Assembly (NCBI GenBank): GCA_902363665.1
Contig: CABJAW010000009.1
Location: 1 to 64,000, forward strand
Source: Lachnospiraceae bacterium
GTDB taxonomy: Bacteria; Bacillota; Clostridia; Lachnospirales; Lachnospiraceae
Length of the DNA: 64,000 nt
Direction: 5' to 3'
Shown here: piece by piece, positions 1 to 64,000 of the stretch
How positions within the stretch are numbered: the stretch's first letter is position 1
How the letters are laid out: each line of letters starts with the position of its first letter
Translations under genes and position numbers: made by a program
The notes under the pieces: generated by a model
What the model saw: only the letters and a program-made list of their open reading frames with translations
Databases searched by the model: none
Told to the model about the DNA's origin: nothing

Positions 1-132
1 GCGAGAGCGGCCGCACATTTTGCTCCCTATGTCAACCCTTTGGGTAGCCTTTTTGAAAAAATTTGGGTTAGACCCATAATTAGGGGCTAACCCTGTAACT
101 TAACTAAATGACATTGGGCTCTGAACAGTTAC
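1..132. mobile_element. Probable end of an IS66-like element or MITE (partial)
   Basis: The 16 bases at 117-132 (GGCTCTGAACAGTTAC) are the exact reverse complement of the left terminal repeat of the MITE at 60778-60919. This suggests that the window opens inside an element whose outer end is at 132. The other end lies outside the window, so a target duplication cannot be checked, and no transposase reading frame is visible in these 132 bases. The terminal GTAA read inward is typical of IS66-family ends; family assignment is inference. Confidence 0.4.
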
Positions 133-194
133 CAAATATGTATGTGATAAGACGATAAGGCGGAAACCAGAACCGCCAGGGAGGGGGAACAGGC

Positions 195-659
195 ATGGCA
201 GATGCAGGCAAGCTGATTGCAAACAATAAAAAGGCCTACCATGATTATTTTATTGAAGAAAAGTATGAGGCAGGCATCTCACTTCACGGCACGGAGGTAA
301 AATCCCTGCGTATGGGAAAATGCAGCATCAAAGAGTCCTTTATCCGCATCGAAAACGGGGAGGTGCTGATCTACGGTATGCACATCAGCCCGTACGAAAA
401 GGGTAATATTTTCAACAAAGATCCGCTGCGTGTGAAAAAACTGCTGCTTCACAAAAAGGAAATCAACAAGATGCTTGGCAAGATCGCGGAGAAAGGCTAT
501 ACTCTTGTGCCGCTGCGTGTTTATTTCAAGGGCAGCCTTGCCAAAGTGGAGATCGGCCTGGCAAAAGGAAAGAAGCTGTATGACAAACGTCAGGATATCG
601 CGAAGAAAGATCAGAGACGTGAGGCAGAGAAAGAATTTAAGGTGCGGAATCTGTACTGA
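195..659 (+). CDS. smpB: SsrA-binding protein SmpB
   Basis: SmpB binds the tRNA-like domain of tmRNA and delivers it to stalled ribosomes for trans-translation. The 154-residue product has the usual family length. It shows the conserved N-terminal [19 protein letters not shown] region, the HGTEVKSLR loop and the [12 protein letters not shown] block. The C-terminal tail is basic (residues about 130-154), as needed to enter the decoding centre. The ATG follows a strong GGGAGGGGG ribosome binding site. The tmRNA gene lies about 115 bases downstream on the same strand, the classical smpB-ssrA neighbourhood, but has its own promoter. Identification is secure. Confidence 0.98.
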
Positions 660-695
660 AAAAGTGCTTCGGAGACAGAAAACAGAAAAATTCGG

Positions 696-724
696 TTGAC
701 AATCAGATGTGAAGTCTATATACT
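696..724 (+). promoter_or_regulatory. Sigma-A type promoter of tmRNA
   Basis: TTGACA at 696-701, a 17-base spacer and TATACT at 719-724. Transcription would start near 731, about 45 bases before the mature tmRNA 5' end, leaving a GC-rich 5' precursor to be trimmed. Confidence 0.75.
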
Positions 725-774
725 GAAGATCAGGCAAAAGAACCGGGAGCAAGTTTTGCTCTGTCAGGTCCCCG

Positions 775-1111
775 GGGCTAGTAAAGGTTTCGACGGGGGT
801 TATGAAGCTGGAGAAGCTATCCGCAGGTTGATGCGTCAAATCACAAATTAAAATTAAACGCTGAAGATAATTTAGCATACGCTGCCTAATGGCAGCTGTC
901 TGACACAGAGCACCTGCACTTTGTGACCCAGGCATCGATGATGCAGGAAACGACATATGTTAAGCTTTGCGCATATGGGCGTATCATGAAGCTACTGAAA
1001 GCAGAAGGCTGTCTGTTGTCGCCTGCCGGAGGGAATGTCAAATAACCGACTATGATAGTAGAAGGACAGTGGACTGGCTTTCGGACACGGGTTCGACTCC
1101 CGTCTAGTCCA
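775..1111 (+). ncRNA. ssrA: Transfer-messenger RNA (tmRNA, SsrA)
   Basis: The 5' end GGGCTAG (775-781) pairs with CTAGTCC (1104-1110) to form the acceptor stem, followed by discriminator A at 1111; CCA is not encoded. The 5' half has the hallmark AAAGGTTTCGACGGGGGTTA stretch and the 3' end has the T-arm GGGTTCGACTCCC. The tag reading frame runs from GCT at 860 to the TAA at 887-889 and encodes AEDNLAYAA, ending in the AA degron recognised by ClpXP. An AAC codon directly precedes it, so the exact resume codon is uncertain by one. Length about 337 nt before CCA addition. Confidence 0.95.
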
Positions 1112-1113
1112 AT

Positions 1114-1208
1114 ATTATAAGGAGGGACCCACTCGTCAGAGTGGGAGGATCCCTTATAATTTGCAGACGCCAACGAACGAAGTTCGTTTTCAAATGCGTC
1201 TGCTCCCG
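1114..1208. repeat. Palindromic repeat unit 1 after tmRNA
   Basis: An outer stem (ATTATAAG at 1114-1121 with CTTATAAT at 1153-1160) encloses an inner stem CCCACTC/GAGTGGG. A second palindrome follows, with arms GCAGACGC and GCGTCTGC around a short GAACGAAGTTCG-type hairpin. The unit recurs 119 bases downstream. It starts two bases after the tmRNA and so may affect 3' processing. No coding capacity is credible. Confidence 0.85.
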
Positions 1209-1232
1209 TAATAAGGAGAAATCTACGCTTTT

Positions 1233-1376
1233 ATTATAAGGAGGGACCCACTCGTCAGAGTGGGAGGATCCCTTATAATTTGCAGACGCTGCGAACGAAG
1301 TTCGCATTTAACCGAGTCAAGCAAGTAGCGAAGCGGATTGCGAATATCCGCTTTGACATGCGTCTGCTCCCGTAAT
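1233..1376. repeat. Palindromic repeat unit 2, carrying a nested repeat
   Basis: It repeats unit 1 (same ATTATAAG...CTTATAAT stem at 1233-1279, then GCAGACGC...GCGTCTGC), but between the GCAGACGC and GCGTCTGC arms it carries an extra block (about 1311-1357). That block contains the dispersed stem AAGCGGAT, 7-base loop, ATCCGCTT. The simplest reading is insertion of one small repeat into another. Confidence 0.85.
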
Positions 1377-1395
1377 GTAACATTTTTAGAAAAAC

Positions 1396-1438
1396 AACGG
1401 CATTGTATATGATGCAATATGCGATGCCGTTATTTTTT
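1396..1438 (+). terminator. Rho-independent terminator of the tmRNA region
   Basis: Stem AACGGCAT (1396-1403) with ATGCCGTT (1424-1431), followed by a run of T at 1433-1438. Confidence 0.7.
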
Positions 1439-1510
1439 GCGCGGTTTCGCAGCTTTTCCATGCGCCTGAACCAGATAATTCTTCCAGGAAGCGTATAAGA
1501 CCGGTCGTTT

Positions 1511-1579
1511 CCCGGAATGATTATAAAAAATGTATTCGCGAAATTCTTCTCGCAAAATCAGGCGCAAAAGGATTCCGGG
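1511..1579 (+). promoter_or_regulatory. Long-range inverted repeat upstream of the purine permease
   Basis: CCCGGAAT at 1511-1518 is the exact inverted copy of ATTCCGGG at 1572-1579, with a 53-base interior that has smaller GCG-rich arms. It ends about 33 bases before the permease start. The conserved core of a purine riboswitch is not visible, so I only record the inverted repeat. Confidence 0.35.
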
Positions 1580-1612
1580 ACTACATAAGAACCACAAGGG
1601 AGGAAAATCAAG

Positions 1613-2998
1613 ATGAGTCTTGAAAAATTTTTTCATCTGAAAGAAAATCACACAGATGCAAAAACAGAGATCATGGCAGGAATCACCTCATTTATGACGA
1701 TGGCGTATATTCTTGCAGTAAATCCGAACATTCTGGCCGCAGCCGGAATGGATCACGGTGCGGTATTTACCGCGACAGCAGTGGCTGCTTTTATTGGTAC
1801 ACTGTGCATGGCATTGTTCGCAAATTATCCGTTTGCACTGGCTCCGGGTATGGGATTGAATGCATACTTTGCGTATACCGTTGTACTTGGCATGGGATAT
1901 TCCTGGCAGGTAGCGCTTGCAGCTGTACTTACTGAGGGCATCATTTTTATTCTGCTTTCGCTTTTTAACGTGCGCGAGGCGATTTTCAATGCCATCCCGT
2001 TCAATCTGAAAAAGGCAGTCAGCGTCGGCATCGGACTTTTTATTACATTCATCGGTCTGCAGAATGCAAAAATTGTTATCGGAAGCTCGACACTGTTAAG
2101 CCTGTTTTCTCTGGATGGCTATAACGCAACCTTGACAGGCGGCGTGCAGGCAACGTGGAATGATGCCGGGATTACGGTGCTTCTTGCGATCATCGGTGTT
2201 ATTATCACCGCAGTTCTGGTTGCCAGAAATGTAAAGGGAAATATTCTCTGGGGCATTCTGATCACCTGGCTGCTCGGAATCATCTGTCAGCTGACCGGTG
2301 TGTATGTGCCGAGCGCAGAACTTGGTTTCTACAGCCTGCTTCCGGATTTTTCAGCAGGAATCTCAATTCCAGGCATTGCGCCGATCTTTGCAAAATTCAG
2401 TCTTCAGGGTGTTTCCATTCTGGAGTTTATCGTTATCGTATTTGCATTTCTGTTTGTAGACATTTTCGATACGCTGGGAACTCTGATCGGTGTGGCTTCC
2501 AAGGCGGATATGCTGGATAAGGATGGAAAGCTCCCGCGTATCAAAGGTGCGCTGATGGCAGATGCGATCGGAACAACGGCCGGAGCAGTACTTGGTACCT
2601 CCACGGTTACGACCTTTGTTGAGAGTGCTTCTGGTGTATCTGAGGGCGGCCGTACCGGTCTGACTTCTCTGACAACCGGTATTCTTTTCCTGCTCTCTTT
2701 GTTCCTGTCCCCGATCTTCCTCGCAATCCCGTCCTTTGCGACGGCTCCGGCGCTGATCATCGTTGGCTTCTACATGCTGGGAGCAGTGACTGAGATCGAT
2801 TTCAAGGATGCGGCAGAGGGGATTCCGGCATTTATCTGTATTATCGCAATGCCGTTTTTCTACAGCATTTCCGAGGGAATCGCAATGGGAGTTATCTCTT
2901 ATGTGGTAATTAACCTTGTAACCGGAAAGAAGAAAAAAGTCGGACCGGTGATGGCAGTGCTTGCCGTACTGTTTATTTTAAAGTACATTCTGATGTAA
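1613..2998 (+). CDS. NCS2-family purine permease (AzgA/PbuG type)
   Basis: Predicted proton-coupled importer of adenine, guanine or hypoxanthine in the cytoplasmic membrane. The 461 residues form about 12-14 hydrophobic segments. The AzgA branch (COG2252) signatures are visible: PGMGLNAYF near residue 80, a DxFDTLGTL helix near residue 280, and TTFVESASGVSEGGRTGLTS near residue 340. The ATG follows GGAGG with good spacing. It is monocistronic: an inverted repeat lies upstream and a strong terminator follows. The exact purine specificity cannot be read from the sequence. Confidence 0.92.
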   Translation: MSLEKFFHLKENHTDAKTEIMAGITSFMTMAYILAVNPNILAAAGMDHGAVFTATAVAAFIGTLCMALFANYPFALAPGMGLNAYFAYTVVLGMGYSWQVALAAVLTEGIIFILLSLFNVREAIFNAIPFNLKKAVSVGIGLFITFIGLQNAKIVIGSSTLLSLFSLDGYNATLTGGVQATWNDAGITVLLAIIGVIITAVLVARNVKGNILWGILITWLLGIICQLTGVYVPSAELGFYSLLPDFSAGISIPGIAPIFAKFSLQGVSILEFIVIVFAFLFVDIFDTLGTLIGVASKADMLDKDGKLPRIKGALMADAIGTTAGAVLGTSTVTTFVESASGVSEGGRTGLTSLTTGILFLLSLFLSPIFLAIPSFATAPALIIVGFYMLGAVTEIDFKDAAEGIPAFICIIAMPFFYSISEGIAMGVISYVVINLVTGKKKKVGPVMAVLAVLFILKYILM

Positions 2999-3043
2999 CT
3001 GCGGCTGTCTGCTTCAGAGCGTTCATTTGACAGAATAATTACG

Positions 3044-3093
3044 AAGGATCGGTTTTTCCGGCGGTTTGAGCCAGGAGAAACCGATCCTTTTTT
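3044..3093 (+). terminator. Terminator after the purine permease
   Basis: Stem AAGGATCGGTTT (3044-3055) with AAACCGATCCTT (3078-3089), then a T run to 3093. Confidence 0.85.
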
Positions 3094-3268
3094 AACCGAG
3101 TCAGGCAAGTCCCCTGCTTCAATTGCGCGGAGCAATAAGCAGTGGGTAGGGACTTGCTTGTATCAGGAGTGGTACAAGCCACTCCTGATAAGCTGCGAAG
3201 CAGCTGCTCGGTTATGAGCAAGTAGCGAAGCGGATTGCGAATATCCGCTTTGACCCGAGTCAGGCAAG
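3093..3268. repeat. Composite dispersed palindromic repeat
   Basis: Begins and ends with near-identical AACCGAGTCAGGCAAG and CCCGAGTCAGGCAAG. Inside are a GCGCGGAGCAATAAGCAG block, a perfect CAGGAGTGG/CCACTCCTG hairpin (about 3162-3188), a GAAGCAGCTGC palindrome and the standard stem AAGCGGAT, 7-base loop, ATCCGCTT (3228-3250). It fills most of the gap between two genes and contributes a spurious N-terminal reading-frame extension to the next gene. Confidence 0.8.
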
Positions 3269-3390
3269 ATTATGGATATCTGCAGGGCAAAGCCGGAAAA
3301 GGGGAAAAGGGCTGGACAGAGCCGGATGGGAATGGTAGAATAGCGGTTGGTATAGAGCCTGCGGAAATAAAAACGAAAGAGGGAATTTTT

Positions 3391-4086
3391 ATGAGTGAGG
3401 CAAAAAAAACAGGACATTTCCGGCTGACTTCTCAGGAACATTATTCGGAGGCGTTTTGCACGAGTGCGTTTCTTGCACTGTCAGGAGGCTTTCAGGATGC
3501 TTATACGTATAACTGCAGGGACGGTGTTTTTTCAAATGCACAGACGGGAAATATTGTGCTGATGAGTCAGCATCTGATGCAGGGAGAGTGGGGCAGGTGC
3601 CTGCATTATTTTGTGCCGGTAGTGGCATTTGCGCTTGGCGTCCTGATTTCCGAGCAGATCCAGCATCGATATAAATATGCAAAGAAGATGCACTGGAGAC
3701 AGGGGATTCTGCTCGCGGAGATCGCAATCTTATTTGCAGTTGGATTTATTCCGGCTTCTTTTAATGTGGCAGCGACGGTACTTGTTTCACTGTCCTGTGC
3801 AATGCAGGTACAGACGTTCCGGAAGGTCGGCGGTTATTCTTATGCAAGCACGATGTGCATCGGAAACCTGCGCGGAGGCATGGAGGCGCTGTCCGTTTAT
3901 TTAAGAGAACATAAAAAAGGACAGCTGCGGCAGGCGTCTTATTATTTTGGCGTGATTTTTTTGTTTGCGATCGGAGCAGGCATTGGCGGTGTCCTTTCTG
4001 TAAATTATGGAATCCGCGTGATCTGGGTCTCCTGCGTGCTGCTGCTGGTAAGCTTTATTTTGATGGCTCTGGATCGATTTAACTGA
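3391..4086 (+). CDS. YoaK family membrane protein (DUF1275)
   Basis: A 231-residue integral membrane protein with about six hydrophobic helices. DUF1275 features are visible: an AFLALSGGFQDAYTY opening helix with the conserved Gly/Asp-Ala pattern, QTGNIVLM around residue 52, and a central GNLRGGMEAL segment. The molecular function of the family is unknown. The ATG at 3391 follows AAAGAGGGA. A longer frame from 3235 exists but reads through the dispersed repeat, so I reject that start. It stands alone, between repeat-containing gaps. Confidence 0.85.
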   Translation: MSEAKKTGHFRLTSQEHYSEAFCTSAFLALSGGFQDAYTYNCRDGVFSNAQTGNIVLMSQHLMQGEWGRCLHYFVPVVAFALGVLISEQIQHRYKYAKKMHWRQGILLAEIAILFAVGFIPASFNVAATVLVSLSCAMQVQTFRKVGGYSYASTMCIGNLRGGMEALSVYLREHKKGQLRQASYYFGVIFLFAIGAGIGGVLSVNYGIRVIWVSCVLLLVSFILMALDRFN

Positions 4087-4270
4087 GTCGGGAAGTGAAG
4101 TAGATTACGAATGTCGTTTTGGCTTAACTTAGCCGGATTGCGAAAGGATCAAGCCAGGAATACAAGGAAATACCGCATAAAAAACACAGAATAGACAAAA
4201 AAACAGGGTATGATAAAAGGCAGAAAACGGGAAAAAGCGGATTGCGAATATCCGTTTTGATGAAAAAGAG
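4087..4270. repeat. Degenerate copies of the dispersed palindrome
   Basis: A decayed copy at about 4083-4155 (AGTCGGGAAGTGAAGTAGATTACGAATGTCG-like, then GCCGGATTGCGAAAGGATC) is followed by a good copy at 4235-4257 in which AAGCGGATTGCGAATATCCG is intact. It ends 15 bases before the response-regulator ribosome binding site, so it probably lies in that gene's leader. Confidence 0.6.
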
Positions 4271-4284
4271 CGGAGGAAATGAGT

Positions 4285-4965
4285 ATGGAACGACTGAAGA
4301 TTCTTGTAGTGGACGACGAGAGCAGAATGCGGAAGCTGGTGCGGGATTTCCTGGTGAAGAAGGATTTTGAAGTGCTGGAAGCCGGGGATGGCGCAGAAGC
4401 GGTGGATCTGTTTTTTGATACGAAGGATGTCGCGCTTGTGATCCTGGATGTGATGATGCCGAAAATGGACGGCTGGCAGGTATGCCGCGAGATCCGAGCC
4501 TATTCAAAAGTGCCGATCATCATGCTGACAGCAAAGAGCGATGAACGGGACGAGCTGCTCGGCTTCGAGCTTGGTGTGGATGAATATATTTCCAAACCAT
4601 TCAGCCCGAAGATCTTGGTGGCGCGCGTGGAAGCGATCCTGCGCAGAACGAGCGGACTTGCAGCGGATGATGTGCTGCGTGCAGGCGGAATTGAGATCAA
4701 CAAGGCAGCGCATGAAGTCACGATCGACGGCAGGGCGATCGATTTAAGCTACAAAGAATTTGAACTTCTGACTTATTTCATGGAAAATCAGGGCATTGCA
4801 CTTTCAAGAGAGAAGATATTAAACAGTGTCTGGAATTATGACTATTTCGGAGATGCGCGCACCATTGATACACACGTCAAAAAGCTGCGCAGCAAACTCG
4901 GAGACAAGGGGGATTACATTAAGACAATCTGGGGCATGGGATATAAATTCGAAGTGGAAGGGTGA
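4285..4965 (+). CDS. OmpR/PhoB-family response regulator
   Basis: A cytoplasmic transcription factor activated by phosphorylation. Receiver domain about residues 3-115, with acidic pair D10-D11, phospho-acceptor D55 in VILDVMMPKMDGW and the conserved Lys in SKPFSP. A winged-helix DNA-binding domain (about 130-226) includes ELLTYFMENQGIALSREKIL and the recognition helix region RTIDTHVKKLRSKL. I prefer the ATG at 4285 because GGAGG at 4272-4276 is then 8 bases away; the ATG at 4279 would leave only 2. Its stop is 6 bases before the sensor kinase start, so the two form an operon. Confidence 0.93.
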   Translation: MERLKILVVDDESRMRKLVRDFLVKKDFEVLEAGDGAEAVDLFFDTKDVALVILDVMMPKMDGWQVCREIRAYSKVPIIMLTAKSDERDELLGFELGVDEYISKPFSPKILVARVEAILRRTSGLAADDVLRAGGIEINKAAHEVTIDGRAIDLSYKEFELLTYFMENQGIALSREKILNSVWNYDYFGDARTIDTHVKKLRSKLGDKGDYIKTIWGMGYKFEVEG

Positions 4966-4971
4966 CGGAAG

Positions 4972-6615
4972 ATGAACATGTCGCTGAGAAGACAGCTGAC
5001 TTTATGCTTTACGGCACTGATCGGTGCGCTGTTTCTGATTAATTACTTCGTTACCTCTTTTTTTCTGGAGAGCTATTACTACATGCGCAAGCAGCAGGTG
5101 CTTGTGGATGCCTACAATATGCTGAATGAAAATATCACGGATGAGGGCGGCCTGGAAGAAGAGCCGATGAGAGAACTGACGACGGTCTGCGTAACGAACG
5201 GTATTTCGCTGGTTGTTGTGGATCATAATAACAAGATTCTGCTTCGGACGATGTGGACCGGCAGCGATCTGATTAATCTGATGCTGGCCAGATTAAACGG
5301 CTACCAGATCGGAGTTGACGAGGGAAATGTACTGGAGCACAACGATTTCTATACGATCCAGCGGAAAGAAGATTCTGAGGTTGGGCTTGAATACCTCGAG
5401 ATGTGGGGAAGCCTGGATAAAGATTTTTATTTTATGATGCGTTTTAACGTAGAAGGCGTAACAGAAAATGTGCGCGTCTGCTCGGAATTTATTAAATATA
5501 TCTGTCTGGCAGGTATCGTACTTGCTGTTGTAATTGTCTGGCTGATCTCGCGGCATGTCACGAAGCCGCTGCATGAGCTGACGGAGCTGTCGAAACGGAT
5601 GGCAGAGCTTGATTTTGATGCAAAATATACAAGCGGAGGAAGCAATGAGATCGGACAGCTGGGCGAGCATTTCAACCGGATGTCAGAGAATCTGGAAAAA
5701 GCGTATTCGGAGCTTCTGACGGCAAATAATGAGCTGCAGCAGGATATCCAGAAAAAGCAGAAGATCGACGATATGCGCAAAGAGTTCCTCTCGAACGTTT
5801 CTCATGAGCTTAAAACGCCGATCGCGCTGATCCAGGGTTATGCAGAAGGACTTGCCGAATGCATCAATGACGATGCGGAGAGCCGCGACTTTTACTGTGA
5901 GGTCATTATGGACGAGGCGTCTAAGATGAATACGATGGTCCAGAAGCTGCTGACGTTAAATCAGCTGGAGTTCGGCAATGACAAGATTGTGATGGAGCGG
6001 TTTGATCTTGCGATGCTTCTGAAAAACAAGATCCAGTCGATCGCGATTCTGGCACAGCAGAAAGAGGCACAGATTTCCTACAGTGGAAAGGACAGTGTGT
6101 ATGCGTGGGGTGACGAATTTAAAATCGAAGAGGTCATCACAAATTATCTGAGCAATGCGCTGAACCACGTAAGCGGAGCGAAAAAGATTGAAGTGCGTGT
6201 GGAGCAGGATACAGAACAGGTACGTGTGTCTGTATTTAATACCGGAGAGCAGATCCCGGAGGCTGATATCGGCCAGATCTGGGATAAATTCTATAAGGTG
6301 GATAAGGCGAGAACCCGTGAATATGGTGGAAGCGGCGTTGGACTTTCCATTGTAAAGGCAATCATGGAATCGCTGAATCAAAAATATGGCGTTGAGAACC
6401 GCCCGGATGGCGTGGAATTCTGGTTTACCCTGAAAAATGGAAGTGCTCAGAAGGAAGAGGAGACAGGCGATTCGGACGCTGTGAAGAGCAGTGTGAAAAA
6501 GGATAAAAATGAGATCTGCAACGGTGCATGGCGAAAGGTAGAGCCGGACGAAACACAGGATTCTGAGGAGAAAGTGTCAGAAGGACGAAGTACGGAGGAT
6601 CAGGGCGGTGAATAG
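4972..6615 (+). CDS. Sensor histidine kinase with HAMP domain
   Basis: Membrane sensor partner of the preceding regulator, 547 residues. TM1 at about 9-32, an extracytoplasmic sensor region to about 174, TM2 at about 176-193, then HAMP. The HisKA dimerisation helix carries phospho-acceptor H278 in SNVSHELKTP. The ATPase domain shows N (NYLSNALNH), G1 (FNTGEQIPE) and G2 (GGSGVGLSIV) boxes. A highly charged tail of about 60 residues after the catalytic domain (Glu/Lys/Asp/Ser rich) is unusual and looks disordered. The input signal cannot be told from sequence. Confidence 0.93.
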   Translation: MNMSLRRQLTLCFTALIGALFLINYFVTSFFLESYYYMRKQQVLVDAYNMLNENITDEGGLEEEPMRELTTVCVTNGISLVVVDHNNKILLRTMWTGSDLINLMLARLNGYQIGVDEGNVLEHNDFYTIQRKEDSEVGLEYLEMWGSLDKDFYFMMRFNVEGVTENVRVCSEFIKYICLAGIVLAVVIVWLISRHVTKPLHELTELSKRMAELDFDAKYTSGGSNEIGQLGEHFNRMSENLEKAYSELLTANNELQQDIQKKQKIDDMRKEFLSNVSHELKTPIALIQGYAEGLAECINDDAESRDFYCEVIMDEASKMNTMVQKLLTLNQLEFGNDKIVMERFDLAMLLKNKIQSIAILAQQKEAQISYSGKDSVYAWGDEFKIEEVITNYLSNALNHVSGAKKIEVRVEQDTEQVRVSVFNTGEQIPEADIGQIWDKFYKVDKARTREYGGSGVGLSIVKAIMESLNQKYGVENRPDGVEFWFTLKNGSAQKEEETGDSDAVKSSVKKDKNEICNGAWRKVEPDETQDSEEKVSEGRSTEDQGGE

Positions 6616-6678
6616 AGGCTGCCCGGGGAAAGGAAGAGAAAAAGGAAAAGAAGAAGGAACAGAAGAAGGAACAGAAGA

Positions 6679-7929
6679 ATGAGTAAAGTAATCGTAATCG
6701 GAGGTGGCGCAGCCGGTATGATGGCTGCCATTGCCGCGGCGGAGGATGGACATCAAGTCACTTTGCTGGAGAAGAATGAAAAACTGGGCAAAAAGATTTA
6801 TATTACCGGAAAGGGCCGCTGTAATCTGACGAACAACTGCGAGGTGGAAGATCTGCTGGAGGCAACGTGTGTCAACCAGAAATTTCTGTACAGCGCATTT
6901 TATGGTTTTACCAGTCAGGATACGATCGAATTTTTTGAAAATTCAGGGATGAAAACAAAGACAGAGCGCGGCAATCGTGTCTTCCCGGTTTCTGATCACT
7001 CATCAGATGTCATCCTGGCACTGAATCGGAGACTGAAAGAGTGCGGTGTGCGCATCTGCCTGCACACGGAAGCAGCAGGGATCCTGACGAAGGAGAGTTC
7101 CGGTGAAAAATCCGGGGTATGTGTCTGCGGCGTGAGGAAAAAGGATGGTATGCGTCTTGAGGCGGATGCGGTCATTGTGGCGACCGGTGGATTGTCTTAT
7201 GCGTCGACCGGTTCGACTGGTGACGGATACCGATTTGCAAAGGAGCTGGGGCTTCGTGTAACGGAATGTTCTCCATCTCTGGTACCGATTGAGGCGGCAG
7301 AGGAATGGGTTCCGCGTTTACAGGGGCTTTCCCTTCGGAATGTGGAAGTGACGATCCTCGATGGAAAGAAAGAATTGTACCGCGAGTTCGGCGAGATGCT
7401 CTTTACGCATTACGGCGTGACCGGCCCACTGATCCTGACAGCAAGCAGTGTGATCCAAAAAAAACTTGCGGGACATCCGCTTGCAATGCGGATCAATTTA
7501 AAACCGGCGCTGAGTGAAGAACAGCTCGATGCACGGATTCTGCGTGAGTTTGAGGCGGCAAAAAACAAACAGTTCAAAAATGTGATCGGTACGCTGTACC
7601 CGGCAAAGCTGATCCCTGTCATCATAGAACTTTGTGGGATTCCGGAGGAGAAACCGGTGCACGATATCTCAAAGGAAGAGCGGAAACACCTGGTTGAAAT
7701 TACAAAGCAGTTCCCATTGACCCTTACCCGTCTTCGCGGTTATAATGAGGCAGTAGTGACACGTGGAGGTGTCAGTGTAAAAGAAATTGATCCTGGTACG
7801 ATGGAATCGAAGAAGATATCCGGACTGTATTTTGCCGGTGAAGTGCTTGATCTTGACGCGGTGACCGGTGGATTTAACCTGCAGATCGCATGGGCAACGG
7901 GCCATGCGGCCGGAAGAGGAATCCGCTGA
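6679..7929 (+). CDS. BaiN/HI0933-family NAD(P)/FAD-dependent oxidoreductase
   Basis: A 416-residue flavoprotein. The N-terminal Rossmann motif GGGAAGMMAAIAA, the GKKIYITGKGRCNLTNN block and the C-terminal GLYFAGEVLDLDAVTGGFNLQIA block are diagnostic of the HI0933-like family (Pfam PF03486). One member, BaiN, has been linked to bile acid reduction, but most have no proven substrate, so I do not assign one. It follows the histidine kinase by 63 bases through a polypurine stretch. It precedes cmk-ispH-rpsA on the same strand, a frequent clostridial arrangement, and is probably co-transcribed with them. Confidence 0.88.
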   Translation: MSKVIVIGGGAAGMMAAIAAAEDGHQVTLLEKNEKLGKKIYITGKGRCNLTNNCEVEDLLEATCVNQKFLYSAFYGFTSQDTIEFFENSGMKTKTERGNRVFPVSDHSSDVILALNRRLKECGVRICLHTEAAGILTKESSGEKSGVCVCGVRKKDGMRLEADAVIVATGGLSYASTGSTGDGYRFAKELGLRVTECSPSLVPIEAAEEWVPRLQGLSLRNVEVTILDGKKELYREFGEMLFTHYGVTGPLILTASSVIQKKLAGHPLAMRINLKPALSEEQLDARILREFEAAKNKQFKNVIGTLYPAKLIPVIIELCGIPEEKPVHDISKEERKHLVEITKQFPLTLTRLRGYNEAVVTRGGVSVKEIDPGTMESKKISGLYFAGEVLDLDAVTGGFNLQIAWATGHAAGRGIR

Positions 7930-8021
7930 AAAGATCGCCCGGATGATAAAAGACAGTCCGGTGAGCGGTAAGTATAGAAAGATTCTGAAAGTACATTAGA
8001 AAGAAAAAGAGGAAGAAATGT

Positions 8022-8693
8022 ATGAGTTTTAATATTGCAATCGATGGACCGGCGGGGGCCGGAAAAAGTACGATCGCGAAACGTGCGGCAGAAAAACTTT
8101 CATTTATTTATGTAGACACCGGGGCGATGTACCGGGCGATCGCACTCGGACTTCTGCGCAGTAATACCGATATCGCGGATGAGGCGGCGTTAAACGCAAG
8201 GCTCGCGGAGATTTCTGTGGAGATCAGCTATGAAGGCGGCGTACAGCAGGTTTACTTAAACGGAGAGAATGTATCGAATCTGATCCGGACGGAGGAGGTC
8301 AGCGACATGACGAGCCGCAGTTCAGCAATCGCACAGGTACGCGCAAAGCTGACCGATCTGCAAAGAGACCTTGCGGCAAGAGAAAATGTACTGATGGACG
8401 GGCGAGACATCGGAACGACGATTCTGCCGCATGCGCAGCTGAAAATATATCTGACCGCCAGCGTAGAGGTACGGGCGCTGCGCCGCTACAAAGAGTATCT
8501 GGCCAAAGGACAGAAGGACCAGACACTTGCAGAGGTGGAAAAGGATGTAGAAAACAGAGATTATCGCGATATGCACCGGGATGTCTCGCCGCTTTGCCAG
8601 GCAGAAGATGCAGTTTACCTGGATTCATCTGAGATGACGATTGAGGAAGTGGTCGATCACATTGTAATGCTTGCGAGGGAGCGTATGGCATGA
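8022..8693 (+). CDS. cmk: Cytidylate kinase
   Basis: Phosphorylates CMP and dCMP with ATP in pyrimidine nucleotide metabolism. The 223-residue protein has the Walker A loop DGPAGAGKST at residues 7-16, the VDTGAMYRAIAL substrate region, DGRDIGTTI near residue 127 and the ENRDYRDMHRDVSPL lid/nucleotide region. Length is normal. The stop codon overlaps the ispH start (ATGA), indicating translational coupling. Confidence 0.97.
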   Translation: MSFNIAIDGPAGAGKSTIAKRAAEKLSFIYVDTGAMYRAIALGLLRSNTDIADEAALNARLAEISVEISYEGGVQQVYLNGENVSNLIRTEEVSDMTSRSSAIAQVRAKLTDLQRDLAARENVLMDGRDIGTTILPHAQLKIYLTASVEVRALRRYKEYLAKGQKDQTLAEVEKDVENRDYRDMHRDVSPLCQAEDAVYLDSSEMTIEEVVDHIVMLARERMA

Positions 8694-9538
8694 AAGTTAT
8701 CGTAGCAAAGACGGCAGGGTTCTGTTTTGGCGTGAAGCGCGCGGTCGATCAGGTATACCGTCAGATCGAAGAAGGAAAAAAGCCGATTTATACGTATGGA
8801 CCGATCATCCACAATGAGGAGGTGGTCCGGGAGCTTGCGGAAAAGGGAGTACGGATCGTAGAAACAGAGGAGGAACTCCGAAAACTGAAAGAAGGAACCG
8901 TGATCATTCGTTCACATGGAGTGCCGGAAAGAATTTACAGGCTGATCGAAGCACAGGGGCTCGAAATGATAGATGCGACCTGTCCGTTTGTGAAAAAAAT
9001 TCACCGGATCGTGCAGAGCCACAGTGCTGAGGGCCGGGAGATCGTGATCATCGGAAATGACGGTCACCCGGAGGTGGAGGGCATCAAAGGGTGGTGCAGT
9101 ACTCCGGTGACGGTGATCGGAGAGGAAGCAGAAGCAGAAGCGTTTCTGCGCGAGCCGCATCCGGCAATCTGCGTCGTATCGCAAACGACATTTAATTACA
9201 AGAAATTTGATAAATTGGTTGAAATTATCTCCAAAATGAGGTATGATAAATTAGATATTTTGAATACGATATGTAGCGCCACAGAAGAACGGCAGTCTGA
9301 GGCCAGGCAGATCGCAGGTCAGGTCGACAGTATGATCGTGATCGGAGGCAGCCACAGCTCAAATACGAGAAAGCTATTCGAAATATGCAAGAAAGAATGT
9401 GCAAATACTTACCATATACAAACACTGAAAGATTTGGATATTCGGCGATTGCCATCCAGGGGTTGCGTAGGTATTACAGCAGGGGCATCGACCCCAAATA
9501 ATTTAATTGAGGAGGTTTCAAAACAATGTCAGATTTAA
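8690..9538 (+). CDS. ispH: 4-hydroxy-3-methylbut-2-enyl diphosphate reductase
   Basis: Last enzyme of the MEP isoprenoid pathway; a [4Fe-4S] enzyme making IPP and DMAPP. The three cluster cysteines are visible: C12 in AGFCFGVKRAV, one in DATCPFVKKIH and one in LNTICSATEERQ. The HSHG-like IRSHGVPE and GGSHSSNT motifs are also present. At 282 residues it is the usual size. It overlaps cmk by 4 bases, and its last 13 bases overlap the S1-domain gene, so the three genes are coupled. In many Clostridia IspH and S1 are fused; here they are separate frames. Confidence 0.97.
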   Translation: MKVIVAKTAGFCFGVKRAVDQVYRQIEEGKKPIYTYGPIIHNEEVVRELAEKGVRIVETEEELRKLKEGTVIIRSHGVPERIYRLIEAQGLEMIDATCPFVKKIHRIVQSHSAEGREIVIIGNDGHPEVEGIKGWCSTPVTVIGEEAEAEAFLREPHPAICVVSQTTFNYKKFDKLVEIISKMRYDKLDILNTICSATEERQSEARQIAGQVDSMIVIGGSHSSNTRKLFEICKKECANTYHIQTLKDLDIRRLPSRGCVGITAGASTPNNLIEEVSKQCQI

Positions 9539-10602
9539 GTTTTGAACAAATGCTGGAAGAATCATTCAAAACAATTCATAATGGAGAGGTAGTCGAAGGC
9601 ACTGTTATTGATGTCAAAGAAGATGAAATCATCTTGAACATTGGATATAAGGCTGACGGTATCATTACCAGAAGCGAATATACAAATGATTCTAATGCAG
9701 ACCTTCGCGAGCTTGTCCATACTGGTGACAAGATGGAAGCAAAGGTTTTAAAGGTAAATGACGGAGATGGTCAGGTGCTTCTTACCTATAAGCGTCTTGC
9801 TGCTGAGAAGGGCAATAAGAGACTGGAAGAGGCATTCAACACACAGGAAGTTCTGAAAGCACCGGTCGTACAGGTACTGACAGGCGGTCTGAGCGTTGTT
9901 GTTGACGAGGCAAGAGTATTCATCCCGGCAAGCCTTGTTTCTGATACTTACGAGAAGAATCTTGAGAAGTATGCAGGACAGGAGATCGAATTTGTGATCA
10001 CAGAGTTCAATCCGCGCAGAAGAAGAATCATCGGCGACCGCAAGCAGCTTCTTGTAGCAAAGAAAGCTGAGATGCAGAAAGAGCTCTTTGAGAGAATCCA
10101 CGTTGGTGATGTGGTAGAAGGTGTTGTAAAGAATGTTACTGATTTCGGTGCATTCATCGACCTTGGCGGTGCAGATGGACTGCTTCACATCTCTGAGATG
10201 TCCTGGGGTCATGTTGAGAACCCGAAGAAAGTATTTAAGGTAGGCGAGAAGCTGAAAGTCCTGATCAAAGATATCAATGGCGACAAGATCGCTCTGAGCC
10301 TGAAATTTGAGGATCAGAATCCGTGGCTTACCGCAGCAGACAAGTATGCAGCAGGCAGCGTAGTAGAAGGCCGTGTAGCAAGAATGACCGACTTCGGTGC
10401 ATTCGTTGAGCTTGAGCCGGGTGTAGACGCTCTGCTTCATGTATCCCAGATCTCCCGTGAGCACGTTGAGAAGCCGTCCGACATCCTGAAAGTTGGCCAG
10501 GTGATCACTGCTAAGGTAGTAGATTTCAACGGCGAGGATAAGAAGATCAGCCTGAGCATGAAGGCTCTTGAGAACCAGGCTCCGGCAGAGGACGAGGAGT
10601 AA
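9526..10602 (+). CDS. rpsA: S1 RNA-binding domain protein (ribosomal protein S1-like)
   Basis: A 358-residue protein with four S1 (OB-fold) repeats: about 17-87, 103-170, 191-259 and 277-347. Repeats 3 and 4 carry the classical DFGAF(I/V) and LLH(I/V)S motifs. It is shorter than the six-repeat E. coli S1, as usual in Firmicutes, and should bind mRNA during translation. GGAGG lies inside the end of ispH, 10 bases before the ATG, and the two frames overlap by 13 bases. A strong terminator follows. Confidence 0.93.
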   Translation: MSDLSFEQMLEESFKTIHNGEVVEGTVIDVKEDEIILNIGYKADGIITRSEYTNDSNADLRELVHTGDKMEAKVLKVNDGDGQVLLTYKRLAAEKGNKRLEEAFNTQEVLKAPVVQVLTGGLSVVVDEARVFIPASLVSDTYEKNLEKYAGQEIEFVITEFNPRRRRIIGDRKQLLVAKKAEMQKELFERIHVGDVVEGVVKNVTDFGAFIDLGGADGLLHISEMSWGHVENPKKVFKVGEKLKVLIKDINGDKIALSLKFEDQNPWLTAADKYAAGSVVEGRVARMTDFGAFVELEPGVDALLHVSQISREHVEKPSDILKVGQVITAKVVDFNGEDKKISLSMKALENQAPAEDEE

Positions 10603-10650
10603 TTCTTTCTCCTGGTCAGATCCGAGAATAAAATAATCAAAACATACAGA

Positions 10651-10682
10651 AGGGCTTCCGGAAAATTTCCGGAAGCCCTTTT
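10651..10682 (+). terminator. Terminator of the cmk-ispH-rpsA group
   Basis: Perfect stem AGGGCTTCCGGAAA/TTTCCGGAAGCCCT followed by TTTT. Confidence 0.92.
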
Positions 10683-10717
10683 CTGACACTGTAAATGTTT
10701 GTTTTGAACGACAGGTC

Positions 10718-10867
10718 GCGAAGCGACTGCGTTCATGAAATATCATAAGGGGAGCCCGCTTGCGGAATCTTGTAAGGAGGGATCCGTTTACGGGAGGATT
10801 CCTTACGAGCCTGGATTCCTTATGATCCTACAAGTAGCGAAGCGGATTGGAATGTCCGTTTTACATC
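10718..10867. repeat. Nested palindromes plus a dispersed-repeat copy
   Basis: CATAAGGGGAGCC...TTCCTTATG arms (about 10744-10825) enclose a second stem, TAAGGAGGGATCC...GGAGGATTCCTTA (about 10772-10806), related to the post-tmRNA palindromes. A copy of the AAGCGGAT...ATCCGCTT family with changes in the right arm follows at 10839-10862. The block separates S1 from the convergent rnfB. Confidence 0.75.
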
Positions 10868-10888
10868 AAAGAAGTTGTCTTTGGAAAA

Positions 10889-11686
10889 TTAGCTCACATC
10901 TTTCTTTCGGATAACACCCGCCGGGCATTTCTCCGCACATTTTCCACATTTTGTACATTTCTCATAATCGATATGAGCCACGTTATTTTCAACGGTGATT
11001 GCGCCGGATTCGCACTGTTTTTCACACAGCTTGCAGGCGAGACAGCCGGCCTTGCAGACTTTCTTAACTGCGGCACCGCGGTCGTGGCTGGAGCAGCGTA
11101 CCGCATAGACGGCAGATTCCGGGACGAGCTCGATCAGGTGCCGCGGACAGGCAGCAACACATTTTCCACAGGCCTTGCATTTGGAACGGTCCACGCTTGC
11201 AACACCCTGATTGACGGTAATTGCACCGAACGGACAAGCGGAAGCACAGGTGCCAAAGCCGATACAGCCATAGTCGCAGGTCCACGGGGAAAGCCCGCTG
11301 CTGGCAGCGGAAGCGCAGTCGTGGATGCCGACGTAACGGCATCTGGCTGCTGCATTTTCGCAGTCGCCGGAGCATTTGACATAAGCGGCGACTTTTTCTG
11401 TTTTTTCCATCTGAAGGCCGAGCAGACGGCTGATCTTTTCTGCGACAGGATCACCGCCGACCGGACAGGCATTTACCGGTGCTTCCTGATTTGCAATAGC
11501 TGATGCAAGCGCATCACATCCGGCATAACCGCAGCCGCCGCAATTGTTGCCCGGCAGGCATTCGCGGATCGCTACCTGTTTCTCATCTACTTCTACTTTA
11601 AATTTTTTATCGACTGTGACCAGCAGAATGCCGATCAGCATGCCAATGACAGCCACAGCAAGTGTGGCAACAATGATTGATGACAT
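10889..11686 (-). CDS. rnfB: Rnf complex subunit B (Fe-S protein)
   Basis: Electron-input subunit of the ion-translocating ferredoxin:NAD+ oxidoreductase. The 265 residues comprise an N-terminal membrane anchor (about 5-25) and the RnfB-type cluster region CLPGNNCGGCGYAGCDAL. Ferredoxin-like cysteine motifs follow: CDYGCIGFGTCASACP, CKACGKCVAACP, CLACKLCEKQC and CTKCGKCAEKCP. This is the extended multi-cluster form found in Clostridia. It is the last gene of the minus-strand operon, 73 bases after rnfA. Its reading frame ends within 25 bases of a dispersed repeat. Confidence 0.96.
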   Translation of the reverse strand: MSSIIVATLAVAVIGMLIGILLVTVDKKFKVEVDEKQVAIRECLPGNNCGGCGYAGCDALASAIANQEAPVNACPVGGDPVAEKISRLLGLQMEKTEKVAAYVKCSGDCENAAARCRYVGIHDCASAASSGLSPWTCDYGCIGFGTCASACPFGAITVNQGVASVDRSKCKACGKCVAACPRHLIELVPESAVYAVRCSSHDRGAAVKKVCKAGCLACKLCEKQCESGAITVENNVAHIDYEKCTKCGKCAEKCPAGVIRKKDVS

Positions 11687-11759
11687 AAGTACCTCCTATC
11701 CTGGATTTCGCGTTAGTGAGAACGGAAATCAGTTCCGCCCTCAGCCGCAAACCATTCGC

Positions 11760-12350
11760 TTACAGTGACAGTCCGGCAAATCCCATGAATGCGATGGACA
11801 TCAGGGCTGCGGACAGAAGTACGACAGGGGCACCGCGGAACGGAAGCGGAACACTTGCTTCATCGATTCGTTCGCGGATGCCGGCAAGCAGTACGATCGA
11901 GATCGTGTAGCCGACTGCCGTACCGAAACCTGCAGTCACACTCTGAATGAAATTGTAACCGTCCTGCACGTTGGTCAGAGCGACACCGAGCACGGCGCAG
12001 TTGGTAGTGATCAGAGGTAGATAGATTCCAAGCGCATTGTAGATCGCCGGTGAAGTCTTTTTCAGGAACATCTCAACGATCTGTACGAGCGCTGCAATGA
12101 CGAGAATAAAGACAATGGTTTCCAGGTATTCCAGGTGCAGCGGAACCAGCAGGAAATCGTACAGCAGGCTGGCTACGCCTGAAGAAAGTGTGATAACAAA
12201 GATAACGGCTACTCCAAGACTTAAGGAAGTCTTGATCTGTTTGGAAACGCCGAGGAAGGAGCAGATTCCGAGAAACTGACTCAGTACGACGTTGTTGACG
12301 AGAGCCGTGGTAATGATGATCAGGATCAATGATGTATTCATATGGCTCAT
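11760..12350 (-). CDS. rnfA: Rnf complex subunit A
   Basis: Integral membrane subunit, 196 residues, with six hydrophobic helices. It has the RnfA/NqrE signatures NNVVLSQFLGICSFLGVS near residue 20 and LPLITTNCAVLGVAL near residue 105, containing the conserved cysteines thought to hold a membrane [2Fe-2S] centre. Together with RnfE it forms the inverted pseudo-symmetric membrane pair. It overlaps the end of rnfE by 4 bases. Confidence 0.96.
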   Translation of the reverse strand: MSHMNTSLILIIITTALVNNVVLSQFLGICSFLGVSKQIKTSLSLGVAVIFVITLSSGVASLLYDFLLVPLHLEYLETIVFILVIAALVQIVEMFLKKTSPAIYNALGIYLPLITTNCAVLGVALTNVQDGYNFIQSVTAGFGTAVGYTISIVLLAGIRERIDEASVPLPFRGAPVVLLSAALMSIAFMGFAGLSL

Positions 12351-13024
12351 CCCTCCTTATTCTCATTCTGGCAGCCGGATTTGCTGCAGTGGTTGCAACA
12401 GCCGTCACAGCCCTTGATAAGGTCTGCAGAATTGTTCTTGATATGTAAGGCATTCATGACTGCGATAATCAGCGCGATGACGAGAAATGCGCCGGGAGCC
12501 TTTACAAAGATTGCGATCGGTGATACGGATTCCGGAAGGATAGAAAGTCCGAAGAGTTTTCCTGAGCCGAGCAGTTCACGGATCATGCCGATCAGAGTCA
12601 GTGCAACCGTAAAGCCAAGACCCATTCCAAGCCCGTCGAAAAGTGCAAGTCCCGGTCCGACCTTGTTTGCATAAGCTTCTGCACGGCCGAGAATGATGCA
12701 GTTTACGACGATCAGCGGGATGTAAATGCCAAGCGAAGCGTACAGCCCGGGAGCGTATGCCTGAAGCAGCAGATCAACAACTGTAACGAGAGAAGCTACA
12801 ATGACGATGTAAGCCGGAAGGCGTACCTGATCCGGAATGATCTTCCGCATCAGAGAGATGATTAGGTTGGAAAAGATCAGAACCGCAAGGGTGGAAAGCC
12901 CCATGCCGATTCCGTTGATGGCGGAGGTGGTGACAGCCAGAGTCGGACACATGCCGAGCATCAGGACAAGGCTGGGATTTTCCTTCACCACGCCGTTGTA
13001 AAGTCGTTCTACATATTTATTCAT
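12347..13024 (-). CDS. rnfE: Rnf complex subunit E
   Basis: Membrane subunit of 225 residues, homologous to RnfA. Visible signatures are NPSLVLMLGMCPTLAVT near residue 16 and YIPLIVVNCIILGRAEAYA near residue 105, with the conserved Cys pair. The C-terminus has an extra Cys-rich tail (CDGCCNHCSKSGC), which is not part of the core and could bind metal. It lies 15 bases after the rnfD-rnfG gene and overlaps rnfA by 4 bases. Confidence 0.95.
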   Translation of the reverse strand: MNKYVERLYNGVVKENPSLVLMLGMCPTLAVTTSAINGIGMGLSTLAVLIFSNLIISLMRKIIPDQVRLPAYIVIVASLVTVVDLLLQAYAPGLYASLGIYIPLIVVNCIILGRAEAYANKVGPGLALFDGLGMGLGFTVALTLIGMIRELLGSGKLFGLSILPESVSPIAIFVKAPGAFLVIALIIAVMNALHIKNNSADLIKGCDGCCNHCSKSGCQNENKEG

Positions 13025-13038
13025 AGTCTGTCCCCTCC

Positions 13039-14577
13039 TTATTGGATTGACGATGCATAGAAAGCAAGCGCAGTGTTGACTGCATTTACAACAGCACCGG
13101 AAGAGGTCGATGCGCCGGAGACGGAGTCGATCTCATTGTCTGTGGTGGAGCCGCCGGCCTTGTTTAAAGTAAATGCGTCGGTATTGACTCCTGCAAACTG
13201 ACTGCGGAATGCATCCTCGCCGCAGAGCATACCCATACCGGCCGTCTCATGCAGCTCAGTGAAGGAGATGCCGAGTACGGTGCCTTCTGTGTCAAGCCCG
13301 ACGGAGAGTGTGATGGTTCCATCATATCCGTCACCGCTGGAGACGCTGATGACGTATCCGACGGTCGCATCCGAAGCGTCTTTTCCAACCATGACGCTGT
13401 TGATATAGGTCTTGCCGAATTTCTCGTCGTAAATGTCGCCTCCGAGGGCTTCGATCTTTGCATTGATCGTGTCGTCAGTCACAAAGGTTTCTGCATCCGG
13501 GCAGACTTCTTTGTAGGAAGCTGCATTTGCAGCAAGCTTCTGCTCGTCGATTTTATCCCTGGTCAGGACATAAACACTGCTGAGTGCAAGTCCGGCACAC
13601 AGGGTGATGATCGTCAGGTTGACAGCAGCCTTTGGAAACTGTGGCTTTCCGGATGCGGCGCGATAGCCGAGCGGTTTCGGGACAGAAATCTTATCGATAA
13701 ACGGAACGACCATATTTGCGATGATGATTGCATAGCTGACGGAATCGGCAGAGCTTCCATAGACACGGAAGAGCCCGGCAAGAATACCAGTGATCGCGCC
13801 GTAAAGCAGCTGGCCGCGGGAAGTGACCGGGCTGGTGACCGGATCGGTCGCCATAAAGAAAGCACCCATCAGTACACCGCCGCCGCAGATATGGATCAGC
13901 AGATAATTCGGATCAAAGCCATGTCCGCCGAAGAGTCCCATAAATACAGCAAACGCAGCCACAAAAGCAGCCGGGATCTCGATCGTGATGCCTCCGGTGA
14001 TCAGCAGGAAGATCCCACCGATCAGAAGGGCAACTGCACTTCCGCCGATCACGCCGGCCGTGTAACCGAGTGCAGTCTGGGAAAGACTTACAGCTTCACC
14101 GGCACGCAGTGCGGCAAGCGGGGTAGCAGAACTCATGCCGTCGACAGAGAAATTTGTCATGGCACTTCCGAAGGAGATCAGCAAAAAGCAGCGTCCGGTC
14201 AGAGCCGGGTTCATGAAGTTCTTGCCGAGTCCGCCGAAAAAGCATTTGACAAACAGAATTGCGAAGACGGATCCAAGACACGGAAGGTAGAGAGGTACGG
14301 CCGGGGAGAGCGAAAGGCCCAGGAGCAGGCCGGTAACAACAGCGCTGCCGTCCTTGACCGTCATTGGCTTTCTGGCTGCTTTGTCATAGAGAAATTCCGT
14401 AGCTACTGCGGAAGCGACACTGATCAGCAGGATCAGAAAAGCATGGATGCCGTAGCGGTAAATGCCGAACACGGCAGCCGGAAGCAAAGCCAGTACCACA
14501 TCGGTCATCACAGCGCCGGTGGTCAGGCGATGACGGATGTGAGGACTGGAAGACATGTTCAGTAGTTTTTCATTCAT
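13039..14577 (-). CDS. Fused Rnf subunits D and G
   Basis: One 512-residue frame contains RnfD (about 1-310) followed by RnfG (about 325-512). The RnfD part has many membrane helices and the flavinylation motif DGMSSATPL with the FMN-accepting Thr at about 152. The RnfG part has one membrane helix (AAVNLTIITLCAGLALSSVYVL), a periplasmic-type domain with GYVISVSSGDGYDG, and a C-terminal DSVSGASTSS in which the FMN acceptor would be Ser at about 490 instead of the usual Thr. The junction (KPLGYRAASGKPQFPK) has no stop or frameshift. I use the ATG at 14577, preceded by GAGGGA; a GTG at 14592 overlaps the rnfC stop. rnfD and rnfG are normally separate genes. Confidence 0.93.
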   Translation of the reverse strand: MNEKLLNMSSSPHIRHRLTTGAVMTDVVLALLPAAVFGIYRYGIHAFLILLISVASAVATEFLYDKAARKPMTVKDGSAVVTGLLLGLSLSPAVPLYLPCLGSVFAILFVKCFFGGLGKNFMNPALTGRCFLLISFGSAMTNFSVDGMSSATPLAALRAGEAVSLSQTALGYTAGVIGGSAVALLIGGIFLLITGGITIEIPAAFVAAFAVFMGLFGGHGFDPNYLLIHICGGGVLMGAFFMATDPVTSPVTSRGQLLYGAITGILAGLFRVYGSSADSVSYAIIIANMVVPFIDKISVPKPLGYRAASGKPQFPKAAVNLTIITLCAGLALSSVYVLTRDKIDEQKLAANAASYKEVCPDAETFVTDDTINAKIEALGGDIYDEKFGKTYINSVMVGKDASDATVGYVISVSSGDGYDGTITLSVGLDTEGTVLGISFTELHETAGMGMLCGEDAFRSQFAGVNTDAFTLNKAGGSTTDNEIDSVSGASTSSGAVVNAVNTALAFYASSIQ

Positions 14578-14588
14578 TTTCCGTTCCC

Positions 14589-15923
14589 TCACTTTCTTTT
14601 TGCGGCCATGATCGAGGCTTTCGTCTGTTTGAACAGCTGCATCAGCGGGCGCTTGGCCGGGCAGATGTAGGTGCAGGAACCACAGGCAATGCAGTCCAGC
14701 CCGTACAGCTTTTTCTCGTATCGTTCATAATCCTTTCGCTCGGCGGCCTCAGCCATCATCTGCGGTACAAGACCGATCGGACAGACGTGGCCGCAGCGGC
14801 CGCAGCGCAGGCAGGCAGTCATCTGATTTTCAGCGAGTTCAACTTCATCCTCCGCGAGAACCGTCAGTGCATTGTTGTTCTTGGCGATCGGGACATCGAG
14901 TGTCGACATGGCAATTCCCATCATTGGACCGCCGCAGAGAATCTTTTTGGCGGTACATTCCGGTTTGATGCCGCCTGCTGCCTCAAGCAGTTCCCTGCAG
15001 GAAGTGCCGATCCGTACTTCCATCGTGTGTGGTTTTACAACGGCGTCACCGGATACGGTAAAGAGACGGGTCATCAGAGGTTCTGATTTACAGACTGCGC
15101 GGTAGATGGCGTTTAAGGAACTGACGTTGCAGACGACACAGCCCAGATCTGCCGGAAGCTGTCCGAAACGCAGCTGTCTTCCGGTGACAACGCCGATCAG
15201 GTTTCGTTCGCCGCCTTCCGGGTATTTTGCTTTCACTTCAAGTACAGAAATATTGGAATCGGAAGCGCAGGCCTTTGTCATGGCTGCGATTGCCTCTGGT
15301 TTGTTGTCTTCGATGGCGATTACGCCTTTTGCATTTGGAAAGAGCCGCAGTACCAGCCGCATACCTTCCACGATTCCGTCGCTTCTGGTGCGCATCAGCT
15401 GGTCGTCGCAGGTAATGTAAGGTTCACATTCAGAGCCGTTTGCAATGACGTAATCAATTTGCTCCGGATTACGCGGGGCAAGTTTTACGTGGGTTGGAAA
15501 TCCGGCGCCGCCAAGACCGACGATACCGGCTGCCTTGATCGCATCCAGAATCTGCGGGCCGCTCATTGAGGTGTCATCATGTTCTGTGCCGACACCCGGG
15601 GCGAGGGTAAATAATCCGTCATTCTCGATGACAATGCAGGTGGCTCTGCCGCCGTTTACCGTGTGCCGTTCCTCAATGGCTTTTACTTTGCCGGAGCAGG
15701 AACTGATGATGTTTGCGGATACGAAGCCGTCCGCCTCGGCGATCAGCTGGCCGGCAAGAACGGGATCCCCCTTTTTTACAACTGGCTTTGCTGGTTTTCC
15801 AATGTGCTGGTTGACCGGGAAGACAAGCTCTCCTTTGGGGAGAAATTCTTCGATCGGACAATCTTTGGAGAGGTCTTTGTGTCCGTCTGGATGGACGCCT
15901 CCCCGAAACGTTTTGTGACTCAT
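14589..15923 (-). CDS. rnfC: Rnf complex subunit C
   Basis: Peripheral NADH/flavin-binding subunit, 444 residues, first gene of the operon. An N-terminal barrel-sandwich region (PAKPVVKKGDPVLAGQLIAEADGFVSA) precedes the Rossmann-like GLGGAGFPTHVKL motif near residue 140. The C-terminal part carries two [4Fe-4S] motifs, CLRCGRCGHVCP and CIACGSCTYICP. A good GGAGG site lies 8 bases before the ATG. The order C-DG-E-A-B, all minus strand, is that of clostridial rnf operons. Confidence 0.97.
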   Translation of the reverse strand: MSHKTFRGGVHPDGHKDLSKDCPIEEFLPKGELVFPVNQHIGKPAKPVVKKGDPVLAGQLIAEADGFVSANIISSCSGKVKAIEERHTVNGGRATCIVIENDGLFTLAPGVGTEHDDTSMSGPQILDAIKAAGIVGLGGAGFPTHVKLAPRNPEQIDYVIANGSECEPYITCDDQLMRTRSDGIVEGMRLVLRLFPNAKGVIAIEDNKPEAIAAMTKACASDSNISVLEVKAKYPEGGERNLIGVVTGRQLRFGQLPADLGCVVCNVSSLNAIYRAVCKSEPLMTRLFTVSGDAVVKPHTMEVRIGTSCRELLEAAGGIKPECTAKKILCGGPMMGIAMSTLDVPIAKNNNALTVLAEDEVELAENQMTACLRCGRCGHVCPIGLVPQMMAEAAERKDYERYEKKLYGLDCIACGSCTYICPAKRPLMQLFKQTKASIMAAKRK

Positions 15924-16283
15924 ACGATACCTCCTGTTTGATTGTCATATCTCGTCTGCAGGGGAGCGGAGAACCTCATAATCAGGGTATCCGGCGACTG
16001 CAGAGGGCGGTTATTTCCCTGCATAAGGAGAAACCATCCCTTATGAGCCTGGGTGGGCTTCCTTATGATTTTGCGGATAACGGACATAGATGGTAAATAT
16101 CCGGTCAGCGCAAAATGAAATAAATAATCGATTAAGAAAATCATATCAGATACGAGCCTGAAAATCCAGCTTTTTTCACAAAGAAATACGTTAAAAAAAT
16201 AACTGTTTTGTTAATTAATACACATACATATGAGAAGTTAGAAAAAAGAGTTCCTGGAAATGCAATAAAAAGAGAGATTTTTT
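15924..16283. other. rnf upstream region with palindromes, no gene
   Basis: Contains an imperfect palindrome at about 16021-16070 (CATAAGGAG...CTTCCTTATG) of the same style as those near tmRNA and at 10744-10825, and an AT-rich stretch at about 16106-16290. A TTAACAA half site (minus strand, 16208-16214) resembles half a Rex operator, but the other half is poor. The rnf promoter must be here; I could not place its -35/-10 with confidence. Confidence 0.5.
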
Positions 16284-17510
16284 TTATGAAAAAAATCTCT
16301 GAAAACAGCACTGCACAAGTGGATGAAGAAGATCTGGCTGATGAGAAAAATTCTCACTGTACTCAAAAAAGTGAGCTTTTGCATCAAAGGAAGCGCGAAA
16401 ATCAGGAGAGAGAAGTGGCTGCGGCTGCCAGTAAAAAATGTCGGATTTTCGCGTATAGCAGGTCGCTGCTTTTGCAGGAACGCGATATTCCTTATCAATA
16501 TAGGAGGCAACGCTTTTATGGATTGCCTGATCTTCGAGCGGAAGATAGCAGTAATTTTTGTAATCCGGGAAAAAATACTTCAGTTCACACGGGAAACCGG
16601 GGAAACGAAGCACAGCTGTAGAATTTTTAACGATCATATCGCATACGCAGCTGCAGGAAACGGCAGGATCGTCAGAAAAGTGCGAAAGAGAGAGTGGAGT
16701 GGGCAGTGGAGCCCGCAGCTGAATCGTTACCTCAAGAGACGGGACGGCATCTTTTTCATCGGAGCGGAGAAAACAAGAGCGCACATCGATAAAATCGCCG
16801 TCCGCAAGCATACAGTAAGCTGCGAGGGGGAGAAGATTTGTCATGCCCACCAGATCGTCATGGTTGTGGAGCAGCATCAGCTGAAGCAGCTCCTGATCCT
16901 GCGTCTTGTCGAAGGAACGGAACATGGCAGCCATATGTTTTCCGCTTAGGGTATCGGTGCGCTGCCATCCGGCAAGCTTTTCAAGTGCAGACTGTTTCAA
17001 ACTTGTCTGTCCGGGGAGATGCCGCAGGACGGAGAGTGTGCGGTAGAGGTCGAGGGAGTTTTTTTCTGCTGCTGTAAAGGGATGTGTGGAAAACGGAACA
17101 TGCGCTGCACCAGAAGTTTGGCAGGCGGATTTCTCAGCGGATTGCCTGCCGGAAGATTTGCCGGAGACACCATGCAGAGAAATCCCCGTCAGTTCATAGG
17201 CGTTTGCTTTTGCGTTTAAAAATGGCACATCAAAGGTAGAACCATTAAAATGAATGAGCGTATCATACGGCGCTGCGTCTGACAAAAAAGTCTCGAGCAG
17301 CTGTTTTTCCTCGGCGGCATGCTCTGCAAGATACTGGGTGAGCTGCCAGCTGCCGTTTTCGAGATGAATCGTCCCGATCAGAAAGACACAGGCGGATTTG
17401 TGGGAGAGGCCTGTTGTCTCGATATCAAAAAAGAGTGCTTTTTCCGGCGTGTAGCCGTAAAATTCATGAAAGTCCGGGAAATCCGGAAGTACAGAGGTTG
17501 TTTTTATCAT
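16284..17510 (-). CDS. YprB-like ribonuclease H-fold protein
   Basis: A predicted 3'-5' exonuclease-like protein of about 408 residues (Pfam RNase_H_2 type). The N-terminal half carries exonuclease motif I FFDIETTGL, motif II HFNGSTFDVPFL and the C-terminal HNHDDLVGM with catalytic acids. The C-terminal half (about 250-408) matches no domain I recognise. I chose the ATG at 17510 because AAAGGA precedes it; the frame continues 38 codons upstream without family-like sequence. Its cellular substrate is unknown. Confidence 0.8.
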   Translation of the reverse strand: MIKTTSVLPDFPDFHEFYGYTPEKALFFDIETTGLSHKSACVFLIGTIHLENGSWQLTQYLAEHAAEEKQLLETFLSDAAPYDTLIHFNGSTFDVPFLNAKANAYELTGISLHGVSGKSSGRQSAEKSACQTSGAAHVPFSTHPFTAAEKNSLDLYRTLSVLRHLPGQTSLKQSALEKLAGWQRTDTLSGKHMAAMFRSFDKTQDQELLQLMLLHNHDDLVGMTNLLPLAAYCMLADGDFIDVRSCFLRSDEKDAVPSLEVTIQLRAPLPTPLSLSHFSDDPAVSCSCVCDMIVKNSTAVLRFPGFPCELKYFFPDYKNYCYLPLEDQAIHKSVASYIDKEYRVPAKAATCYTRKSDIFYWQPQPLLSPDFRASFDAKAHFFEYSENFSHQPDLLHPLVQCCFQRFFS

Positions 17511-17914
17511 AAGAAATCCTTTCTGCCGAAATAGTATGCCAGGGAAGCATTTGCCTGCTGCCGTTTCAGGAATAAGTGATGTAGCATAGAGCAAAGTCGA
17601 ATATTTGTTTTGCTTTTGCTTCATAAGAAATTGTGTCTTGTAAAACAGAAACGCTTTGTGATCAGGATTTTTTGTATCATCGCTGTTCAGTATAATAGAA
17701 ATAGTAGAAAAAATCCAGCTATTGAAATCTGGCGAGGAGGCTGATAAATCATAAAAAGCGATACTTTCGATTTTAAAAACTTAAGGTTTTCTTCCGTTGT
17801 GCCCGTGTAAAAGGCAGTGTAAAATAACAGGCAGAATATATTTTGGAACGTGGTGACGAAAGCGAATTGCAAAGGTTCGCTTTACTATGTGCCAGGAAAG
17901 GAAGGAGCATACAG
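17511..17914. other. Divergent intergenic region, no gene
   Basis: Separates the minus-strand YprB gene from the plus-strand ABC ATPase. It holds a TATAAT at 17691-17696 without a clear -35, a CCAGC/GCTGG-like imperfect hairpin around 17715-17750, and a degenerate copy of the dispersed palindrome (GAAAGCGAATTGCAAAGGTTCGCTT, in part, at 17857-17882) just before the ATPase ribosome binding site. Confidence 0.4.
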
Positions 17915-18604
17915 ATGCTGCTTGAGTGCAGAAATTTAAAAAAGAATTATGGAAAGAAGCAGGCAGTCCGGAATATTACGCTGAATCTGGAGCGTGGGAA
18001 AATTTATGGTCTGCTCGGACCGAACGGAAGCGGAAAGACAACATGGATGAAAATGACGGCCGGACTGGTAAAAGGCTGGGAGGGATCGATTTCTTTTGAG
18101 GGTCATCCGCTTTCTTATCACGATAAGGCAGAAATTGCCTATATGTCGACAGAGCCATTCTTCTATTCTTATATGAAGATAGCGGATGTCGGAAAGTATT
18201 ACCGGGACTTTTTTAAGGATTTCGATGAAGAGCGCTTTGGAGAACTGCTGGAGCGGATGGATTTAAGCCCGTCGGATAAGGCACGGACGCTTTCCTCTGG
18301 TATGGCGGCGAAACTGAAGCTCGCGGCCACTCTGGCGAGGAATGCAAAGCTGTATCTTCTGGATGAGCCGCTCAATGGAATTGATCTGGTCGCAAGAGAT
18401 CATGTGATGCAGACCATCATGGAGACCAGGGGAGAAGGAAATACGATCGTGATGTCCACCCATCTGGTCGATGAGATCGATCAGGTGATTGACGATGCGA
18501 TCTTTGTACGGGAAGGACAGATCGAGCTGCAGGGAAATACAAGGCAGCTTTGCGGGGATTATGGCATGTCGATTCCGGATCTGTACCGGAAGATATACGG
18601 GTAA
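17915..18604 (+). CDS. ABC transporter ATP-binding protein
   Basis: A 229-residue nucleotide-binding subunit. Walker A GPNGSGKTT at about 37, signature LSSGMAAKLKLAATLARN near 128, Walker B LYLLDEPLNGID near 150, and the switch His in STHLVDEID. The ATG at 17915 follows GGAAGGAG; the frame upstream is only repeat sequence. It pairs with the membrane protein at 18786 and resembles YtrB/EcsA-type exporters of small peptides or lantibiotics, but the substrate is not evident. Confidence 0.9.
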   Translation: MLLECRNLKKNYGKKQAVRNITLNLERGKIYGLLGPNGSGKTTWMKMTAGLVKGWEGSISFEGHPLSYHDKAEIAYMSTEPFFYSYMKIADVGKYYRDFFKDFDEERFGELLERMDLSPSDKARTLSSGMAAKLKLAATLARNAKLYLLDEPLNGIDLVARDHVMQTIMETRGEGNTIVMSTHLVDEIDQVIDDAIFVREGQIELQGNTRQLCGDYGMSIPDLYRKIYG

Positions 18605-18785
18605 AAGTACAGAAAAAATGTCAAGCTTTAACAGAGCCAGCTAGGTCGTGAGGAGGATTAGGAATATCAGCCTGAATGGCTGGCGATATATGGTGAAAAG
18701 CAGAAAATAGAAACGTAAATAAGCTGCGCAGGCGGCGGGTACCGCAAAAAACAGATGGGAATATGCTGCGGAGAATCGAGGAAAA

Positions 18786-19538
18786 ATGGGAAAGATATTG
18801 AGATATGAATGGAAGAAACAATTGTTTTCAAAGCTGATAATTGGCGGAATCCTGATTGTTCTGACGGCGGCTTTTGTTGTCGGAACGATGCTGGAAAAAG
18901 AACGCTGGCAGATGACGGCGATGGTGCTTCTCGTGTTTGCAGGGCTTTTCGGTTCCTTATACGTTGGGATTGAGAGCCTTCTGGTGCTGAACCGGGATCT
19001 TCGGACGAAGGAGAGCCATATGCTTTTCATGGTGCCGTATTCAGCATGGAGTATACTTGGCGCGAAGGTTCTGGCGGCGTTTCTGCAGATCGTGCTGACA
19101 TCCGTGCTGTTTGCTGTTTCGTTTTTTCTCTGCTTTACCGCTTACGTTGGAGCGAGCCAGGGGTTTGCGCAGTTCTTTCCGATGCTGCAGCGACTTCTGC
19201 GGGAGTGGTTTGACTTCCAGCTTGACTGGAAATGGATCGTGCTGATTCTCTGTGAGGTACTGATCAGCTGGATGAATATGATTGGGGCCGGGTATGCGTC
19301 GATTATCGCGTCCCGTACGGTACTGGTAAAGAGCAGGCTTGCAACACCTCTGGCAATCATTTTGTTCTTATTTTTGAATTGGGGGATGAACCAGATCATC
19401 CACTTGGTGGCGAAAGCACTTCAGCTGTCAAATGAATCTTACGCGTATGCACTGACGAATCTTGGAATCTCGGCAGTATTCACGGTCGTGCTGCTTTTCG
19501 CGTCAGGATGGATGGCAGAGAAGAAGCTGAGCGTATAA
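18786..19538 (+). CDS. Predicted ABC transporter membrane subunit
   Basis: A 250-residue integral membrane protein with about six helices (about 18-37, 46-66, 96-120, 150-172, 186-205, 222-245). The start MGKILRYEWKKQLF is typical of ABC-2-type permeases. It has no recognisable enzyme motif. It follows the ATPase by about 180 bases in the same direction, so partnership is inferred from position. A bidirectional terminator follows. Confidence 0.7.
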   Translation: MGKILRYEWKKQLFSKLIIGGILIVLTAAFVVGTMLEKERWQMTAMVLLVFAGLFGSLYVGIESLLVLNRDLRTKESHMLFMVPYSAWSILGAKVLAAFLQIVLTSVLFAVSFFLCFTAYVGASQGFAQFFPMLQRLLREWFDFQLDWKWIVLILCEVLISWMNMIGAGYASIIASRTVLVKSRLATPLAIILFLFLNWGMNQIIHLVAKALQLSNESYAYALTNLGISAVFTVVLLFASGWMAEKKLSV

Positions 19539-19574
19539 AAACGACACATACACATATATGTATAGAAGAGATAC

Positions 19575-19612
19575 GAAAGACCTGCTGGGAAAGTCATATC
19601 AGCAGGTCTTTC
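19575..19612. terminator. Bidirectional terminator between the ABC permease and apbE
   Basis: Perfect stem GAAAGACCTGCT (19575-19586)/AGCAGGTCTTTC (19601-19612) between convergent genes. Confidence 0.75.
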
Positions 19613-19674
19613 ATATGTACTTCTTTCGGCCGGATCTTTTGGGAGTGCGCCATTTCCGAAACAAACTATCACAG

Positions 19675-20709
19675 TCACGTTGTGGCATCCGGCCATCCAG
19701 ACGATGGTTTCATCTCCAGATCATCCGTCACAAACAGTGCCTCGATACCGTCCAGTGATTCGATGAGCGCCATTCCTTTTTCAGGTCCGAGCACAAAGCA
19801 GGCGGTGCTGAGTGCGTCTCCATCGACAGAGTGTTCTGAGAAGATCGTGACGCTGGCGAGTCCGTTTTCGACGGGATGGCCATCGAAAGGACTTAAAATG
19901 TGATGATATCGTTTTCCGTTTTCGATAAAGTAGCGCTCGTAAGTACCTGAGGTGACGACGGAAGCATTTCGGCAGGAGATTGTGGTGAGCGGCTGCGTGG
20001 CATCCGGTTTTGGCGTACGGACCCCAATGCGGAAATCCTGGCCATGCGGTTTGCTTCCGATGGTAAGGATGTTTCCGCCAAGGTCGATGATACCGCTTGT
20101 ATATCCGGCGGAGACGAGATCCTCCTTTAACAGGTCGGCGATATAGCCCTTTGCGATTCCGCCGAGATCGATCGAGGTGTCAGGATCCAGGAGCGTCACG
20201 GTTGTACCGTCGAGCTGTATGTTTTTGTAGCCAACGTGAGAAAGCGCATCGATCAGATCGCTTTCATCCGGCACTGTTCCGGTTTTCTGGTCCGCATCAA
20301 AGTTCCACAGCGTGAGCACAGGGGCGATCGTGATGTCAAAGGCGCCGTCTGAGAGACGGCAGTAAGAAAGCGCTTTTTCAAGCAGATCGGCTGTTTCCGT
20401 GGAGACTTCGACCGGATTTCCATCACTGTGATTAATTCTCCACACGTCGCTGCCCTCCTGCGTGCGGGAGAACAGTTTCTCATAGGACGCAAGACGGGAA
20501 AAACACTCCTCAAGAGGGGAGGTATTTTCGGTGTCATAAAGGGTGATCGAGACGACGGTATCAAGGAAAAATCCGGTTTTGGATACGGAGGCCGTCTCTT
20601 TTTCACAGCCGGAGAGCGTTCCGGCTGCGAAGAGGAGCAGAAAAACCAGCATGGCTGACGTGATTTTGCACCTGCGGTGATTTTTTGAAGAAGTTCTGAA
20701 AAAAATCAT
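19675..20709 (-). CDS. apbE: FAD:protein FMN transferase (ApbE), lipoprotein
   Basis: Transfers FMN from FAD onto Ser/Thr of target proteins outside the membrane. The 344-residue product has an N-terminal signal with lipobox LSGC, so it should be a lipoprotein. Family motifs: DTVVSITLYD, the conserved SIDLGGIAKGYIADLL and YHHILSPFDGHPVENG, and a C-terminal VDGDALSTACFVLG region. AAAGGA lies upstream of the ATG. The Rnf subunits encoded 5 kb away carry the acceptor motifs (in RnfD and RnfG), so they are likely substrates. Confidence 0.94.
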   Translation of the reverse strand: MIFFRTSSKNHRRCKITSAMLVFLLLFAAGTLSGCEKETASVSKTGFFLDTVVSITLYDTENTSPLEECFSRLASYEKLFSRTQEGSDVWRINHSDGNPVEVSTETADLLEKALSYCRLSDGAFDITIAPVLTLWNFDADQKTGTVPDESDLIDALSHVGYKNIQLDGTTVTLLDPDTSIDLGGIAKGYIADLLKEDLVSAGYTSGIIDLGGNILTIGSKPHGQDFRIGVRTPKPDATQPLTTISCRNASVVTSGTYERYFIENGKRYHHILSPFDGHPVENGLASVTIFSEHSVDGDALSTACFVLGPEKGMALIESLDGIEALFVTDDLEMKPSSGWPDATT

Positions 20710-20928
20710 AAGCGTCCTTTCTTATTTTAACTTTTAACCGGACAGCTGTTCGGTTATGAGCAAGTAGCAAAGCGGATTGCGATTGCGTTCCCTTGGATAA
20801 ACTTTGAGGTTCACTGTAACATATTTCGAACCTCACCGCAAGTATGGAAAAATCAAACGAGTTCTTACCGGAAAAGACAGCATGCTTGCCTGAACTGAGA
20901 GAGGAATGATGAAATTTTCAAGACTTTC
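20710..20928. repeat. Truncated dispersed repeat and small inverted repeat
   Basis: A copy of the dispersed repeat (CGGTTATGAGCAAGTAGC then AAGCGGATTGCGATTGCG) at about 20751-20788 has lost its right arm. An inverted repeat TGAGGTTC (20805-20812)/GAACCTCA (20828-20835) follows; it lies upstream of both divergent genes and could be an operator. Confidence 0.55.
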
Positions 20929-20957
20929 TTTACAAAATCCGCCTTTCTTCGTATAAT
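20929..20957 (+). promoter_or_regulatory. Promoter of galE
   Basis: TTTACA (20929-20934), a 17-base spacer and TATAAT (20952-20957). Confidence 0.75.
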
Positions 20958-21019
20958 GAACGTGGCGCGGAAAGATTATGCGCAATAGATGTAGAAACAG
21001 AGGTATAGGAGGACTGGAT

Positions 21020-22036
21020 ATGGCAATTTTAGTTACGGGTGGTGCCGGATATATCGGCAGCCATACATGCGTTGAGCTGTTAAACAGCGGTTACGATGTA
21101 GTCGTAATGGACAATCTCTATAATGCCAGCGAGAAAGCACTGGAGAGGGTAGAGCAGATCACAGGAAAGAAAGTTACCTTTTATAATGTAGATATGTTGG
21201 ATAAAGAGGCAATGAATCAGATTTTCGAAAAAGAAAAAATTGATTCGGTTATTCATTTTGCAGGATACAAGGCGGTTGGCGAGTCTGTACAGAAGCCGCT
21301 GGAATATTATCACAATAATATTACCGGTACTTTAAACCTGTGCGATGTAATGCGCAATCACGGTGTAAAAAATATCATTTTCAGTTCCTCTGCGACGGTA
21401 TATGGCGATCCGGCATTTATTCCGATCACCGAGGAGTGCCCGAAGGGAAAGATTACAAACCCCTATGGACAGACAAAGGGTATGCTGGAACAGATTCTGA
21501 CAGACCTGAATGTTTCGGATCCGGAGTGGAATGTTGTACTGCTTCGTTACTTCAATCCGATCGGTGCACATAAATCCGGACTGATTGGTGAGGATCCGAA
21601 GGGAATACCGAACAATCTGCTGCCGTACATTGCACAGGTGGCAGTTGGCAAACTGGAGAAGCTTGGCGTCTTTGGCGATGATTACGATACACCGGATGGA
21701 ACGGGCGTACGTGATTACATCCATGTGGTGGATCTTGCAAGAGGCCACGTAAAGGCAATCCAGAAGCTGGAGGAGGAGCCGAAGGTACGGATTTACAACC
21801 TCGGTACCGGCCACGGCTACAGTGTACTGCAGGTACTGCACGCATTTGAGAAGGCCTGCGGCAAGACACTTCCGTATGAGATCAAGCCGCGCCGTGCCGG
21901 TGATATCGCGACATGCTACTGCGCACCGGAGAAAGCAAAGAGAGAGCTCGGCTGGGAGGCAGAGTACGGCATCGATGAGATGTGTGCAGACTCCTGGAGA
22001 TGGCAGTCCATGAATCCAAACGGATATAATGACTGA
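21020..22036 (+). CDS. galE: UDP-glucose 4-epimerase
   Basis: Interconverts UDP-glucose and UDP-galactose. The 338-residue SDR protein has the NAD-binding GGAGYIGSH at 7-15, the SSATVYG loop with catalytic Ser, YGQTK with the Tyr-x3-Lys pair near 149-153, and [10 protein letters not shown] toward the end. Length is normal. The ATG at 21020 follows AGGAGGA; the extra upstream frame lies between promoter and ribosome binding site and is not translated. It probably supplies galactose units for the cell-surface glycans. Confidence 0.97.
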
Positions 22037-22079
22037 TTGCCAGGAGGCAGAGTGATCTGCAGTTAACTTTGTCTATAAG

Positions 22080-22145
22080 TTGACAGGCTCGTCCAAAACG
22101 GATATTATTACATAGGTTTTCGAAATAAATCTGGACGAATCTGTC
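22080..22145 (+). promoter_or_regulatory. Promoter with overlapping inverted repeat before the NifU-like gene
   Basis: TTGACA (22080-22085), 17-base spacer, TATTAT (22103-22108). GACAGGCTCGTCCA (22082-22095) and TGGACGAATCTGTC (22132-22145) are inverted copies matching at 12 of 14 positions. The left arm overlaps the -35, so the pair could be an operator or a leader-RNA hairpin. Confidence 0.6.
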
Positions 22146-22198
22146 GATTTATGAGAAAATATAGAGTAAATAAATTTACTACTGAAAGGAGTTTTAAC

Positions 22199-22891
22199 AT
22201 GATTTATTCACGCGAAGTAGAAGAAATGTGCCCGGTAGCACAGGGCGTTCACCATGGCGCGGCTCCGATTCCGGAGGAAGCAAAATGGGTTCAGGCAAAA
22301 GAAGTAAAGGATATTTCCGGATTTACACACGGTGTAGGCTGGTGTGCACCGCAGCAGGGAGCCTGTAAGCTGTCTCTCAATGTAAAAGAGGGAATCATTC
22401 AGGAAGCACTTGTTGAGACGATCGGATGCTCAGGAATGACACATTCCGCAGCAATGGCAGCAGAGATCCTTCCGGGTCTTACTGTTATGGAAGCTCTGAA
22501 TACCGACCTTGTCTGTGATGCGATCAATACCGCTATGAGAGAGCTCTTCCTGCAGATCGTATACGGCAGAAGCCAGTCCGCATTCTCAGAGGACGGCCTT
22601 GCAGTAGGTGCAGGTCTTGAGGATCTTGGAAAAGGACTTCGTTCTCAGGTAGGTACCATGTACGGTACACTGAAAAAGGGACCGCGTTACCTGGAGATGG
22701 CAGAAGGCTATGTTACTGGAATCGCTCTTGATGCAGATGACCAGATCATCGGTTATCAGTTCGTATCCCTTGGAAAGATGACAGATTTCATCAAGAAGGG
22801 TGACGATCCGAACACTGCATGGGAAAAGGCAAAAGGACAGTATGGCCGTGTAGCTGATGCTGTTAAGATTATTGACCCGAGAAAAGAATGA
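22199..22891 (+). CDS. NifU/IscU-like iron-sulfur scaffold-type protein
   Basis: A 230-residue protein of the group annotated as iron-sulfur cluster assembly scaffold, paired with GGGtGRT proteins. Conserved cysteine sites are visible in VGWCAPQQGACKL and ETIGCSGMTHSAAMA, similar in spirit to the Cys sites of IscU-type scaffolds. The rest of the protein differs from classical NifU/IscU in sequence and length, so a direct scaffold role is inferred, not proven. AAAGGAG precedes the ATG. It is followed after 18 bases by the GGGtGRT gene; the two form an operon behind a strong promoter. Confidence 0.75.
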   Translation: MIYSREVEEMCPVAQGVHHGAAPIPEEAKWVQAKEVKDISGFTHGVGWCAPQQGACKLSLNVKEGIIQEALVETIGCSGMTHSAAMAAEILPGLTVMEALNTDLVCDAINTAMRELFLQIVYGRSQSAFSEDGLAVGAGLEDLGKGLRSQVGTMYGTLKKGPRYLEMAEGYVTGIALDADDQIIGYQFVSLGKMTDFIKKGDDPNTAWEKAKGQYGRVADAVKIIDPRKE

Positions 22892-22909
22892 TTGAGGAGG
22901 TAACAGAAA

Positions 22910-23920
22910 ATGGCTTTATTTGAATCATATGAAAGACGTATCGACCAGATCAATAAGGTTCTGAACAGCTATGGAATCGCTTCTCTGGAAGAGGCAGAGA
23001 AGATTACAAAGGATGCTGGTCTTGATGTATACAATCAGATCAAGGGAATTCAGCCGATCTGTTTTGAGAACGCTTGCTGGGCATACATCACAGGTGCAGC
23101 AATCGCGATCAAGAAGAACTGCAGAAAAGCATCTGAAGCAGCAGCAGCAATCGGCGAAGGCCTTCAGGCATTCTGTATCCCGGGTTCTGTAGCTGATACC
23201 CGTAAGGTAGGTCTTGGCCATGGAAACCTTGGCAAGATGCTTCTTGAGGAAGAGACAGAGTGCTTCGCATTCCTGGCAGGTCATGAGTCCTTTGCAGCAG
23301 CAGAGGGCGCGATCGGTATCGCAGAGAAGGCAAACAAGGTACGTACGAAGCCGCTTCGCGTTATCCTGAACGGTCTTGGAAAAGACGCTGCACAGATCAT
23401 CTCCCGTATCAATGGATTCACTTTCGTTGAGACAGAGTACGATCCGTACACCAATACAGTAAAAGAAGTCAGCAGAAAGTCTTATTCTGAAGGACTTCGT
23501 GCAAAAGTAAACTGCTACGGCGCAAACAGCGTTCCGGAAGGTGTTGCGATCATGTGGAAAGAGAACGTAGACGTTTCTATCACAGGAAACTCCACGAACC
23601 CGACCCGTTTCCAGCATCCGGTAGCAGGTACTTACAAGAAAGAGCGTCTTGAGGCTGGTAAGAAGTACTTCTCCGTAGCATCTGGCGGTGGTACAGGACG
23701 TACCCTTCATCCGGACAACATGGCAGCTGGTCCGGCTTCCTACGGTATGACCGATACCCTTGGCCGTATGCATTCTGATGCTCAGTTTGCAGGATCTTCT
23801 TCTGTACCGGCTCACGTAGAGATGATGGGTCTGATCGGTGCAGGAAACAACCCGATGGTTGGTATGACTGTATCTGTAGCAGTTTCCATTGAGGAAGCTG
23901 CAACAGCAGGAAAATTCTAA
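22910..23920 (+). CDS. GGGtGRT protein
   Basis: A 336-residue protein of an uncharacterised family named for the motif seen here in VASGGGTGRTLHP near residue 265. It has a conserved central FCIPGSVADTRKVGLGHGNLG region and a C-terminal VPAHVEMMGLIGAGNNPMVG. No transmembrane helices or signal peptide. Family biochemistry is unknown. The invariable neighbour, a NifU-like cysteine protein, suggests an Fe-S or metal-related role. GAGGAGG precedes the ATG with good spacing. Codon use is regular and the intergenic signals are strong, pointing to high expression. Confidence 0.85.
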   Translation: MALFESYERRIDQINKVLNSYGIASLEEAEKITKDAGLDVYNQIKGIQPICFENACWAYITGAAIAIKKNCRKASEAAAAIGEGLQAFCIPGSVADTRKVGLGHGNLGKMLLEEETECFAFLAGHESFAAAEGAIGIAEKANKVRTKPLRVILNGLGKDAAQIISRINGFTFVETEYDPYTNTVKEVSRKSYSEGLRAKVNCYGANSVPEGVAIMWKENVDVSITGNSTNPTRFQHPVAGTYKKERLEAGKKYFSVASGGGTGRTLHPDNMAAGPASYGMTDTLGRMHSDAQFAGSSSVPAHVEMMGLIGAGNNPMVGMTVSVAVSIEEAATAGKF

Positions 23921-23987
23921 GGAATCCAGTATTTAAGCGGGGTTTATAGGAGTTAAGAAGTGGTAAAAAGTGATTAAAATTGGGTCA

Positions 23988-24039
23988 TTTGACCAGTATT
24001 TGACCAGTATTTGACCAGTATTTGACCAGTATTTGACCA
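23988..24039. repeat. Tandem 11-bp repeat (TTTGACCAGTA)
   Basis: Four complete copies (23988-24031) and a partial fifth. The period is about one helical turn, so the same face of DNA is presented each time. An inverted GGTCA half site lies just before the first copy. Confidence 0.9.
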
Positions 24040-24111
24040 TAGAGACTTGACTACTTGACGAATAAGAAAAAACCAGAAAATATAATCTGGCATTGTCCAA
24101 GCAAAAAAATG

Positions 24112-24141
24112 GGAACCGTCTTCATGACGGTTCCTTTTTTG
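24112..24141 (+). terminator. Terminator downstream of the GGGtGRT gene
   Basis: GGAACCGTC/GACGGTTCC stem with a TTCAT loop, then TTTTTT. The preceding A-rich tract could make it work in both directions. Confidence 0.85.
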
Positions 24142-24281
24142 TGCTCATTATCTCTTTCGCAAATCTTTTTCAATAACCATTTTCCCTCTTGTATCCGGAA
24201 GCTGTTTCTTCTATAAATAATGTACCGTAGCTGGTCAATCATGTGCCACAAAAAAACGGGCTGGAAATTCGCACTCTATGG

Positions 24282-24370
24282 CTTATTGCTCCGCGCAATC
24301 ATGCAGGGATCTGCTTGAATCTGGGTAAAGTGGATATTCGCAATCCGCTTTGCTGCCTGTTTGATTCGGC
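24282..24370. repeat. Dispersed palindromic repeat, inverted orientation
   Basis: Reverse-orientation copy: GCTTATTGCTCCGCGCAAT-type block, then GGATATTCGCAATCCGCTTTG and GCCTGTTTGATTCGG. The block order mirrors the composite repeat at 3093-3268 read on the other strand. Confidence 0.75.
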
Positions 24371-24377
24371 TAAAAAA

Positions 24378-24469
24378 TGACTAATAGTCAATTATTACAA
24401 AAAAAACCAGATTCAGGTAATAATCTTGTACTTATTTAATATTGACCAAAAGTCATTTTTGAATATAAT
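24378..24469 (+). promoter_or_regulatory. MMPL operon promoter with paired operators
   Basis: Two sites of the form TGAC-N5-GTCA occur at 24378-24390 and 24443-24455. Between them is a further inverted repeat, ATTATTAC (24391-24398) and GTAATAAT (24417-24424). A promoter TTGACC (24442-24447), 16-base spacer, TATAAT (24464-24469) overlaps the second operator. This arrangement suits a dimeric repressor such as a TetR-family protein; no such gene is in this window. Confidence 0.65.
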
Positions 24470-24502
24470 GAGATTTAGAAAAAAACAGGGAGATGGTATG
24501 CA

Positions 24503-26596
24503 ATGGTTAGTTTAGGAAAATGGATTGCGAAGCACAAGTATCTGATTCTTCTGATTGGATTTCTTCTGCTGATCCCGTCCTTTTACGGGATGATCAAGAC
24601 AAGGACAAATTATGACATACTGAGTTATCTGCCGGACACACTGGAGACAGTGAAAGGTCAGGATATCATGGTAGATGAGTTCGGTATGGGGGCTTTCTCG
24701 ATGGTTGTTGTGGAAGGCATGGAGCTCAAGGATGTACAGAAGCTGGAAGATCAGTTCAGTGAGGTAGAGCATGTAAAGGACGTACTCTGGTATGATGATG
24801 TAGCTGATATCAGCCTTCCGGTTGACATGATTCCGAAGGATCTGCGGGAAGCATTCTTCAGGGGCGATGCGACTATGATGCTGGTGCTTTTCGACAATAC
24901 GACATCATCCGATGAGGCGATGGGAGCCGTGGAAGAGATGCGAAAGCTGGTGAATGACCAGACCTTCATCAGCGGTATGACAGGTATCGTTACAGATATC
25001 AAAAATATCGCACTGGAGGAACTTCCGGCCTACGTTGTGATCGCAGCAGCACTTTGTTTCCTGATTTTGCTGCTGACGACGGATTCATTTCTCGTTCCGG
25101 TCTTCTTCCTGCTTAGTATCGGACTTGCAATTGTTTACAATCTCGGCAGCAATATTTTTCTTGGAGAGATCTCTTACATCACGAAAGCGCTGACCGCGGT
25201 ACTGCAGCTTGGTGTTACGATGGACTACTCGATTTTTCTTCTGGACAGCTTTGAGGAGAATAAAAAGCATTACCCGGATGACCGGGAACTGGCAATGGGG
25301 CATGCGATTGCAGCAACATTCAAGTCCATTATCGGAAGCTCGATCACAACAGTGGCAGGTTTCCTTGCACTTTGCAGTATGACGTTCGCACTTGGACGCG
25401 ACATCGGAATCGTCATGTCGAAGGGTGTTATCATGGGAGTACTCTGCTGCGTTACGTTTCTGCCGTCCATTATTCTGGTGTTTGACAAGGGAATCAAGAA
25501 GACGAAGCACAGACCACTGATTAAAAATACGAACCGTGCATCCACCTTCATTGTAAAGCATCACAAGCTGTGGATGGTGCTGTTCCTCGTGCTTCTGTAT
25601 CCGGCATTTTATGGAAACAACCATACTGGAATTTACTACAACATTGCACGCTCTCTTCCGTCCACACTGGACTCTAATGTGGCGAATACGAAGCTGACCG
25701 AAGATTTTGACATGAGTACGATCCATATGGTTATGATGGATAAAAATATGGATGCAAAATCAAAGCGCAATATGGTTTCTGACATTGATGCAGTTGACGG
25801 AGTAAAGTGGACGATCAGCATGAGCTCTCTGCTTGGACCGACAATCCCGGATTCGATGATCCCGGATGACATCAAGTCGATGCTTCAGGGCGGCGATTAC
25901 GAGCTTGCATTTGTCTGCTCAAAGTACGAGTCGGCGACCGCAGAGGTAAATGCTCAGATCGGAGAGATCGATGAGATTGTGAAGTCCTACGATCCGAACG
26001 CGCTGGTAATCGGAGAAGCTCCTATGATGAAGGATCTTGAGGATGTCACGAATGTTGACCTTGTCAATGTAAATACACTTTCCATTGCGGCTATTTTCGT
26101 TATCATTATGCTTACGTTCAAATCAATTTCGCTGCCGATTATTCTGGTATCCGTCATCGAGTTTGCGATCATGGTCAATATGGCGGTTCCATATTACCAG
26201 GGAGTTGAGCTTCCGTTTGTTGCAAGTATTGTTGTCGGTACCATTCAGCTTGGTGCAACGGTAGACTATGCGATCCTGATGACAAGCCGGTATCAGAAAG
26301 AGCGCCGGAGCGGCAAAAATAAAAAAGAAGCGGTACTGGCAACACACAAGGCATGTATGCTTTCTATTATTACGAGTGGTATCAGCTTCTTTGCGGCAAC
26401 CTTTGGTGTGGCTGCATATTCAAAGGTAGATATGATCGGCGCGATCTGTACGCTGCTGTCAAGAGGTGCGCTGATCAGTATGGTCGTTGTACTTGGTGTA
26501 TTACCGGCGATGTTCCTGCTTTTTGATAAGGTGATCTGCATGACAACGATTGATTTCCTTGGAAAGAAGGAAAAAAAGAAAAAACAGACAGCATAG
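24503..26596 (+). CDS. MMPL-family RND transporter
   Basis: A 697-residue membrane protein with two homologous halves, each with one helix, a soluble extracytoplasmic loop and five more helices. It begins with a basic stretch and a helix at about 14-32. The second half starts near residue 350. Transport-domain sequences TAVLQLGVTMDYSIFLLDSF and GTIQLGATVDYAILMTSRYQ contain the paired Asp-Tyr motif of proton-driven MMPL proteins. MMPL members export lipids, polymers or antimicrobials. The adjacent heptad-repeat protein is the likely partner or substrate-handling component. Confidence 0.88.
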   Translation: MVSLGKWIAKHKYLILLIGFLLLIPSFYGMIKTRTNYDILSYLPDTLETVKGQDIMVDEFGMGAFSMVVVEGMELKDVQKLEDQFSEVEHVKDVLWYDDVADISLPVDMIPKDLREAFFRGDATMMLVLFDNTTSSDEAMGAVEEMRKLVNDQTFISGMTGIVTDIKNIALEELPAYVVIAAALCFLILLLTTDSFLVPVFFLLSIGLAIVYNLGSNIFLGEISYITKALTAVLQLGVTMDYSIFLLDSFEENKKHYPDDRELAMGHAIAATFKSIIGSSITTVAGFLALCSMTFALGRDIGIVMSKGVIMGVLCCVTFLPSIILVFDKGIKKTKHRPLIKNTNRASTFIVKHHKLWMVLFLVLLYPAFYGNNHTGIYYNIARSLPSTLDSNVANTKLTEDFDMSTIHMVMMDKNMDAKSKRNMVSDIDAVDGVKWTISMSSLLGPTIPDSMIPDDIKSMLQGGDYELAFVCSKYESATAEVNAQIGEIDEIVKSYDPNALVIGEAPMMKDLEDVTNVDLVNVNTLSIAAIFVIIMLTFKSISLPIILVSVIEFAIMVNMAVPYYQGVELPFVASIVVGTIQLGATVDYAILMTSRYQKERRSGKNKKEAVLATHKACMLSIITSGISFFAATFGVAAYSKVDMIGAICTLLSRGALISMVVVLGVLPAMFLLFDKVICMTTIDFLGKKEKKKKQTA

Positions 26597-26736
26597 AAGT
26601 CAGAAAAAAGAAATAGGGCTCGTAAAAAAGCGGGTCAATGGGTGATGGGACTAAAACATACCTCGTCTGGACGCAGAAAGATCATCTGGCGGACGAGGTA
26701 TCAGGACATGGCGAACAGAGTTTGGAGGAAACAGTC

Positions 26737-29700
26737 ATGAACAGAAACAGAAAGTGCAGTAAAAAAGTGGCTGCAGGAATTGCAGTCGGAATGGCAGCAG
26801 TGATGAGTGCAGTACCGGTACTGGCCGCAGAAGAGGCCGCATCGGTATCAAAAGAAGAGACAGTATACGTCAATGCAGATGCCTCCGGAAATAAAGAAAG
26901 CGTTACCGTTTCAAGCTGGCTGAAAAATGCCGGTTCTGAAAAAGAACTGAAGGATAGCAGTGACCTGCAGGACATTGTAAATGTAAAAGGCGATGAGACA
27001 TTCTCGCAGGATGGAGAGGGACTTACCTGGAACACGGATGATGAGGATATCTATTATCAGGGAACAACTGACAAAGAGCTGCCGGTCAATGTGAAACTCA
27101 CATATTATCTGGACGGTCAGGAGATGGCACCGGAAGACCTGAAGGGAAAGAGTGGCCATCTGGAGATCCACGTAGAATATGAAAACAATGAAAAACAGAA
27201 CATGACAATAAACGGAAAAGAGGAGACTATCTACAGCCCGTTTGTGATGGTGACAGGAATGATCCTTCCGGGCGATACATTTAAAAATGTCACGATTGAC
27301 AACGGAAAGGTTGTTTCGGACGGCAACCGTGAGATCGTCATCGGCTTTGGTATGCCGGGAATGCAGGAGAGCCTGAATCTTGCTCAGCTGCAGGATATGA
27401 TTGATGATCTGAAGGAAACCGAGACTGAGACTGAAACCGATACCAGGTCTGAGACAGATACAAAAGAAAAAGCAGAAACTGAGACAGAAACCGAAACTGA
27501 GACTGTGGCTGAGACAGAAACAGAAGCAGACACCAAGGAGGATGATGAATTGAACCTGCCGGAGAGCTTTACGGTATCGGCAGATGTGGAAAACTTTTCC
27601 ATGAGTTCTACTTTCACGGTCGCCCTGACGGATATTCTGAAACAGCTGAATACCGACAAGATCACCAACATTGATGATCTGAAGGATTCCCTGAATGATC
27701 TGGAGGACGCAGCACTGAAACTGGTGGACGGTACTTCTGATCTTTATGATGGTGTCGAGGAGCTGGATGACAAATACGGCGAGTTCGATGATGGTGTGAA
27801 AGATCTGAAAGAGGGCGTTGAGAAACTGGTGGACGGCAGCTCTGATCTCAAAGACGGAGCAGGCAGCCTGAAAGATGGGGCAGGTGATTTGGTGGATGGT
27901 GTCGGTACCTTAAAGGATGGAAGCTCACAGCTGGTAAGCGGCGCATCTTCCTTAAAGGATGGCACAGCAACTTTGAAAAATGGTGCTTCTTCCCTTGTAA
28001 GCGGCGCAAAACAGGTGGATGACGGTACGTTTTCTCTGGCAGCAGGTGCAGGGGAGCTGAAGAACGGAAGCACGACTTTGAAGGCAGGAGTGGATCAGTA
28101 TACCAGCGGAGCAGATGAGCTGAACAGTGGAATCCAGACGTATCTTGGAACGAAGGGGGCACTTTCAGGAAAGGTAGGGGAATTCCAGAAGGGAATCGCA
28201 ACGCTGTCAAGTGGCGTGAAGGCGTATACAAAGGGAGCCTCTGACCTGGCAGACGGCATAACCGCATACGTGGCAGGTGAGAATGAAATGGCAACAAAGG
28301 CACAGGGGCTGAAGCCGCTTGTGACCGGATTGCCGAAAATCCGTACTTCTTTGAATAAATTGTATCAGTCAGTAGACGGAAAAGGAGATAAAGATCTTCT
28401 TGCAGGGGCAAAAACACTGGCAGGAGGTCTTGCACAGCTTGAAGCTGAGATCGAAGGAACGGATGTAACTTCCCTGATCCAGTTGGTAGATAGCATGATT
28501 GCTTCCGGAAAAGAACTGATTTCCGAGGCTGGCACAATGCAGGGTATATTGAATGATGAAATCAGTGGTCCGATGACAGAGATGCTGACAACAGGCGCAA
28601 AGCTGCAGCAGGGTGTCAGCGATCTTTCCAGCAGGCTGGACGACTCCAAGAAACAGGTAGCGACACTGAAGGATACGGTGAATAAATCTCTGGCGGCTCA
28701 GATTAAGGCAGAGAATGAGAAACTGGCCAGTGCACAGCAGACATTAGATGCTGCAAGCGAAACGTTCCAGTCCAAAGTGGATGAAGTGAATGCCCAGATT
28801 GGTACTGTAAATAAAAAGATCGAAGCGTTCAATCAGGCAGCAGCGCAGCAGAATGCTACGGCACAGCAGGCAGTAGATGCAGCGGCACAGGCAGCTTCCG
28901 GTACGGCAGATCAGGCAGGCACTGCAGCATCCGCGGCCGGATCTGCAGCAGGTACGGCAGGTTCGGCGAGCGGCAGTGCAGGGGATGCGGCAAATACAGC
29001 TTCTTCCGCGGCAAACAGTGCGGCAAGTGCTTCGAGTGCTGCCGGAAATGCAGCGACACAGGCAAGCCAGGCGGCAAGTGTAGCACAGCAGGCTGCTGCA
29101 GCAGCACAGGCATTAGAGGAGACCAATCCTGGTCTTGCTTCCCAGTTGAGCGGTCTCGCTTCCAGTTTAAGCGCTTCCGCATCTGAACTCAGTGGTGCAC
29201 AGGGATCTCTTGGCAGTGCATCAAGTGAACTGAGCGGTACTGCAGGCAGTTTAAGCGGAGCGGCACAGACACTTTCCGGAAATGCAGGAGATCTGAGCGC
29301 ATCCGCAGACAGCCTTTCCGCTTCGGCATCCGCAGCCGGCAGCATATCTGTATCCCTGCCGACCGTCAGCACGGAATCGGTTGCGACACTTGATCCGATT
29401 ACGGTTGATACGACGATTGGTACACTTCCGGCACTGGATACTATCGGACTGGATGAAAGTCTGACACAGGCATTAAACAGCATTCAGCTTCCGGATACAA
29501 CATCACTTGAGCAGGGACTTGCCTTGATCCAGACAGATTACAAGAAGGTTCAGAACACCGTAGCAAAGAAACTGAATCCGGCTCTTCAGGATGTTCAGAC
29601 GAAGCTGGACGGCATCAAGGCGATGGAAAGCCAGATTCCGGAGAATCCGCTTGGAAAGCTTCCGGCTGCAGTAAAGAAAATGAGCGACGGGGCGCAGGAG

Positions 29701-30558
29701 CTGAGTGCTGGTATGACGACACTTTCCACGAGCGTTGCAGCCTTCTACAAGGAAACCGAATCACTGCCGGCAGCGGCAAAGGGCATTCAGGCTCTGCTGG
29801 ATGGATTTACGCAGCTTAGCAGTTATAACAAGTCACTGACAGACGGTGCGGCAGCGCTGAAGAAAAACAGGACAACGCTGGATAAGGGAGTTGACAGTCT
29901 GACAAGCGGAGCAGAGCAGTTAGCAGGCGGACTGAACACATTAAGTACACAGCTTTCAGCAGGCGCAGGCAAGCTGGCAGCAAACAGCAGAACTCTCAGA
30001 TCAGGTGCAGGTAATCTTGCTTCCGGTGCAGCGACCTTAAAGAGTGGCGCGGATACACTGAAAAATGGTACAGGAAGCCTGTACAGCGGATCCAGAACAT
30101 TGGCTTCCGGTGCAGAAACACTGGAGAGCGGAGCGGGCACGCTGTACGATGGAACGAAGACACTGGATTCCGGTGTATCGACCTTAAAGAGCGGAGCAGA
30201 GACACTGGAGAGCGGAGCAGGCGCACTTTACGATGGAGCGGAAACACTGGAAAGTGGTGTAAACGAGCTCAATGACGGAGCAGAGACACTGGAGAGTGGA
30301 AGTACGGAAGTGAAAGACGGTATCTCCGAACTGAAGGATGGCGCAGAAGAACTGCGTGACGGCATGAAGGAGTTTGATGAAGAAGGTACAAGCAAGCTGA
30401 AGAAAGCAGTTGATGAGGATCTTTCTGATATCCTTGACCGGATCCGCATCCTGAGTTCTGAGGATTATGCATACAGCACTTACAGCGGACGTGTTGACGG
30501 TATGGACGGAAATGTAAAATTCATTATTGAGACCGCGCCGATCGAGAACGACGACTGA
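26737..30558 (+). CDS. Secreted xxxLxxG heptad-repeat protein (YhgE/Pip-like)
   Basis: A 1273-residue exported protein. Signal peptide about 1-32 (KKVAAGIAVGMAAVMSAVPVLAAEE). A folded N-terminal region runs to about residue 225, followed by a low-complexity Glu/Thr linker. Arrays of the xxxLxxG heptad then occur at about 335-510 and 1080-1220, with SGxxxLxDG repeats. They flank a coiled-coil and Ala/Ser-rich stretch (about 650-880). There is no C-terminal membrane segment or LPXTG. Related YhgE/Pip proteins have these heptads between membrane helices; here the helices are missing and the upstream MMPL protein may supply them. The ATG at 26737 follows GGAGGAAA; an upstream in-frame extension lacks a ribosome binding site. 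Confidence 0.8.
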   Translation: MNRNRKCSKKVAAGIAVGMAAVMSAVPVLAAEEAASVSKEETVYVNADASGNKESVTVSSWLKNAGSEKELKDSSDLQDIVNVKGDETFSQDGEGLTWNTDDEDIYYQGTTDKELPVNVKLTYYLDGQEMAPEDLKGKSGHLEIHVEYENNEKQNMTINGKEETIYSPFVMVTGMILPGDTFKNVTIDNGKVVSDGNREIVIGFGMPGMQESLNLAQLQDMIDDLKETETETETDTRSETDTKEKAETETETETETVAETETEADTKEDDELNLPESFTVSADVENFSMSSTFTVALTDILKQLNTDKITNIDDLKDSLNDLEDAALKLVDGTSDLYDGVEELDDKYGEFDDGVKDLKEGVEKLVDGSSDLKDGAGSLKDGAGDLVDGVGTLKDGSSQLVSGASSLKDGTATLKNGASSLVSGAKQVDDGTFSLAAGAGELKNGSTTLKAGVDQYTSGADELNSGIQTYLGTKGALSGKVGEFQKGIATLSSGVKAYTKGASDLADGITAYVAGENEMATKAQGLKPLVTGLPKIRTSLNKLYQSVDGKGDKDLLAGAKTLAGGLAQLEAEIEGTDVTSLIQLVDSMIASGKELISEAGTMQGILNDEISGPMTEMLTTGAKLQQGVSDLSSRLDDSKKQVATLKDTVNKSLAAQIKAENEKLASAQQTLDAASETFQSKVDEVNAQIGTVNKKIEAFNQAAAQQNATAQQAVDAAAQAASGTADQAGTAASAAGSAAGTAGSASGSAGDAANTASSAANSAASASSAAGNAATQASQAASVAQQAAAAAQALEETNPGLASQLSGLASSLSASASELSGAQGSLGSASSELSGTAGSLSGAAQTLSGNAGDLSASADSLSASASAAGSISVSLPTVSTESVATLDPITVDTTIGTLPALDTIGLDESLTQALNSIQLPDTTSLEQGLALIQTDYKKVQNTVAKKLNPALQDVQTKLDGIKAMESQIPENPLGKLPAAVKKMSDGAQELSAGMTTLSTSVAAFYKETESLPAAAKGIQALLDGFTQLSSYNKSLTDGAAALKKNRTTLDKGVDSLTSGAEQLAGGLNTLSTQLSAGAGKLAANSRTLRSGAGNLASGAATLKSGADTLKNGTGSLYSGSRTLASGAETLESGAGTLYDGTKTLDSGVSTLKSGAETLESGAGALYDGAETLESGVNELNDGAETLESGSTEVKDGISELKDGAEELRDGMKEFDEEGTSKLKKAVDEDLSDILDRIRILSSEDYAYSTYSGRVDGMDGNVKFIIETAPIENDD
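27417..27549. repeat. Low-complexity Glu/Thr codon tract inside the heptad-repeat gene
   Basis: Alternating GAG/GAA and ACT/ACC/ACA codons give an ETETET-type linker interrupted by Asp, Lys and Val residues. The repeat is imperfect at DNA level and stays in frame. Confidence 0.8.
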
Positions 30559-30599
30559 TCCAAAGGCCTGAAAAAAATAAAAGTTAAAGCAGCATGAAA

Positions 30600-30650
30600 A
30601 GCAATGCCGCAGGATCATCATTTGGATGGTTTTGCGGCATTGCTCGTTTA
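30600..30650 (+). terminator. Terminator of the MMPL operon
   Basis: Stem AGCAATGCCGCA (30600-30611)/TGCGGCATTGCT (30633-30644), followed by CGTTT; the T tract is short. Confidence 0.7.
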
Positions 30651-30720
30651 ACCGGAGCAGGCGGACACAGTGCTTTACCTGCGAATGACAAAAACTTCTG
30701 CCCGGAACTTCTGCCAAGGC

Positions 30721-30749
30721 TTGCAGAGGCAGAGGTTCTGTGCTATAGT
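30721..30749 (+). promoter_or_regulatory. Promoter of the gtrA-like gene
   Basis: TTGCAG (30721-30726), 17-base spacer, TATAGT (30744-30749), about 45 bases before the ATG. Confidence 0.6.
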
Positions 30750-30793
30750 AAATTAAGATAGAATAAAAATTATAGATAAGAAAGAACATAAAA

Positions 30794-31240
30794 ATGAAAA
30801 AAGAAAATGGATTTTTGATATCAGCCTGGAATTCTGTGAAAAAATTTATGGATCTTACAACGCTGAAATTTTTAGCGGTTGGTGTGGTCAATACGCTGGT
30901 CGGTACGGGACTGATGTTTGTCCTCTACAATATTTTTTCTGTCAATTACTGGATTTCATCCGCCTCAAATTATATTGTGGGCAGCATTGTCAGTTATTTT
31001 CTGAATAAATATTTCACCTTCCAAAATAAAGAGCGGTCAGCAAAGCAGGTTATCTGTTTTATCGTAAATATCACACTATGTTATCTGATCGCATATGGTC
31101 TGGCAAAACCGGCTGTTTCTGCAGTACTCTCCGGAATGAGCGAAAAAGTGCAGGGGAACTGTTCGATGCTGGTTGGCATGTGTTTGTTTGTAGCACTGAA
31201 TTATCTGGGACAGCGTTTTTTTGTATTTAAAAAAGAATAG
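30794..31240 (+). CDS. GtrA family membrane protein
   Basis: A 148-residue protein with four membrane helices. GtrA-family signatures: KFLAVGVVNTLVGTGLMFVLY at the first helix and SYFLNKYFTFQNKE after the second. GtrA proteins are thought to flip undecaprenyl-phosphate-linked sugars for glucosylation of cell-wall polymers. No GtrB is adjacent, although the DPM1-type glycosyltransferase at 38857 is of the kind that works with GtrA. It is monocistronic, between its own promoter and terminator. Confidence 0.88.
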   Translation: MKKENGFLISAWNSVKKFMDLTTLKFLAVGVVNTLVGTGLMFVLYNIFSVNYWISSASNYIVGSIVSYFLNKYFTFQNKERSAKQVICFIVNITLCYLIAYGLAKPAVSAVLSGMSEKVQGNCSMLVGMCLFVALNYLGQRFFVFKKE

Positions 31241-31289
31241 AGGGATTTATTGCCTGACCCTTCCTGGTGGATCTGCATGTTTTGTGACA

Positions 31290-31334
31290 AACCACAGCTG
31301 CACTGCATTTTCAGATGTGCAGCTGTGGTTTTCT
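31290..31334 (+). terminator. Terminator after the gtrA-like gene
   Basis: Stem ACCACAGCTGCAC (31291-31303)/GTGCAGCTGTGGT (31317-31329) followed by a T-rich run. Confidence 0.85.
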
Positions 31335-31370
31335 TAGTTTTCGGACTTTTTTCGGTTCTGCTCAAAACTA

Positions 31371-31409
31371 TTTAAGATTTTGTTTAAGAACTGTTCATGA
31401 AAATATGAT
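31371..31409 (+). promoter_or_regulatory. Direct repeats upstream of the phospholipid operon
   Basis: TTTAAG at 31371-31376 and 31383-31388 and a related TTCATG at 31394-31399, spaced 11-12 bases, run into a TATGAT (-10-like) at 31404-31409. Tandem half sites at one-turn spacing replacing the -35 are typical of OmpR/PhoB-type activators. Which regulator acts here is unknown. Confidence 0.45.
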
Positions 31410-31501
31410 ATTCTTGAAAGTAAAGGATTAGAAAAAATCATTTGGATCCGTAAAGACTGCAGCTGAAATGAGAAGCAGCATTACAGGAGAAAGAGGGGAA
31501 C

Positions 31502-32296
31502 ATGGGAAGGGCCGGAGAAAAAGAAAAGCAGACGAAAAAAAGCAGTACGGTAAGAGAAACTGCAAAAAAAAACAGCATGGGAAAAGCGAAAACCGCCGCC
31601 GGCATTTTGGCTGCCGCGGAGCAGATTGCTCCGATGTATATCTGGCTTCCCTTGATCTTTGAATTTGTATTTAATACCCTGGTTTATGCGGGGGCAAAAA
31701 TAATTGCCGGCGGGTGGCATCATTATAATATTGAGACGAAGCTGGATCTGGCAATCCCGTTTTTGCCATGGACGATCGTGATCTATTTTGGATGTTATCT
31801 TTTCTGGGCGGCGAATTATGTGCTGAGCGTGCGGGGAGATGCATCATCTGCGTGGCGTTTTTTGAGCGCAGATTTTCTTGCCAAATGTGTCTGCCTCTTT
31901 TTCTTTCTTGTCTTTCCGACGACAAATACAAGACCGGAGGTGACAGGAAGTTCGGTCTGGGACGTGCTGATGCGCTTTTTGTACCGGGTCGATACGGCAG
32001 ATAATCTCTTTCCTTCGATCCACTGCCTGACAAGCTGGTTTTGTTATATCGGCATAAGAGGAAAAAAAGAAATTCCAAAGGGGTATCGGATTTTTTCGTG
32101 CCTGATGGCGGTCGCGGTATTCATTTCAACGCTGACAACGAAGCAGCACGTGCTGTATGATGTGGTATCAGGCATGCTGCTTGCGGAGCTGTCGTATGCG
32201 CTTACTGTTAAAACCGGATTTGCAAAAAAATATCAGTCGTTTTTTGAGTGGGCGGATAAAACGCTGCACCTGAAACAGAAACCGGAGAGAGTATAA
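31502..32296 (+). CDS. PAP2-family membrane phosphatase-like protein
   Basis: A 264-residue integral membrane protein with a Lys-rich N-terminus and about six helices. The PAP2 catalytic elements can be traced as FPTTNTRP (motif 1), FPSIHCLTSW (motif 2, with Ile for the usual Gly in PSGH) and TTKQHVLYDVVSG (motif 3 with His and Asp). It is the first gene of a phospholipid group and may dephosphorylate a lipid phosphate or transfer a head group. The variant motif 2 resembles that of lipid head-group transferases as much as phosphatases. The ATG follows AGAGGGGA. Confidence 0.75.
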   Translation: MGRAGEKEKQTKKSSTVRETAKKNSMGKAKTAAGILAAAEQIAPMYIWLPLIFEFVFNTLVYAGAKIIAGGWHHYNIETKLDLAIPFLPWTIVIYFGCYLFWAANYVLSVRGDASSAWRFLSADFLAKCVCLFFFLVFPTTNTRPEVTGSSVWDVLMRFLYRVDTADNLFPSIHCLTSWFCYIGIRGKKEIPKGYRIFSCLMAVAVFISTLTTKQHVLYDVVSGMLLAELSYALTVKTGFAKKYQSFFEWADKTLHLKQKPERV

Positions 32297-33379
32297 ATGA
32301 ATAATAAAAAGAAAGTAGTTTGGAATACCGTCCTGTTTTTGACCATTCTGGGACTTACCATGTATGGAGTGTTTCACGGAGAAAATCTGGATGAGATGAA
32401 GCAGGCGCTCATTCAGGCGAAAGTGCGGTGGCTTCTTCCGGCAGCCGGATGTGTTTTCGTATTTATCTGGGGGGAGTCGCTCATCATCTGGTATATGCTG
32501 CGGACTTACGGCATCCACGTAAAAGAGGCATTGTGTTTTTTGATCTCGTCGGTTGGTTTTTTCTTCAGCTGTGTCACGCCGTCTGCGACAGGCGGTCAGC
32601 CGATGCAGATCTATTTTATGAAAAAAGAAAAGATTCCGATCCCGGTCTCAACGGTCATTCTTATGATCGTGACGATTACCTACAAGCTGGTGCTCGTTGT
32701 GATCGGACTTGGCATCCTGCTGTTTGGACGCGGTTTTCAGGAACAGTATCTTACCGGGATTCTGCCGGTCTTTTATCTTGGTATTGCGCTGAATGTATTC
32801 TGCGTAACTTTTATGATGATCCTTGTATTTCATCCGTCACTCGCAAAGAAGATCATGGTCAGCGGACTGAAGCTGCTGGAGCGCTTTCACCTCATGAAAA
32901 AGAAGGAGTCCAGGCTGGAAAAGCTGGAAGCATCCATGGATATGTACAATGAGACTGCGGCATTTATGAGGGATCATAAAATACTGATCGTAAATGTATT
33001 TCTGATCACGTTTGGCCAGCGGATCGTACTGTTTGCAGTGACATGGTTTGTGTGCATGGCTTTTTCCATTTCAGGACAGTCAGCGGTGACCGTTATTCTG
33101 CTGCAGGCTGTGATCTCTGTCTCTGTGGATATGCTGCCGCTTCCGGGTGGAATGGGCATCAGCGAGACGCTGTTTCTGGCAATTTTCCCACCGGTCTTCG
33201 GAGAACTGCTGCTTCCGGCGATGGTACTTTCCAGAGGACTTGGCTATTACAGTGAGCTGCTGATTTCGGCGATTTTTACGGTGGCTGCGGTATTCGTCTT
33301 CGACCGAAGAACCGCCAAAAGGGAAAAAGAAAAGGCTGTCCGGCAGAAAGTATGCAGACAGGGCGCGAATAGGACATGA
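32297..33379 (+). CDS. LPG synthase-type flippase domain protein (UPF0104/YbhN)
   Basis: A 360-residue membrane protein with about eight helices. It shows the signatures of the lysylphosphatidylglycerol synthase TM-region family: FFSCVTPSATGGQPMQIYFM near residue 92 and VDMLPLPGGMGISETLFL near 275. It has only the flippase-like membrane domain, not the aminoacyl-transferase domain. The ATG follows the PAP2 stop codon with no gap. Likely moves a lipid or lipid-linked group across the membrane; substrate unknown. Confidence 0.82.
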   Translation: MNNKKKVVWNTVLFLTILGLTMYGVFHGENLDEMKQALIQAKVRWLLPAAGCVFVFIWGESLIIWYMLRTYGIHVKEALCFLISSVGFFFSCVTPSATGGQPMQIYFMKKEKIPIPVSTVILMIVTITYKLVLVVIGLGILLFGRGFQEQYLTGILPVFYLGIALNVFCVTFMMILVFHPSLAKKIMVSGLKLLERFHLMKKKESRLEKLEASMDMYNETAAFMRDHKILIVNVFLITFGQRIVLFAVTWFVCMAFSISGQSAVTVILLQAVISVSVDMLPLPGGMGISETLFLAIFPPVFGELLLPAMVLSRGLGYYSELLISAIFTVAAVFVFDRRTAKREKEKAVRQKVCRQGANRT

Positions 33380-33512
33380 AGCCGGCTGCTTTGAAAAACG
33401 GGGTTAGAGGGACGAATCAGGAAAAAGAGATTCGACTGATATCTGCCAAACGAAAAAGGAAAGTAAGAAAGAGAAAAAAGGAAAAGAGAAAAAGAGAAAA
33501 AGGGGAAAAACT

Positions 33513-34193
33513 ATGTTGGGATTTTATGATTACACGGTAATATTGACCTACTTAAGTCTGGCGTCATCGCTATGCGGAATGTTCTGCGCATTTTCCGGTC
33601 ATCTGCACTGGGCAATCTTCTGCCTTGCGCTGTCCGGTCTGTTTGATACCTTTGATGGAAAAGTGGCAAGAACGAAGAGGAACCGGACAGAGGATGAAAA
33701 AAATTTTGGGATCCAGATTGATTCCTTATGTGATATTGTCTGCTTCGGAGTTTATCCGGTAATCCTGTGCTATTTTTCAGGTATGCAGGATCTGCCGGGA
33801 CTGGCAATTCTCGTTTTCTACTGCCTGGCGGGCCTGATCCGGCTTGCATTTTTCAATGTGATGGAGACGGGCCGTCAGCAGAAAACAGATGAGAACCGCA
33901 AATATTACCAGGGACTTCCGATCACCTCGATCGCAGTGATTCTTCCGCTTGTATATGTCAGCTCCTCTTTGTATGCGCAGCATTTTATTCTGGTGCTCCA
34001 TATTGTGATGCTGGTAACAGGACTTCTTTTTATTCTGAATTTCCGTTTCCGCAAACCGAACAATAAAGAACTGGCGGTATTGATCAGCATTGTGGCGGTT
34101 GCGGTTGTGTATATCCTGATCTATTTCCGCTGGAGAGGCTATATGCAGTGGAGCTGGAAGAACGTGATGAATCTGCTGCGCGGGCACAAGTGA
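33513..34193 (+). CDS. pssA: CDP-diacylglycerol-serine O-phosphatidyltransferase
   Basis: CDP-alcohol phosphatidyltransferase of 226 residues making phosphatidylserine. The signature D-G-x2-A-R-x-G-x3-D-x3-D pattern is spread over FDTFDGKVARTKR and FGIQIDSLCDIV, with an insertion between halves that is usual in PssA. Six or so membrane helices. A Psd gene follows, which supports serine specificity. It is preceded by a polypurine A/G tract ending in a GGGGAAAAA ribosome binding site. Confidence 0.88.
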   Translation: MLGFYDYTVILTYLSLASSLCGMFCAFSGHLHWAIFCLALSGLFDTFDGKVARTKRNRTEDEKNFGIQIDSLCDIVCFGVYPVILCYFSGMQDLPGLAILVFYCLAGLIRLAFFNVMETGRQQKTDENRKYYQGLPITSIAVILPLVYVSSSLYAQHFILVLHIVMLVTGLLFILNFRFRKPNNKELAVLISIVAVAVVYILIYFRWRGYMQWSWKNVMNLLRGHK

Positions 34194-34371
34194 GAGAATT
34201 CATAGATGGAAGCCGGCGAAGTTGAGCATACCTGAAGACACTTGCTGTAAGAGGTGCGGTATTTGCGGGAGATTTCGCCTGAAATAGCAGCAGTTATGCA
34301 GTTATATTATAGAGAAAATACAAAATCTGCAGCGGATAAAACAAATCAGAGAACAGGAGCGTGAAAGCGAA

Positions 34372-35244
34372 TTGACAGATAAAAAGAAAAAACAAGATAC
34401 AGACATGCAGGAAAAAAGCAGCCAGGATAAGCTGCTTTCCCTGTTCTATGATCACGCCGCAGGAAGAATTTTTCTGCGGCCTTTTCTGATGCCGTGGTTT
34501 TCAAAGGTGGGCGGGTGGCTGCTTTCCACCAAAGTTTCGGCGCTTGTGATAAAGCCATTTGCAAAAGCGAATGGAATTGATCTGACACTCTGTAAAAAGA
34601 GCCGTTTTTCTTCTTTTAATGATTTTTTCATAAGAGAGCTGAAGGAGGGGGCGCGGCAGATTGATTCAGATCCGGATGCATTTATCAGCCCGTGTGATGC
34701 GAGGCTTTCCGTATATCCGGTGACGGAGGACGGGCGTTTTATCATCAAGCACACGGAATATACCTTAAAAAGCCTGGTGCGCAGCAAAACACTCGCAAAC
34801 CGCTTTGACGGCGGTCTGATCTGGATTTACCGGCTGTGCGTGGACGATTATCATCGTTATAGTTATCCGGAAGACGCGGTAAAATCTGAAAACATAAAAA
34901 TCCCGGGCATTTTCCATACCGTGAATCCGATCGCGAATGATCACTATCCAATTTATAAAGAAAATACGAGAGAGTACTGCCTGCTGAAGACAGAAGCGTT
35001 TGGTACCCTTTTGATGATGGAAGTTGGTGCGCTGCTGGTCGGAAAGATCCAAAACCGTGAGACTGGGCGGGCATCCGTAAAACGCGGCGAAGAAAAAGGG
35101 AATTTTGCGTTCGGAGGATCAACAATCATCGTTGTGACGGGGCGGGATCAGGCGATGCCGCTGCTGCAGATTGCAGAGAAAATCGGAACAGCGCGGGAAA
35201 TCTGCGTACGGATGGGAGAAAAGGTTGGCACGGCAGCAAAGTGA
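34372..35244 (+). CDS. psd: Phosphatidylserine decarboxylase
   Basis: Converts phosphatidylserine to phosphatidylethanolamine. The 290-residue proenzyme has the autocleavage motif GGST (Gly248-Thr251, Ser250 becoming the pyruvoyl group), a variant of LGST, plus the upstream SPCDARLSVYPV and VDDYHRYSYP with the conserved His residues. It has the clostridial length. The start seems to be TTG at 34372 behind AGGAG; an ATG at 34405 is the alternative. With pssA it forms the PE branch; PE is not universal in Clostridia. Confidence 0.9.
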   Translation: MTDKKKKQDTDMQEKSSQDKLLSLFYDHAAGRIFLRPFLMPWFSKVGGWLLSTKVSALVIKPFAKANGIDLTLCKKSRFSSFNDFFIRELKEGARQIDSDPDAFISPCDARLSVYPVTEDGRFIIKHTEYTLKSLVRSKTLANRFDGGLIWIYRLCVDDYHRYSYPEDAVKSENIKIPGIFHTVNPIANDHYPIYKENTREYCLLKTEAFGTLLMMEVGALLVGKIQNRETGRASVKRGEEKGNFAFGGSTIIVVTGRDQAMPLLQIAEKIGTAREICVRMGEKVGTAAK

Positions 35245-35348
35245 CGGGAGGTTCCTGAGGCGTTTCGCAGGCCTTTCGGAAAGCGTAACGGAAAATAAAA
35301 GAAATAGCGGAATATGAGTCGCAAATGTTACAAAAGTGATAAAAGATA

Positions 35349-35523
35349 TTGCAAAACGAATGCTCATAGAGTATAATAACAACGATATGCGGGTATTTTT
35401 GCGCGAAAATTGCTGATTATACCGGAAAAAACAGGCGAAATCCGGGAGAAAAATGTCGGAAAACGCAGGGACATCAGCTTCTGAATGAATCTGGTTGAAA
35501 TAGAAAACGAAATTTGTTACAAT
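35349..35523 (+). promoter_or_regulatory. Two promoters of the glycan locus
   Basis: P1: TTGCAA (35349-35354), 17-base spacer, TATAAT (35372-35377). P2: TTGAAA (35495-35500), 17-base spacer, TACAAT (35518-35523). P2 lies about 40 bases before the rfbF ATG. The 325-base gap holds nothing else I can support. Confidence 0.65.
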
Positions 35524-35569
35524 GTTTCTATCAATACGTCCGTGTGACGTAAAAAATGGGAGAGTGGAC

Positions 35570-36352
35570 ATGAAAGTTGTAATATTAGCGGGCGGGTTTG
35601 GCACGAGAATCAGTGAAGAGAGTCATCTGAGACCGAAGCCAATGGTTGAGATCGGAGAAAAGCCGATCCTGTGGCATATTATGAAAGAATATGCTGCCTA
35701 TGGAATGGATGAGTTTGTGATCTGCTGCGGATATAAACAGTACGTGATCAAGGAGTGGTTTGCAGATTACTACCTGCACAACAGCGATGTGACATTTGAT
35801 TTCACACAGGGCAATAAGATGACTGTTCACAACAATGTTTCAGAACCATGGAAAGTGACACTGGTTGATACGGGACTGAACACGATGACCGGCGGACGCC
35901 TCAAACGAATCAAAGACTACATTGGAAACGAAACATTTATGATGACCTACGGAGACGGTGTTTCCAATGTCAATATTAAGGAGCTGCTGGAGTTCCATCG
36001 CAGCCATGGCAAGTATGCTACCCTGACGGCGGTACATGTCGGACAGCGTTTTGGTGTGCTTGATATTGACCGTGACAATGGAGAGATCAAGGCATTCCGT
36101 GAGAAGGCGATTGCGGATGGAAGCCGGATCAATGCCGGATATATGGTACTGGAGCCGGAGGTATTTGATTATATCGAGGGTGATGATACGGTATTTGAGC
36201 ATGAACCTCTTCGGGGACTCGCAGCGGACAATCAGCTGGTAGCGTATAAGCACGACGGATTCTGGCAGTGCATGGATACGCAGCGTGAAAAAGAAAAACT
36301 GGAGCAGCTCTGGGCATCTGGAAATGCTCCGTGGAAGGTGTGGAATAATTAG
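35570..36352 (+). CDS. rfbF: Glucose-1-phosphate cytidylyltransferase
   Basis: Makes CDP-glucose from CTP and glucose 1-phosphate, the first step to CDP-3,6-dideoxyhexoses. 260 residues; nucleotide-binding LAGGFGTRISEESHLRPKPM at 6-25, then TYGDGVSNVN with a metal-binding Asp near 130, and the C-terminal GFWQCMDTQREKEKLE. The ATG at 35570 follows GGGAGAG. Its stop overlaps the next GTG by one base, and rfbG and rfbH follow in biochemical order. Confidence 0.95.
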   Translation: MKVVILAGGFGTRISEESHLRPKPMVEIGEKPILWHIMKEYAAYGMDEFVICCGYKQYVIKEWFADYYLHNSDVTFDFTQGNKMTVHNNVSEPWKVTLVDTGLNTMTGGRLKRIKDYIGNETFMMTYGDGVSNVNIKELLEFHRSHGKYATLTAVHVGQRFGVLDIDRDNGEIKAFREKAIADGSRINAGYMVLEPEVFDYIEGDDTVFEHEPLRGLAADNQLVAYKHDGFWQCMDTQREKEKLEQLWASGNAPWKVWNN

Positions 36353-37410
36353 TGAACAATCTGGAGTTTTATAAAGGAAGAAAAGTACTGGTGACAGGGC
36401 ATACCGGATTTAAAGGTACCTGGATGTGCATTGCACTTTTAAAAGCAGGTGCAGAGGTAGTCGGCTATTCACTGGAAGCACCGACAGATCCGAGCGCTTT
36501 TTCTATCTGTGGCATGCAGGATCATATGCATTCCGTGATCGGTGATATCCGTGACCTTGCAAAGCTGAAAAAGGTATTCGAAGAAGAGCAGCCGGAGATC
36601 GTTTTCCATCTTGCGGCTCAGCCAATCGTGCGTGAATCCTACAAGGATCCGGTTTATACGTATGAGACAAATGTGATGGGCACGGTCAATATCTGTGAAT
36701 GTGTCCGTCTGAATCCGTGTGTGAAATCATTCCTGAATGTTACGACGGATAAGGTCTATCTGAACAATGAGTGGGAATGGGGATACCGTGAGAACGATCC
36801 GCTTGACGGATATGATCCATATTCCAACAGCAAATCCTGCTCAGAGCTGGTAACGCACAGCTATATCAATTCCTTTTTCCGGGAAGGCGGCGTGGCAGTC
36901 TCTACCGCACGTGCCGGCAACGTCATCGGCGGAGGTGATTTTGCGAGTGACCGTATTATTCCGGACTGCATCCGGGCGTCACTGGAAAAGCAGCCGATTA
37001 TTGTCCGCAACCCACATTCGACCAGACCGTACCAGCATGTCCTGGAGCCGGTTATGGCATATCTGATGATCGCACAGAAACAGTATGAGGATCCGGCTTT
37101 CGCGAGCTTTTATAATGTAGGCCCGGAAGACCAGGATTGCGTCAATACCGGAATGCTTGCTACGATCTTCTGCGAAAAATGGGGAGAAGGACAGCACTGG
37201 GAGAACCGTTTTGTGGGCGGACCGCATGAGGCGAACTTCCTCAAGCTGGATTGTTCAAAGATCCGCTCTGTATTTGGCTGGAAGCCCCGCTGGCATGTAG
37301 CTGAGGCAATTGAAAAAACCGTCGAGTGGTTTAAACTCTGGAATACAGGGAATGATATGACAGAAGTAATGAGTCGTCAGATTGATGAATATTTAAATGA
37401 CGAGAAATAA
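36352..37410 (+). CDS. rfbG: CDP-glucose 4,6-dehydratase
   Basis: Second enzyme of the CDP-dideoxyhexose route, giving CDP-4-keto-6-deoxyglucose. The 352-residue SDR protein has TGHTGFKGTW (residues 15-24) as its NAD-binding loop, the NVTTDKVY catalytic segment, YSNSKSC with the Tyr-x3-Lys pair, and RAGNVIGGGDFASDRIIPDC, all typical of RfbG. GTG start overlapping the rfbF stop (TAGTG). Confidence 0.95.
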   Translation: MNNLEFYKGRKVLVTGHTGFKGTWMCIALLKAGAEVVGYSLEAPTDPSAFSICGMQDHMHSVIGDIRDLAKLKKVFEEEQPEIVFHLAAQPIVRESYKDPVYTYETNVMGTVNICECVRLNPCVKSFLNVTTDKVYLNNEWEWGYRENDPLDGYDPYSNSKSCSELVTHSYINSFFREGGVAVSTARAGNVIGGGDFASDRIIPDCIRASLEKQPIIVRNPHSTRPYQHVLEPVMAYLMIAQKQYEDPAFASFYNVGPEDQDCVNTGMLATIFCEKWGEGQHWENRFVGGPHEANFLKLDCSKIRSVFGWKPRWHVAEAIEKTVEWFKLWNTGNDMTEVMSRQIDEYLNDEK

Positions 37411-37424
37411 AGGAGAGAATACAC

Positions 37425-38762
37425 ATGTTTGACAATAAGACAGAACAGGAAGCAAGACAGGAGATCCTGGATCTTGTGAAAGAGTATTGTGACACGTATC
37501 ACAACAAAAAAGGCAATTTCAAAGAAGGAGACAGAATTCCGTATGCTTCACGTGTATACGATCACGATGAGATGGTAAATCTTGTTGACAGTTCTCTTGA
37601 GTTCTGGCTTACATCCGGACGTTATACGGATGAGTTTGAGAAGAAGCTTGCAAAATACCTGGGTGTTCGTTACTGTTCTTTAGTAAACTCTGGTTCCTCT
37701 GCAAATCTGAATGCATTTATGGCGCTGACCTCTCCGCTTCTTGGAGACAGACGAATCAGGCGAGGCGATGAGATCATCACAGTTGCAGCAGGATTTCCGA
37801 CTACGGTGACACCGGCAATCCAGTACGGAGCTGTTCCGGTATTTGTAGATGTGACGATTCCGCAGTACAATATTGATGTTACAATGCTGGAAGCAGCACT
37901 TTCTGAGAAGACGAAGGCTGTTATGATCGCACATACTCTGGGAAATCCGTTTGATCTTGGCGCAGTAAAAGCATTTTGTGAAAAGCATAATCTGTGGCTG
38001 ATTGAGGATAACTGTGACGCACTCGGAAGCAAATATACCATTAACGGCGAGGAGAAATTTACCGGCACCATCGGTGATATCGGAACTTCCAGCTTTTATC
38101 CGCCGCACCATATGACAATGGGAGAGGGCGGAGCTGTTTACACGAATAATGCGCTGCTCAACCGCTGCATCCGTTCTTTCCGCGACTGGGGACGTGACTG
38201 CATCTGCCCGTCCGGTCATGACAACCTCTGCGGCCATCGTTTTGACAAGCAGTATGGTGAACTTCCGCTTGGATATGATCATAAATATGTATATTCTCAT
38301 TTTGGATACAACCTCAAAGCGACTGATATGCAGGCGGCGATCGGCTGTGCACAGCTTGAAAAATTCCCGTCTTTCGTTGAGAGAAGAAGACACAATTTTG
38401 CACGTCTGAAAGCAGCGCTTGCAGAAGTATCAGACAAGCTGATCCTTCCGGAGGCATGTGAAAATTCCAACCCGAGCTGGTTTGGTTTCCTGATCACCTG
38501 CAAGGAAGGCGTAGACAGAAATAAAGTTGTTCAGCACGTGGAGAAGAGCGGCGTTCAGACAAGAATGCTTTTTGCCGGAAATCTGACCAAGCATCCGTGC
38601 TTTGACGAGATGAGAAGCACAGGAGAAGGATATCGGATCGTTGGTACGCTGGAGAATACAGACCGGATCATGAATGATACGTTCTGGGTAGGCGTATATC
38701 CGGGTATGACAGATGAGATGATCGATTATATGGCTAAGGTTATTATTGAAGCAGTGAAATAA
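37425..38762 (+). CDS. rfbH: CDP-4-dehydro-6-deoxyglucose 3-dehydrase (E1)
   Basis: PMP-dependent, [2Fe-2S]-containing enzyme that removes the C3 hydroxyl. 445 residues of the DegT/AryC1 aminotransferase fold. His replaces the usual PLP-binding Lys (FYPPHHMTMGEGG, H228/H229), diagnostic of E1. The cluster cysteines are visible as C197, C259, C261 and C269: about 60 residues, then C-x-C-x7-C. Product release needs a reductase (E3, RfbI/AscD); no such gene is in the window. GGAGA precedes the ATG. Confidence 0.95.
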   Translation: MFDNKTEQEARQEILDLVKEYCDTYHNKKGNFKEGDRIPYASRVYDHDEMVNLVDSSLEFWLTSGRYTDEFEKKLAKYLGVRYCSLVNSGSSANLNAFMALTSPLLGDRRIRRGDEIITVAAGFPTTVTPAIQYGAVPVFVDVTIPQYNIDVTMLEAALSEKTKAVMIAHTLGNPFDLGAVKAFCEKHNLWLIEDNCDALGSKYTINGEEKFTGTIGDIGTSSFYPPHHMTMGEGGAVYTNNALLNRCIRSFRDWGRDCICPSGHDNLCGHRFDKQYGELPLGYDHKYVYSHFGYNLKATDMQAAIGCAQLEKFPSFVERRRHNFARLKAALAEVSDKLILPEACENSNPSWFGFLITCKEGVDRNKVVQHVEKSGVQTRMLFAGNLTKHPCFDEMRSTGEGYRIVGTLENTDRIMNDTFWVGVYPGMTDEMIDYMAKVIIEAVK

Positions 38763-38789
38763 GTTTCATACCGGAAAGTCTGATGAACA

Positions 38790-38822
38790 TAAGAGAATCC
38801 TTAAGTACTAAGGATTCTCTTA
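38790..38822 (+). terminator. Hairpin between rfbH and the glycosyltransferase
   Basis: A near-perfect stem TAAGAGAATCCTTA/TAAGGATTCTCTTA with a tiny loop. The following bases are not a T run, so it is more likely an mRNA-processing or polarity element than a full terminator. Confidence 0.5.
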
Positions 38823-38856
38823 TGTAATTGGGAAAAGCAGAAAGAGGAGAAACGGA

Positions 38857-39834
38857 ATGAAGACAATCAGTATTCTTATTCCAACGTACAATGAAGAACA
38901 GAATATTGCACCGTTTGTATATCGGGCAAAAGAACTGTTTCAGAATGAACTGAAAAACTATAATTATGAGATTGTGATCATCGACAACTGTTCCACGGAC
39001 AGTACGCCGGGCATTATCGAGGGGCTCTGCCGTGAGGATAAAAAAGTAAAAGCTATTTTCAATGTGAAAAATTTCGGTTCCCTGCGTTCCGGGTTTTACG
39101 GACTGATTCATACGAGCGGCGACTGCGTGGTAAAGATTGCGGCCGATTTTCAGGAGCCGATCGAGACGATTCCGAAGATGGTAAAAGAGTGGGAGAACGG
39201 TTATCCGATCGTTGTCGGAGTAAAACATAAGAGCAAAGAAAATAAACTGAAATTCATGATACGCTCTGCTTATTATCATGTGATTAAAAAGTATTCCAGC
39301 GTGGAGCAGATCGATCAGTTTACCGGGTTCGGCCTTTATGACAAGAGCTTTATCGATGTCTGCAGAGACCTCGATGACCCGTATCCGTATTTCCGCGGTA
39401 TTGTGGCAGAGCTTGGCGGAAAGAGAAAAGAAGTGGAATATGTACAGGAGAAGCGCAGGACCGGAAAGTCCAAATACAATTGGGGTGCGCTCTATGATTA
39501 CGGAATGCTTGGCATCACGACGTATACGAAATCATTTCTGCGTCTTGCGACGATTCTCGGTTTTGTAATCGCGGCGCTCAGTGCGCTGATCGGAATTGTC
39601 TGCCTGATTTTGAAGCTGGTATTCTGGAACCGCTACATTGCAGGCATGGCACCGCTGACAATCGGTGTATTTCTGCTGAATGCAGTGGAGTTGTTTTTCA
39701 TTGGTTTATTGGGAGAATATGTGATCAATATCAATACGAGAGTGCTTCACCGCCCGCTTGTAGTAGAAGAAAAGCGCCTCAACTTTGAAGAAGACGAGGC
39801 AAAGGTTCAGAAGGAAAACGGGCAGGACGCGTAA
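38857..39834 (+). CDS. Family 2 glycosyltransferase, DPM1/GtrB type
   Basis: A 325-residue enzyme with an N-terminal GT-A domain (ILIPTYNEEQNI at 6-17, IIDNCSTDS, then VVKIAADFQEP containing the metal-binding acid) and two C-terminal membrane helices (about 228-252 and 262-288). This layout is that of polyprenyl-phosphate sugar transferases such as GtrB and ArnC. It probably loads a hexose on undecaprenyl phosphate. RBS AGAGGAGAAACGG before the ATG. Confidence 0.88.
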   Translation: MKTISILIPTYNEEQNIAPFVYRAKELFQNELKNYNYEIVIIDNCSTDSTPGIIEGLCREDKKVKAIFNVKNFGSLRSGFYGLIHTSGDCVVKIAADFQEPIETIPKMVKEWENGYPIVVGVKHKSKENKLKFMIRSAYYHVIKKYSSVEQIDQFTGFGLYDKSFIDVCRDLDDPYPYFRGIVAELGGKRKEVEYVQEKRRTGKSKYNWGALYDYGMLGITTYTKSFLRLATILGFVIAALSALIGIVCLILKLVFWNRYIAGMAPLTIGVFLLNAVELFFIGLLGEYVININTRVLHRPLVVEEKRLNFEEDEAKVQKENGQDA

Positions 39835-39897
39835 AGGAAATAAAATCTTACGAGAAAAAGACCACAAAATACAGAAAAACCACAAAGAGTAAATCAG

Positions 39898-40920
39898 ATG
39901 AAAAAAAGAAAGGATTCAGGTGGAATGGGAAAAATACAGGTAATGGACTGTACCTTGCGTGACGGTGGATATTTGAATGACTGGAAGTTTGGCAAAGAAA
40001 CGATATACGGCGTTACGCGCGAAGTGCCGAAAACAGGAGTAGACATTTTTGAACTCTGCTTTATGAGAGATCAGCCATTTTCTGAAGATCGGTGCGTATT
40101 TTCCAGCGTGGAGAGTATGGCGGGAATCTTAAATAAAGTTCCGGGGGTAAAATATGCCGCTATGATAGAGACAGGATGTCTGCTTCCAATCGAGATGCTT
40201 TCGGAGCGCAGACCGGACTCAATCGATTTGATTCGCTTTATCATGTGGAAAAATAAAATGGATCTGGCTTATGATTACTGCAGACAGGTAAAAGAAAAAG
40301 GGTATGACTTCTGTGTACAGCCAACCAGAACGGATCAGTATTCCCTGGAAGAATTCCGGGATCTGATCTTGCGGTTCAACGAACTGAAGCCGTATGGACT
40401 TTACATTGTAGACACGTTTGGTCTGTTTACGAAAAAACGTTTTCTGGAATACGTGGAGGTGGCAGATCGCTATCTGAATCCGGACATTGCACTTGGTTAT
40501 CATGCACATAACAATCTGCAGCAGGCAGTCGGAAACGCACAGGCATTCATCGAGCTTGGGCTCGAGAGGGATATCATCGTAGATGCGAGCGTGATGGGAA
40601 TCGGAAGAGGTGCAGGAAATCTTCCGCTCGAGATCATCGGGCGCTATTTGAATGAAAATGGCATCGGGGAGTTTGACATCGACCAGATCCTTGAAATTTC
40701 AGATACCTATATCAGAAAGGTTTATGCGGAACATCCGTGGGGCTATTCGATTCCGTATTATCTGACTGCGACGATGGGATGTAATCCAAATTATGCGGAC
40801 AGCTCTCTGTCACAGGGACTTTCGGTTGGACAGATGCGCGAGTTTTTCAACTGGATGCCGGAGATGGAACGGATTCGCTTCAATCCTGAGAATGTACTGA
40901 AATTTCTGGGAAAGAAATAA
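39898..40920 (+). CDS. DRE-TIM metallolyase-like aldolase-domain protein
   Basis: A 340-residue protein of the HMGL/4-hydroxy-2-oxovalerate aldolase superfamily. Hallmarks: MDCTLRDGGYLNDW with the metal-binding Asp, YIVDTFGLFT, the HxH metal site in GYHAHNNLQQA, and MGIGRGAGNLPLE. It lacks the C-terminal communication domain of MhpE-type aldolases and the acyl-CoA features of LeuA. Such proteins occur in polysaccharide clusters without an assigned reaction; aldol addition to a keto-sugar is possible but is inference. The start may also be ATG at 39925. Confidence 0.72.
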   Translation: MKKRKDSGGMGKIQVMDCTLRDGGYLNDWKFGKETIYGVTREVPKTGVDIFELCFMRDQPFSEDRCVFSSVESMAGILNKVPGVKYAAMIETGCLLPIEMLSERRPDSIDLIRFIMWKNKMDLAYDYCRQVKEKGYDFCVQPTRTDQYSLEEFRDLILRFNELKPYGLYIVDTFGLFTKKRFLEYVEVADRYLNPDIALGYHAHNNLQQAVGNAQAFIELGLERDIIVDASVMGIGRGAGNLPLEIIGRYLNENGIGEFDIDQILEISDTYIRKVYAEHPWGYSIPYYLTATMGCNPNYADSSLSQGLSVGQMREFFNWMPEMERIRFNPENVLKFLGKK

Positions 40921-40952
40921 GACAAACCAAAGAAAAATAAGAGAATAAAAAT

Positions 40953-42215
40953 ATGAAGTTTCTGACAAAAAAGAGTAATGCTTACATCTGGAATATGGCA
41001 GGTGGTATGCTGTATGCGTTTCAGTCTGTCATTTTGCTGATGGTGATCACAAGAACGGTTGATCTGTATTCGGCCGGAATTTTTACGATCGCGTATGCAT
41101 CTGCGAATCTCTTCCTGACGATCGGCAAGTATGGAATGCGGAATTATCAGGTGACAGATGTCGTGCCGAAGTTTGATTTTCGGGAATACCGGAATTCGCG
41201 AATTGCTACCATTGCATTTATGATCGCAGTCTCAGCGGTTTATGTGGTTTACAAATATGCGGTGGACGGATATTCGACGGAGAAGACAGTCATTGTATTT
41301 GTGATGTGTCTTCTGAAAAGTGTAGATGCGGCAGAAGATGTTTATCATGGCATGTATCAGCAGCAGGGAAGACTGGACATTGCTGCAAAGCTGCAGACGA
41401 TCCGTATGGTTGGCACAATTTTGAGTTTTGCTGCGGGCTTGATTGTTTTCCGAAATCTCCTGACGGCGTTGATTCTTGCGACAGTAGTCAGTGCAGTGCT
41501 GGTTTTCGGGCTGATTGCGGTTACATTGCCGGAGTTTCAGGATAAGACGGCCTCATCCATAACAGGAGCGGAAGCACGCAAAAAAACAGTGGGGCTGCTG
41601 AAAATCTGTTTCCCTCTTTTTGCGGGCACCTTTCTTTCCTTTTATATCGGCAATGCACCGAAGTATGCGATTGACAAGCTTCTCTCCGAAGAGGTTCAGG
41701 CGTGCTACGGCTTTATTTCGATGCCGGTTTTCGTGATTAATCTTCTGAATGGTTTTATCTATCAGCCAATCCTGAATAAGCTTGCGGTTGACTGGAGTAT
41801 GGGGAAAAAGGCAGATTTTATTAAAAAGGTAGTGCGGCAGTTTGCCTGTGTAGTAGGGATCACGGTTGCTGCAGTGGCCGGTGGATACCTGCTTGGCATC
41901 CCGGTATTATCCATTTTGTACAATACAGACCTGAAGGGTTACCGGATGGATCTGATTATTCTTCTTCTGGGCGGTGGTATGCTTGCACTGTCTGGTTTCC
42001 TTGTGATCGTCCTGACGATCATGAGAAAACAGAGAAATACCATCTTCGGATATGCGCTGATCGCAGTGCTTGCGTATCTGTTTTCGGAAGTATTTGTCCG
42101 CAGATATGAAGTGCGGGGCGCTTCCATGCTGTACCTGGTTCTGATGTCAGGACTGACGCTGATCTTTCTGCTTATGTTGATCCTGGAATTAGTTAAAATG
42201 AGGAAAGCGAAATGA
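40953..42215 (+). CDS. Polysaccharide/oligosaccharide flippase (Wzx-like)
   Basis: A 420-residue membrane protein with about 12 helices, of the MATE/PST polysaccharide exporter superfamily. It opens with NAYIWNMAGGMLYAFQSVILLM, common in this family. It should flip undecaprenyl-linked repeat units across the membrane. It sits between the aldolase-like gene and a membrane glycosyltransferase; its stop overlaps the next start (ATGA). Confidence 0.83.
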   Translation: MKFLTKKSNAYIWNMAGGMLYAFQSVILLMVITRTVDLYSAGIFTIAYASANLFLTIGKYGMRNYQVTDVVPKFDFREYRNSRIATIAFMIAVSAVYVVYKYAVDGYSTEKTVIVFVMCLLKSVDAAEDVYHGMYQQQGRLDIAAKLQTIRMVGTILSFAAGLIVFRNLLTALILATVVSAVLVFGLIAVTLPEFQDKTASSITGAEARKKTVGLLKICFPLFAGTFLSFYIGNAPKYAIDKLLSEEVQACYGFISMPVFVINLLNGFIYQPILNKLAVDWSMGKKADFIKKVVRQFACVVGITVAAVAGGYLLGIPVLSILYNTDLKGYRMDLIILLLGGGMLALSGFLVIVLTIMRKQRNTIFGYALIAVLAYLFSEVFVRRYEVRGASMLYLVLMSGLTLIFLLMLILELVKMRKAK

Positions 42216-43966
42216 AAGTAGACGGAAAAATCATAAAAAAATGTTATTATATTGCAATGATCGCAGCGCTTGCGGTCTTTGCAGTATCGATTCCACTGAC
42301 ACATGGGAATTCCATGAAAGTCTATTTGTGGAAGGCGGGCAGTTCTTTTTATGATTTTTTTTATTGCATAAAAAGTGCGATCTACTGGAACCGGACGGAA
42401 ATTTATCAGACGAGAAATATTTATCCGCCGCTGGCAAATGTCTTCTATATGATGATTACAGCCTGTATGTCCGGGGGAACCCTGCAGAAAATGCTAAGTA
42501 CGGGTGTCAATGACCTGAAGATGCTGCAGGAATGTGCGTTTTATTTTGTATTGTACATGAACGTACTGCTTTTGTTTTTCAGCGTGGTATGTGCATCGCT
42601 GAAAAAGGGAACAAAGGCGGAAAAGATAGTTTTTACCATCTCGATGCTTTTTACGGTTCCATTTCTCTATCAGTACGAACGTGGAAATATTATTTTTCTG
42701 GCATTATGTTTTACGATGCTTTTTTTCCTGTGGAAAGATTCGGAAAACAGGATTCTGCGGGAACTGTCCTTTTTTTCTCTGGCAGGTGCAGCCGGGCTGA
42801 AAATTTATCCGGCAGTATTTGGGCTTCTGCTTGTGCGGGAAAAACGATATAAAGAAGCAGTCCGGCTGATGATTTATGGCCTGATTTCCTTTTTCCTTCC
42901 GTTTTTGTGCTTTGGAAGTTTTCTTGGAAACATAAAAAAGATGATCTCCAATATGAAAACAGTCACAGCTGAATTTGCTTCTGTGCGTGTCGGTTGTCAG
43001 CTGAATTATTCGGCTACCCTGAAAAATCTGCTTGGATGGATGGGAAATTACAGCGTGGCGGTGATTACAATCGTTCTGATTCTGGCATTTGCTTTGGGAA
43101 TCCTTGCGGCACTTGGACTGAAGGAGAAGTGGAAGCTGGTGCTTCTTCTGACCACCCTGATGATGGGAATCCCATCTTTCAGTTATACGTATGTCGGAAT
43201 TTTCATGGTGCTTCCGGTCATCGCGTTTCTGGACGGATCGGAGACACATAAAAAACGGGATCTGGTGTATCTTGTCGGGATGCTTCTGGTGCTTTTGCCG
43301 CTTCCGTTTTGCTGGATGGAAGGGGCAGGCGATCCTGCATACACGTATCTGAATGTCTCGACGCCGGTGCTGGTGGAGGGGTGTTCCATTCTCGTGATGA
43401 CGGTATTTTTGATCCTGGGAGGGCTGGGAGAACTGTGGCATACTACAAAACACCGCATACTGCTTTTGGTGCTGGCTGTAGTTCTGTTTGTTGCTTCTAG
43501 CTCAGCTGGTATTTACCGCAGTCGGCAGCCATATGATTTTACGAATTATCTGAAAAAGACGCTGGGAGAAGCGACAGAGATAAAAGATGGTGACTGCCTT
43601 GCACAGGAATTCCAGGCGAAGGGAACGAGGATCGATCGGATTGTTCTGAAACTGAATCCGGCAAAGGAAGGCGTATTAACCTGCCGGATTTCCGAGAAAG
43701 AGACAGGAAAGACCGTCTGGGAGAGCAGCCTGCAAAGTGCTGATCTGAAAAACGGTTACAATGAGATTGTTTTTGATGCTACTAAGCAGCTGGAAAAAGA
43801 CAGCTGGTATGAAGTTGTTCTGGAACCCCAAAAAACGGGGGAGGGCGTTTATAAAATTTATCATACAGCGGAACATCTGAAGTCTGGCGGAGCATATGCG
43901 ACGTTGAATGAGACAGATACCGGATGGTATCTTGGTGTACAGATTTATCAGTATGGCGGCACATGA
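42212..43966 (+). CDS. Multi-spanning membrane glycosyltransferase (GT87/GT-C type)
   Basis: A 584-residue protein with about ten helices in the first 430 residues and a soluble C-terminal domain of about 120 residues outside the membrane. The first loop carries SIYWNRTEIYQTRNIYPPLAN-like sequence, and later YERGNIIFLAL and GLKIYPAVFGLLLVREKRY resemble GT87 (DUF2029) mannosyltransferases, which use polyprenyl-phosphate sugars. The C-terminal domain is Lys/Glu/Thr-rich and beta-like. Acceptor and donor are unknown. Confidence 0.7.
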   Translation: MKVDGKIIKKCYYIAMIAALAVFAVSIPLTHGNSMKVYLWKAGSSFYDFFYCIKSAIYWNRTEIYQTRNIYPPLANVFYMMITACMSGGTLQKMLSTGVNDLKMLQECAFYFVLYMNVLLLFFSVVCASLKKGTKAEKIVFTISMLFTVPFLYQYERGNIIFLALCFTMLFFLWKDSENRILRELSFFSLAGAAGLKIYPAVFGLLLVREKRYKEAVRLMIYGLISFFLPFLCFGSFLGNIKKMISNMKTVTAEFASVRVGCQLNYSATLKNLLGWMGNYSVAVITIVLILAFALGILAALGLKEKWKLVLLLTTLMMGIPSFSYTYVGIFMVLPVIAFLDGSETHKKRDLVYLVGMLLVLLPLPFCWMEGAGDPAYTYLNVSTPVLVEGCSILVMTVFLILGGLGELWHTTKHRILLLVLAVVLFVASSSAGIYRSRQPYDFTNYLKKTLGEATEIKDGDCLAQEFQAKGTRIDRIVLKLNPAKEGVLTCRISEKETGKTVWESSLQSADLKNGYNEIVFDATKQLEKDSWYEVVLEPQKTGEGVYKIYHTAEHLKSGGAYATLNETDTGWYLGVQIYQYGGT

Positions 43967-44113
43967 CTGCGACGGAATGGAAGAACCTTTTCTGAAGAAA
44001 GAAAAAGACAAACAGAAAATAACAGGACAGCCAAAAACAGGGGAGCTGCTTTGATGAGAAATAATACGCTCTAAAGGGAAGAAAATACAGAGATAAGAAA
44101 GGAAACGTCAGCG

Positions 44114-45049
44114 ATGATTGCAACATTTGAGATTTTTGAAGAAACAGGAAAACAGGAAATGGAAAAAAAAACGGGAGAAAAACTGATGCATGTGGAGTTC
44201 CCATGTGAAGTGGAATGTCCGGCAGAGGTGCTGATCTGCAGAGACCGCGAGATTACAGAGCAGACACTGGAAAAATTCCCAAATCTGAAGCTGATTTATA
44301 TTCTCAGTGTTGGCTGTGACCGGATTCCATTCAGGCTTCTGGAGGAGAAAGGAATCCGCGTGGTGCATACGCCTGGCGAGATCTGCGCGAGGGAAATTGC
44401 GGAATATGTATTTGCGGGGATTCTCTATTTCAACAAAAATCTGTATGAATGCGCGGAAAACAAGAAAAATACCGTATGGGGAAGAGGACTTACCAATACA
44501 AGCCTGAGCGAGCTGCAGATTACGGTGCTTGGCACAGGAATGCTTGGCCGTGAGGTCGCAAAAATTGCAAGTTTTCATAAAATGAAAGTGGTTGGACTTT
44601 CAAAATCAGGAAAGGAAGCGACGCTTTTCGATGAGGTGAGAACGCTGGGAAATGCAGGAGATGTTCTTGGAGAAAGTGATTTCGTGGTAAGCACACTGCC
44701 GCTGACAAAGAGTACCACCCATATTTATAATGAAGCATTTTTTGGAAAAATGAAAGAAAACGGTGTGTTTATCAACGTCGGAAGAGGAAAAAGCGTGGAT
44801 GAAACGGCGTTGGCGAAAGCACTTGCAGAAAAGAAAATTCGTGGAGCAGTGCTTGATGTGTTTGAAAAAGAACCGCTTCCGGAGGAGAGTGAGCTGTGGA
44901 AGCTGGATAATCTGATGATTACGCCGCACATTTCCGGCCGCATTCCAAACTTTATTGACCGGTCACTGAAGTTTTTCCCGGAAATTTATGCTGCTTACCA
45001 GAATGGGGAAGCGATCCGCACGGAAATTGATCTTGGAAGACAGTACTAG
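44114..45049 (+). CDS. D-isomer-specific 2-hydroxyacid dehydrogenase
   Basis: A 311-residue NAD-dependent oxidoreductase. Dinucleotide loop VLGTGMLGREVAK near 137-149, catalytic Arg in INVGRGKSVDE, Glu in VLDVFEKEPLPEES and His in ITPHISGR form the expected R-E-H triad. Its place inside a glycan locus suggests it makes or reduces a hydroxyacid used in the sugar or in a phosphate-lactyl substituent, but this is inference. Confidence 0.85.
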   Translation: MIATFEIFEETGKQEMEKKTGEKLMHVEFPCEVECPAEVLICRDREITEQTLEKFPNLKLIYILSVGCDRIPFRLLEEKGIRVVHTPGEICAREIAEYVFAGILYFNKNLYECAENKKNTVWGRGLTNTSLSELQITVLGTGMLGREVAKIASFHKMKVVGLSKSGKEATLFDEVRTLGNAGDVLGESDFVVSTLPLTKSTTHIYNEAFFGKMKENGVFINVGRGKSVDETALAKALAEKKIRGAVLDVFEKEPLPEESELWKLDNLMITPHISGRIPNFIDRSLKFFPEIYAAYQNGEAIRTEIDLGRQY

Positions 45050-45063
45050 GAAGGAGCTGGGGT

Positions 45064-47853
45064 ATGTTTTCTGATTTAAAGAAAAAAGGAACTCAGATGT
45101 ATCGAAAGTTTGATTCCGAAATCGATCGAAAGTATCCGAAACTGGTCTATCTGGCAGTTTATTCGTTCGTCTGCATGGTAACGTTTTTTCTGTGTTTTTT
45201 CTGGTTTTATAAGCTTCACCGTTCTTTTATGTGGAATGTGGATGGATTGTATACCCATTACAACTTCCTCGCCTATATGGGAGAATATTTAAGAACGTGT
45301 ATCCGAAACTTCCTGCATGGAAATTTTTCGATTCCGGCGTGGGATTTCAGCCTTGGATACGGTGTGGATATTATTACAACGCTGTATGCAAGATTCGGTG
45401 ATCCGCTGAATTATCTCGCTGTATTTTTCAGCCGGGAAAATACGGAATTGCTGCATGATTTTCTGGCAGTTCTCCGTATTTACCTTGCGGGACTGAGCTT
45501 CAGCGCCTACTGCTTTTACCATAAAAGAGACCGTTACAGCACGCTGATCGGTTCGCTGATCTACTGTTTCTGCGGTGTGGTATTCTGGGCAGGTGTAAGG
45601 CATCTGTATTTCATGACACCAATGATGTATTTCCCGCTTCTGGTACTCGGTGCGGAGAAGATCCTGAACAAAGAGAAACCGTATCTTTTCACGATCATGG
45701 TTTTCCTGTCGGCGATCTCAAATTTCTATTTCTTCTATATGATGACGATCCTGGTATTTATATTTACCGTGATCACCTATTTCCTGAACTATAAAAACAT
45801 AACGGCAAAAGCGTTTTTCCAGCTTCTTGGAAAGTTTATCCTGTATTATGTGATCGGAGTTGCACTGTCCCTGTTTTTGTTCCTGCCGGTTGTGATCACC
45901 TATATGAGCAACGCGCGTCTGGGCAGTTCCTATGAGGGCTCGCTGCTGTTTCGCAGTGCTTCGTATTATATTGAATTCATCGTGCGGTGGTTTTCACAGG
46001 GCTCCGAGTATGGGGAAGCGATGGGATACTGTGTATTGGCGCTTATCTGTGTCGTTGGCCTGTTTCTGATCCGTAAAAAGTATCTGGATCTGAAAGTGAA
46101 ATTTATTGTGCTGACGGTCTTTCTGCTGATTCCGTTTTTCGGCTATGCATTTAACGGATTTGGTTATGTGACGAATCGCTGGGTATTTGGATACAGCTTT
46201 CTTGTTGCATATATTGCAGCAGTTGTGACACCGCATCTGCAGAGTATTTTTTCGGAGAAGAAAAACCAGAGGATCTTGTGTGTGCTTTGTCTTGGTATTT
46301 TGGGATGGTGCATGCTTTTCTCCCTTCTTCAGAACAAGATCTTTTTAAGTGCCGTTGCACTGCTGATTGGTACGGCGTTTGTGATCTGCGTGATGCTGAA
46401 GAAAAATGCAAAGGTTTATAATGGAATTTTGATTCTGGCGATATGCATCGTGACTTTGTGGGCAAACGGAAGCGGAAGATTTTCGCCATTTAAGGGAGAT
46501 TATATCTCAGAATATATCACGTACGGTACGGCGGAACTGAATCTTACGGATACTCCGGCAGCTGTTCTGCCGGACAATGAGACTGATTTTTACCGTGTTG
46601 ATGAAAATGATGGAAGATACAATACGACAGTAGCGCAGGGGTACAACGGACTTTCTTTTTATACGAGTCTACTGAATCATCGTGTGGATGAGTTCCATCA
46701 GCTGCTCGGTGTTAACAATCTTCCGACGGCGACGGTTTATAATTATAAGGGAGTCAACAAGCGGGCATTTCTGGAGGCATCCCTGAGTACAAAATATTAT
46801 GTTACGACGCCGGGAGATACGCAGATTCCATACGGATTTGAAAAAGTAGAACAGGTTGGCTCGGATGGAAGGTATGCGCTTTACCAGAATAAAAACTTTC
46901 TTCCGCTTGGCTATACGTACGACAGTTACATGACTTCTGAAGAGTTTGAGCAGCTTCCGCTGGCCAAACGTCAGGAGGCATTGCTGGAAACGGCTGTGAT
47001 TGATGGTGAGACAGATGTGGTGGAAAAATCAGATCTGACGTATACAAGTACGACGCCGGAATATACGATTACGTATGGGGATGGTGTGGAACAGCAGGGC
47101 AACAGTTTTGTTGTAACAAAGTCAAATGCGAAGATTACATTTTCTTTTGACGGAGCAGCAGACAGTGAGACGTATTTGCAGATTTCCGGTCTGGATATCA
47201 CCACGTATACACCAAAAGAAAATTATGAACGCACGAATGAACCGGGTGTTGACGTAGTCAAAGACGAAAAAGTAAAATATCAGAATCAATCGACGGCGGG
47301 AATCCTGACATTGAAATGTGGTGATTTTACAAATAAATATAAGTACCGTACATCTGGTGACCGTTATTACAGCGGGGTTCGGGATTATTTTGTAAATATG
47401 GGGTATTCAGAAGAAGGAAAGACAGGATGCAGCCTGACATTCTCGACTCCGGGAGTATACTCTTTTGATGAAGTAAAAATTGTATGCCAGCCGATGGCAG
47501 TACTGTCGGATTATACGAACCAGCGAAGAGAAGACGTGCTGGAAAATACGACTGTGACCGGCCGAACGGTAGAGGGTACGATCGATCTGGAGAAAAATAA
47601 GATTCTGTATCTGTCTGTACAGGACAATGGTGGCTGGACCCTTTATGTGGATGGTGAGAAAGCAGAATATTATACAGGAAATATTATGGGAATTTCAATT
47701 CCGCTTGAGGCGGGCCATCATACCATAAAGCTGGTTTATCACACACCTGGAATGAAACCTGGTACCATAATTTCTGTTCTCACCGCACTGCTTTGCCTTG
47801 GTTACATGGGATACCGGCATTACAGGAAGTGCAGACAAGAAAGGAGCTGTTAA
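45064..47853 (+). CDS. YfhO family membrane protein
   Basis: A 929-residue protein with about 13-14 membrane helices in the first 440 residues and a large extracytoplasmic C-terminal region, with a final helix at about 895-915. It resembles the YfhO family of GT-C-like proteins, implicated in lipoteichoic acid glycosylation in Bacillus. The early loop NVDGLYTHYNFLAYMGEYLR contains acidic residues typical of the GT-C catalytic loop. It follows the dehydrogenase by 14 bases and is the last gene of the glycan group. AAGGAGCTGGGG precedes the ATG. Confidence 0.83.
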   Translation: MFSDLKKKGTQMYRKFDSEIDRKYPKLVYLAVYSFVCMVTFFLCFFWFYKLHRSFMWNVDGLYTHYNFLAYMGEYLRTCIRNFLHGNFSIPAWDFSLGYGVDIITTLYARFGDPLNYLAVFFSRENTELLHDFLAVLRIYLAGLSFSAYCFYHKRDRYSTLIGSLIYCFCGVVFWAGVRHLYFMTPMMYFPLLVLGAEKILNKEKPYLFTIMVFLSAISNFYFFYMMTILVFIFTVITYFLNYKNITAKAFFQLLGKFILYYVIGVALSLFLFLPVVITYMSNARLGSSYEGSLLFRSASYYIEFIVRWFSQGSEYGEAMGYCVLALICVVGLFLIRKKYLDLKVKFIVLTVFLLIPFFGYAFNGFGYVTNRWVFGYSFLVAYIAAVVTPHLQSIFSEKKNQRILCVLCLGILGWCMLFSLLQNKIFLSAVALLIGTAFVICVMLKKNAKVYNGILILAICIVTLWANGSGRFSPFKGDYISEYITYGTAELNLTDTPAAVLPDNETDFYRVDENDGRYNTTVAQGYNGLSFYTSLLNHRVDEFHQLLGVNNLPTATVYNYKGVNKRAFLEASLSTKYYVTTPGDTQIPYGFEKVEQVGSDGRYALYQNKNFLPLGYTYDSYMTSEEFEQLPLAKRQEALLETAVIDGETDVVEKSDLTYTSTTPEYTITYGDGVEQQGNSFVVTKSNAKITFSFDGAADSETYLQISGLDITTYTPKENYERTNEPGVDVVKDEKVKYQNQSTAGILTLKCGDFTNKYKYRTSGDRYYSGVRDYFVNMGYSEEGKTGCSLTFSTPGVYSFDEVKIVCQPMAVLSDYTNQRREDVLENTTVTGRTVEGTIDLEKNKILYLSVQDNGGWTLYVDGEKAEYYTGNIMGISIPLEAGHHTIKLVYHTPGMKPGTIISVLTALLCLGYMGYRHYRKCRQERSC

Positions 47854-47854
47854 A

Positions 47855-49696
47855 ATGCAGAAAGTAGATAAACCAAAGAAATCATTGATGGTATATTACC
47901 TGATTGTGCTTGCGGTTCTGGTCATTATGAACCTGTTTCTCTTTCCGGCTCTTGTAAAAGAAAAAGTACAGGAAGTCGATTATGGCACGTTTCTGACGAT
48001 GCTGGAAGAGAAAAAAGTGGCTACTGTACAGCTGGATGGTGATGAAATCTATTTTACCGGAAAGGATGAGCAGCTCTACAGTACGAATACCTTTCAGGAT
48101 CTGAATCTGGTTGACCGGCTGCAGGCGGCGGGCTGTTCGTTTGGCCAAGTAAAGCAGGAGGAGTTGAATCCGATTGTAAGTTTCCTGCTGTCATTCGTCG
48201 TGCCAATCATCATTTTTATCGGAATCGGGCAGCTGCTGTCACGTTCGATGATGAAAAAAATGGGCGGTGCTGGACTTGGAAACGCGATGTCGTTTGGCAA
48301 AAGCAATGCGAAGGTATACGTGGCAAGCGAGACTGGCATCAAATTTAAGGATGTAGCCGGGGAAGATGAAGCGAAAGAGGCTCTGCAGGAGATTGTAGAT
48401 TTCCTGCATTCTCCGCAGAAATATCAGGAGATCGGAGCAAAAATGCCGAAGGGTGCACTGCTTGTCGGCCCTCCTGGAACCGGTAAGACTCTTCTTGCGA
48501 AGGCGGTAGCCGGAGAGGCTGAGGTACCGTTTTTCTCGATTTCAGGATCAGAATTCGTGGAAATGTTTGTCGGCATGGGTGCGGCCAAGGTGCGTGATCT
48601 GTTTAAACAGGCAAATGAAAAGGCGCCATGTATTGTCTTTATCGATGAGATCGATACGATCGGTAAGAAACGTGATGCACAGGGCATGAGCGGAAATGAT
48701 GAGCGTGAGCAGACATTAAATCAGCTGCTCACGGAGATGGATGGTTTTGACGGCTCTAAAGGTGTGGTGATCCTCGCGGCGACGAACCGTCCGGAGTCCC
48801 TGGATCCGGCACTGCTTCGTCCGGGCCGTTTTGACCGGCGGATCCCGGTGGAACTTCCGGATCTGCAGGGGCGTGAGGCAATCCTGAAAGTACACGCGAA
48901 AAATATCAGGCTGAGCGACGGTGTGGATTTTGGCGCGATCGCGCGTGCAGCGTCCGGGGCATCGGGCGCAGAGCTTGCAAACATGGTAAATGAGGCGGCA
49001 CTTCGTGCAGTGCGAAACGAAAGAAAATACGTGACACAGTCGGATCTTGAGGAGAGCATCGAGGTTGTCATTGCCGGTTATCAGAAGAAAAACAAAGTGC
49101 TTTCAGATAAAGAGCGGCTGATCGTTTCCTATCATGAGATTGGTCATGCGCTGGTAGCGGCGCTGCAGACGCACTCCGCACCGGTGACGAAGATTACGAT
49201 CATTCCGAGAACCTCAGGAGCACTCGGCTATACGATGCAGGTCGATGAGCAGGAGCGCAACCTTTTAAGCAAGGAGGATCTGGAAAATAAGATCGCGACA
49301 CTGACGGGTGGCCGTGTCGCGGAGGATCTCATTTTCCATTCGATTACGACAGGCGCATCGAATGATATCGAGCAGGCGACAAAGCTGGCACGTGCGATGA
49401 TCACAAGATACGGTATGGCTGATGAGTTTGGCATGGTGGCGCTTGAGACTGTAACGAACCAGTATATGGGTGGTGACGCAGCACTGGCCTGTGCCGGTGA
49501 TACGGCGGCGAAGATTGATGATATGGTTGTGGCACTTGTGAAAAGGGAATATGAAAAAGCAGAGCATCTGCTTTCTGATCATATGCCGAAGCTTCATGAG
49601 CTTGCAAAATACCTGTATGAGAAAGAGACGATCACCGGTGACGAGTTTATGAAAATTTTGAATGAGAAGCCACTAAATTGTGTGAGCGATTACTAA
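47855..49696 (+). CDS. ftsH: ATP-dependent zinc metalloprotease FtsH
   Basis: Membrane-bound AAA protease for quality control of membrane proteins. 613 residues: TM1 about 11-30, extracytoplasmic domain, TM2 about 107-128, AAA domain with Walker A GPPGTGKT (205-212), Walker [12 protein letters not shown] and the second region of homology [22 protein letters not shown]. The zinc site HEIGH lies near residue 430. The C-terminus is short. AAAGGAGC precedes the ATG at 47855; its start is one base past the YfhO stop. Confidence 0.96.
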
Positions 49697-49708
49697 AAAT
49701 ATTTTCTA

Positions 49709-49738
49709 TTGACTAATAAATTACTGCAGGACTACAAT
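49709..49738 (+). promoter_or_regulatory. Promoter of feoA
   Basis: TTGACT (49709-49714), 18-base spacer, TACAAT (49733-49738). Confidence 0.5.
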
Positions 49739-49827
49739 AGGACTATCGAAGAAAAGGAACAGAAAAGAACCGGAATAGTGTGGAGAAAACCGGAAACAAA
49801 TCAGACGATAGAAAGAGGTGTGGTTTT

Positions 49828-50040
49828 ATGCAGAGTCTGGCAGCGGTCCCGGCAGGAGCGGCGTGTACAGTAAAATGGATGTTCGGAATCGCAGAGATTC
49901 TTGGGTATCTCAGAAAAAATGAGATTAAGGAAGGCGAAGAAATCCGAATCATTCAGAATTATGGCGGTAACGTGATCGTATCTGCACAGGGACGGCAGTT
50001 TGCAGTGAGCAAAGATGTCGCAGAACGAATTAAAGTATGA
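49828..50040 (+). CDS. feoA: FeoA-domain protein
   Basis: A 70-residue small SH3-like protein with the FeoA pattern: SLAAVPAGAACTVKWM, GYLRKNEIKEGEEIRII and GGNVIVSAQGRQFAVSKDVAERI. FeoA supports the ferrous iron transporter FeoB, but no feoB is adjacent; isolated feoA-like genes are common in Clostridia. The ATG at 49828 follows GAAAGAGGT; a longer in-frame start at 49780 lacks a ribosome binding site. Confidence 0.82.
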   Translation: MQSLAAVPAGAACTVKWMFGIAEILGYLRKNEIKEGEEIRIIQNYGGNVIVSAQGRQFAVSKDVAERIKV

Positions 50041-50090
50041 ATTAGAACGGTCATTCATAATCTGCTTTGATTTGCTTAAACCAGGAAAAG

Positions 50091-50125
50091 AAAATGCTCC
50101 GGTGAGAACCGGAGTATTTTCTTTT
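50091..50125 (+). terminator. Terminator after feoA
   Basis: Stem ATGCTCCGGT/ACCGGAGTAT with a GAGA loop, preceded by A's and followed by TTTCTTTT. Confidence 0.85.
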
Positions 50126-50214
50126 CAACTAGGAAATTGATACGCAGTGCTTTAAGATGTGGTATAAAAATAATAGAACAAAACAGATCAGAAAGTAATG
50201 TAACAGGAGAAATT

Positions 50215-51474
50215 ATGTGGGAGAGGAAAAACGGATATAAAGCAGAACAAAAAAAAGAAGAAAAAACAGGACAGAGTACAAAGGATAGAATCAAATCGGA
50301 AGCAGAAAATGAACTGCACGTAGTTCACAAAATATCCGCATGTAACAGATTGGGGAAAATGCGGCTGTCAGGAACAGGGGTGTTTCGGCAACTGGCCGGA
50401 AGCTTTCTGCTGCTTTTGATGTTTTTGCTGCCTGGCTTTGGTGTGACGGCGGCAGAAATGAAGGTTCACTTCCTCAATGTAGGGCAGGGGCTTTCAATTC
50501 TGGTACAGACAGACGGGAAAAATCTGCTGTATGATGGAGGAGGGCGGAATGCGGCAAGCTTTGTTGTATCGTATCTGGAGGATCAGGGTGTGGAAAACCT
50601 TGATTATCTGATCAACAGCCATTACGACGAGGATCATCTTTCCGGGCTGGTTGGCTGCCTGAATCACTTTTCGGTGGGGACGGTGATCGGAAGTGATTAC
50701 GTCCATGAGAGTAAGCTGTACAGTTCCTTTATGGATGCGGTGTCAGCAAAAGGACTGGAAGTACAGTATCCGGCTGTCGGGACGATGTATGTCCTTGGCG
50801 ATGCAGAGTTTGAAGTGCTTGCGCCGCAGACGGTGAGCAGCACAGATGGCAACAACAATTCTGTTGTGATCCGCCTGATAAACGACGAGGACAGTTTCTT
50901 GTTTACCGGAGATGCGGAGTATGCCAGTGAAAAAGAAATGTGCGCATCCGGAATGGATCTGAACTGCGATGTGCTTGTCCTTGGACATCACGGTTCGGCA
51001 ACTTCCACGTCATGGGATTTTCTGGCGCAGACCGTACCGACCTGGGCAGTAATCAGCTGCGGAGCGAATAATTCTTACGGCCATCCAAATGCAGAGACAA
51101 TGGAAAAGATGGAATCTATGGATATCGAAATCTTCCGCACTGATCTGCAGGGAACGATTGTGGCAGACAGCAGCGGAGCAGGGATCACATGGAACACACA
51201 GCCGTGTCAGGATTACTCATCGGGTGACGGTGAGTACCGCAGTTATGATGAAGAAGAGCAGAAATATAGCGCACAGTCCGGAGATGAGAATGCACAGTCA
51301 GGGAATCAGGCGGCAGAGCCTTCTGCATTTGGCGATCTGGTCTGGCTTTCCGAGAACGGCACAAAATACCACAGCAAAAATGACTGTGGAAAAATGAATC
51401 CGGATAAGGCATGGCAGGTATCCAGAGCGGATGCGGTCGCGATGGGGTATGAGGCGTGCAAGAAGTGTTTCTGA
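50215..51474 (+). CDS. Exported ComEC-like metallo-beta-lactamase fold protein
   Basis: A 419-residue protein with a charged N-terminal tail and a signal/anchor helix (about 57-80). An MBL domain follows (about 83-345): MKVHFLNVGQGLSILVQT, LINSHYDEDHLSGL with the HxxxDH metal motif, FLFTGDAE, and LVLGHHGSATST with the late His. This is the architecture of ComEC/Rec2 C-terminal domains, but no competence pore is fused. A short C-terminal domain ends with KYHSKNDCGKM and YEACKKCF, Cys residues that may bind metal. Likely a secreted or anchored phosphodiesterase or nuclease; substrate unknown. Confidence 0.82.
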   Translation: MWERKNGYKAEQKKEEKTGQSTKDRIKSEAENELHVVHKISACNRLGKMRLSGTGVFRQLAGSFLLLLMFLLPGFGVTAAEMKVHFLNVGQGLSILVQTDGKNLLYDGGGRNAASFVVSYLEDQGVENLDYLINSHYDEDHLSGLVGCLNHFSVGTVIGSDYVHESKLYSSFMDAVSAKGLEVQYPAVGTMYVLGDAEFEVLAPQTVSSTDGNNNSVVIRLINDEDSFLFTGDAEYASEKEMCASGMDLNCDVLVLGHHGSATSTSWDFLAQTVPTWAVISCGANNSYGHPNAETMEKMESMDIEIFRTDLQGTIVADSSGAGITWNTQPCQDYSSGDGEYRSYDEEEQKYSAQSGDENAQSGNQAAEPSAFGDLVWLSENGTKYHSKNDCGKMNPDKAWQVSRADAVAMGYEACKKCF

Positions 51475-51567
51475 TTAAACCATTCCTGACGGTGGGGAAT
51501 CATCTTGATAATCCTGAAAAAAACTGCTATTTGGCACCGTAGTAAGTAAAAAATGAATCATTCAGGA

Positions 51568-51604
51568 AAAAAGCCTCTCTGGTTGCGAACCAGAAAGGCT
51601 TTTT
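51568..51604. terminator. Bidirectional terminator between the MBL gene and tRNA-Pro
   Basis: Stem built from AAAAAGCCT...AGGCTTTTT with an inner CTGGTT/AACCAG, flanked by A on the left and T on the right. Confidence 0.8.
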
Positions 51605-51618
51605 AAAAGTGCAAAAAC

Positions 51619-51692
51619 TCGGGGCAACAGGATTTGAACCTGCGACCTCTCGGCCCCCAGCCGAGCGCGCTACCAAGCTACGCCATACCCCG
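51619..51692 (-). tRNA. tRNA-Pro (TGG)
   Basis: Minus strand: acceptor CGGGGTA pairs with the 3' TGCCCCG, discriminator A at 51619. The anticodon stem CTCGG/CCGAG encloses a loop with TGG; the T arm has GGTTCAAATCC. CCA is not encoded. Confidence 0.95.
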
Positions 51693-51818
51693 AAACACAT
51701 TTATTTTACTAGAGAATGATTCGTTTGTAAAGAGAAAAATGAAGAGTGCAGATTCTGTGTTTTGTGGAAGAATCTGCACTTTCTTATACGTGAAAATGAC
51801 TCCTTCTGCTCTCTCAGA

Positions 51819-52751
51819 TTAAAGATTCCGCGGAAACAGCTTTTCCGGATAAACACCGCGGCTTACGAGATCTTGAAATGCCTCGCGCACACATGGAACA
51901 TCCTCCTTAAACGTAACACCGAACCAGTGATCCATGGAAGGCAGGACGGCGAGATCGACCCGTTTTTCTTTAAGCAGCTGATCGACGATCGTCGGAAGCA
52001 GATACTCTGCCTTTAAGGCGTTGTCGGAGAGGCTGCCAAGGAAATCTTCAAAGCCAGTGGCGAGCTCGTCGATGAAGTCCGGGGTGAAGCCCCAGAAGTT
52101 CATGGAAACAAGGCTCTCTACATCAAGCGGCCGGAGTGTGCCGTTTTCATCTGGTACAAAGGCACCGTTTCCTTTTTTGAGAATTCCATGTGTTTCCTCG
52201 ATGGAGAGCAGCTCTTTTCGTTCGTTTACGTGGCAGATACCACGCGTCACGCCGCCATTCTCTGAGAGTGTATTTTTCAGAATAAATCCGGCCATACAGA
52301 AGTGGTATCGGTTATCGTCTGCCTGTTTTGGAGCGAGAAGGTAGTCGTGTACCTTGCGGAATGCGTCCTTGCCATAATAGTCATCAGCATTGATGACTGC
52401 AAACGGTTCGTTGACAATTCCGCGGCAGGCAAGGATCGCCTGGCCGGTACCCCACGGTTTGACACGGCCTTCCGGGACGGTGAATCCTGCCGGAAGATCG
52501 TTCATTTCCTGGAATGCATATTCGACGGGAATGACTTTAGAGATCCGTTCTCCGATAATCTCCTGAAAATCCTGATACATGTCTTTGCGTGTGACAAAAA
52601 CAACTTTGTTAAAGCCTGCTTCGATGGCGTCATAGATGGAATAATCCATGATGATTTCACCGCCTGGGCCAAATGAGGTGAGCTGCTTGATTCCGCCGCC
52701 AAACCGGCTGCCGATTCCGGCTGCCATGATTACAAGTGTTGTGTTTTCCAT
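51819..52751 (-). CDS. Sugar-phosphate nucleotidyltransferase family protein
   Basis: A 310-residue protein of the NTP-transferase fold. It shows the nucleotide loop VIMAAGIGSRFGGGIKQL (residues 7-24) in a form with GGG where the usual signature has RM/RL. Further signatures are PWGTGQAILACRG and the metal-binding VINADDYYGKDAF. C-terminal half less conserved. It resembles nucleotidyltransferases near choline or amino-sugar metabolism, but I cannot name donor or sugar. It stands alone, with a leader containing a possible terminator hairpin. Confidence 0.8.
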   Translation of the reverse strand: MENTTLVIMAAGIGSRFGGGIKQLTSFGPGGEIIMDYSIYDAIEAGFNKVVFVTRKDMYQDFQEIIGERISKVIPVEYAFQEMNDLPAGFTVPEGRVKPWGTGQAILACRGIVNEPFAVINADDYYGKDAFRKVHDYLLAPKQADDNRYHFCMAGFILKNTLSENGGVTRGICHVNERKELLSIEETHGILKKGNGAFVPDENGTLRPLDVESLVSMNFWGFTPDFIDELATGFEDFLGSLSDNALKAEYLLPTIVDQLLKEKRVDLAVLPSMDHWFGVTFKEDVPCVREAFQDLVSRGVYPEKLFPRNL

Positions 52752-53371
52752 AGTTTCTCCCTGTGTGAAAGCATGTTAAAAATCTGCAAAATGTGGAGAA
52801 TGGACTCCTATGCGTCTATTGCGAATATTCGATTTGACATCGCAATAATGATTTATGAAACATACTTTAGTGATATTGTGTGTCATTCTTCCAGCAGATC
52901 TGTTTGCAAAATGCGGATGCATTTGCGCAAAGAAAAACCGGATGCAGAACTGAGATGACAAAAAGATCTGCCAGTCGTCTGGCAGGATGCCAGAAAAAAG
53001 AGATGGCACGCAACGTTTGATTTACTTCGTTTCTTTATCATATCCTAATCATATCATATCGCCAGTGAAAATGCCACTATGGTTTCCAGGAAAATACAAG
53101 GAAATTGACTTCAAAAATAAATTGATACGACTTTTATTCAGATAAAAAACATTTTTGATCCGATAAGCGCGAAGCAGCTGCTCGCTTATAATATATCAGC
53201 TTTGATGTCCGCTTTAGAGGAGCAGGTTCTCTGTGAACATACATTTTGACAACAGCATAAAAGGCTGCACTGAAAACAAAATGAGATACAGACTTGCCAA
53301 ACGGAAGTGGAAAATTTATACTGTAGTAGATTTATAAAAGAATTCAGATCAGTGACCAAGTCCGGGAGGTT
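52752..53371. other. Intergenic region without gene; degenerate repeats and a minus-strand hairpin
   Basis: Contains degenerate copies of the dispersed repeat at about 52812-52843 (TATTGCGAATATTCGATTTGACATC-like) and 53161-53220 (GCGAAGCAGCTGC and GATGTCCGCTTTAG). A perfect hairpin CTGCCAG/CTGGCAG at 52968-52985 is followed, on the minus strand, by T's (terminator-like). A promoter for the peptidase gene sits at 53294-53322. I see no convincing reading frame. Confidence 0.55.
53294..53322 (+). promoter_or_regulatory. Promoter of the M20 peptidase gene
   Basis: TTGCCA (53294-53299), 17-base spacer, TATACT (53317-53322). Confidence 0.55.
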
Positions 53372-54532
53372 ATGACGAATATGAATACAGAAAAGAAAGA
53401 GCAATTTGCCAAAGCACATGAAAAAGAAGTGTATGAACTTTTAAAGCAGCTTGCGCGGATTCCGGCTCCGACCGGAAAAGAGGAAAAGAGAGCGGCGTTT
53501 TGCCTGGACTGGCTGCACAGGTATGTCACAGACACGGCGTATCAGGATTTGGCAGGAAATGTGATCTGTCCGATTGATGTGACCCGGAATAATCCACTTG
53601 TTGTATTTGCAGCGCATCTGGATGTGGTATTTCCAGACGAAGAGGAGCTTCCATTCCGGGAAGAAAATGGACGGATCTATGCGCCGGGGGTCGGAGATGA
53701 TACCGCAAATGTGTGTGCACTGCTTCTGGCAGCCTGCTATGCAGCCAGGACTCGGGGGGAAAAAACAAAAAAGATGCAGGCACCGGGGCTTCTGTTCGTG
53801 TTTGGAGTCGGTGAAGAAGGTCTTGGAAATCTGAAAGGTGCAAGGCAGATCTGCGGGGATTTTGGAGCACGGATCCTGGCATATTATGCACTGGATCTTA
53901 CGATGGAGACGTACACGGCAAAGGCGGTCGGCTCGCTTCGGTACCGGATTACCGTGACGGCAAAGGGAGGGCATTCTTTTTCAGATTTTGGAAACACAAG
54001 TGCAAATGCGGTTTTGGCAAAACTGATCTGCATGCTGTATGGTCAGCAGGTGCCTGGCGGCGGGCATACGACCTACAATGTCGGCGTGATCTCGGGCGGC
54101 ACCTCGGTCAATACGATCGCACAGAAGGCGGAGCTGCTTTATGAAATCCGTTCTGACTGCCGGGAGGATTTAAAAAAGATGGAGTACAGCTTTCGAAGAT
54201 GTCTGGAACGGCTGGAGGGGGAACTGCCGGATGACTGTCAGATTGCGGCAGAGCAGATCGGTGAGCGGCCATGTGAAGCGGAGGTGGATGCGCAGAAGCG
54301 TGGTGAGCTGTTTGCAATTGTAGAAAAAGCGGTTGTGGATGCCGGGACGGAAAAGCCGAGTCCGGTGCCCTGCTCGACAGACTGTAATATTCCGCTTTCC
54401 CTTGGGATACCTGCAGTCTGTGTTGGCACCTGTCGTGGTACGGGTGCACATACAAGAGAGGAGTATGTGGAAAAGGATTCGCTGAAAACGGGGCTTCGCA
54501 TTGCACTGAATTTGGTCGAACGATATTTATAA
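53372..54532 (+). CDS. M20-family metallopeptidase (peptidase T-like)
   Basis: A 386-residue zinc hydrolase. Metal-binding His-Asp in FAAHLDVVFP, the bridging Asp in YAPGVGDDTANVCALL, the catalytic Glu pair in GVGEEGLGNLKG, and the late metal His in GTGAHTREEYVEKDSL. The lid/dimerisation insert begins at SLRYRITVTAKGGHSFSDFG. Likely a cytosolic aminopeptidase or deacylase. Two ATGs (53372 and 53381) are possible after GGGAGG. Confidence 0.88.
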   Translation: MTNMNTEKKEQFAKAHEKEVYELLKQLARIPAPTGKEEKRAAFCLDWLHRYVTDTAYQDLAGNVICPIDVTRNNPLVVFAAHLDVVFPDEEELPFREENGRIYAPGVGDDTANVCALLLAACYAARTRGEKTKKMQAPGLLFVFGVGEEGLGNLKGARQICGDFGARILAYYALDLTMETYTAKAVGSLRYRITVTAKGGHSFSDFGNTSANAVLAKLICMLYGQQVPGGGHTTYNVGVISGGTSVNTIAQKAELLYEIRSDCREDLKKMEYSFRRCLERLEGELPDDCQIAAEQIGERPCEAEVDAQKRGELFAIVEKAVVDAGTEKPSPVPCSTDCNIPLSLGIPAVCVGTCRGTGAHTREEYVEKDSLKTGLRIALNLVERYL

Positions 54533-54561
54533 AATGACTGTCGAAAATTCCAGAAAAAGGA

Positions 54562-54590
54562 TTGACAAACGCACGCTTCGATGGTAAAGT
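54562..54590 (+). promoter_or_regulatory. Promoter of leuA
   Basis: TTGACA (54562-54567), 17-base spacer, TAAAGT (54585-54590), directly before the T-box leader. Confidence 0.7.
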
Positions 54591-54599
54591 GTTACAAGA

Positions 54600-54948
54600 A
54601 AGCGAAAAGAAAAATGCAATGACGGGGAATAGTAAGCTTGTATTACTTTTTTCAGAGAGATGTCGGCAGGTGTGAGACATCAGAAGTAGGAAGAAGAACT
54701 CGCCCCTGAGCGGCTGCCCAAAATCTTGTAAAGCATTTTCCCAAAGCAGGAGAATGAGAAAAGAAGAATCAGAAAGATAGCAGGAGAGTAGATGCAGACG
54801 GATTACCCGACCGTTACCCGGGCAGGATATAAGACAGCAGGCTGTTCGTATCCGTAGAGTGTATGAGCGATCATAAAAAAGAGTGGTACCGCGAAAGATT
54901 TGTAATCTTCCGTCTCTTGGGATATTATCCCGGGAGGCGGTTTTTTTT
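54600..54948 (+). promoter_or_regulatory. T-box riboswitch controlling leuA (leucine specifier)
   Basis: Stem I runs from about 54620 to 54720 with AGAGAGATGTCGGCAGGTGTGAG-type distal elements. A CTC leucine codon at 54699-54701, within GAACTCG, suits the specifier position. The conserved T-box GAGTGGTACCGCG at 54881-54893 binds the uncharged tRNA 3' end. A terminator stem CGTCTCTTGGGA...TCCCGGGAGGCGG (54911-54940) with eight T's follows. Uncharged tRNA-Leu would favour the antiterminator and turn leuA on. Confidence 0.93.
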
Positions 54949-55067
54949 ATCTTTCTTTTGCTTCCGGTGAAACAAATGCTGCAGGGCAGCAGTTCAGATG
55001 TACATGTGGATAGAAAATACAGCAATCCGCATGATCAGAAAGAATCAGAAAAGGAGAAGGAAAAATT

Positions 55068-56732
55068 ATGATGAATCCAAAGAAATATGTGAGACAGTAT
55101 TTTATGCCACCGGTTTCCTGCATGAAATGGGCAGAAAAAGAGTATGTAGATCATGCACCGATCTGGTGCAGCGTGGATCTGCGCGATGGCAACCAGGCAC
55201 TGGTTGTTCCGATGTCACTGGAGCAGAAAGTAAAATTTTTCAAACTGCTGGTGGAGATCGGATTTAAGGAGATCGAGGTAGGCTTCCCGGCAGCTTCTGA
55301 CACGGAGTATCAGTTTCTTCGCACGCTGATCGAGCAGGATCTGATTCCGGATGACGTTACGATTCAGGTGCTGACACAGGCCAGAGAGCATATCATCCGT
55401 AAGACATTTGAAGCACTGAAAGGTGCAAAGCATGCGATCGTGCATGTATACAATTCCACCTCTCTGGCACAGAGAGAGCAGGTATTCCGCAAGTCGAAAG
55501 AAGAGATCAAGCAGATCGCAGTAGAGGGTGCAGCGCTTCTGAAGAAACTTGCAGATGAAGAGCATGCTTCCTACCAGTTTGAGTACAGCCCGGAGAGCTT
55601 TACCGGTACCGAGATCGATTATGCCGCAGAAGTCTGCAACGCAGTGCTGGACGTATGGCAGCCGACACCGGACCGCAAGGCGATCATCAACCTGCCGAGC
55701 ACGGTGCAGATGTCCATGCCGCACGTTTATGCAAGCCAGATCGAGTATATGAGCGAGCATCTGAAATACCGTGAGAACGTGGTTCTTTCCCTTCATCCTC
55801 ACAATGACAGAGGCTGCGGAATCTCTGATGCAGAGATGGGTATCCTTGCAGGTGCGGACCGGATCGAGGGCACCTTATTCGGAAACGGTGAGCGGACCGG
55901 AAATGTGGACATCGTAACGCTTGCGTTAAATATGTATGCGCAGGGCGTAGATCCGGAACTTGACTTTACGGATATGCCGCATATCACAGAGTGCTATGAG
56001 ACATACACAGGCATGAAGGTAGATGAGAGAAGCCCGTACGGCGGAGGCCTTGTATTTGCAGCATTCTCCGGTTCTCACCAGGATGCGATCGCAAAGGGTA
56101 TGAAATACCGCGAGGAGAACAACTGTGAGACATGGACGGTACCGTATCTGCCGATCGACCCAACCGACATCGGACGTTCCTACGATGCAGATGTCATCCG
56201 TATCAACAGCCAGTCCGGAAAAGGCGGCGTAGGCTATATTCTGGAGCAGCATTACGGACTGAAGCTGCCGAAGAAGATGCGCGAGGCAATGGGCTACGCG
56301 ACAAAGAGCGTTTCCGACGTGCAGCATAAAGAGCTGCAGCCGGATGAGATCTTCCAGATCTTCAAAGATAAATTTGAGAATATCACCGAGCCGTACAAGA
56401 TCGAGGAAGTACACTTCAAACAGCACAATGGAATTATCGCAGAGGTTACAGCGACCTATGATGGTAAGACGAGTGTGATCGTTGCATCCGGAAACGGACG
56501 TCTGAATGCGGTAAGCAATGCAATGAAGAAACATTTCCGCCTGGAGTATGACCTTGTTACCTATGAGGAGCATGCGCTGGAGCAGAGTTCTTCCTCCCGT
56601 GCGATCGCATACGTTGGTATTCGCGATAAGTCCGGCAATCTGCATTGGGGTGCAGGCATTGATGCCGACATCATCCGGGCTTCAATTGATGCACTGCTGA
56701 CAGCGATCAACCATATGGCGGACGCAAAATAA
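55068..56732 (+). CDS. leuA: 2-isopropylmalate synthase
   Basis: First committed enzyme of leucine synthesis. 554 residues: DRE-TIM catalytic domain with WCSVDLRDGNQAL near 35-45, metal ligands in LSLHPHNDRGCG, then the LeuA dimerisation/regulatory domain (about 430-550). Length and sequence fit the LeuA2 (yeast-like) group, which begins with KYVRQYFMPP-type sequence. Alternative ATG at 55071. AAGGAGAAGG precedes. No other leu gene follows; bioB is next. Confidence 0.95.
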   Translation: MMNPKKYVRQYFMPPVSCMKWAEKEYVDHAPIWCSVDLRDGNQALVVPMSLEQKVKFFKLLVEIGFKEIEVGFPAASDTEYQFLRTLIEQDLIPDDVTIQVLTQAREHIIRKTFEALKGAKHAIVHVYNSTSLAQREQVFRKSKEEIKQIAVEGAALLKKLADEEHASYQFEYSPESFTGTEIDYAAEVCNAVLDVWQPTPDRKAIINLPSTVQMSMPHVYASQIEYMSEHLKYRENVVLSLHPHNDRGCGISDAEMGILAGADRIEGTLFGNGERTGNVDIVTLALNMYAQGVDPELDFTDMPHITECYETYTGMKVDERSPYGGGLVFAAFSGSHQDAIAKGMKYREENNCETWTVPYLPIDPTDIGRSYDADVIRINSQSGKGGVGYILEQHYGLKLPKKMREAMGYATKSVSDVQHKELQPDEIFQIFKDKFENITEPYKIEEVHFKQHNGIIAEVTATYDGKTSVIVASGNGRLNAVSNAMKKHFRLEYDLVTYEEHALEQSSSSRAIAYVGIRDKSGNLHWGAGIDADIIRASIDALLTAINHMADAK

Positions 56733-56812
56733 AAATGGAGCAGAGATGTGGCGGAAAAACCACAGTTTGTTGTGAAACAGGATTATAAATAGCCGCTTTA
56801 AGAAATAGCGGG

Positions 56813-56874
56813 AAAGCCGCAATGTTAACCAAAATAAAAAACAGGTTGACATTGCGGCTTTTTCCTTTTATACT
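56813..56874 (+). promoter_or_regulatory. Overlapping leuA terminator, BirA-like operator and bioB promoter
   Basis: An 18-base inverted repeat (56813-56830 with 56844-56861, one G-T mismatch) followed by T's can end leuA transcription. Its core, TGTTAACC-N13-GGTTGACA (56823-56851), resembles BirA operators of biotin genes, although the spacer is slightly short. The right arm contains a -35 TTGACA (56846-56851), spaced 17 bases from TATACT (56869-56874). Biotin-loaded BirA would therefore cover the -35. Confidence 0.72.
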
Positions 56875-56919
56875 CTATTTTATGGCTGTCCGGAAGGAAA
56901 ATGCAGACGAAGTATGTTT

Positions 56920-57016
56920 TGACTTGAGTCAAGCAGCGAAGCGGATTGCGAATATCCGCTTTGACCCGAGGCAGCAGCGAAGCAGATTGCGAACATCCGC
57001 TTTGATCCCGACTCAA
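56920..57016. repeat. Two tandem dispersed-repeat copies in the bioB leader
   Basis: Copy 1 has the consensus stem AAGCGGAT, 7-base loop, ATCCGCTT (56939-56961). Copy 2 (about 56980-57004) has AGCAGATTGCGAACATCCGCT. Outer arms TTTGACTTGAGTC and GACTCAAAG-like sequence enclose both. The unit ends a few bases before the bioB ribosome binding site (57021-57030) and so is part of its mRNA if the promoter call is right. Confidence 0.85.
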
Positions 57017-57039
57017 AGTAAGAAAGAAGGTATTTATAT

Positions 57040-58041
57040 ATGGAAATAAAAGAAATTCTGACATTATTGGAAAACTGGGATGAGACACATGTGCTGACGA
57101 AGGAGGAGGCGCTGGCAATCCTGGAGCTGCCGGAAGAGGCAGAAGAAACGCTGATCGCTGCGGCTGGTAAACTCCGCACAAAATACAAGGGAAAAAAGGT
57201 GAGCGTTCAGCTTCTGACAAACGTAAGAAGCGGAAACTGCTCGCAGAACTGTGCTTACTGCGCACAGTCGTGTGAATCGCATGCGGCAATCGAAAAATAC
57301 CGCAGGGTTTCTGATGAAAAGCTTTACGGAGACAATGATCTGGTCGATGACAAGCATCTTGCAAGACACTGTATCGGCCTGAGCGGAATCCGGTTTACGG
57401 ATGCGGAGATCGAGGATCTGGCCTGTCGGATCCGGAAAATGAAGAAAAACGGAACACAGATCTGCTGTTCGATCGGATTTCTGACTGAAAAGCAGGCACT
57501 TATGCTCAAAGAAGCGGGGCTGAACCGGATCAACCATAATCTGAACAGCAGCCGTTCGTTTTATCCGAATATCTGTACGACGCATACGTATGACCAGAGA
57601 ATTGAGAATATCCGAATGCTGCGCCGCGTCGGATTTGAAATGTGCTGTGGCGGAATCATTGGAATGGGAGAGAGCCATGGAGATGTTGTGGATATGCTGA
57701 TGGACATCCGTGAGATCCGGCCGGAATCTGTGCCGATCAACTTCCTGCTTCCGATTGAGGGAACACGCCTCGCAGACCGTGATATCTCCGGGCTGACACC
57801 GCAGTACTGCATGAAGGTACTTTGCCTTGCAAGGCTGATGGTTCCGCAGTCAGATATCCGCTGCGCAGCCGGACGTGAGGTTTATTTCAAGGGAATTGAG
57901 CCGACTTTGTTCCGTGTCGTGGATTCCATCTTTGCATCCGGATATCTGACGGCAGGCGGACAGGGAATCGACGATACGATGAAGATGATCGCAGATGCCG
58001 GTTATTGCGGAGAAATCGAGAGTACCGACGAGGAAGAGTAA
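57040..58041 (+). CDS. bioB: Biotin synthase
   Basis: Radical SAM enzyme that inserts sulfur into dethiobiotin. 333 residues; SAM cluster motif CSQNCAYC with C67, C71 and C74; auxiliary cluster ligands fit CIGLSG/CCSIG/CCGG and the Arg in the NFLLPIEGTRL region. No bioA, bioD or bioF lies nearby. Regulation by BirA is inferred from the upstream operator. AGAAAGAAGG precedes the ATG. Confidence 0.96.
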   Translation: MEIKEILTLLENWDETHVLTKEEALAILELPEEAEETLIAAAGKLRTKYKGKKVSVQLLTNVRSGNCSQNCAYCAQSCESHAAIEKYRRVSDEKLYGDNDLVDDKHLARHCIGLSGIRFTDAEIEDLACRIRKMKKNGTQICCSIGFLTEKQALMLKEAGLNRINHNLNSSRSFYPNICTTHTYDQRIENIRMLRRVGFEMCCGGIIGMGESHGDVVDMLMDIREIRPESVPINFLLPIEGTRLADRDISGLTPQYCMKVLCLARLMVPQSDIRCAAGREVYFKGIEPTLFRVVDSIFASGYLTAGGQGIDDTMKMIADAGYCGEIESTDEEE

Positions 58042-58115
58042 AGAGAAAGCGAGGCGGGCCGAAATGGTTCGCCTGTTTTATGCGAAAGCATTTTTCAAAC
58101 ATGTTTTAAAAAAGA

Positions 58116-58151
58116 AAAAGCTCTGGAACAGTTTTGCTCCAAAGCTTTTTT
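58116..58151. terminator. Bidirectional terminator between bioB and tRNA-Leu
   Basis: Stem AAAAAGCTCTGGA/TCCAAAGCTTTTT flanked by A and T runs on both sides. Confidence 0.8.
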
Positions 58152-58153
58152 GA

Positions 58154-58235
58154 TGCCGCTGGCCGGACTCGAACCGGCACGGTGTTACCCGCTTGATTTT
58201 GAGTCAAGTGCGTCTGCCAATTCCGCCACAGCGGC
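58154..58235 (-). tRNA. tRNA-Leu (CAA)
   Basis: Minus strand: acceptor GCCGCTG pairs with CAGCGGC; discriminator A at 58154. Anticodon stem CTTGA/TCAAG, loop CTCAAAA with CAA. A variable arm of class II size follows; T arm GGTTCGAGTCC. CCA is not encoded. Confidence 0.95.
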
Positions 58236-58372
58236 ACAAAATTGACACTGAAGTATCTTAACATATTTTTTCTATGGATGCAAGAAAAAAATAGAGATAA
58301 GTGGGAGAAACTTACTCATGATAGTAAGGGTGAAATTGATTACAGATATCCGGTATGCATCATCCAGTCTTA

Positions 58373-58390
58373 TTGTTAAAATATTATCAA
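58373..58390. promoter_or_regulatory. Rex-type operator, distal
   Basis: TTGTTAA-AATA-TTATCAA matches the Rex consensus TTGTTAA-N4-TTAACAA in all but one position. Confidence 0.65.
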
Positions 58391-58612
58391 TGTTAGGTGA
58401 GAAAAGCGTTTCCGTGTGCACAAGAGCAAGAGGGGATTATTTGAAGCAGGAGTGCTGCAGCTACTGGGGTCAATCGCTTGCATTTAAGAATTTTTGCAAA
58501 TAAATCCTTTTTAGGGCAACAATATTTGGCAAATTGAATAAGAGCGCTTGTCAGTGGGGAAAATATGTACAGAAAACAGTGAAAGACCAGTGAAAAATAA
58601 GCGAACTGCCAA

Positions 58613-58649
58613 TTGCGGAATGAAAGGAGAATTGTTAAAATATTAACGA
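58613..58649 (+). promoter_or_regulatory. Promoter with overlapping Rex-type operator
   Basis: TTGCGG (58613-58618), 17-base spacer, TAAAAT (58636-58641). TTGTTAA-AATA-TTAACGA (58632-58649) covers the -10 and matches the Rex consensus in all but one position. NADH excess should release Rex and open the promoter. Confidence 0.7.
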
Positions 58650-58764
58650 ATCAAAGAGAGGACGGAAAAGAAAAATCCTGAATCCAGGAACAATAAAACA
58701 CAGCAGCAGAGCCAGAGTACATTAGAAAATGCGATCAGACTCACTCTGGAGAAGGGAGCTTCAC

Positions 58765-59751
58765 ATGCGTATTACATTTTTTGCAGCTAAAAGCTATGAT
58801 AAAGATTCTTTTAATAAAATCAAAGATCAGTATCCTGAACTGGAGCTGGAATACTGGGAGACTGAACTTTCTCCGAAGACAGCATCTTATGTGCAGGACA
58901 GTGAAGCAATCTGCGCGTTTGTAAGTTCTGACGTGAGCGAGAAGACGATCAGGGTGCTGGGCGAGCGTGGAGTAAAACTGATTCTGATGCGCTGCGCCGG
59001 GTTCAACAATGTTGATCTGGAAGCGGCAACAAAATATGGCATCACAGTAATGCGTGTGCCGGGCTATTCTCCGGAGGCAGTTGCAGAGCACGCGATGGCA
59101 CTTGCAATGGCAGTCAATCGTCATCTTCACAAGTCTTACATGCGTGTGCGTGAAAATAATTTCAGCCTCGTCGGACTGACCGGCGTTAACTTTTACGGAA
59201 AAACGGCAGGTATCGTCGGCACCGGAAAGATCGGCGCAGCGATGGCAAGGATCTGCCATGGATTTGGCATGAAGGTAATTGGATATGATATGTATCACAA
59301 TCCAGATCTGGATTTTGTGGAATACGTAGAATTAGATGAGCTGCTTGCAAAGAGCGACCTGATCTCCCTGCACTGCCCGCTGATGGAAAATACTCATCAT
59401 ATGATCAACATCGATACGATCAACAAAATGAAGGACGGTGTGATCCTGGTAAATACTTCAAGAGGCGGACTTGTAAAGACGGATGATCTGATCACGGGGA
59501 TCCGTGAACGTAAATTCTTCGGTGTAGGACTTGATGTATACGAGGAGGAGACACAGAACGTATATGAGAACCGGGAAGATGATATCCTGATGCATTCAAC
59601 AACCGCACGCCTTCTGTCCTTCCCGAATGTTATTGTGACTTCCCATCAGGCATTCCTGACACAGGAAGCACTCGGCGCGATCAGCCAGACGACGATGGAC
59701 AATGCGATGGCTTATCTCAAGGGCGAAAAATCTGGAACAGAACTGAACTGA
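58765..59751 (+). CDS. ldhA: D-lactate dehydrogenase-type 2-hydroxyacid dehydrogenase
   Basis: Reduces pyruvate (or another 2-oxoacid) with NADH. 328 residues; dinucleotide loop GIVGTGKIGAAMA near 150-160, substrate loop RCAGFNNVDL, catalytic Arg in VNTSRGGLV, Glu in GLDVYEEE and His in VTSHQAFLT. Sequence style (NADH-dependent, LdhA-like, with AVAEHAMALAMA) supports D-LDH. The ATG at 58765 follows GAAGGGA. Two Rex-type operators upstream fit a fermentation gene. Confidence 0.9.
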   Translation: MRITFFAAKSYDKDSFNKIKDQYPELELEYWETELSPKTASYVQDSEAICAFVSSDVSEKTIRVLGERGVKLILMRCAGFNNVDLEAATKYGITVMRVPGYSPEAVAEHAMALAMAVNRHLHKSYMRVRENNFSLVGLTGVNFYGKTAGIVGTGKIGAAMARICHGFGMKVIGYDMYHNPDLDFVEYVELDELLAKSDLISLHCPLMENTHHMINIDTINKMKDGVILVNTSRGGLVKTDDLITGIRERKFFGVGLDVYEEETQNVYENREDDILMHSTTARLLSFPNVIVTSHQAFLTQEALGAISQTTMDNAMAYLKGEKSGTELN

Positions 59752-59857
59752 CGGAGAATATGCAGCAGGTGTTTGAAGCAGGTATAGCTAACATGGCAGA
59801 TGCTGAGAAGGCAGATCAGATATTCGGTTAAAACAACAGCAAAAAAAGATATAAAGC

Positions 59858-59908
59858 AGGCAGGAATTCCACATAAAAATGAAAGATGGAACTCCTGCCT
59901 GAAATTTT
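59858..59908 (+). terminator. Terminator after the D-LDH gene
   Basis: Long stem CAGGCAGGAATTCCA (59858-59872)/TGGAACTCCTGCCTG (59887-59901) then AAATTTTT. It may also serve the convergent DUF6062 gene. Confidence 0.8.
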
Positions 59909-59944
59909 TATGAAACAAACGCAGATAAGAAAGTTAGCCGACAC

Positions 59945-60703
59945 TTATTTCTGCTTGAAAGGCGGATCTGCCGGGTATCCTCCGCGCAGCTTCTGCATGC
60001 CGCGCTGCAGTGCATCTTTGGAAGTCTTCCAGTCAGCGTCTTTGTTGCGGTAATCGAATTTGTCGATCAGCCAGGAGACATCCTCCTCAAGCCGCTGCAG
60101 GTTGCGTTCCATGAGGGCAAAAATTTCCGGATAAAATTCTGCTTTCTGTTTGTCGTTTAGATAGCGGTCGGCATTTTCGCAGAGCAGGCCGAAGTGATGG
60201 AGACAGAACCCCTTTCCATTTTTGATCTTTTCGTGAAACTGGCTGTCTTTTGTATACATATAGAAGAAAGTTTCCATATAGCGGTCAAAATTCTGCTGCA
60301 GTCCGTTGCAGACGTAGCAGGAGCAGTCCTTTTGCAGCGCCCAGGCAGCGACAGAATTCGATTCGGATGGCTGTTTTTTGATGCGGCTGATCAGGGAAGA
60401 CTTTCCCGGTGTAAAATGAGCAGTCTGCTGGGAAAATTCTTTCAGAAGCTTCTGGTAATGCGTTTTCAGGATCAGGGAATTGCCGAGCGTATTGCCGAAA
60501 TCAAACATTTTTTTCATGTGAGTCCGGCAGAAACCAATGTTGTCGGTCTGCTCGCGGATGTCACTCTCCATATAGGAAGAAGAGCTGCCGAGCACAAAAT
60601 TAATCATGTCCTGTTCCAGTTTCCGTTCGATAAAGCAGAACGGACATTCATCATTTTCGTTGACCGCATCGTTGAGCGGTATCGTGTAAAGTTTTTCTTT
60701 CAT
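59945..60703 (-). CDS. DUF6062 family protein
   Basis: A 252-residue soluble protein of a family without assigned function, common in Lachnospiraceae. Two similar metal-site patterns are visible: CPFC with FCRTHMKK in the first half (about residues 20-65) and CYVC with FCLHHFG in the second (about 127-170). This suggests an internal duplication, with each half binding zinc through three Cys and one His. No membrane segment or signal peptide. Confidence 0.78.
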   Translation of the reverse strand: MKEKLYTIPLNDAVNENDECPFCFIERKLEQDMINFVLGSSSSYMESDIREQTDNIGFCRTHMKKMFDFGNTLGNSLILKTHYQKLLKEFSQQTAHFTPGKSSLISRIKKQPSESNSVAAWALQKDCSCYVCNGLQQNFDRYMETFFYMYTKDSQFHEKIKNGKGFCLHHFGLLCENADRYLNDKQKAEFYPEIFALMERNLQRLEEDVSWLIDKFDYRNKDADWKTSKDALQRGMQKLRGGYPADPPFKQK

Positions 60704-60769
60704 TGTAGTAGCTCCATTTCGTATGTAAATTTTATGTTGTGTATACGCTTATGTGAACATGTTTTTCTT

Positions 60770-60927
60770 TTTATTTTGTAACTGTTCAGAGCCAAGCAAA
60801 ATTTCATAAAACAGGCGTAAAATGCTTGCATTTTTAAGCCTGTTTTTGAAATTTTATTTGGCGGATACGCCACACCGACGAAATGCGTAGCATTTTGGAG
60901 GTTGGTTCTGAACAGTTACTTTATTTT
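60770..60927. mobile_element. MITE of IS66-like type with target-site duplication
   Basis: The element at 60778-60919 (142 bases) has 16-base terminal inverted repeats, GTAACTGTTCAGAGCC at the left and its inverse with one mismatch at the right. It is flanked by an 8-base direct repeat TTTATTTT at 60770-60777 and 60920-60927. Internal sequence has no reading frame of note but can fold (GGCGTAAAATGCTTGC...AAGCC, ATGCGTAGCAT). An 8-base duplication and GTAA ends fit the IS66 family. Confidence 0.82.
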
Positions 60928-61119
60928 ATCAGATTTCAGAAAAAAGAGAAAGCGCTATTTGCAAATATACCTTGCCACAAAGCGGATTAAGAAGTATCAT
61001 AGGAAATATCATAAAAATTTCATGAGGAAATTGCATAAGCGCCCACGTTAGATGGGATGATCTGCGTTTCCTGATGAAAGAAATTTACCAGAATTACCGG
61101 AAGAAGGAGGACCGACGCC

Positions 61120-61731
61120 ATGACCTGCAACGAAGCGCGCCGTCTCATTACAGCTTACGTAAAAAAAGAGCTGCCGGATCGGGAACTGGAACAGTTTCTG
61201 TATCACGTGGAACACTGCAGTGACTGTATGGATGAACTGGATACGTATTATACGGTATATCAGGCGCTGGATCTGCTGGATTCCGGCGGCTGTCACAATT
61301 ATGATTTCCGAAATATGCTGAAAAATGAGATCCGGGCGACAAAAAAAGGAATCTTGCGCAGAAGAATTGCCGGGATACTGCTTGGCATTCTGGTAGTTGC
61401 AGCAGAACTTCTGCTTGCCGTCAGTGTGTATACCGGATATGAGATTGACCGTGGGGCGCAGCAGAGTACTTTGATCGAGCGGGCAATCCTTCATATGAAT
61501 TACCGTGGACAGAAAGTTCCGGAGACGGAGGAAGCGTCGGAATCGGAACGGAAGACACTGGAAGAGACAGAGAAAGGGAAGCAGAAGGAGAGTCAGAAGA
61601 AAGGAACTTCTCAGGAAGAGACTCCGAAAAAAGAGACTCCGAAAAAAGAAACTCAGAAAGAGACAATCACAGAAAAGGCAGTGCATGAGACGAACACTTC
61701 AAAAGCGAGAGAGGGCACGAAAAGTAAGTAA
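61120..61731 (+). CDS. Zinc-finger anti-sigma-like membrane protein
   Basis: A 203-residue protein with an N-terminal zf-HC2-type domain: Cys3 and the HVEHCSDC motif (residues 29-36) form the zinc site. One membrane helix lies at about 78-100. A Lys/Glu/Thr-rich tail of about 80 residues extends outside and is probably disordered. It looks like an anti-sigma factor, but no sigma-factor gene is adjacent, so the partner is unknown. It lies about 200 bases after the MITE and 50 bases before polA. Confidence 0.72.
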   Translation: MTCNEARRLITAYVKKELPDRELEQFLYHVEHCSDCMDELDTYYTVYQALDLLDSGGCHNYDFRNMLKNEIRATKKGILRRRIAGILLGILVVAAELLLAVSVYTGYEIDRGAQQSTLIERAILHMNYRGQKVPETEEASESERKTLEETEKGKQKESQKKGTSQEETPKKETPKKETQKETITEKAVHETNTSKAREGTKSK

Positions 61732-61780
61732 GAAAAATCAGGCCCGGACAGAATGGAAATAGAAGAGGAGCAAACAGCCA

Positions 61781-64000
61781 ATGGCAGAAAAAATAGTACT
61801 GATTGACGGACACAGCATATTGAACCGCGCCTATTATGGAATTCCTGTGCTGACGAACAGCGAAGGAAAACATACAAATGCGGTGTATGGGTTTCTGAAT
61901 ATTTTATTTAAGGTGCTGGAGGAGGAGCAGGCCGGTTATGTGGCAGTGGCGTTCGATCTCCATGCCCCGACATTCCGGCATAAAATGTATGAGGCATACA
62001 AAGGTACGCGAAAACCGATGCCGGAGGAACTGCGGGAACAGGTGCCGATGATGAAAGAGATGCTATCCGCTATGAAAATTCCTGTAATGTCGCTGGAAGG
62101 GTATGAGGCGGATGATATTCTTGGAACGGTATCCCGTCAGATGGAGCGGGAAGGCATGGATGTGTCGATCGTTTCCGGGGATCGTGACCTTCTGCAGCTT
62201 GCAACGGAGAAAATCCGGATTCGAATTCCGAAGACAAAGGCGACAGGAACGGAGATCGAAGATTATTATGCAGAGGAAGTACAGGAGCGCTACCAGGTAA
62301 CGCCGACAGAATTTATTGATGTAAAGGCACTGATGGGAGATGCGAGCGACAACATTCCGGGCGTGCCGGGCATTGGAGAGAAAACGGCGACAAAAATTAT
62401 CGCATCGTATGGCTCCATCGAGGAGGCGTATGCGCATGTGGACGAGATCACACCGACGAGAGCGCGTGAATCACTGCGGGAACATTATGATCTGGCGCAG
62501 ATGAGCAAGACGCTGGCAACGATTGATCTTCAGGTGCCGTTTACACTGGAAAAAGGTGCGGCAAAAATTGAAAATCTTTATACAAAAGAGGCATTGGAGC
62601 TGTGCCGCAGGCTGGAGTTTAAGAACCTGCTCAACCGTTTCCAGATTGAAGAAGAGGAAGAGGAGACCGGTGAGGAATTTTCCCTGGTCCAGGATTTTGG
62701 AGAAGCAGAGCAGCTGTTTGAGCGCTTGAAGGGAAAGGCGATCGCGGTAAATCTGATCCATGAGGAGGGGGCACTGCTTGGCGCGGCAATCTGCGTGGAG
62801 AAGAAAAAGGCGCGGTTCGTTGCGTGCGGCGGTTTCCTGACAGAAGCATATCTTGGAGAAAAGATTTCCGAGGCGATCGCGCAGGCAAAAGAGGCGGTTA
62901 CGATCCATTTAAAAGAGCAGATGTTTTACTTAAAAGAGGAAGAATTAAAAGCGCAGCGCGAACTGTATGATGCGTCGATTGCGGCATATCTGCTCAATCC
63001 GCTGAAGGGAAGTTACGAATGCGAAGATCTTGCGCACGATTATCTGAACTGGATGATTCCTTCCAGAAATGAGCTGATCGGAAAAAAGGGGCTTTGTGCG
63101 GCAAAAGAAGAGGGCAGAGGAGAGTTCCTGACGTATGTGTGCCGGATGGCGGCAGTGGCATATGAGGTGTGGCCACAGCTGAGGAGTCAGCTGAACGCGG
63201 AAAACATGTGGGAGCTGTTTGAGACGGTTGAGATGCCGCTTGCGGCAACGCTGTACCATATGGAAAAAGAAGGAATCGGCGTTAAAAGAGAGGAATTGAA
63301 GGCATACGGGGAGCAGCTGACCGGAAGAATTGCCGAACTGGAACAGAAGATTTATGAGGAGGCGGACGAAGCATTTAATATCAATTCGCCGAAACAGCTT
63401 GGCGTGATTCTTTTTGAGAAGCTGCAGCTTCCGCATGGGAAGAAAACGAAGACCGGTTATTCGACGGCGGCGGATGTTCTGGAAAAGCTGGCCGAGGAGT
63501 ATCCGATCGTGTCAGATATTCTGGAGTACCGTCAGCTGACGAAGCTGAAATCGACGTATGCGGACGGGCTTGCAAATTATATTCAGCCGGATGGACGGAT
63601 TCATGGAAAGTTTCATCAAACGATCACGGCGACCGGGCGTTTAAGCAGCGCGGAGCCGAATCTTCAGAATATTCCGATTCGCATGGAGCTTGGACGGCTG
63701 ATTCGAAAGGTGTTTGTGCCAAAAGACGGGTACGTGTTCCTCGATGCGGACTATTCGCAGATCGAGCTTCGCGTGCTGGCACATCTTTCCGGCGATGAAA
63801 TGCTGATTCAGGCATACCAGGATGCACAGGATATCCATACGATCACGGCTTCGCAGGTGTTCCATGTAGCCCCGGAGGAGGTGACGCCGCTGCTGCGCCG
63901 CAACGCGAAAGCGGTCAATTTCGGAATTGTTTATGGCATTAGTTCGTTTGGTTTGAGCCAGGACCTGAGCATCACACGGAAAGAGGCGCAGGAGTACATT
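61781..64000 (+). CDS. polA: DNA polymerase I (partial, 3' end outside the window)
   Basis: 740 codons are present; a full protein is about 880-930 residues. 5'-3' exonuclease domain (about 1-290) with VLIDGHSILNRAYYG, EGYEADDILGT and VKALMGDASDNIPGVPGIGEKTA. The 3'-5' exonuclease-like region (about 300-460) lacks the DxE motif, so proofreading should be absent, as in many Firmicutes. The polymerase domain shows motif A DADYSQIELRVLAHLSGD and motif B RRNAKAVNFGIVYGISSFG. Motif C lies beyond the end. ATG 61781 follows AGAGGAG. It reads open to the last base. Confidence 0.96.
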   Translation, partial: MAEKIVLIDGHSILNRAYYGIPVLTNSEGKHTNAVYGFLNILFKVLEEEQAGYVAVAFDLHAPTFRHKMYEAYKGTRKPMPEELREQVPMMKEMLSAMKIPVMSLEGYEADDILGTVSRQMEREGMDVSIVSGDRDLLQLATEKIRIRIPKTKATGTEIEDYYAEEVQERYQVTPTEFIDVKALMGDASDNIPGVPGIGEKTATKIIASYGSIEEAYAHVDEITPTRARESLREHYDLAQMSKTLATIDLQVPFTLEKGAAKIENLYTKEALELCRRLEFKNLLNRFQIEEEEEETGEEFSLVQDFGEAEQLFERLKGKAIAVNLIHEEGALLGAAICVEKKKARFVACGGFLTEAYLGEKISEAIAQAKEAVTIHLKEQMFYLKEEELKAQRELYDASIAAYLLNPLKGSYECEDLAHDYLNWMIPSRNELIGKKGLCAAKEEGRGEFLTYVCRMAAVAYEVWPQLRSQLNAENMWELFETVEMPLAATLYHMEKEGIGVKREELKAYGEQLTGRIAELEQKIYEEADEAFNINSPKQLGVILFEKLQLPHGKKTKTGYSTAADVLEKLAEEYPIVSDILEYRQLTKLKSTYADGLANYIQPDGRIHGKFHQTITATGRLSSAEPNLQNIPIRMELGRLIRKVFVPKDGYVFLDADYSQIELRVLAHLSGDEMLIQAYQDAQDIHTITASQVFHVAPEEVTPLLRRNAKAVNFGIVYGISSFGLSQDLSITRKEAQEYI

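Follow-up and report, generated by a model that had tools for sequence, protein, structure and literature searches.

Does a single minus-strand frame in the 64,000-nucleotide stretch of Lachnospiraceae DNA analysed here (the window) encode, as one chain, two subunits of Rnf, the ferredoxin:NAD+ oxidoreductase and ion pump, and would such a fusion alter the complex? The features of the window that bear on this question are as follows.

13039..14577, minus strand: rnfDG fusion gene, 512 aa (translation and Pfam/NCBIfam matches)
13666..14556, minus strand: RnfD domain, residues 8-304 (PF03116, E 1.3e-99)
14122..14124, minus strand: T152 codon; this residue, in DGMSSATPL, is the predicted FMN acceptor in RnfD
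13600..13665, minus strand: junction, residues 305-326, without an in-frame start codon (sequence)
13504..13632, minus strand: long helix 316-358, including the RnfG membrane anchor (AlphaFold model)
13042..13623, minus strand: RnfG part, residues 319-512 (TIGR01947 over 319-507; PF04205 over 417-504)
13108..13110, minus strand: S490 codon; this residue, in DSVSGASTSS, is the predicted FMN acceptor in RnfG
14589..15923, minus strand: rnfC (TIGR01945, 505 bits, above cut-off)
12347..13024, minus strand: rnfE, with a Cys-rich C-terminal tail (TIGR01948, above cut-off)
11760..12350, minus strand: rnfA (TIGR01943, above cut-off)
10889..11686, minus strand: rnfB (TIGR01944, above cut-off)
10650..10680, minus strand: terminator-like stem of 14 pairs after rnfB (consensus match only)
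19675..20709, minus strand: apbE, FAD:protein FMN transferase family (PF02424, 301.9 bits, cut-off 25.6)

An earlier note, made from the sequence alone, had proposed that a complete RnfD, with an acceptor Thr near residue 152, runs into a complete RnfG with a membrane helix and an acceptor Ser near residue 490. This proposal was confirmed. The translation of 13039-14577 comprised 512 residues with zero internal stops. The RnfD part was covered by PF03116 and scored 252.7 bits against the NCBIfam model TIGR01946 (rnfD), above the cut-off of 207.05; it contained the D-x-x-[ST]-x-A-T-like acceptor motif of RnfD, and T152 was invariant in 81/81 fused proteins of the alignment. The RnfG part had the hallmarks of that subunit, namely an N-terminal membrane helix, an FMN_bind domain (PF04205, E 1.2e-15) and an [ST]GA[ST] acceptor motif, although the predicted acceptor was Ser and not the Thr of the usual form. 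One structure was predicted with AlphaFold, with 81 sequences as input; in this model S490 was the first residue of a C-terminal helix (490-511), and the fold of the RnfG part matched 9eri_G and 7zc6_G in structure comparison. The best RnfG model for this part was TIGR01947 (rnfG), which was matched over positions 2-185 of 187 but at 90 bits, below its cut-off of 102. Counts of RnfG made with that model would therefore miss the RnfG part, which is a warning for annotation, since the NCBIfam model with its cut-off overlooks the fused RnfG here.

RnfC, D, E, A and B all scored above their NCBIfam subfamily cut-offs and the RnfG part below. The genes stood in the order C-DG-E-A-B, as in an Rnf complex, five in number with D and G merged in one; C-D-G-E-A-B is the order common to many rnf operons, for example that of Fusobacterium, according to a portion of PMC10790702. 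An Rfam scan of 10000-21500 and a plasmid search gave no match. The apbE product fell below the cut-off of a narrow NCBIfam equivalog (132 bits against 498); PF02424 was matched in 4/4 fused relatives searched. The ApbE encoded at 19675-20709 is likely to be the enzyme for both predicted acceptors. With a probability of roughly 0.85, 13039-14577 encodes a genuine single-chain RnfD-RnfG of an otherwise ordinary Rnf complex.

The junction was the place to look for a sequencing or assembly error that had joined two genes separate in the cell; a missed frameshift there was one of the findings that the earlier note had named as undoing the fusion. The junction was open, without a stop, in 80/80 of the best of at least 568 confirmed related loci, each its own record, in a ranking that prefers full-length matches (5/80 were truncated elsewhere at contig ends) and so gives no estimate of frequency. 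It was open also in 18/18 full-length close relatives, a set that overlaps the first. A frameshift or chimeric assembly was ruled out by the open junction across relatives. An error is extremely improbable, even though 5/134 matching genomes of the family sample carried the two genes in the same frame, separated by a single stop, where one wrong base would be enough. Moreover, no ATG, GTG or TTG occurred in frame between codons 289 and 366 of the window, so that a separate RnfG would have no obvious start. Such codons did occur near the junction in 54/85 main-clade rows (two of them repeats) and in 7/8 other fused loci; the argument from start codons therefore holds only where none occurs, as in the window.

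Comparison of the window with three relatives gave dN/dS values for D, junction (20 codons) and G, respectively, of 0.04, 0.13 and 0.04 against L001, the closest relative, whose protein is 96% identical; of 0.09, 0.09 and 0.11 against L002, where dS was well above 1; and of 0.13, 0.37 (5 silent and 7 other changes) and 0.08 against L048. The junction was the least constrained part in 2/3 readable comparisons and, as far as so few codons can indicate, is under clearly less constraint than D or G. Its length spanned 21 to 48 codons among loci. Low constraint and variable length would suit a fused protein that is cleaved after membrane insertion and acts as two subunits, an alternative that we regard as very unlikely.

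The extent of the fusion was determined at several levels of relatedness. Of 41 genomes searched, namely G001, from which L001 comes, and the genomes closest to it, 34 had a match. All 18 full-length matches at an identity of at least 67%, G001 included, were fused; two partial matches (G350 and G359) spanned the junction without a stop, a third (G354) stopped at a contig edge ahead of it, and the remaining 13/34, at an identity of 50% or less, had no fused frame among the matches listed. In G001 the fusion was the only match. The family sample (GTDB family of G001, 150 genomes) yielded 134 genomes with a match: 12 with a fused D-G frame, G001 included, the 5 with D and G in the same frame, and 117 with no fused frame, in each case among the matches listed; 25 split and 5 same-frame loci were fetched and read. 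Within the family, fusion is the minority state. In a class sample of 196 genomes, 151 had a match, and two known fused genomes (G001 and G240) were among the matches listed, a tally that leaves out G181 and G187 (open frames of 415 and 421 aa). One candidate, G134, with a 593-aa open frame beside its D match, was found to be split.

At the protein level, a search for sequences of at least about 282 residues returned 806 hits, and all of the best 120 of the 806 had both Pfam domains; a second search, with a query from another fused group, returned 100 hits, 70 with both. Some fused proteins bear JGI names that cite the D and G subunits jointly, and P0196 (Marvinbryantia formatexigens DSM 14469, BRYFOR_05342) has a UniRef name opening with 'Multifunction'; these names indicate that automatic annotation has already encountered the fusion. 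Searches of the open-licence PMC literature found no published description of an RnfD-RnfG fusion, and a 2025 RNF/NQR review contained none of the terms fused, fusion and Lachnospir. These results confirmed that the fusion is real and conserved, in a known complex.

Prior to tree construction the ApbE loci L081-L084 were dropped, as were L085, which coincides in place with L001, the loci L140 and L141, and eight duplicated loci; this left 164 rows with the window, or 161 distinct rows after removal of the repeats L086, L087 and L175. L140 and L141 are rnfD-like genes beside other FMN_bind genes and were excluded from counts. The D+G tree was built from 64 chosen rows and then from 76, after the addition of 12 database proteins; for a quick D-only tree, three short rows were removed and the remainder thinned at 82% identity to 121 rows. 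The 76-row tree needed four changes between fused and split, three of them forced by starred branches, and the D-only tree three, of which only two were forced. In the 76-row tree the fused rows comprised the window's clade together with a Marvinbryantia-like group (26 rows, support 98/97), a second fused group of 12 rows that included G240 (97/78), the pair L091/P0198 (100/100), and L099, which grouped with three split rows (100/99). The window's clade (21 rows) stood on a long branch (0.48). The proposal that the fusion may mark a lineage was upheld in part: all 20 close relatives whose match covers the junction were fused, but fused rows stood in several separate places in the tree.

The fusion probably arose more than once. 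An alternative is one old fusion that was split again later in several lineages, which we consider fairly unlikely. Parsimony counts are blind to gain versus loss, and the fused rows make few groups. Against this, the rows picked as outgroup are split, and a single fused clade imposed on the 64-row tree cost 74 log units (p-AU 0.004), a test that is alone insufficient to exclude losses. In addition, the two genes of many split kin share 1, 4 or 8 bases and lie in different frames, which simple fission would not yield.

Repeated fusion would be most simply read as loss of the stop, or a small indel, where the two genes are closely packed, the direction of the changes being a matter of inference. 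In Clostridia rnfD and rnfG frequently lie end to end or share a few bases: in 52/67 distinct split loci RnfG could start 0, 1, 4 or 8 bases ahead of where the rnfD stop ends, and in L092, L093 and L096 the D stop was followed immediately by an ATG in the same frame. Between in-frame neighbours, loss of the rnfD stop would give a joined chain; between overlapping neighbours, an indel of one or two bases would do so. The distance from D-303 to G-325 was 24 codons in the main clade (n = 83) and 33 in other fused loci (n = 8), compared to a median of 22.3 in split loci (n = 51) and 26 in same-frame split loci (n = 16); the fused junction has about the same length as the D tail plus the G head of unfused kin. 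The C-terminus of RnfD and the N-terminus of RnfG would both be cytoplasmic; joining them would then leave the topology unchanged, which is probably why the fusion was kept.

Long low-complexity N-terminal extensions were seen in P0147 and P0149, from another fused group; the longest was in P0149, and P0147 also had a C-terminal one. In L169 (read as L116), of the same group, D and G were separated by a long charged linker. The search with another fused RnfG also returned long proteins with FMN_bind and PF03544 (P0155, P0156 and P0158).

Ser was said to replace the usual Thr at the RnfG acceptor, and the comparison agreed: S490 stood against Thr in 67/67 readable distinct split loci, none of which had Ser. 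With repeats removed, Ser was found in 69/82 readable main-clade fused loci, the window included, and in 1/8 other fused loci (L090), the remainder having Thr; before repeat removal the values were 71/84 for the main clade and 0/68 for split loci. These counts omit L077, L133, L142 and L173. Ser was present in all of the best 120 of the 806 database proteins. On the 76-row tree the Ser/Thr label needed 4 changes, which indicates that Ser was mostly inherited and at times reverted or regained. Four of the five Marvinbryantia-like sister rows had Thr, the fifth (L090) Ser, so the fusion probably preceded Ser; the change from Thr to Ser would have come later and would mark most of the window's clade. 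Ser as an outcome of fusion alone was ruled out, since other fused groups retain Thr. A shift of the acceptor to the next residue was also rejected: position 8 was T, I or V and position 7 was constant S in the Ser motifs.

That the flavinylation motif tolerates both residues, as had been asserted, was borne out by sections of PMC12052999, in which ApbE is stated to accept Ser, and replacement of Thr to give 10-55% less flavinylation in the tests cited there. Fused M. formatexigens DSM 14469 (Thr) and fused Parablautia sp. Marseille-Q6255 (Ser) offer a natural contrast at this position.

A 30-base tandem repeat was observed in the fused rnfDG of L062 (5719-5858), encoding roughly four D-x-x-SGAT-like flavinylation motifs immediately ahead of the genuine RnfG site; L063, a relative of L062, was without the array. 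The repeat may provide extra flavin sites or be an assembly effect.

The Rnf complexes of C. tetanomorphum (7ZC6) and Acetobacterium woodii (9ERI) have the same subunits as the window, and the gene order of the window is that of many rnf operons. The RnfD part was 40-42% identical to 7ZC6/9ERI RnfD in structure alignment, with the FMN acceptor Thr conserved. In contrast to the window, D and G are separate chains in both structures, and the C. tetanomorphum RnfG acceptor is Thr164, by the account in part of PMC9588780. The M. formatexigens protein P0196, which belongs to the group sister to the window's clade, had PF03116 and PF04205 in one chain like the window, but its RnfG acceptor was Thr (QALSGAT). 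Two-subunit Nqr/Rnf-like systems, as outlined in portions of PMC8238504 and PMC10979944, also have a composite protein that contains a membrane domain resembling RnfD, but joined to an NAD-binding domain instead of RnfG, and without the conserved flavinylation Thr. A different pair of adjacent rnf genes was joined in P0186 (446 aa), an RnfG-RnfE fusion with both parts above their NCBIfam subfamily cut-offs; among the 100 hits of the second protein search this type was represented by a single protein, with one member from one contig.

In C. tetanomorphum the RnfD C-terminus is cytoplasmic and both covalent FMNs lie on the extracellular side, as described in passages of PMC9588780. The junction would, by homology, be cytoplasmic as well, so the link would tie chain ends far from the flavins. 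The earlier suggestion that fusion tethers the two flavins and could change the electron route was consequently not supported: the link is placed on the cytoplasmic side, and the junction is about as long as in unfused kin. The same passages propose that RnfG swings between two partners in electron transfer. Speaking against the single-chain reading, the RnfG helix of C. tetanomorphum packs with helices of RnfB and RnfA/E, and the counterparts of RnfD and RnfG make no direct contact, by an extract of PMC10979944, which would leave a gap for the junction to bridge. In the fused protein, a single chain would bear two FMNs, one at T152 within the membrane and one at S490 in the extracellular domain, each presumably attached by ApbE. 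As in the proposal for split Rnf, the extracellular RnfG domain would still swing from the RnfA/E iron site to the RnfD flavin and back, and the electron route would be unchanged. If there is a benefit, it might lie in a constant 1:1 supply of the two parts and in their insertion into the membrane together. The natural occurrence of such a link in several distinct groups suggests that the anchor of RnfG can stay put while only the outer domain moves.

Some functional change is nevertheless possible, given that the RnfG part scores below its cut-off and the window's clade stands on a long branch. The fusion might alter the electron route or ion coupling, for example by keeping RnfG next to RnfD; the long branch, the Ser acceptor in most of the clade and the reduced flavinylation reported in PMC12052999 are in line with this idea. 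It is nonetheless quite unlikely, since Rnf C, D, E, A and B are present and above cut-offs, the junction is by homology distant from both flavins, and Thr-bearing fused groups exist. There is an equally slim chance that repeated D-G fusion and clade-wide Ser belong together, the RnfG anchor being held beside RnfD and weaker Ser flavinylation tuning occupancy and so altering the coupling efficiency of the pump. The reading preferred here remains an ordinary complex with two subunits in one chain.

The C-terminal tail of RnfE was rich in Cys (window sequence GCDGCCNHCSKSGC). Among the main-clade fused rows read, which include two repeats, 81/81 had at least 4 Cys, and 8/8 other fused loci had at least 3; 34/66 split rows had at least 4 and 26 had zero. 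A narrow literature search on this tail found no paper; as a guess, it could form a metal or Fe-S site. Elsewhere in the window there are a tmRNA gene on the plus strand (775-1111, tag AEDNLAYAA) and two genes for tRNAs (51618-51693 and 58152-58236).
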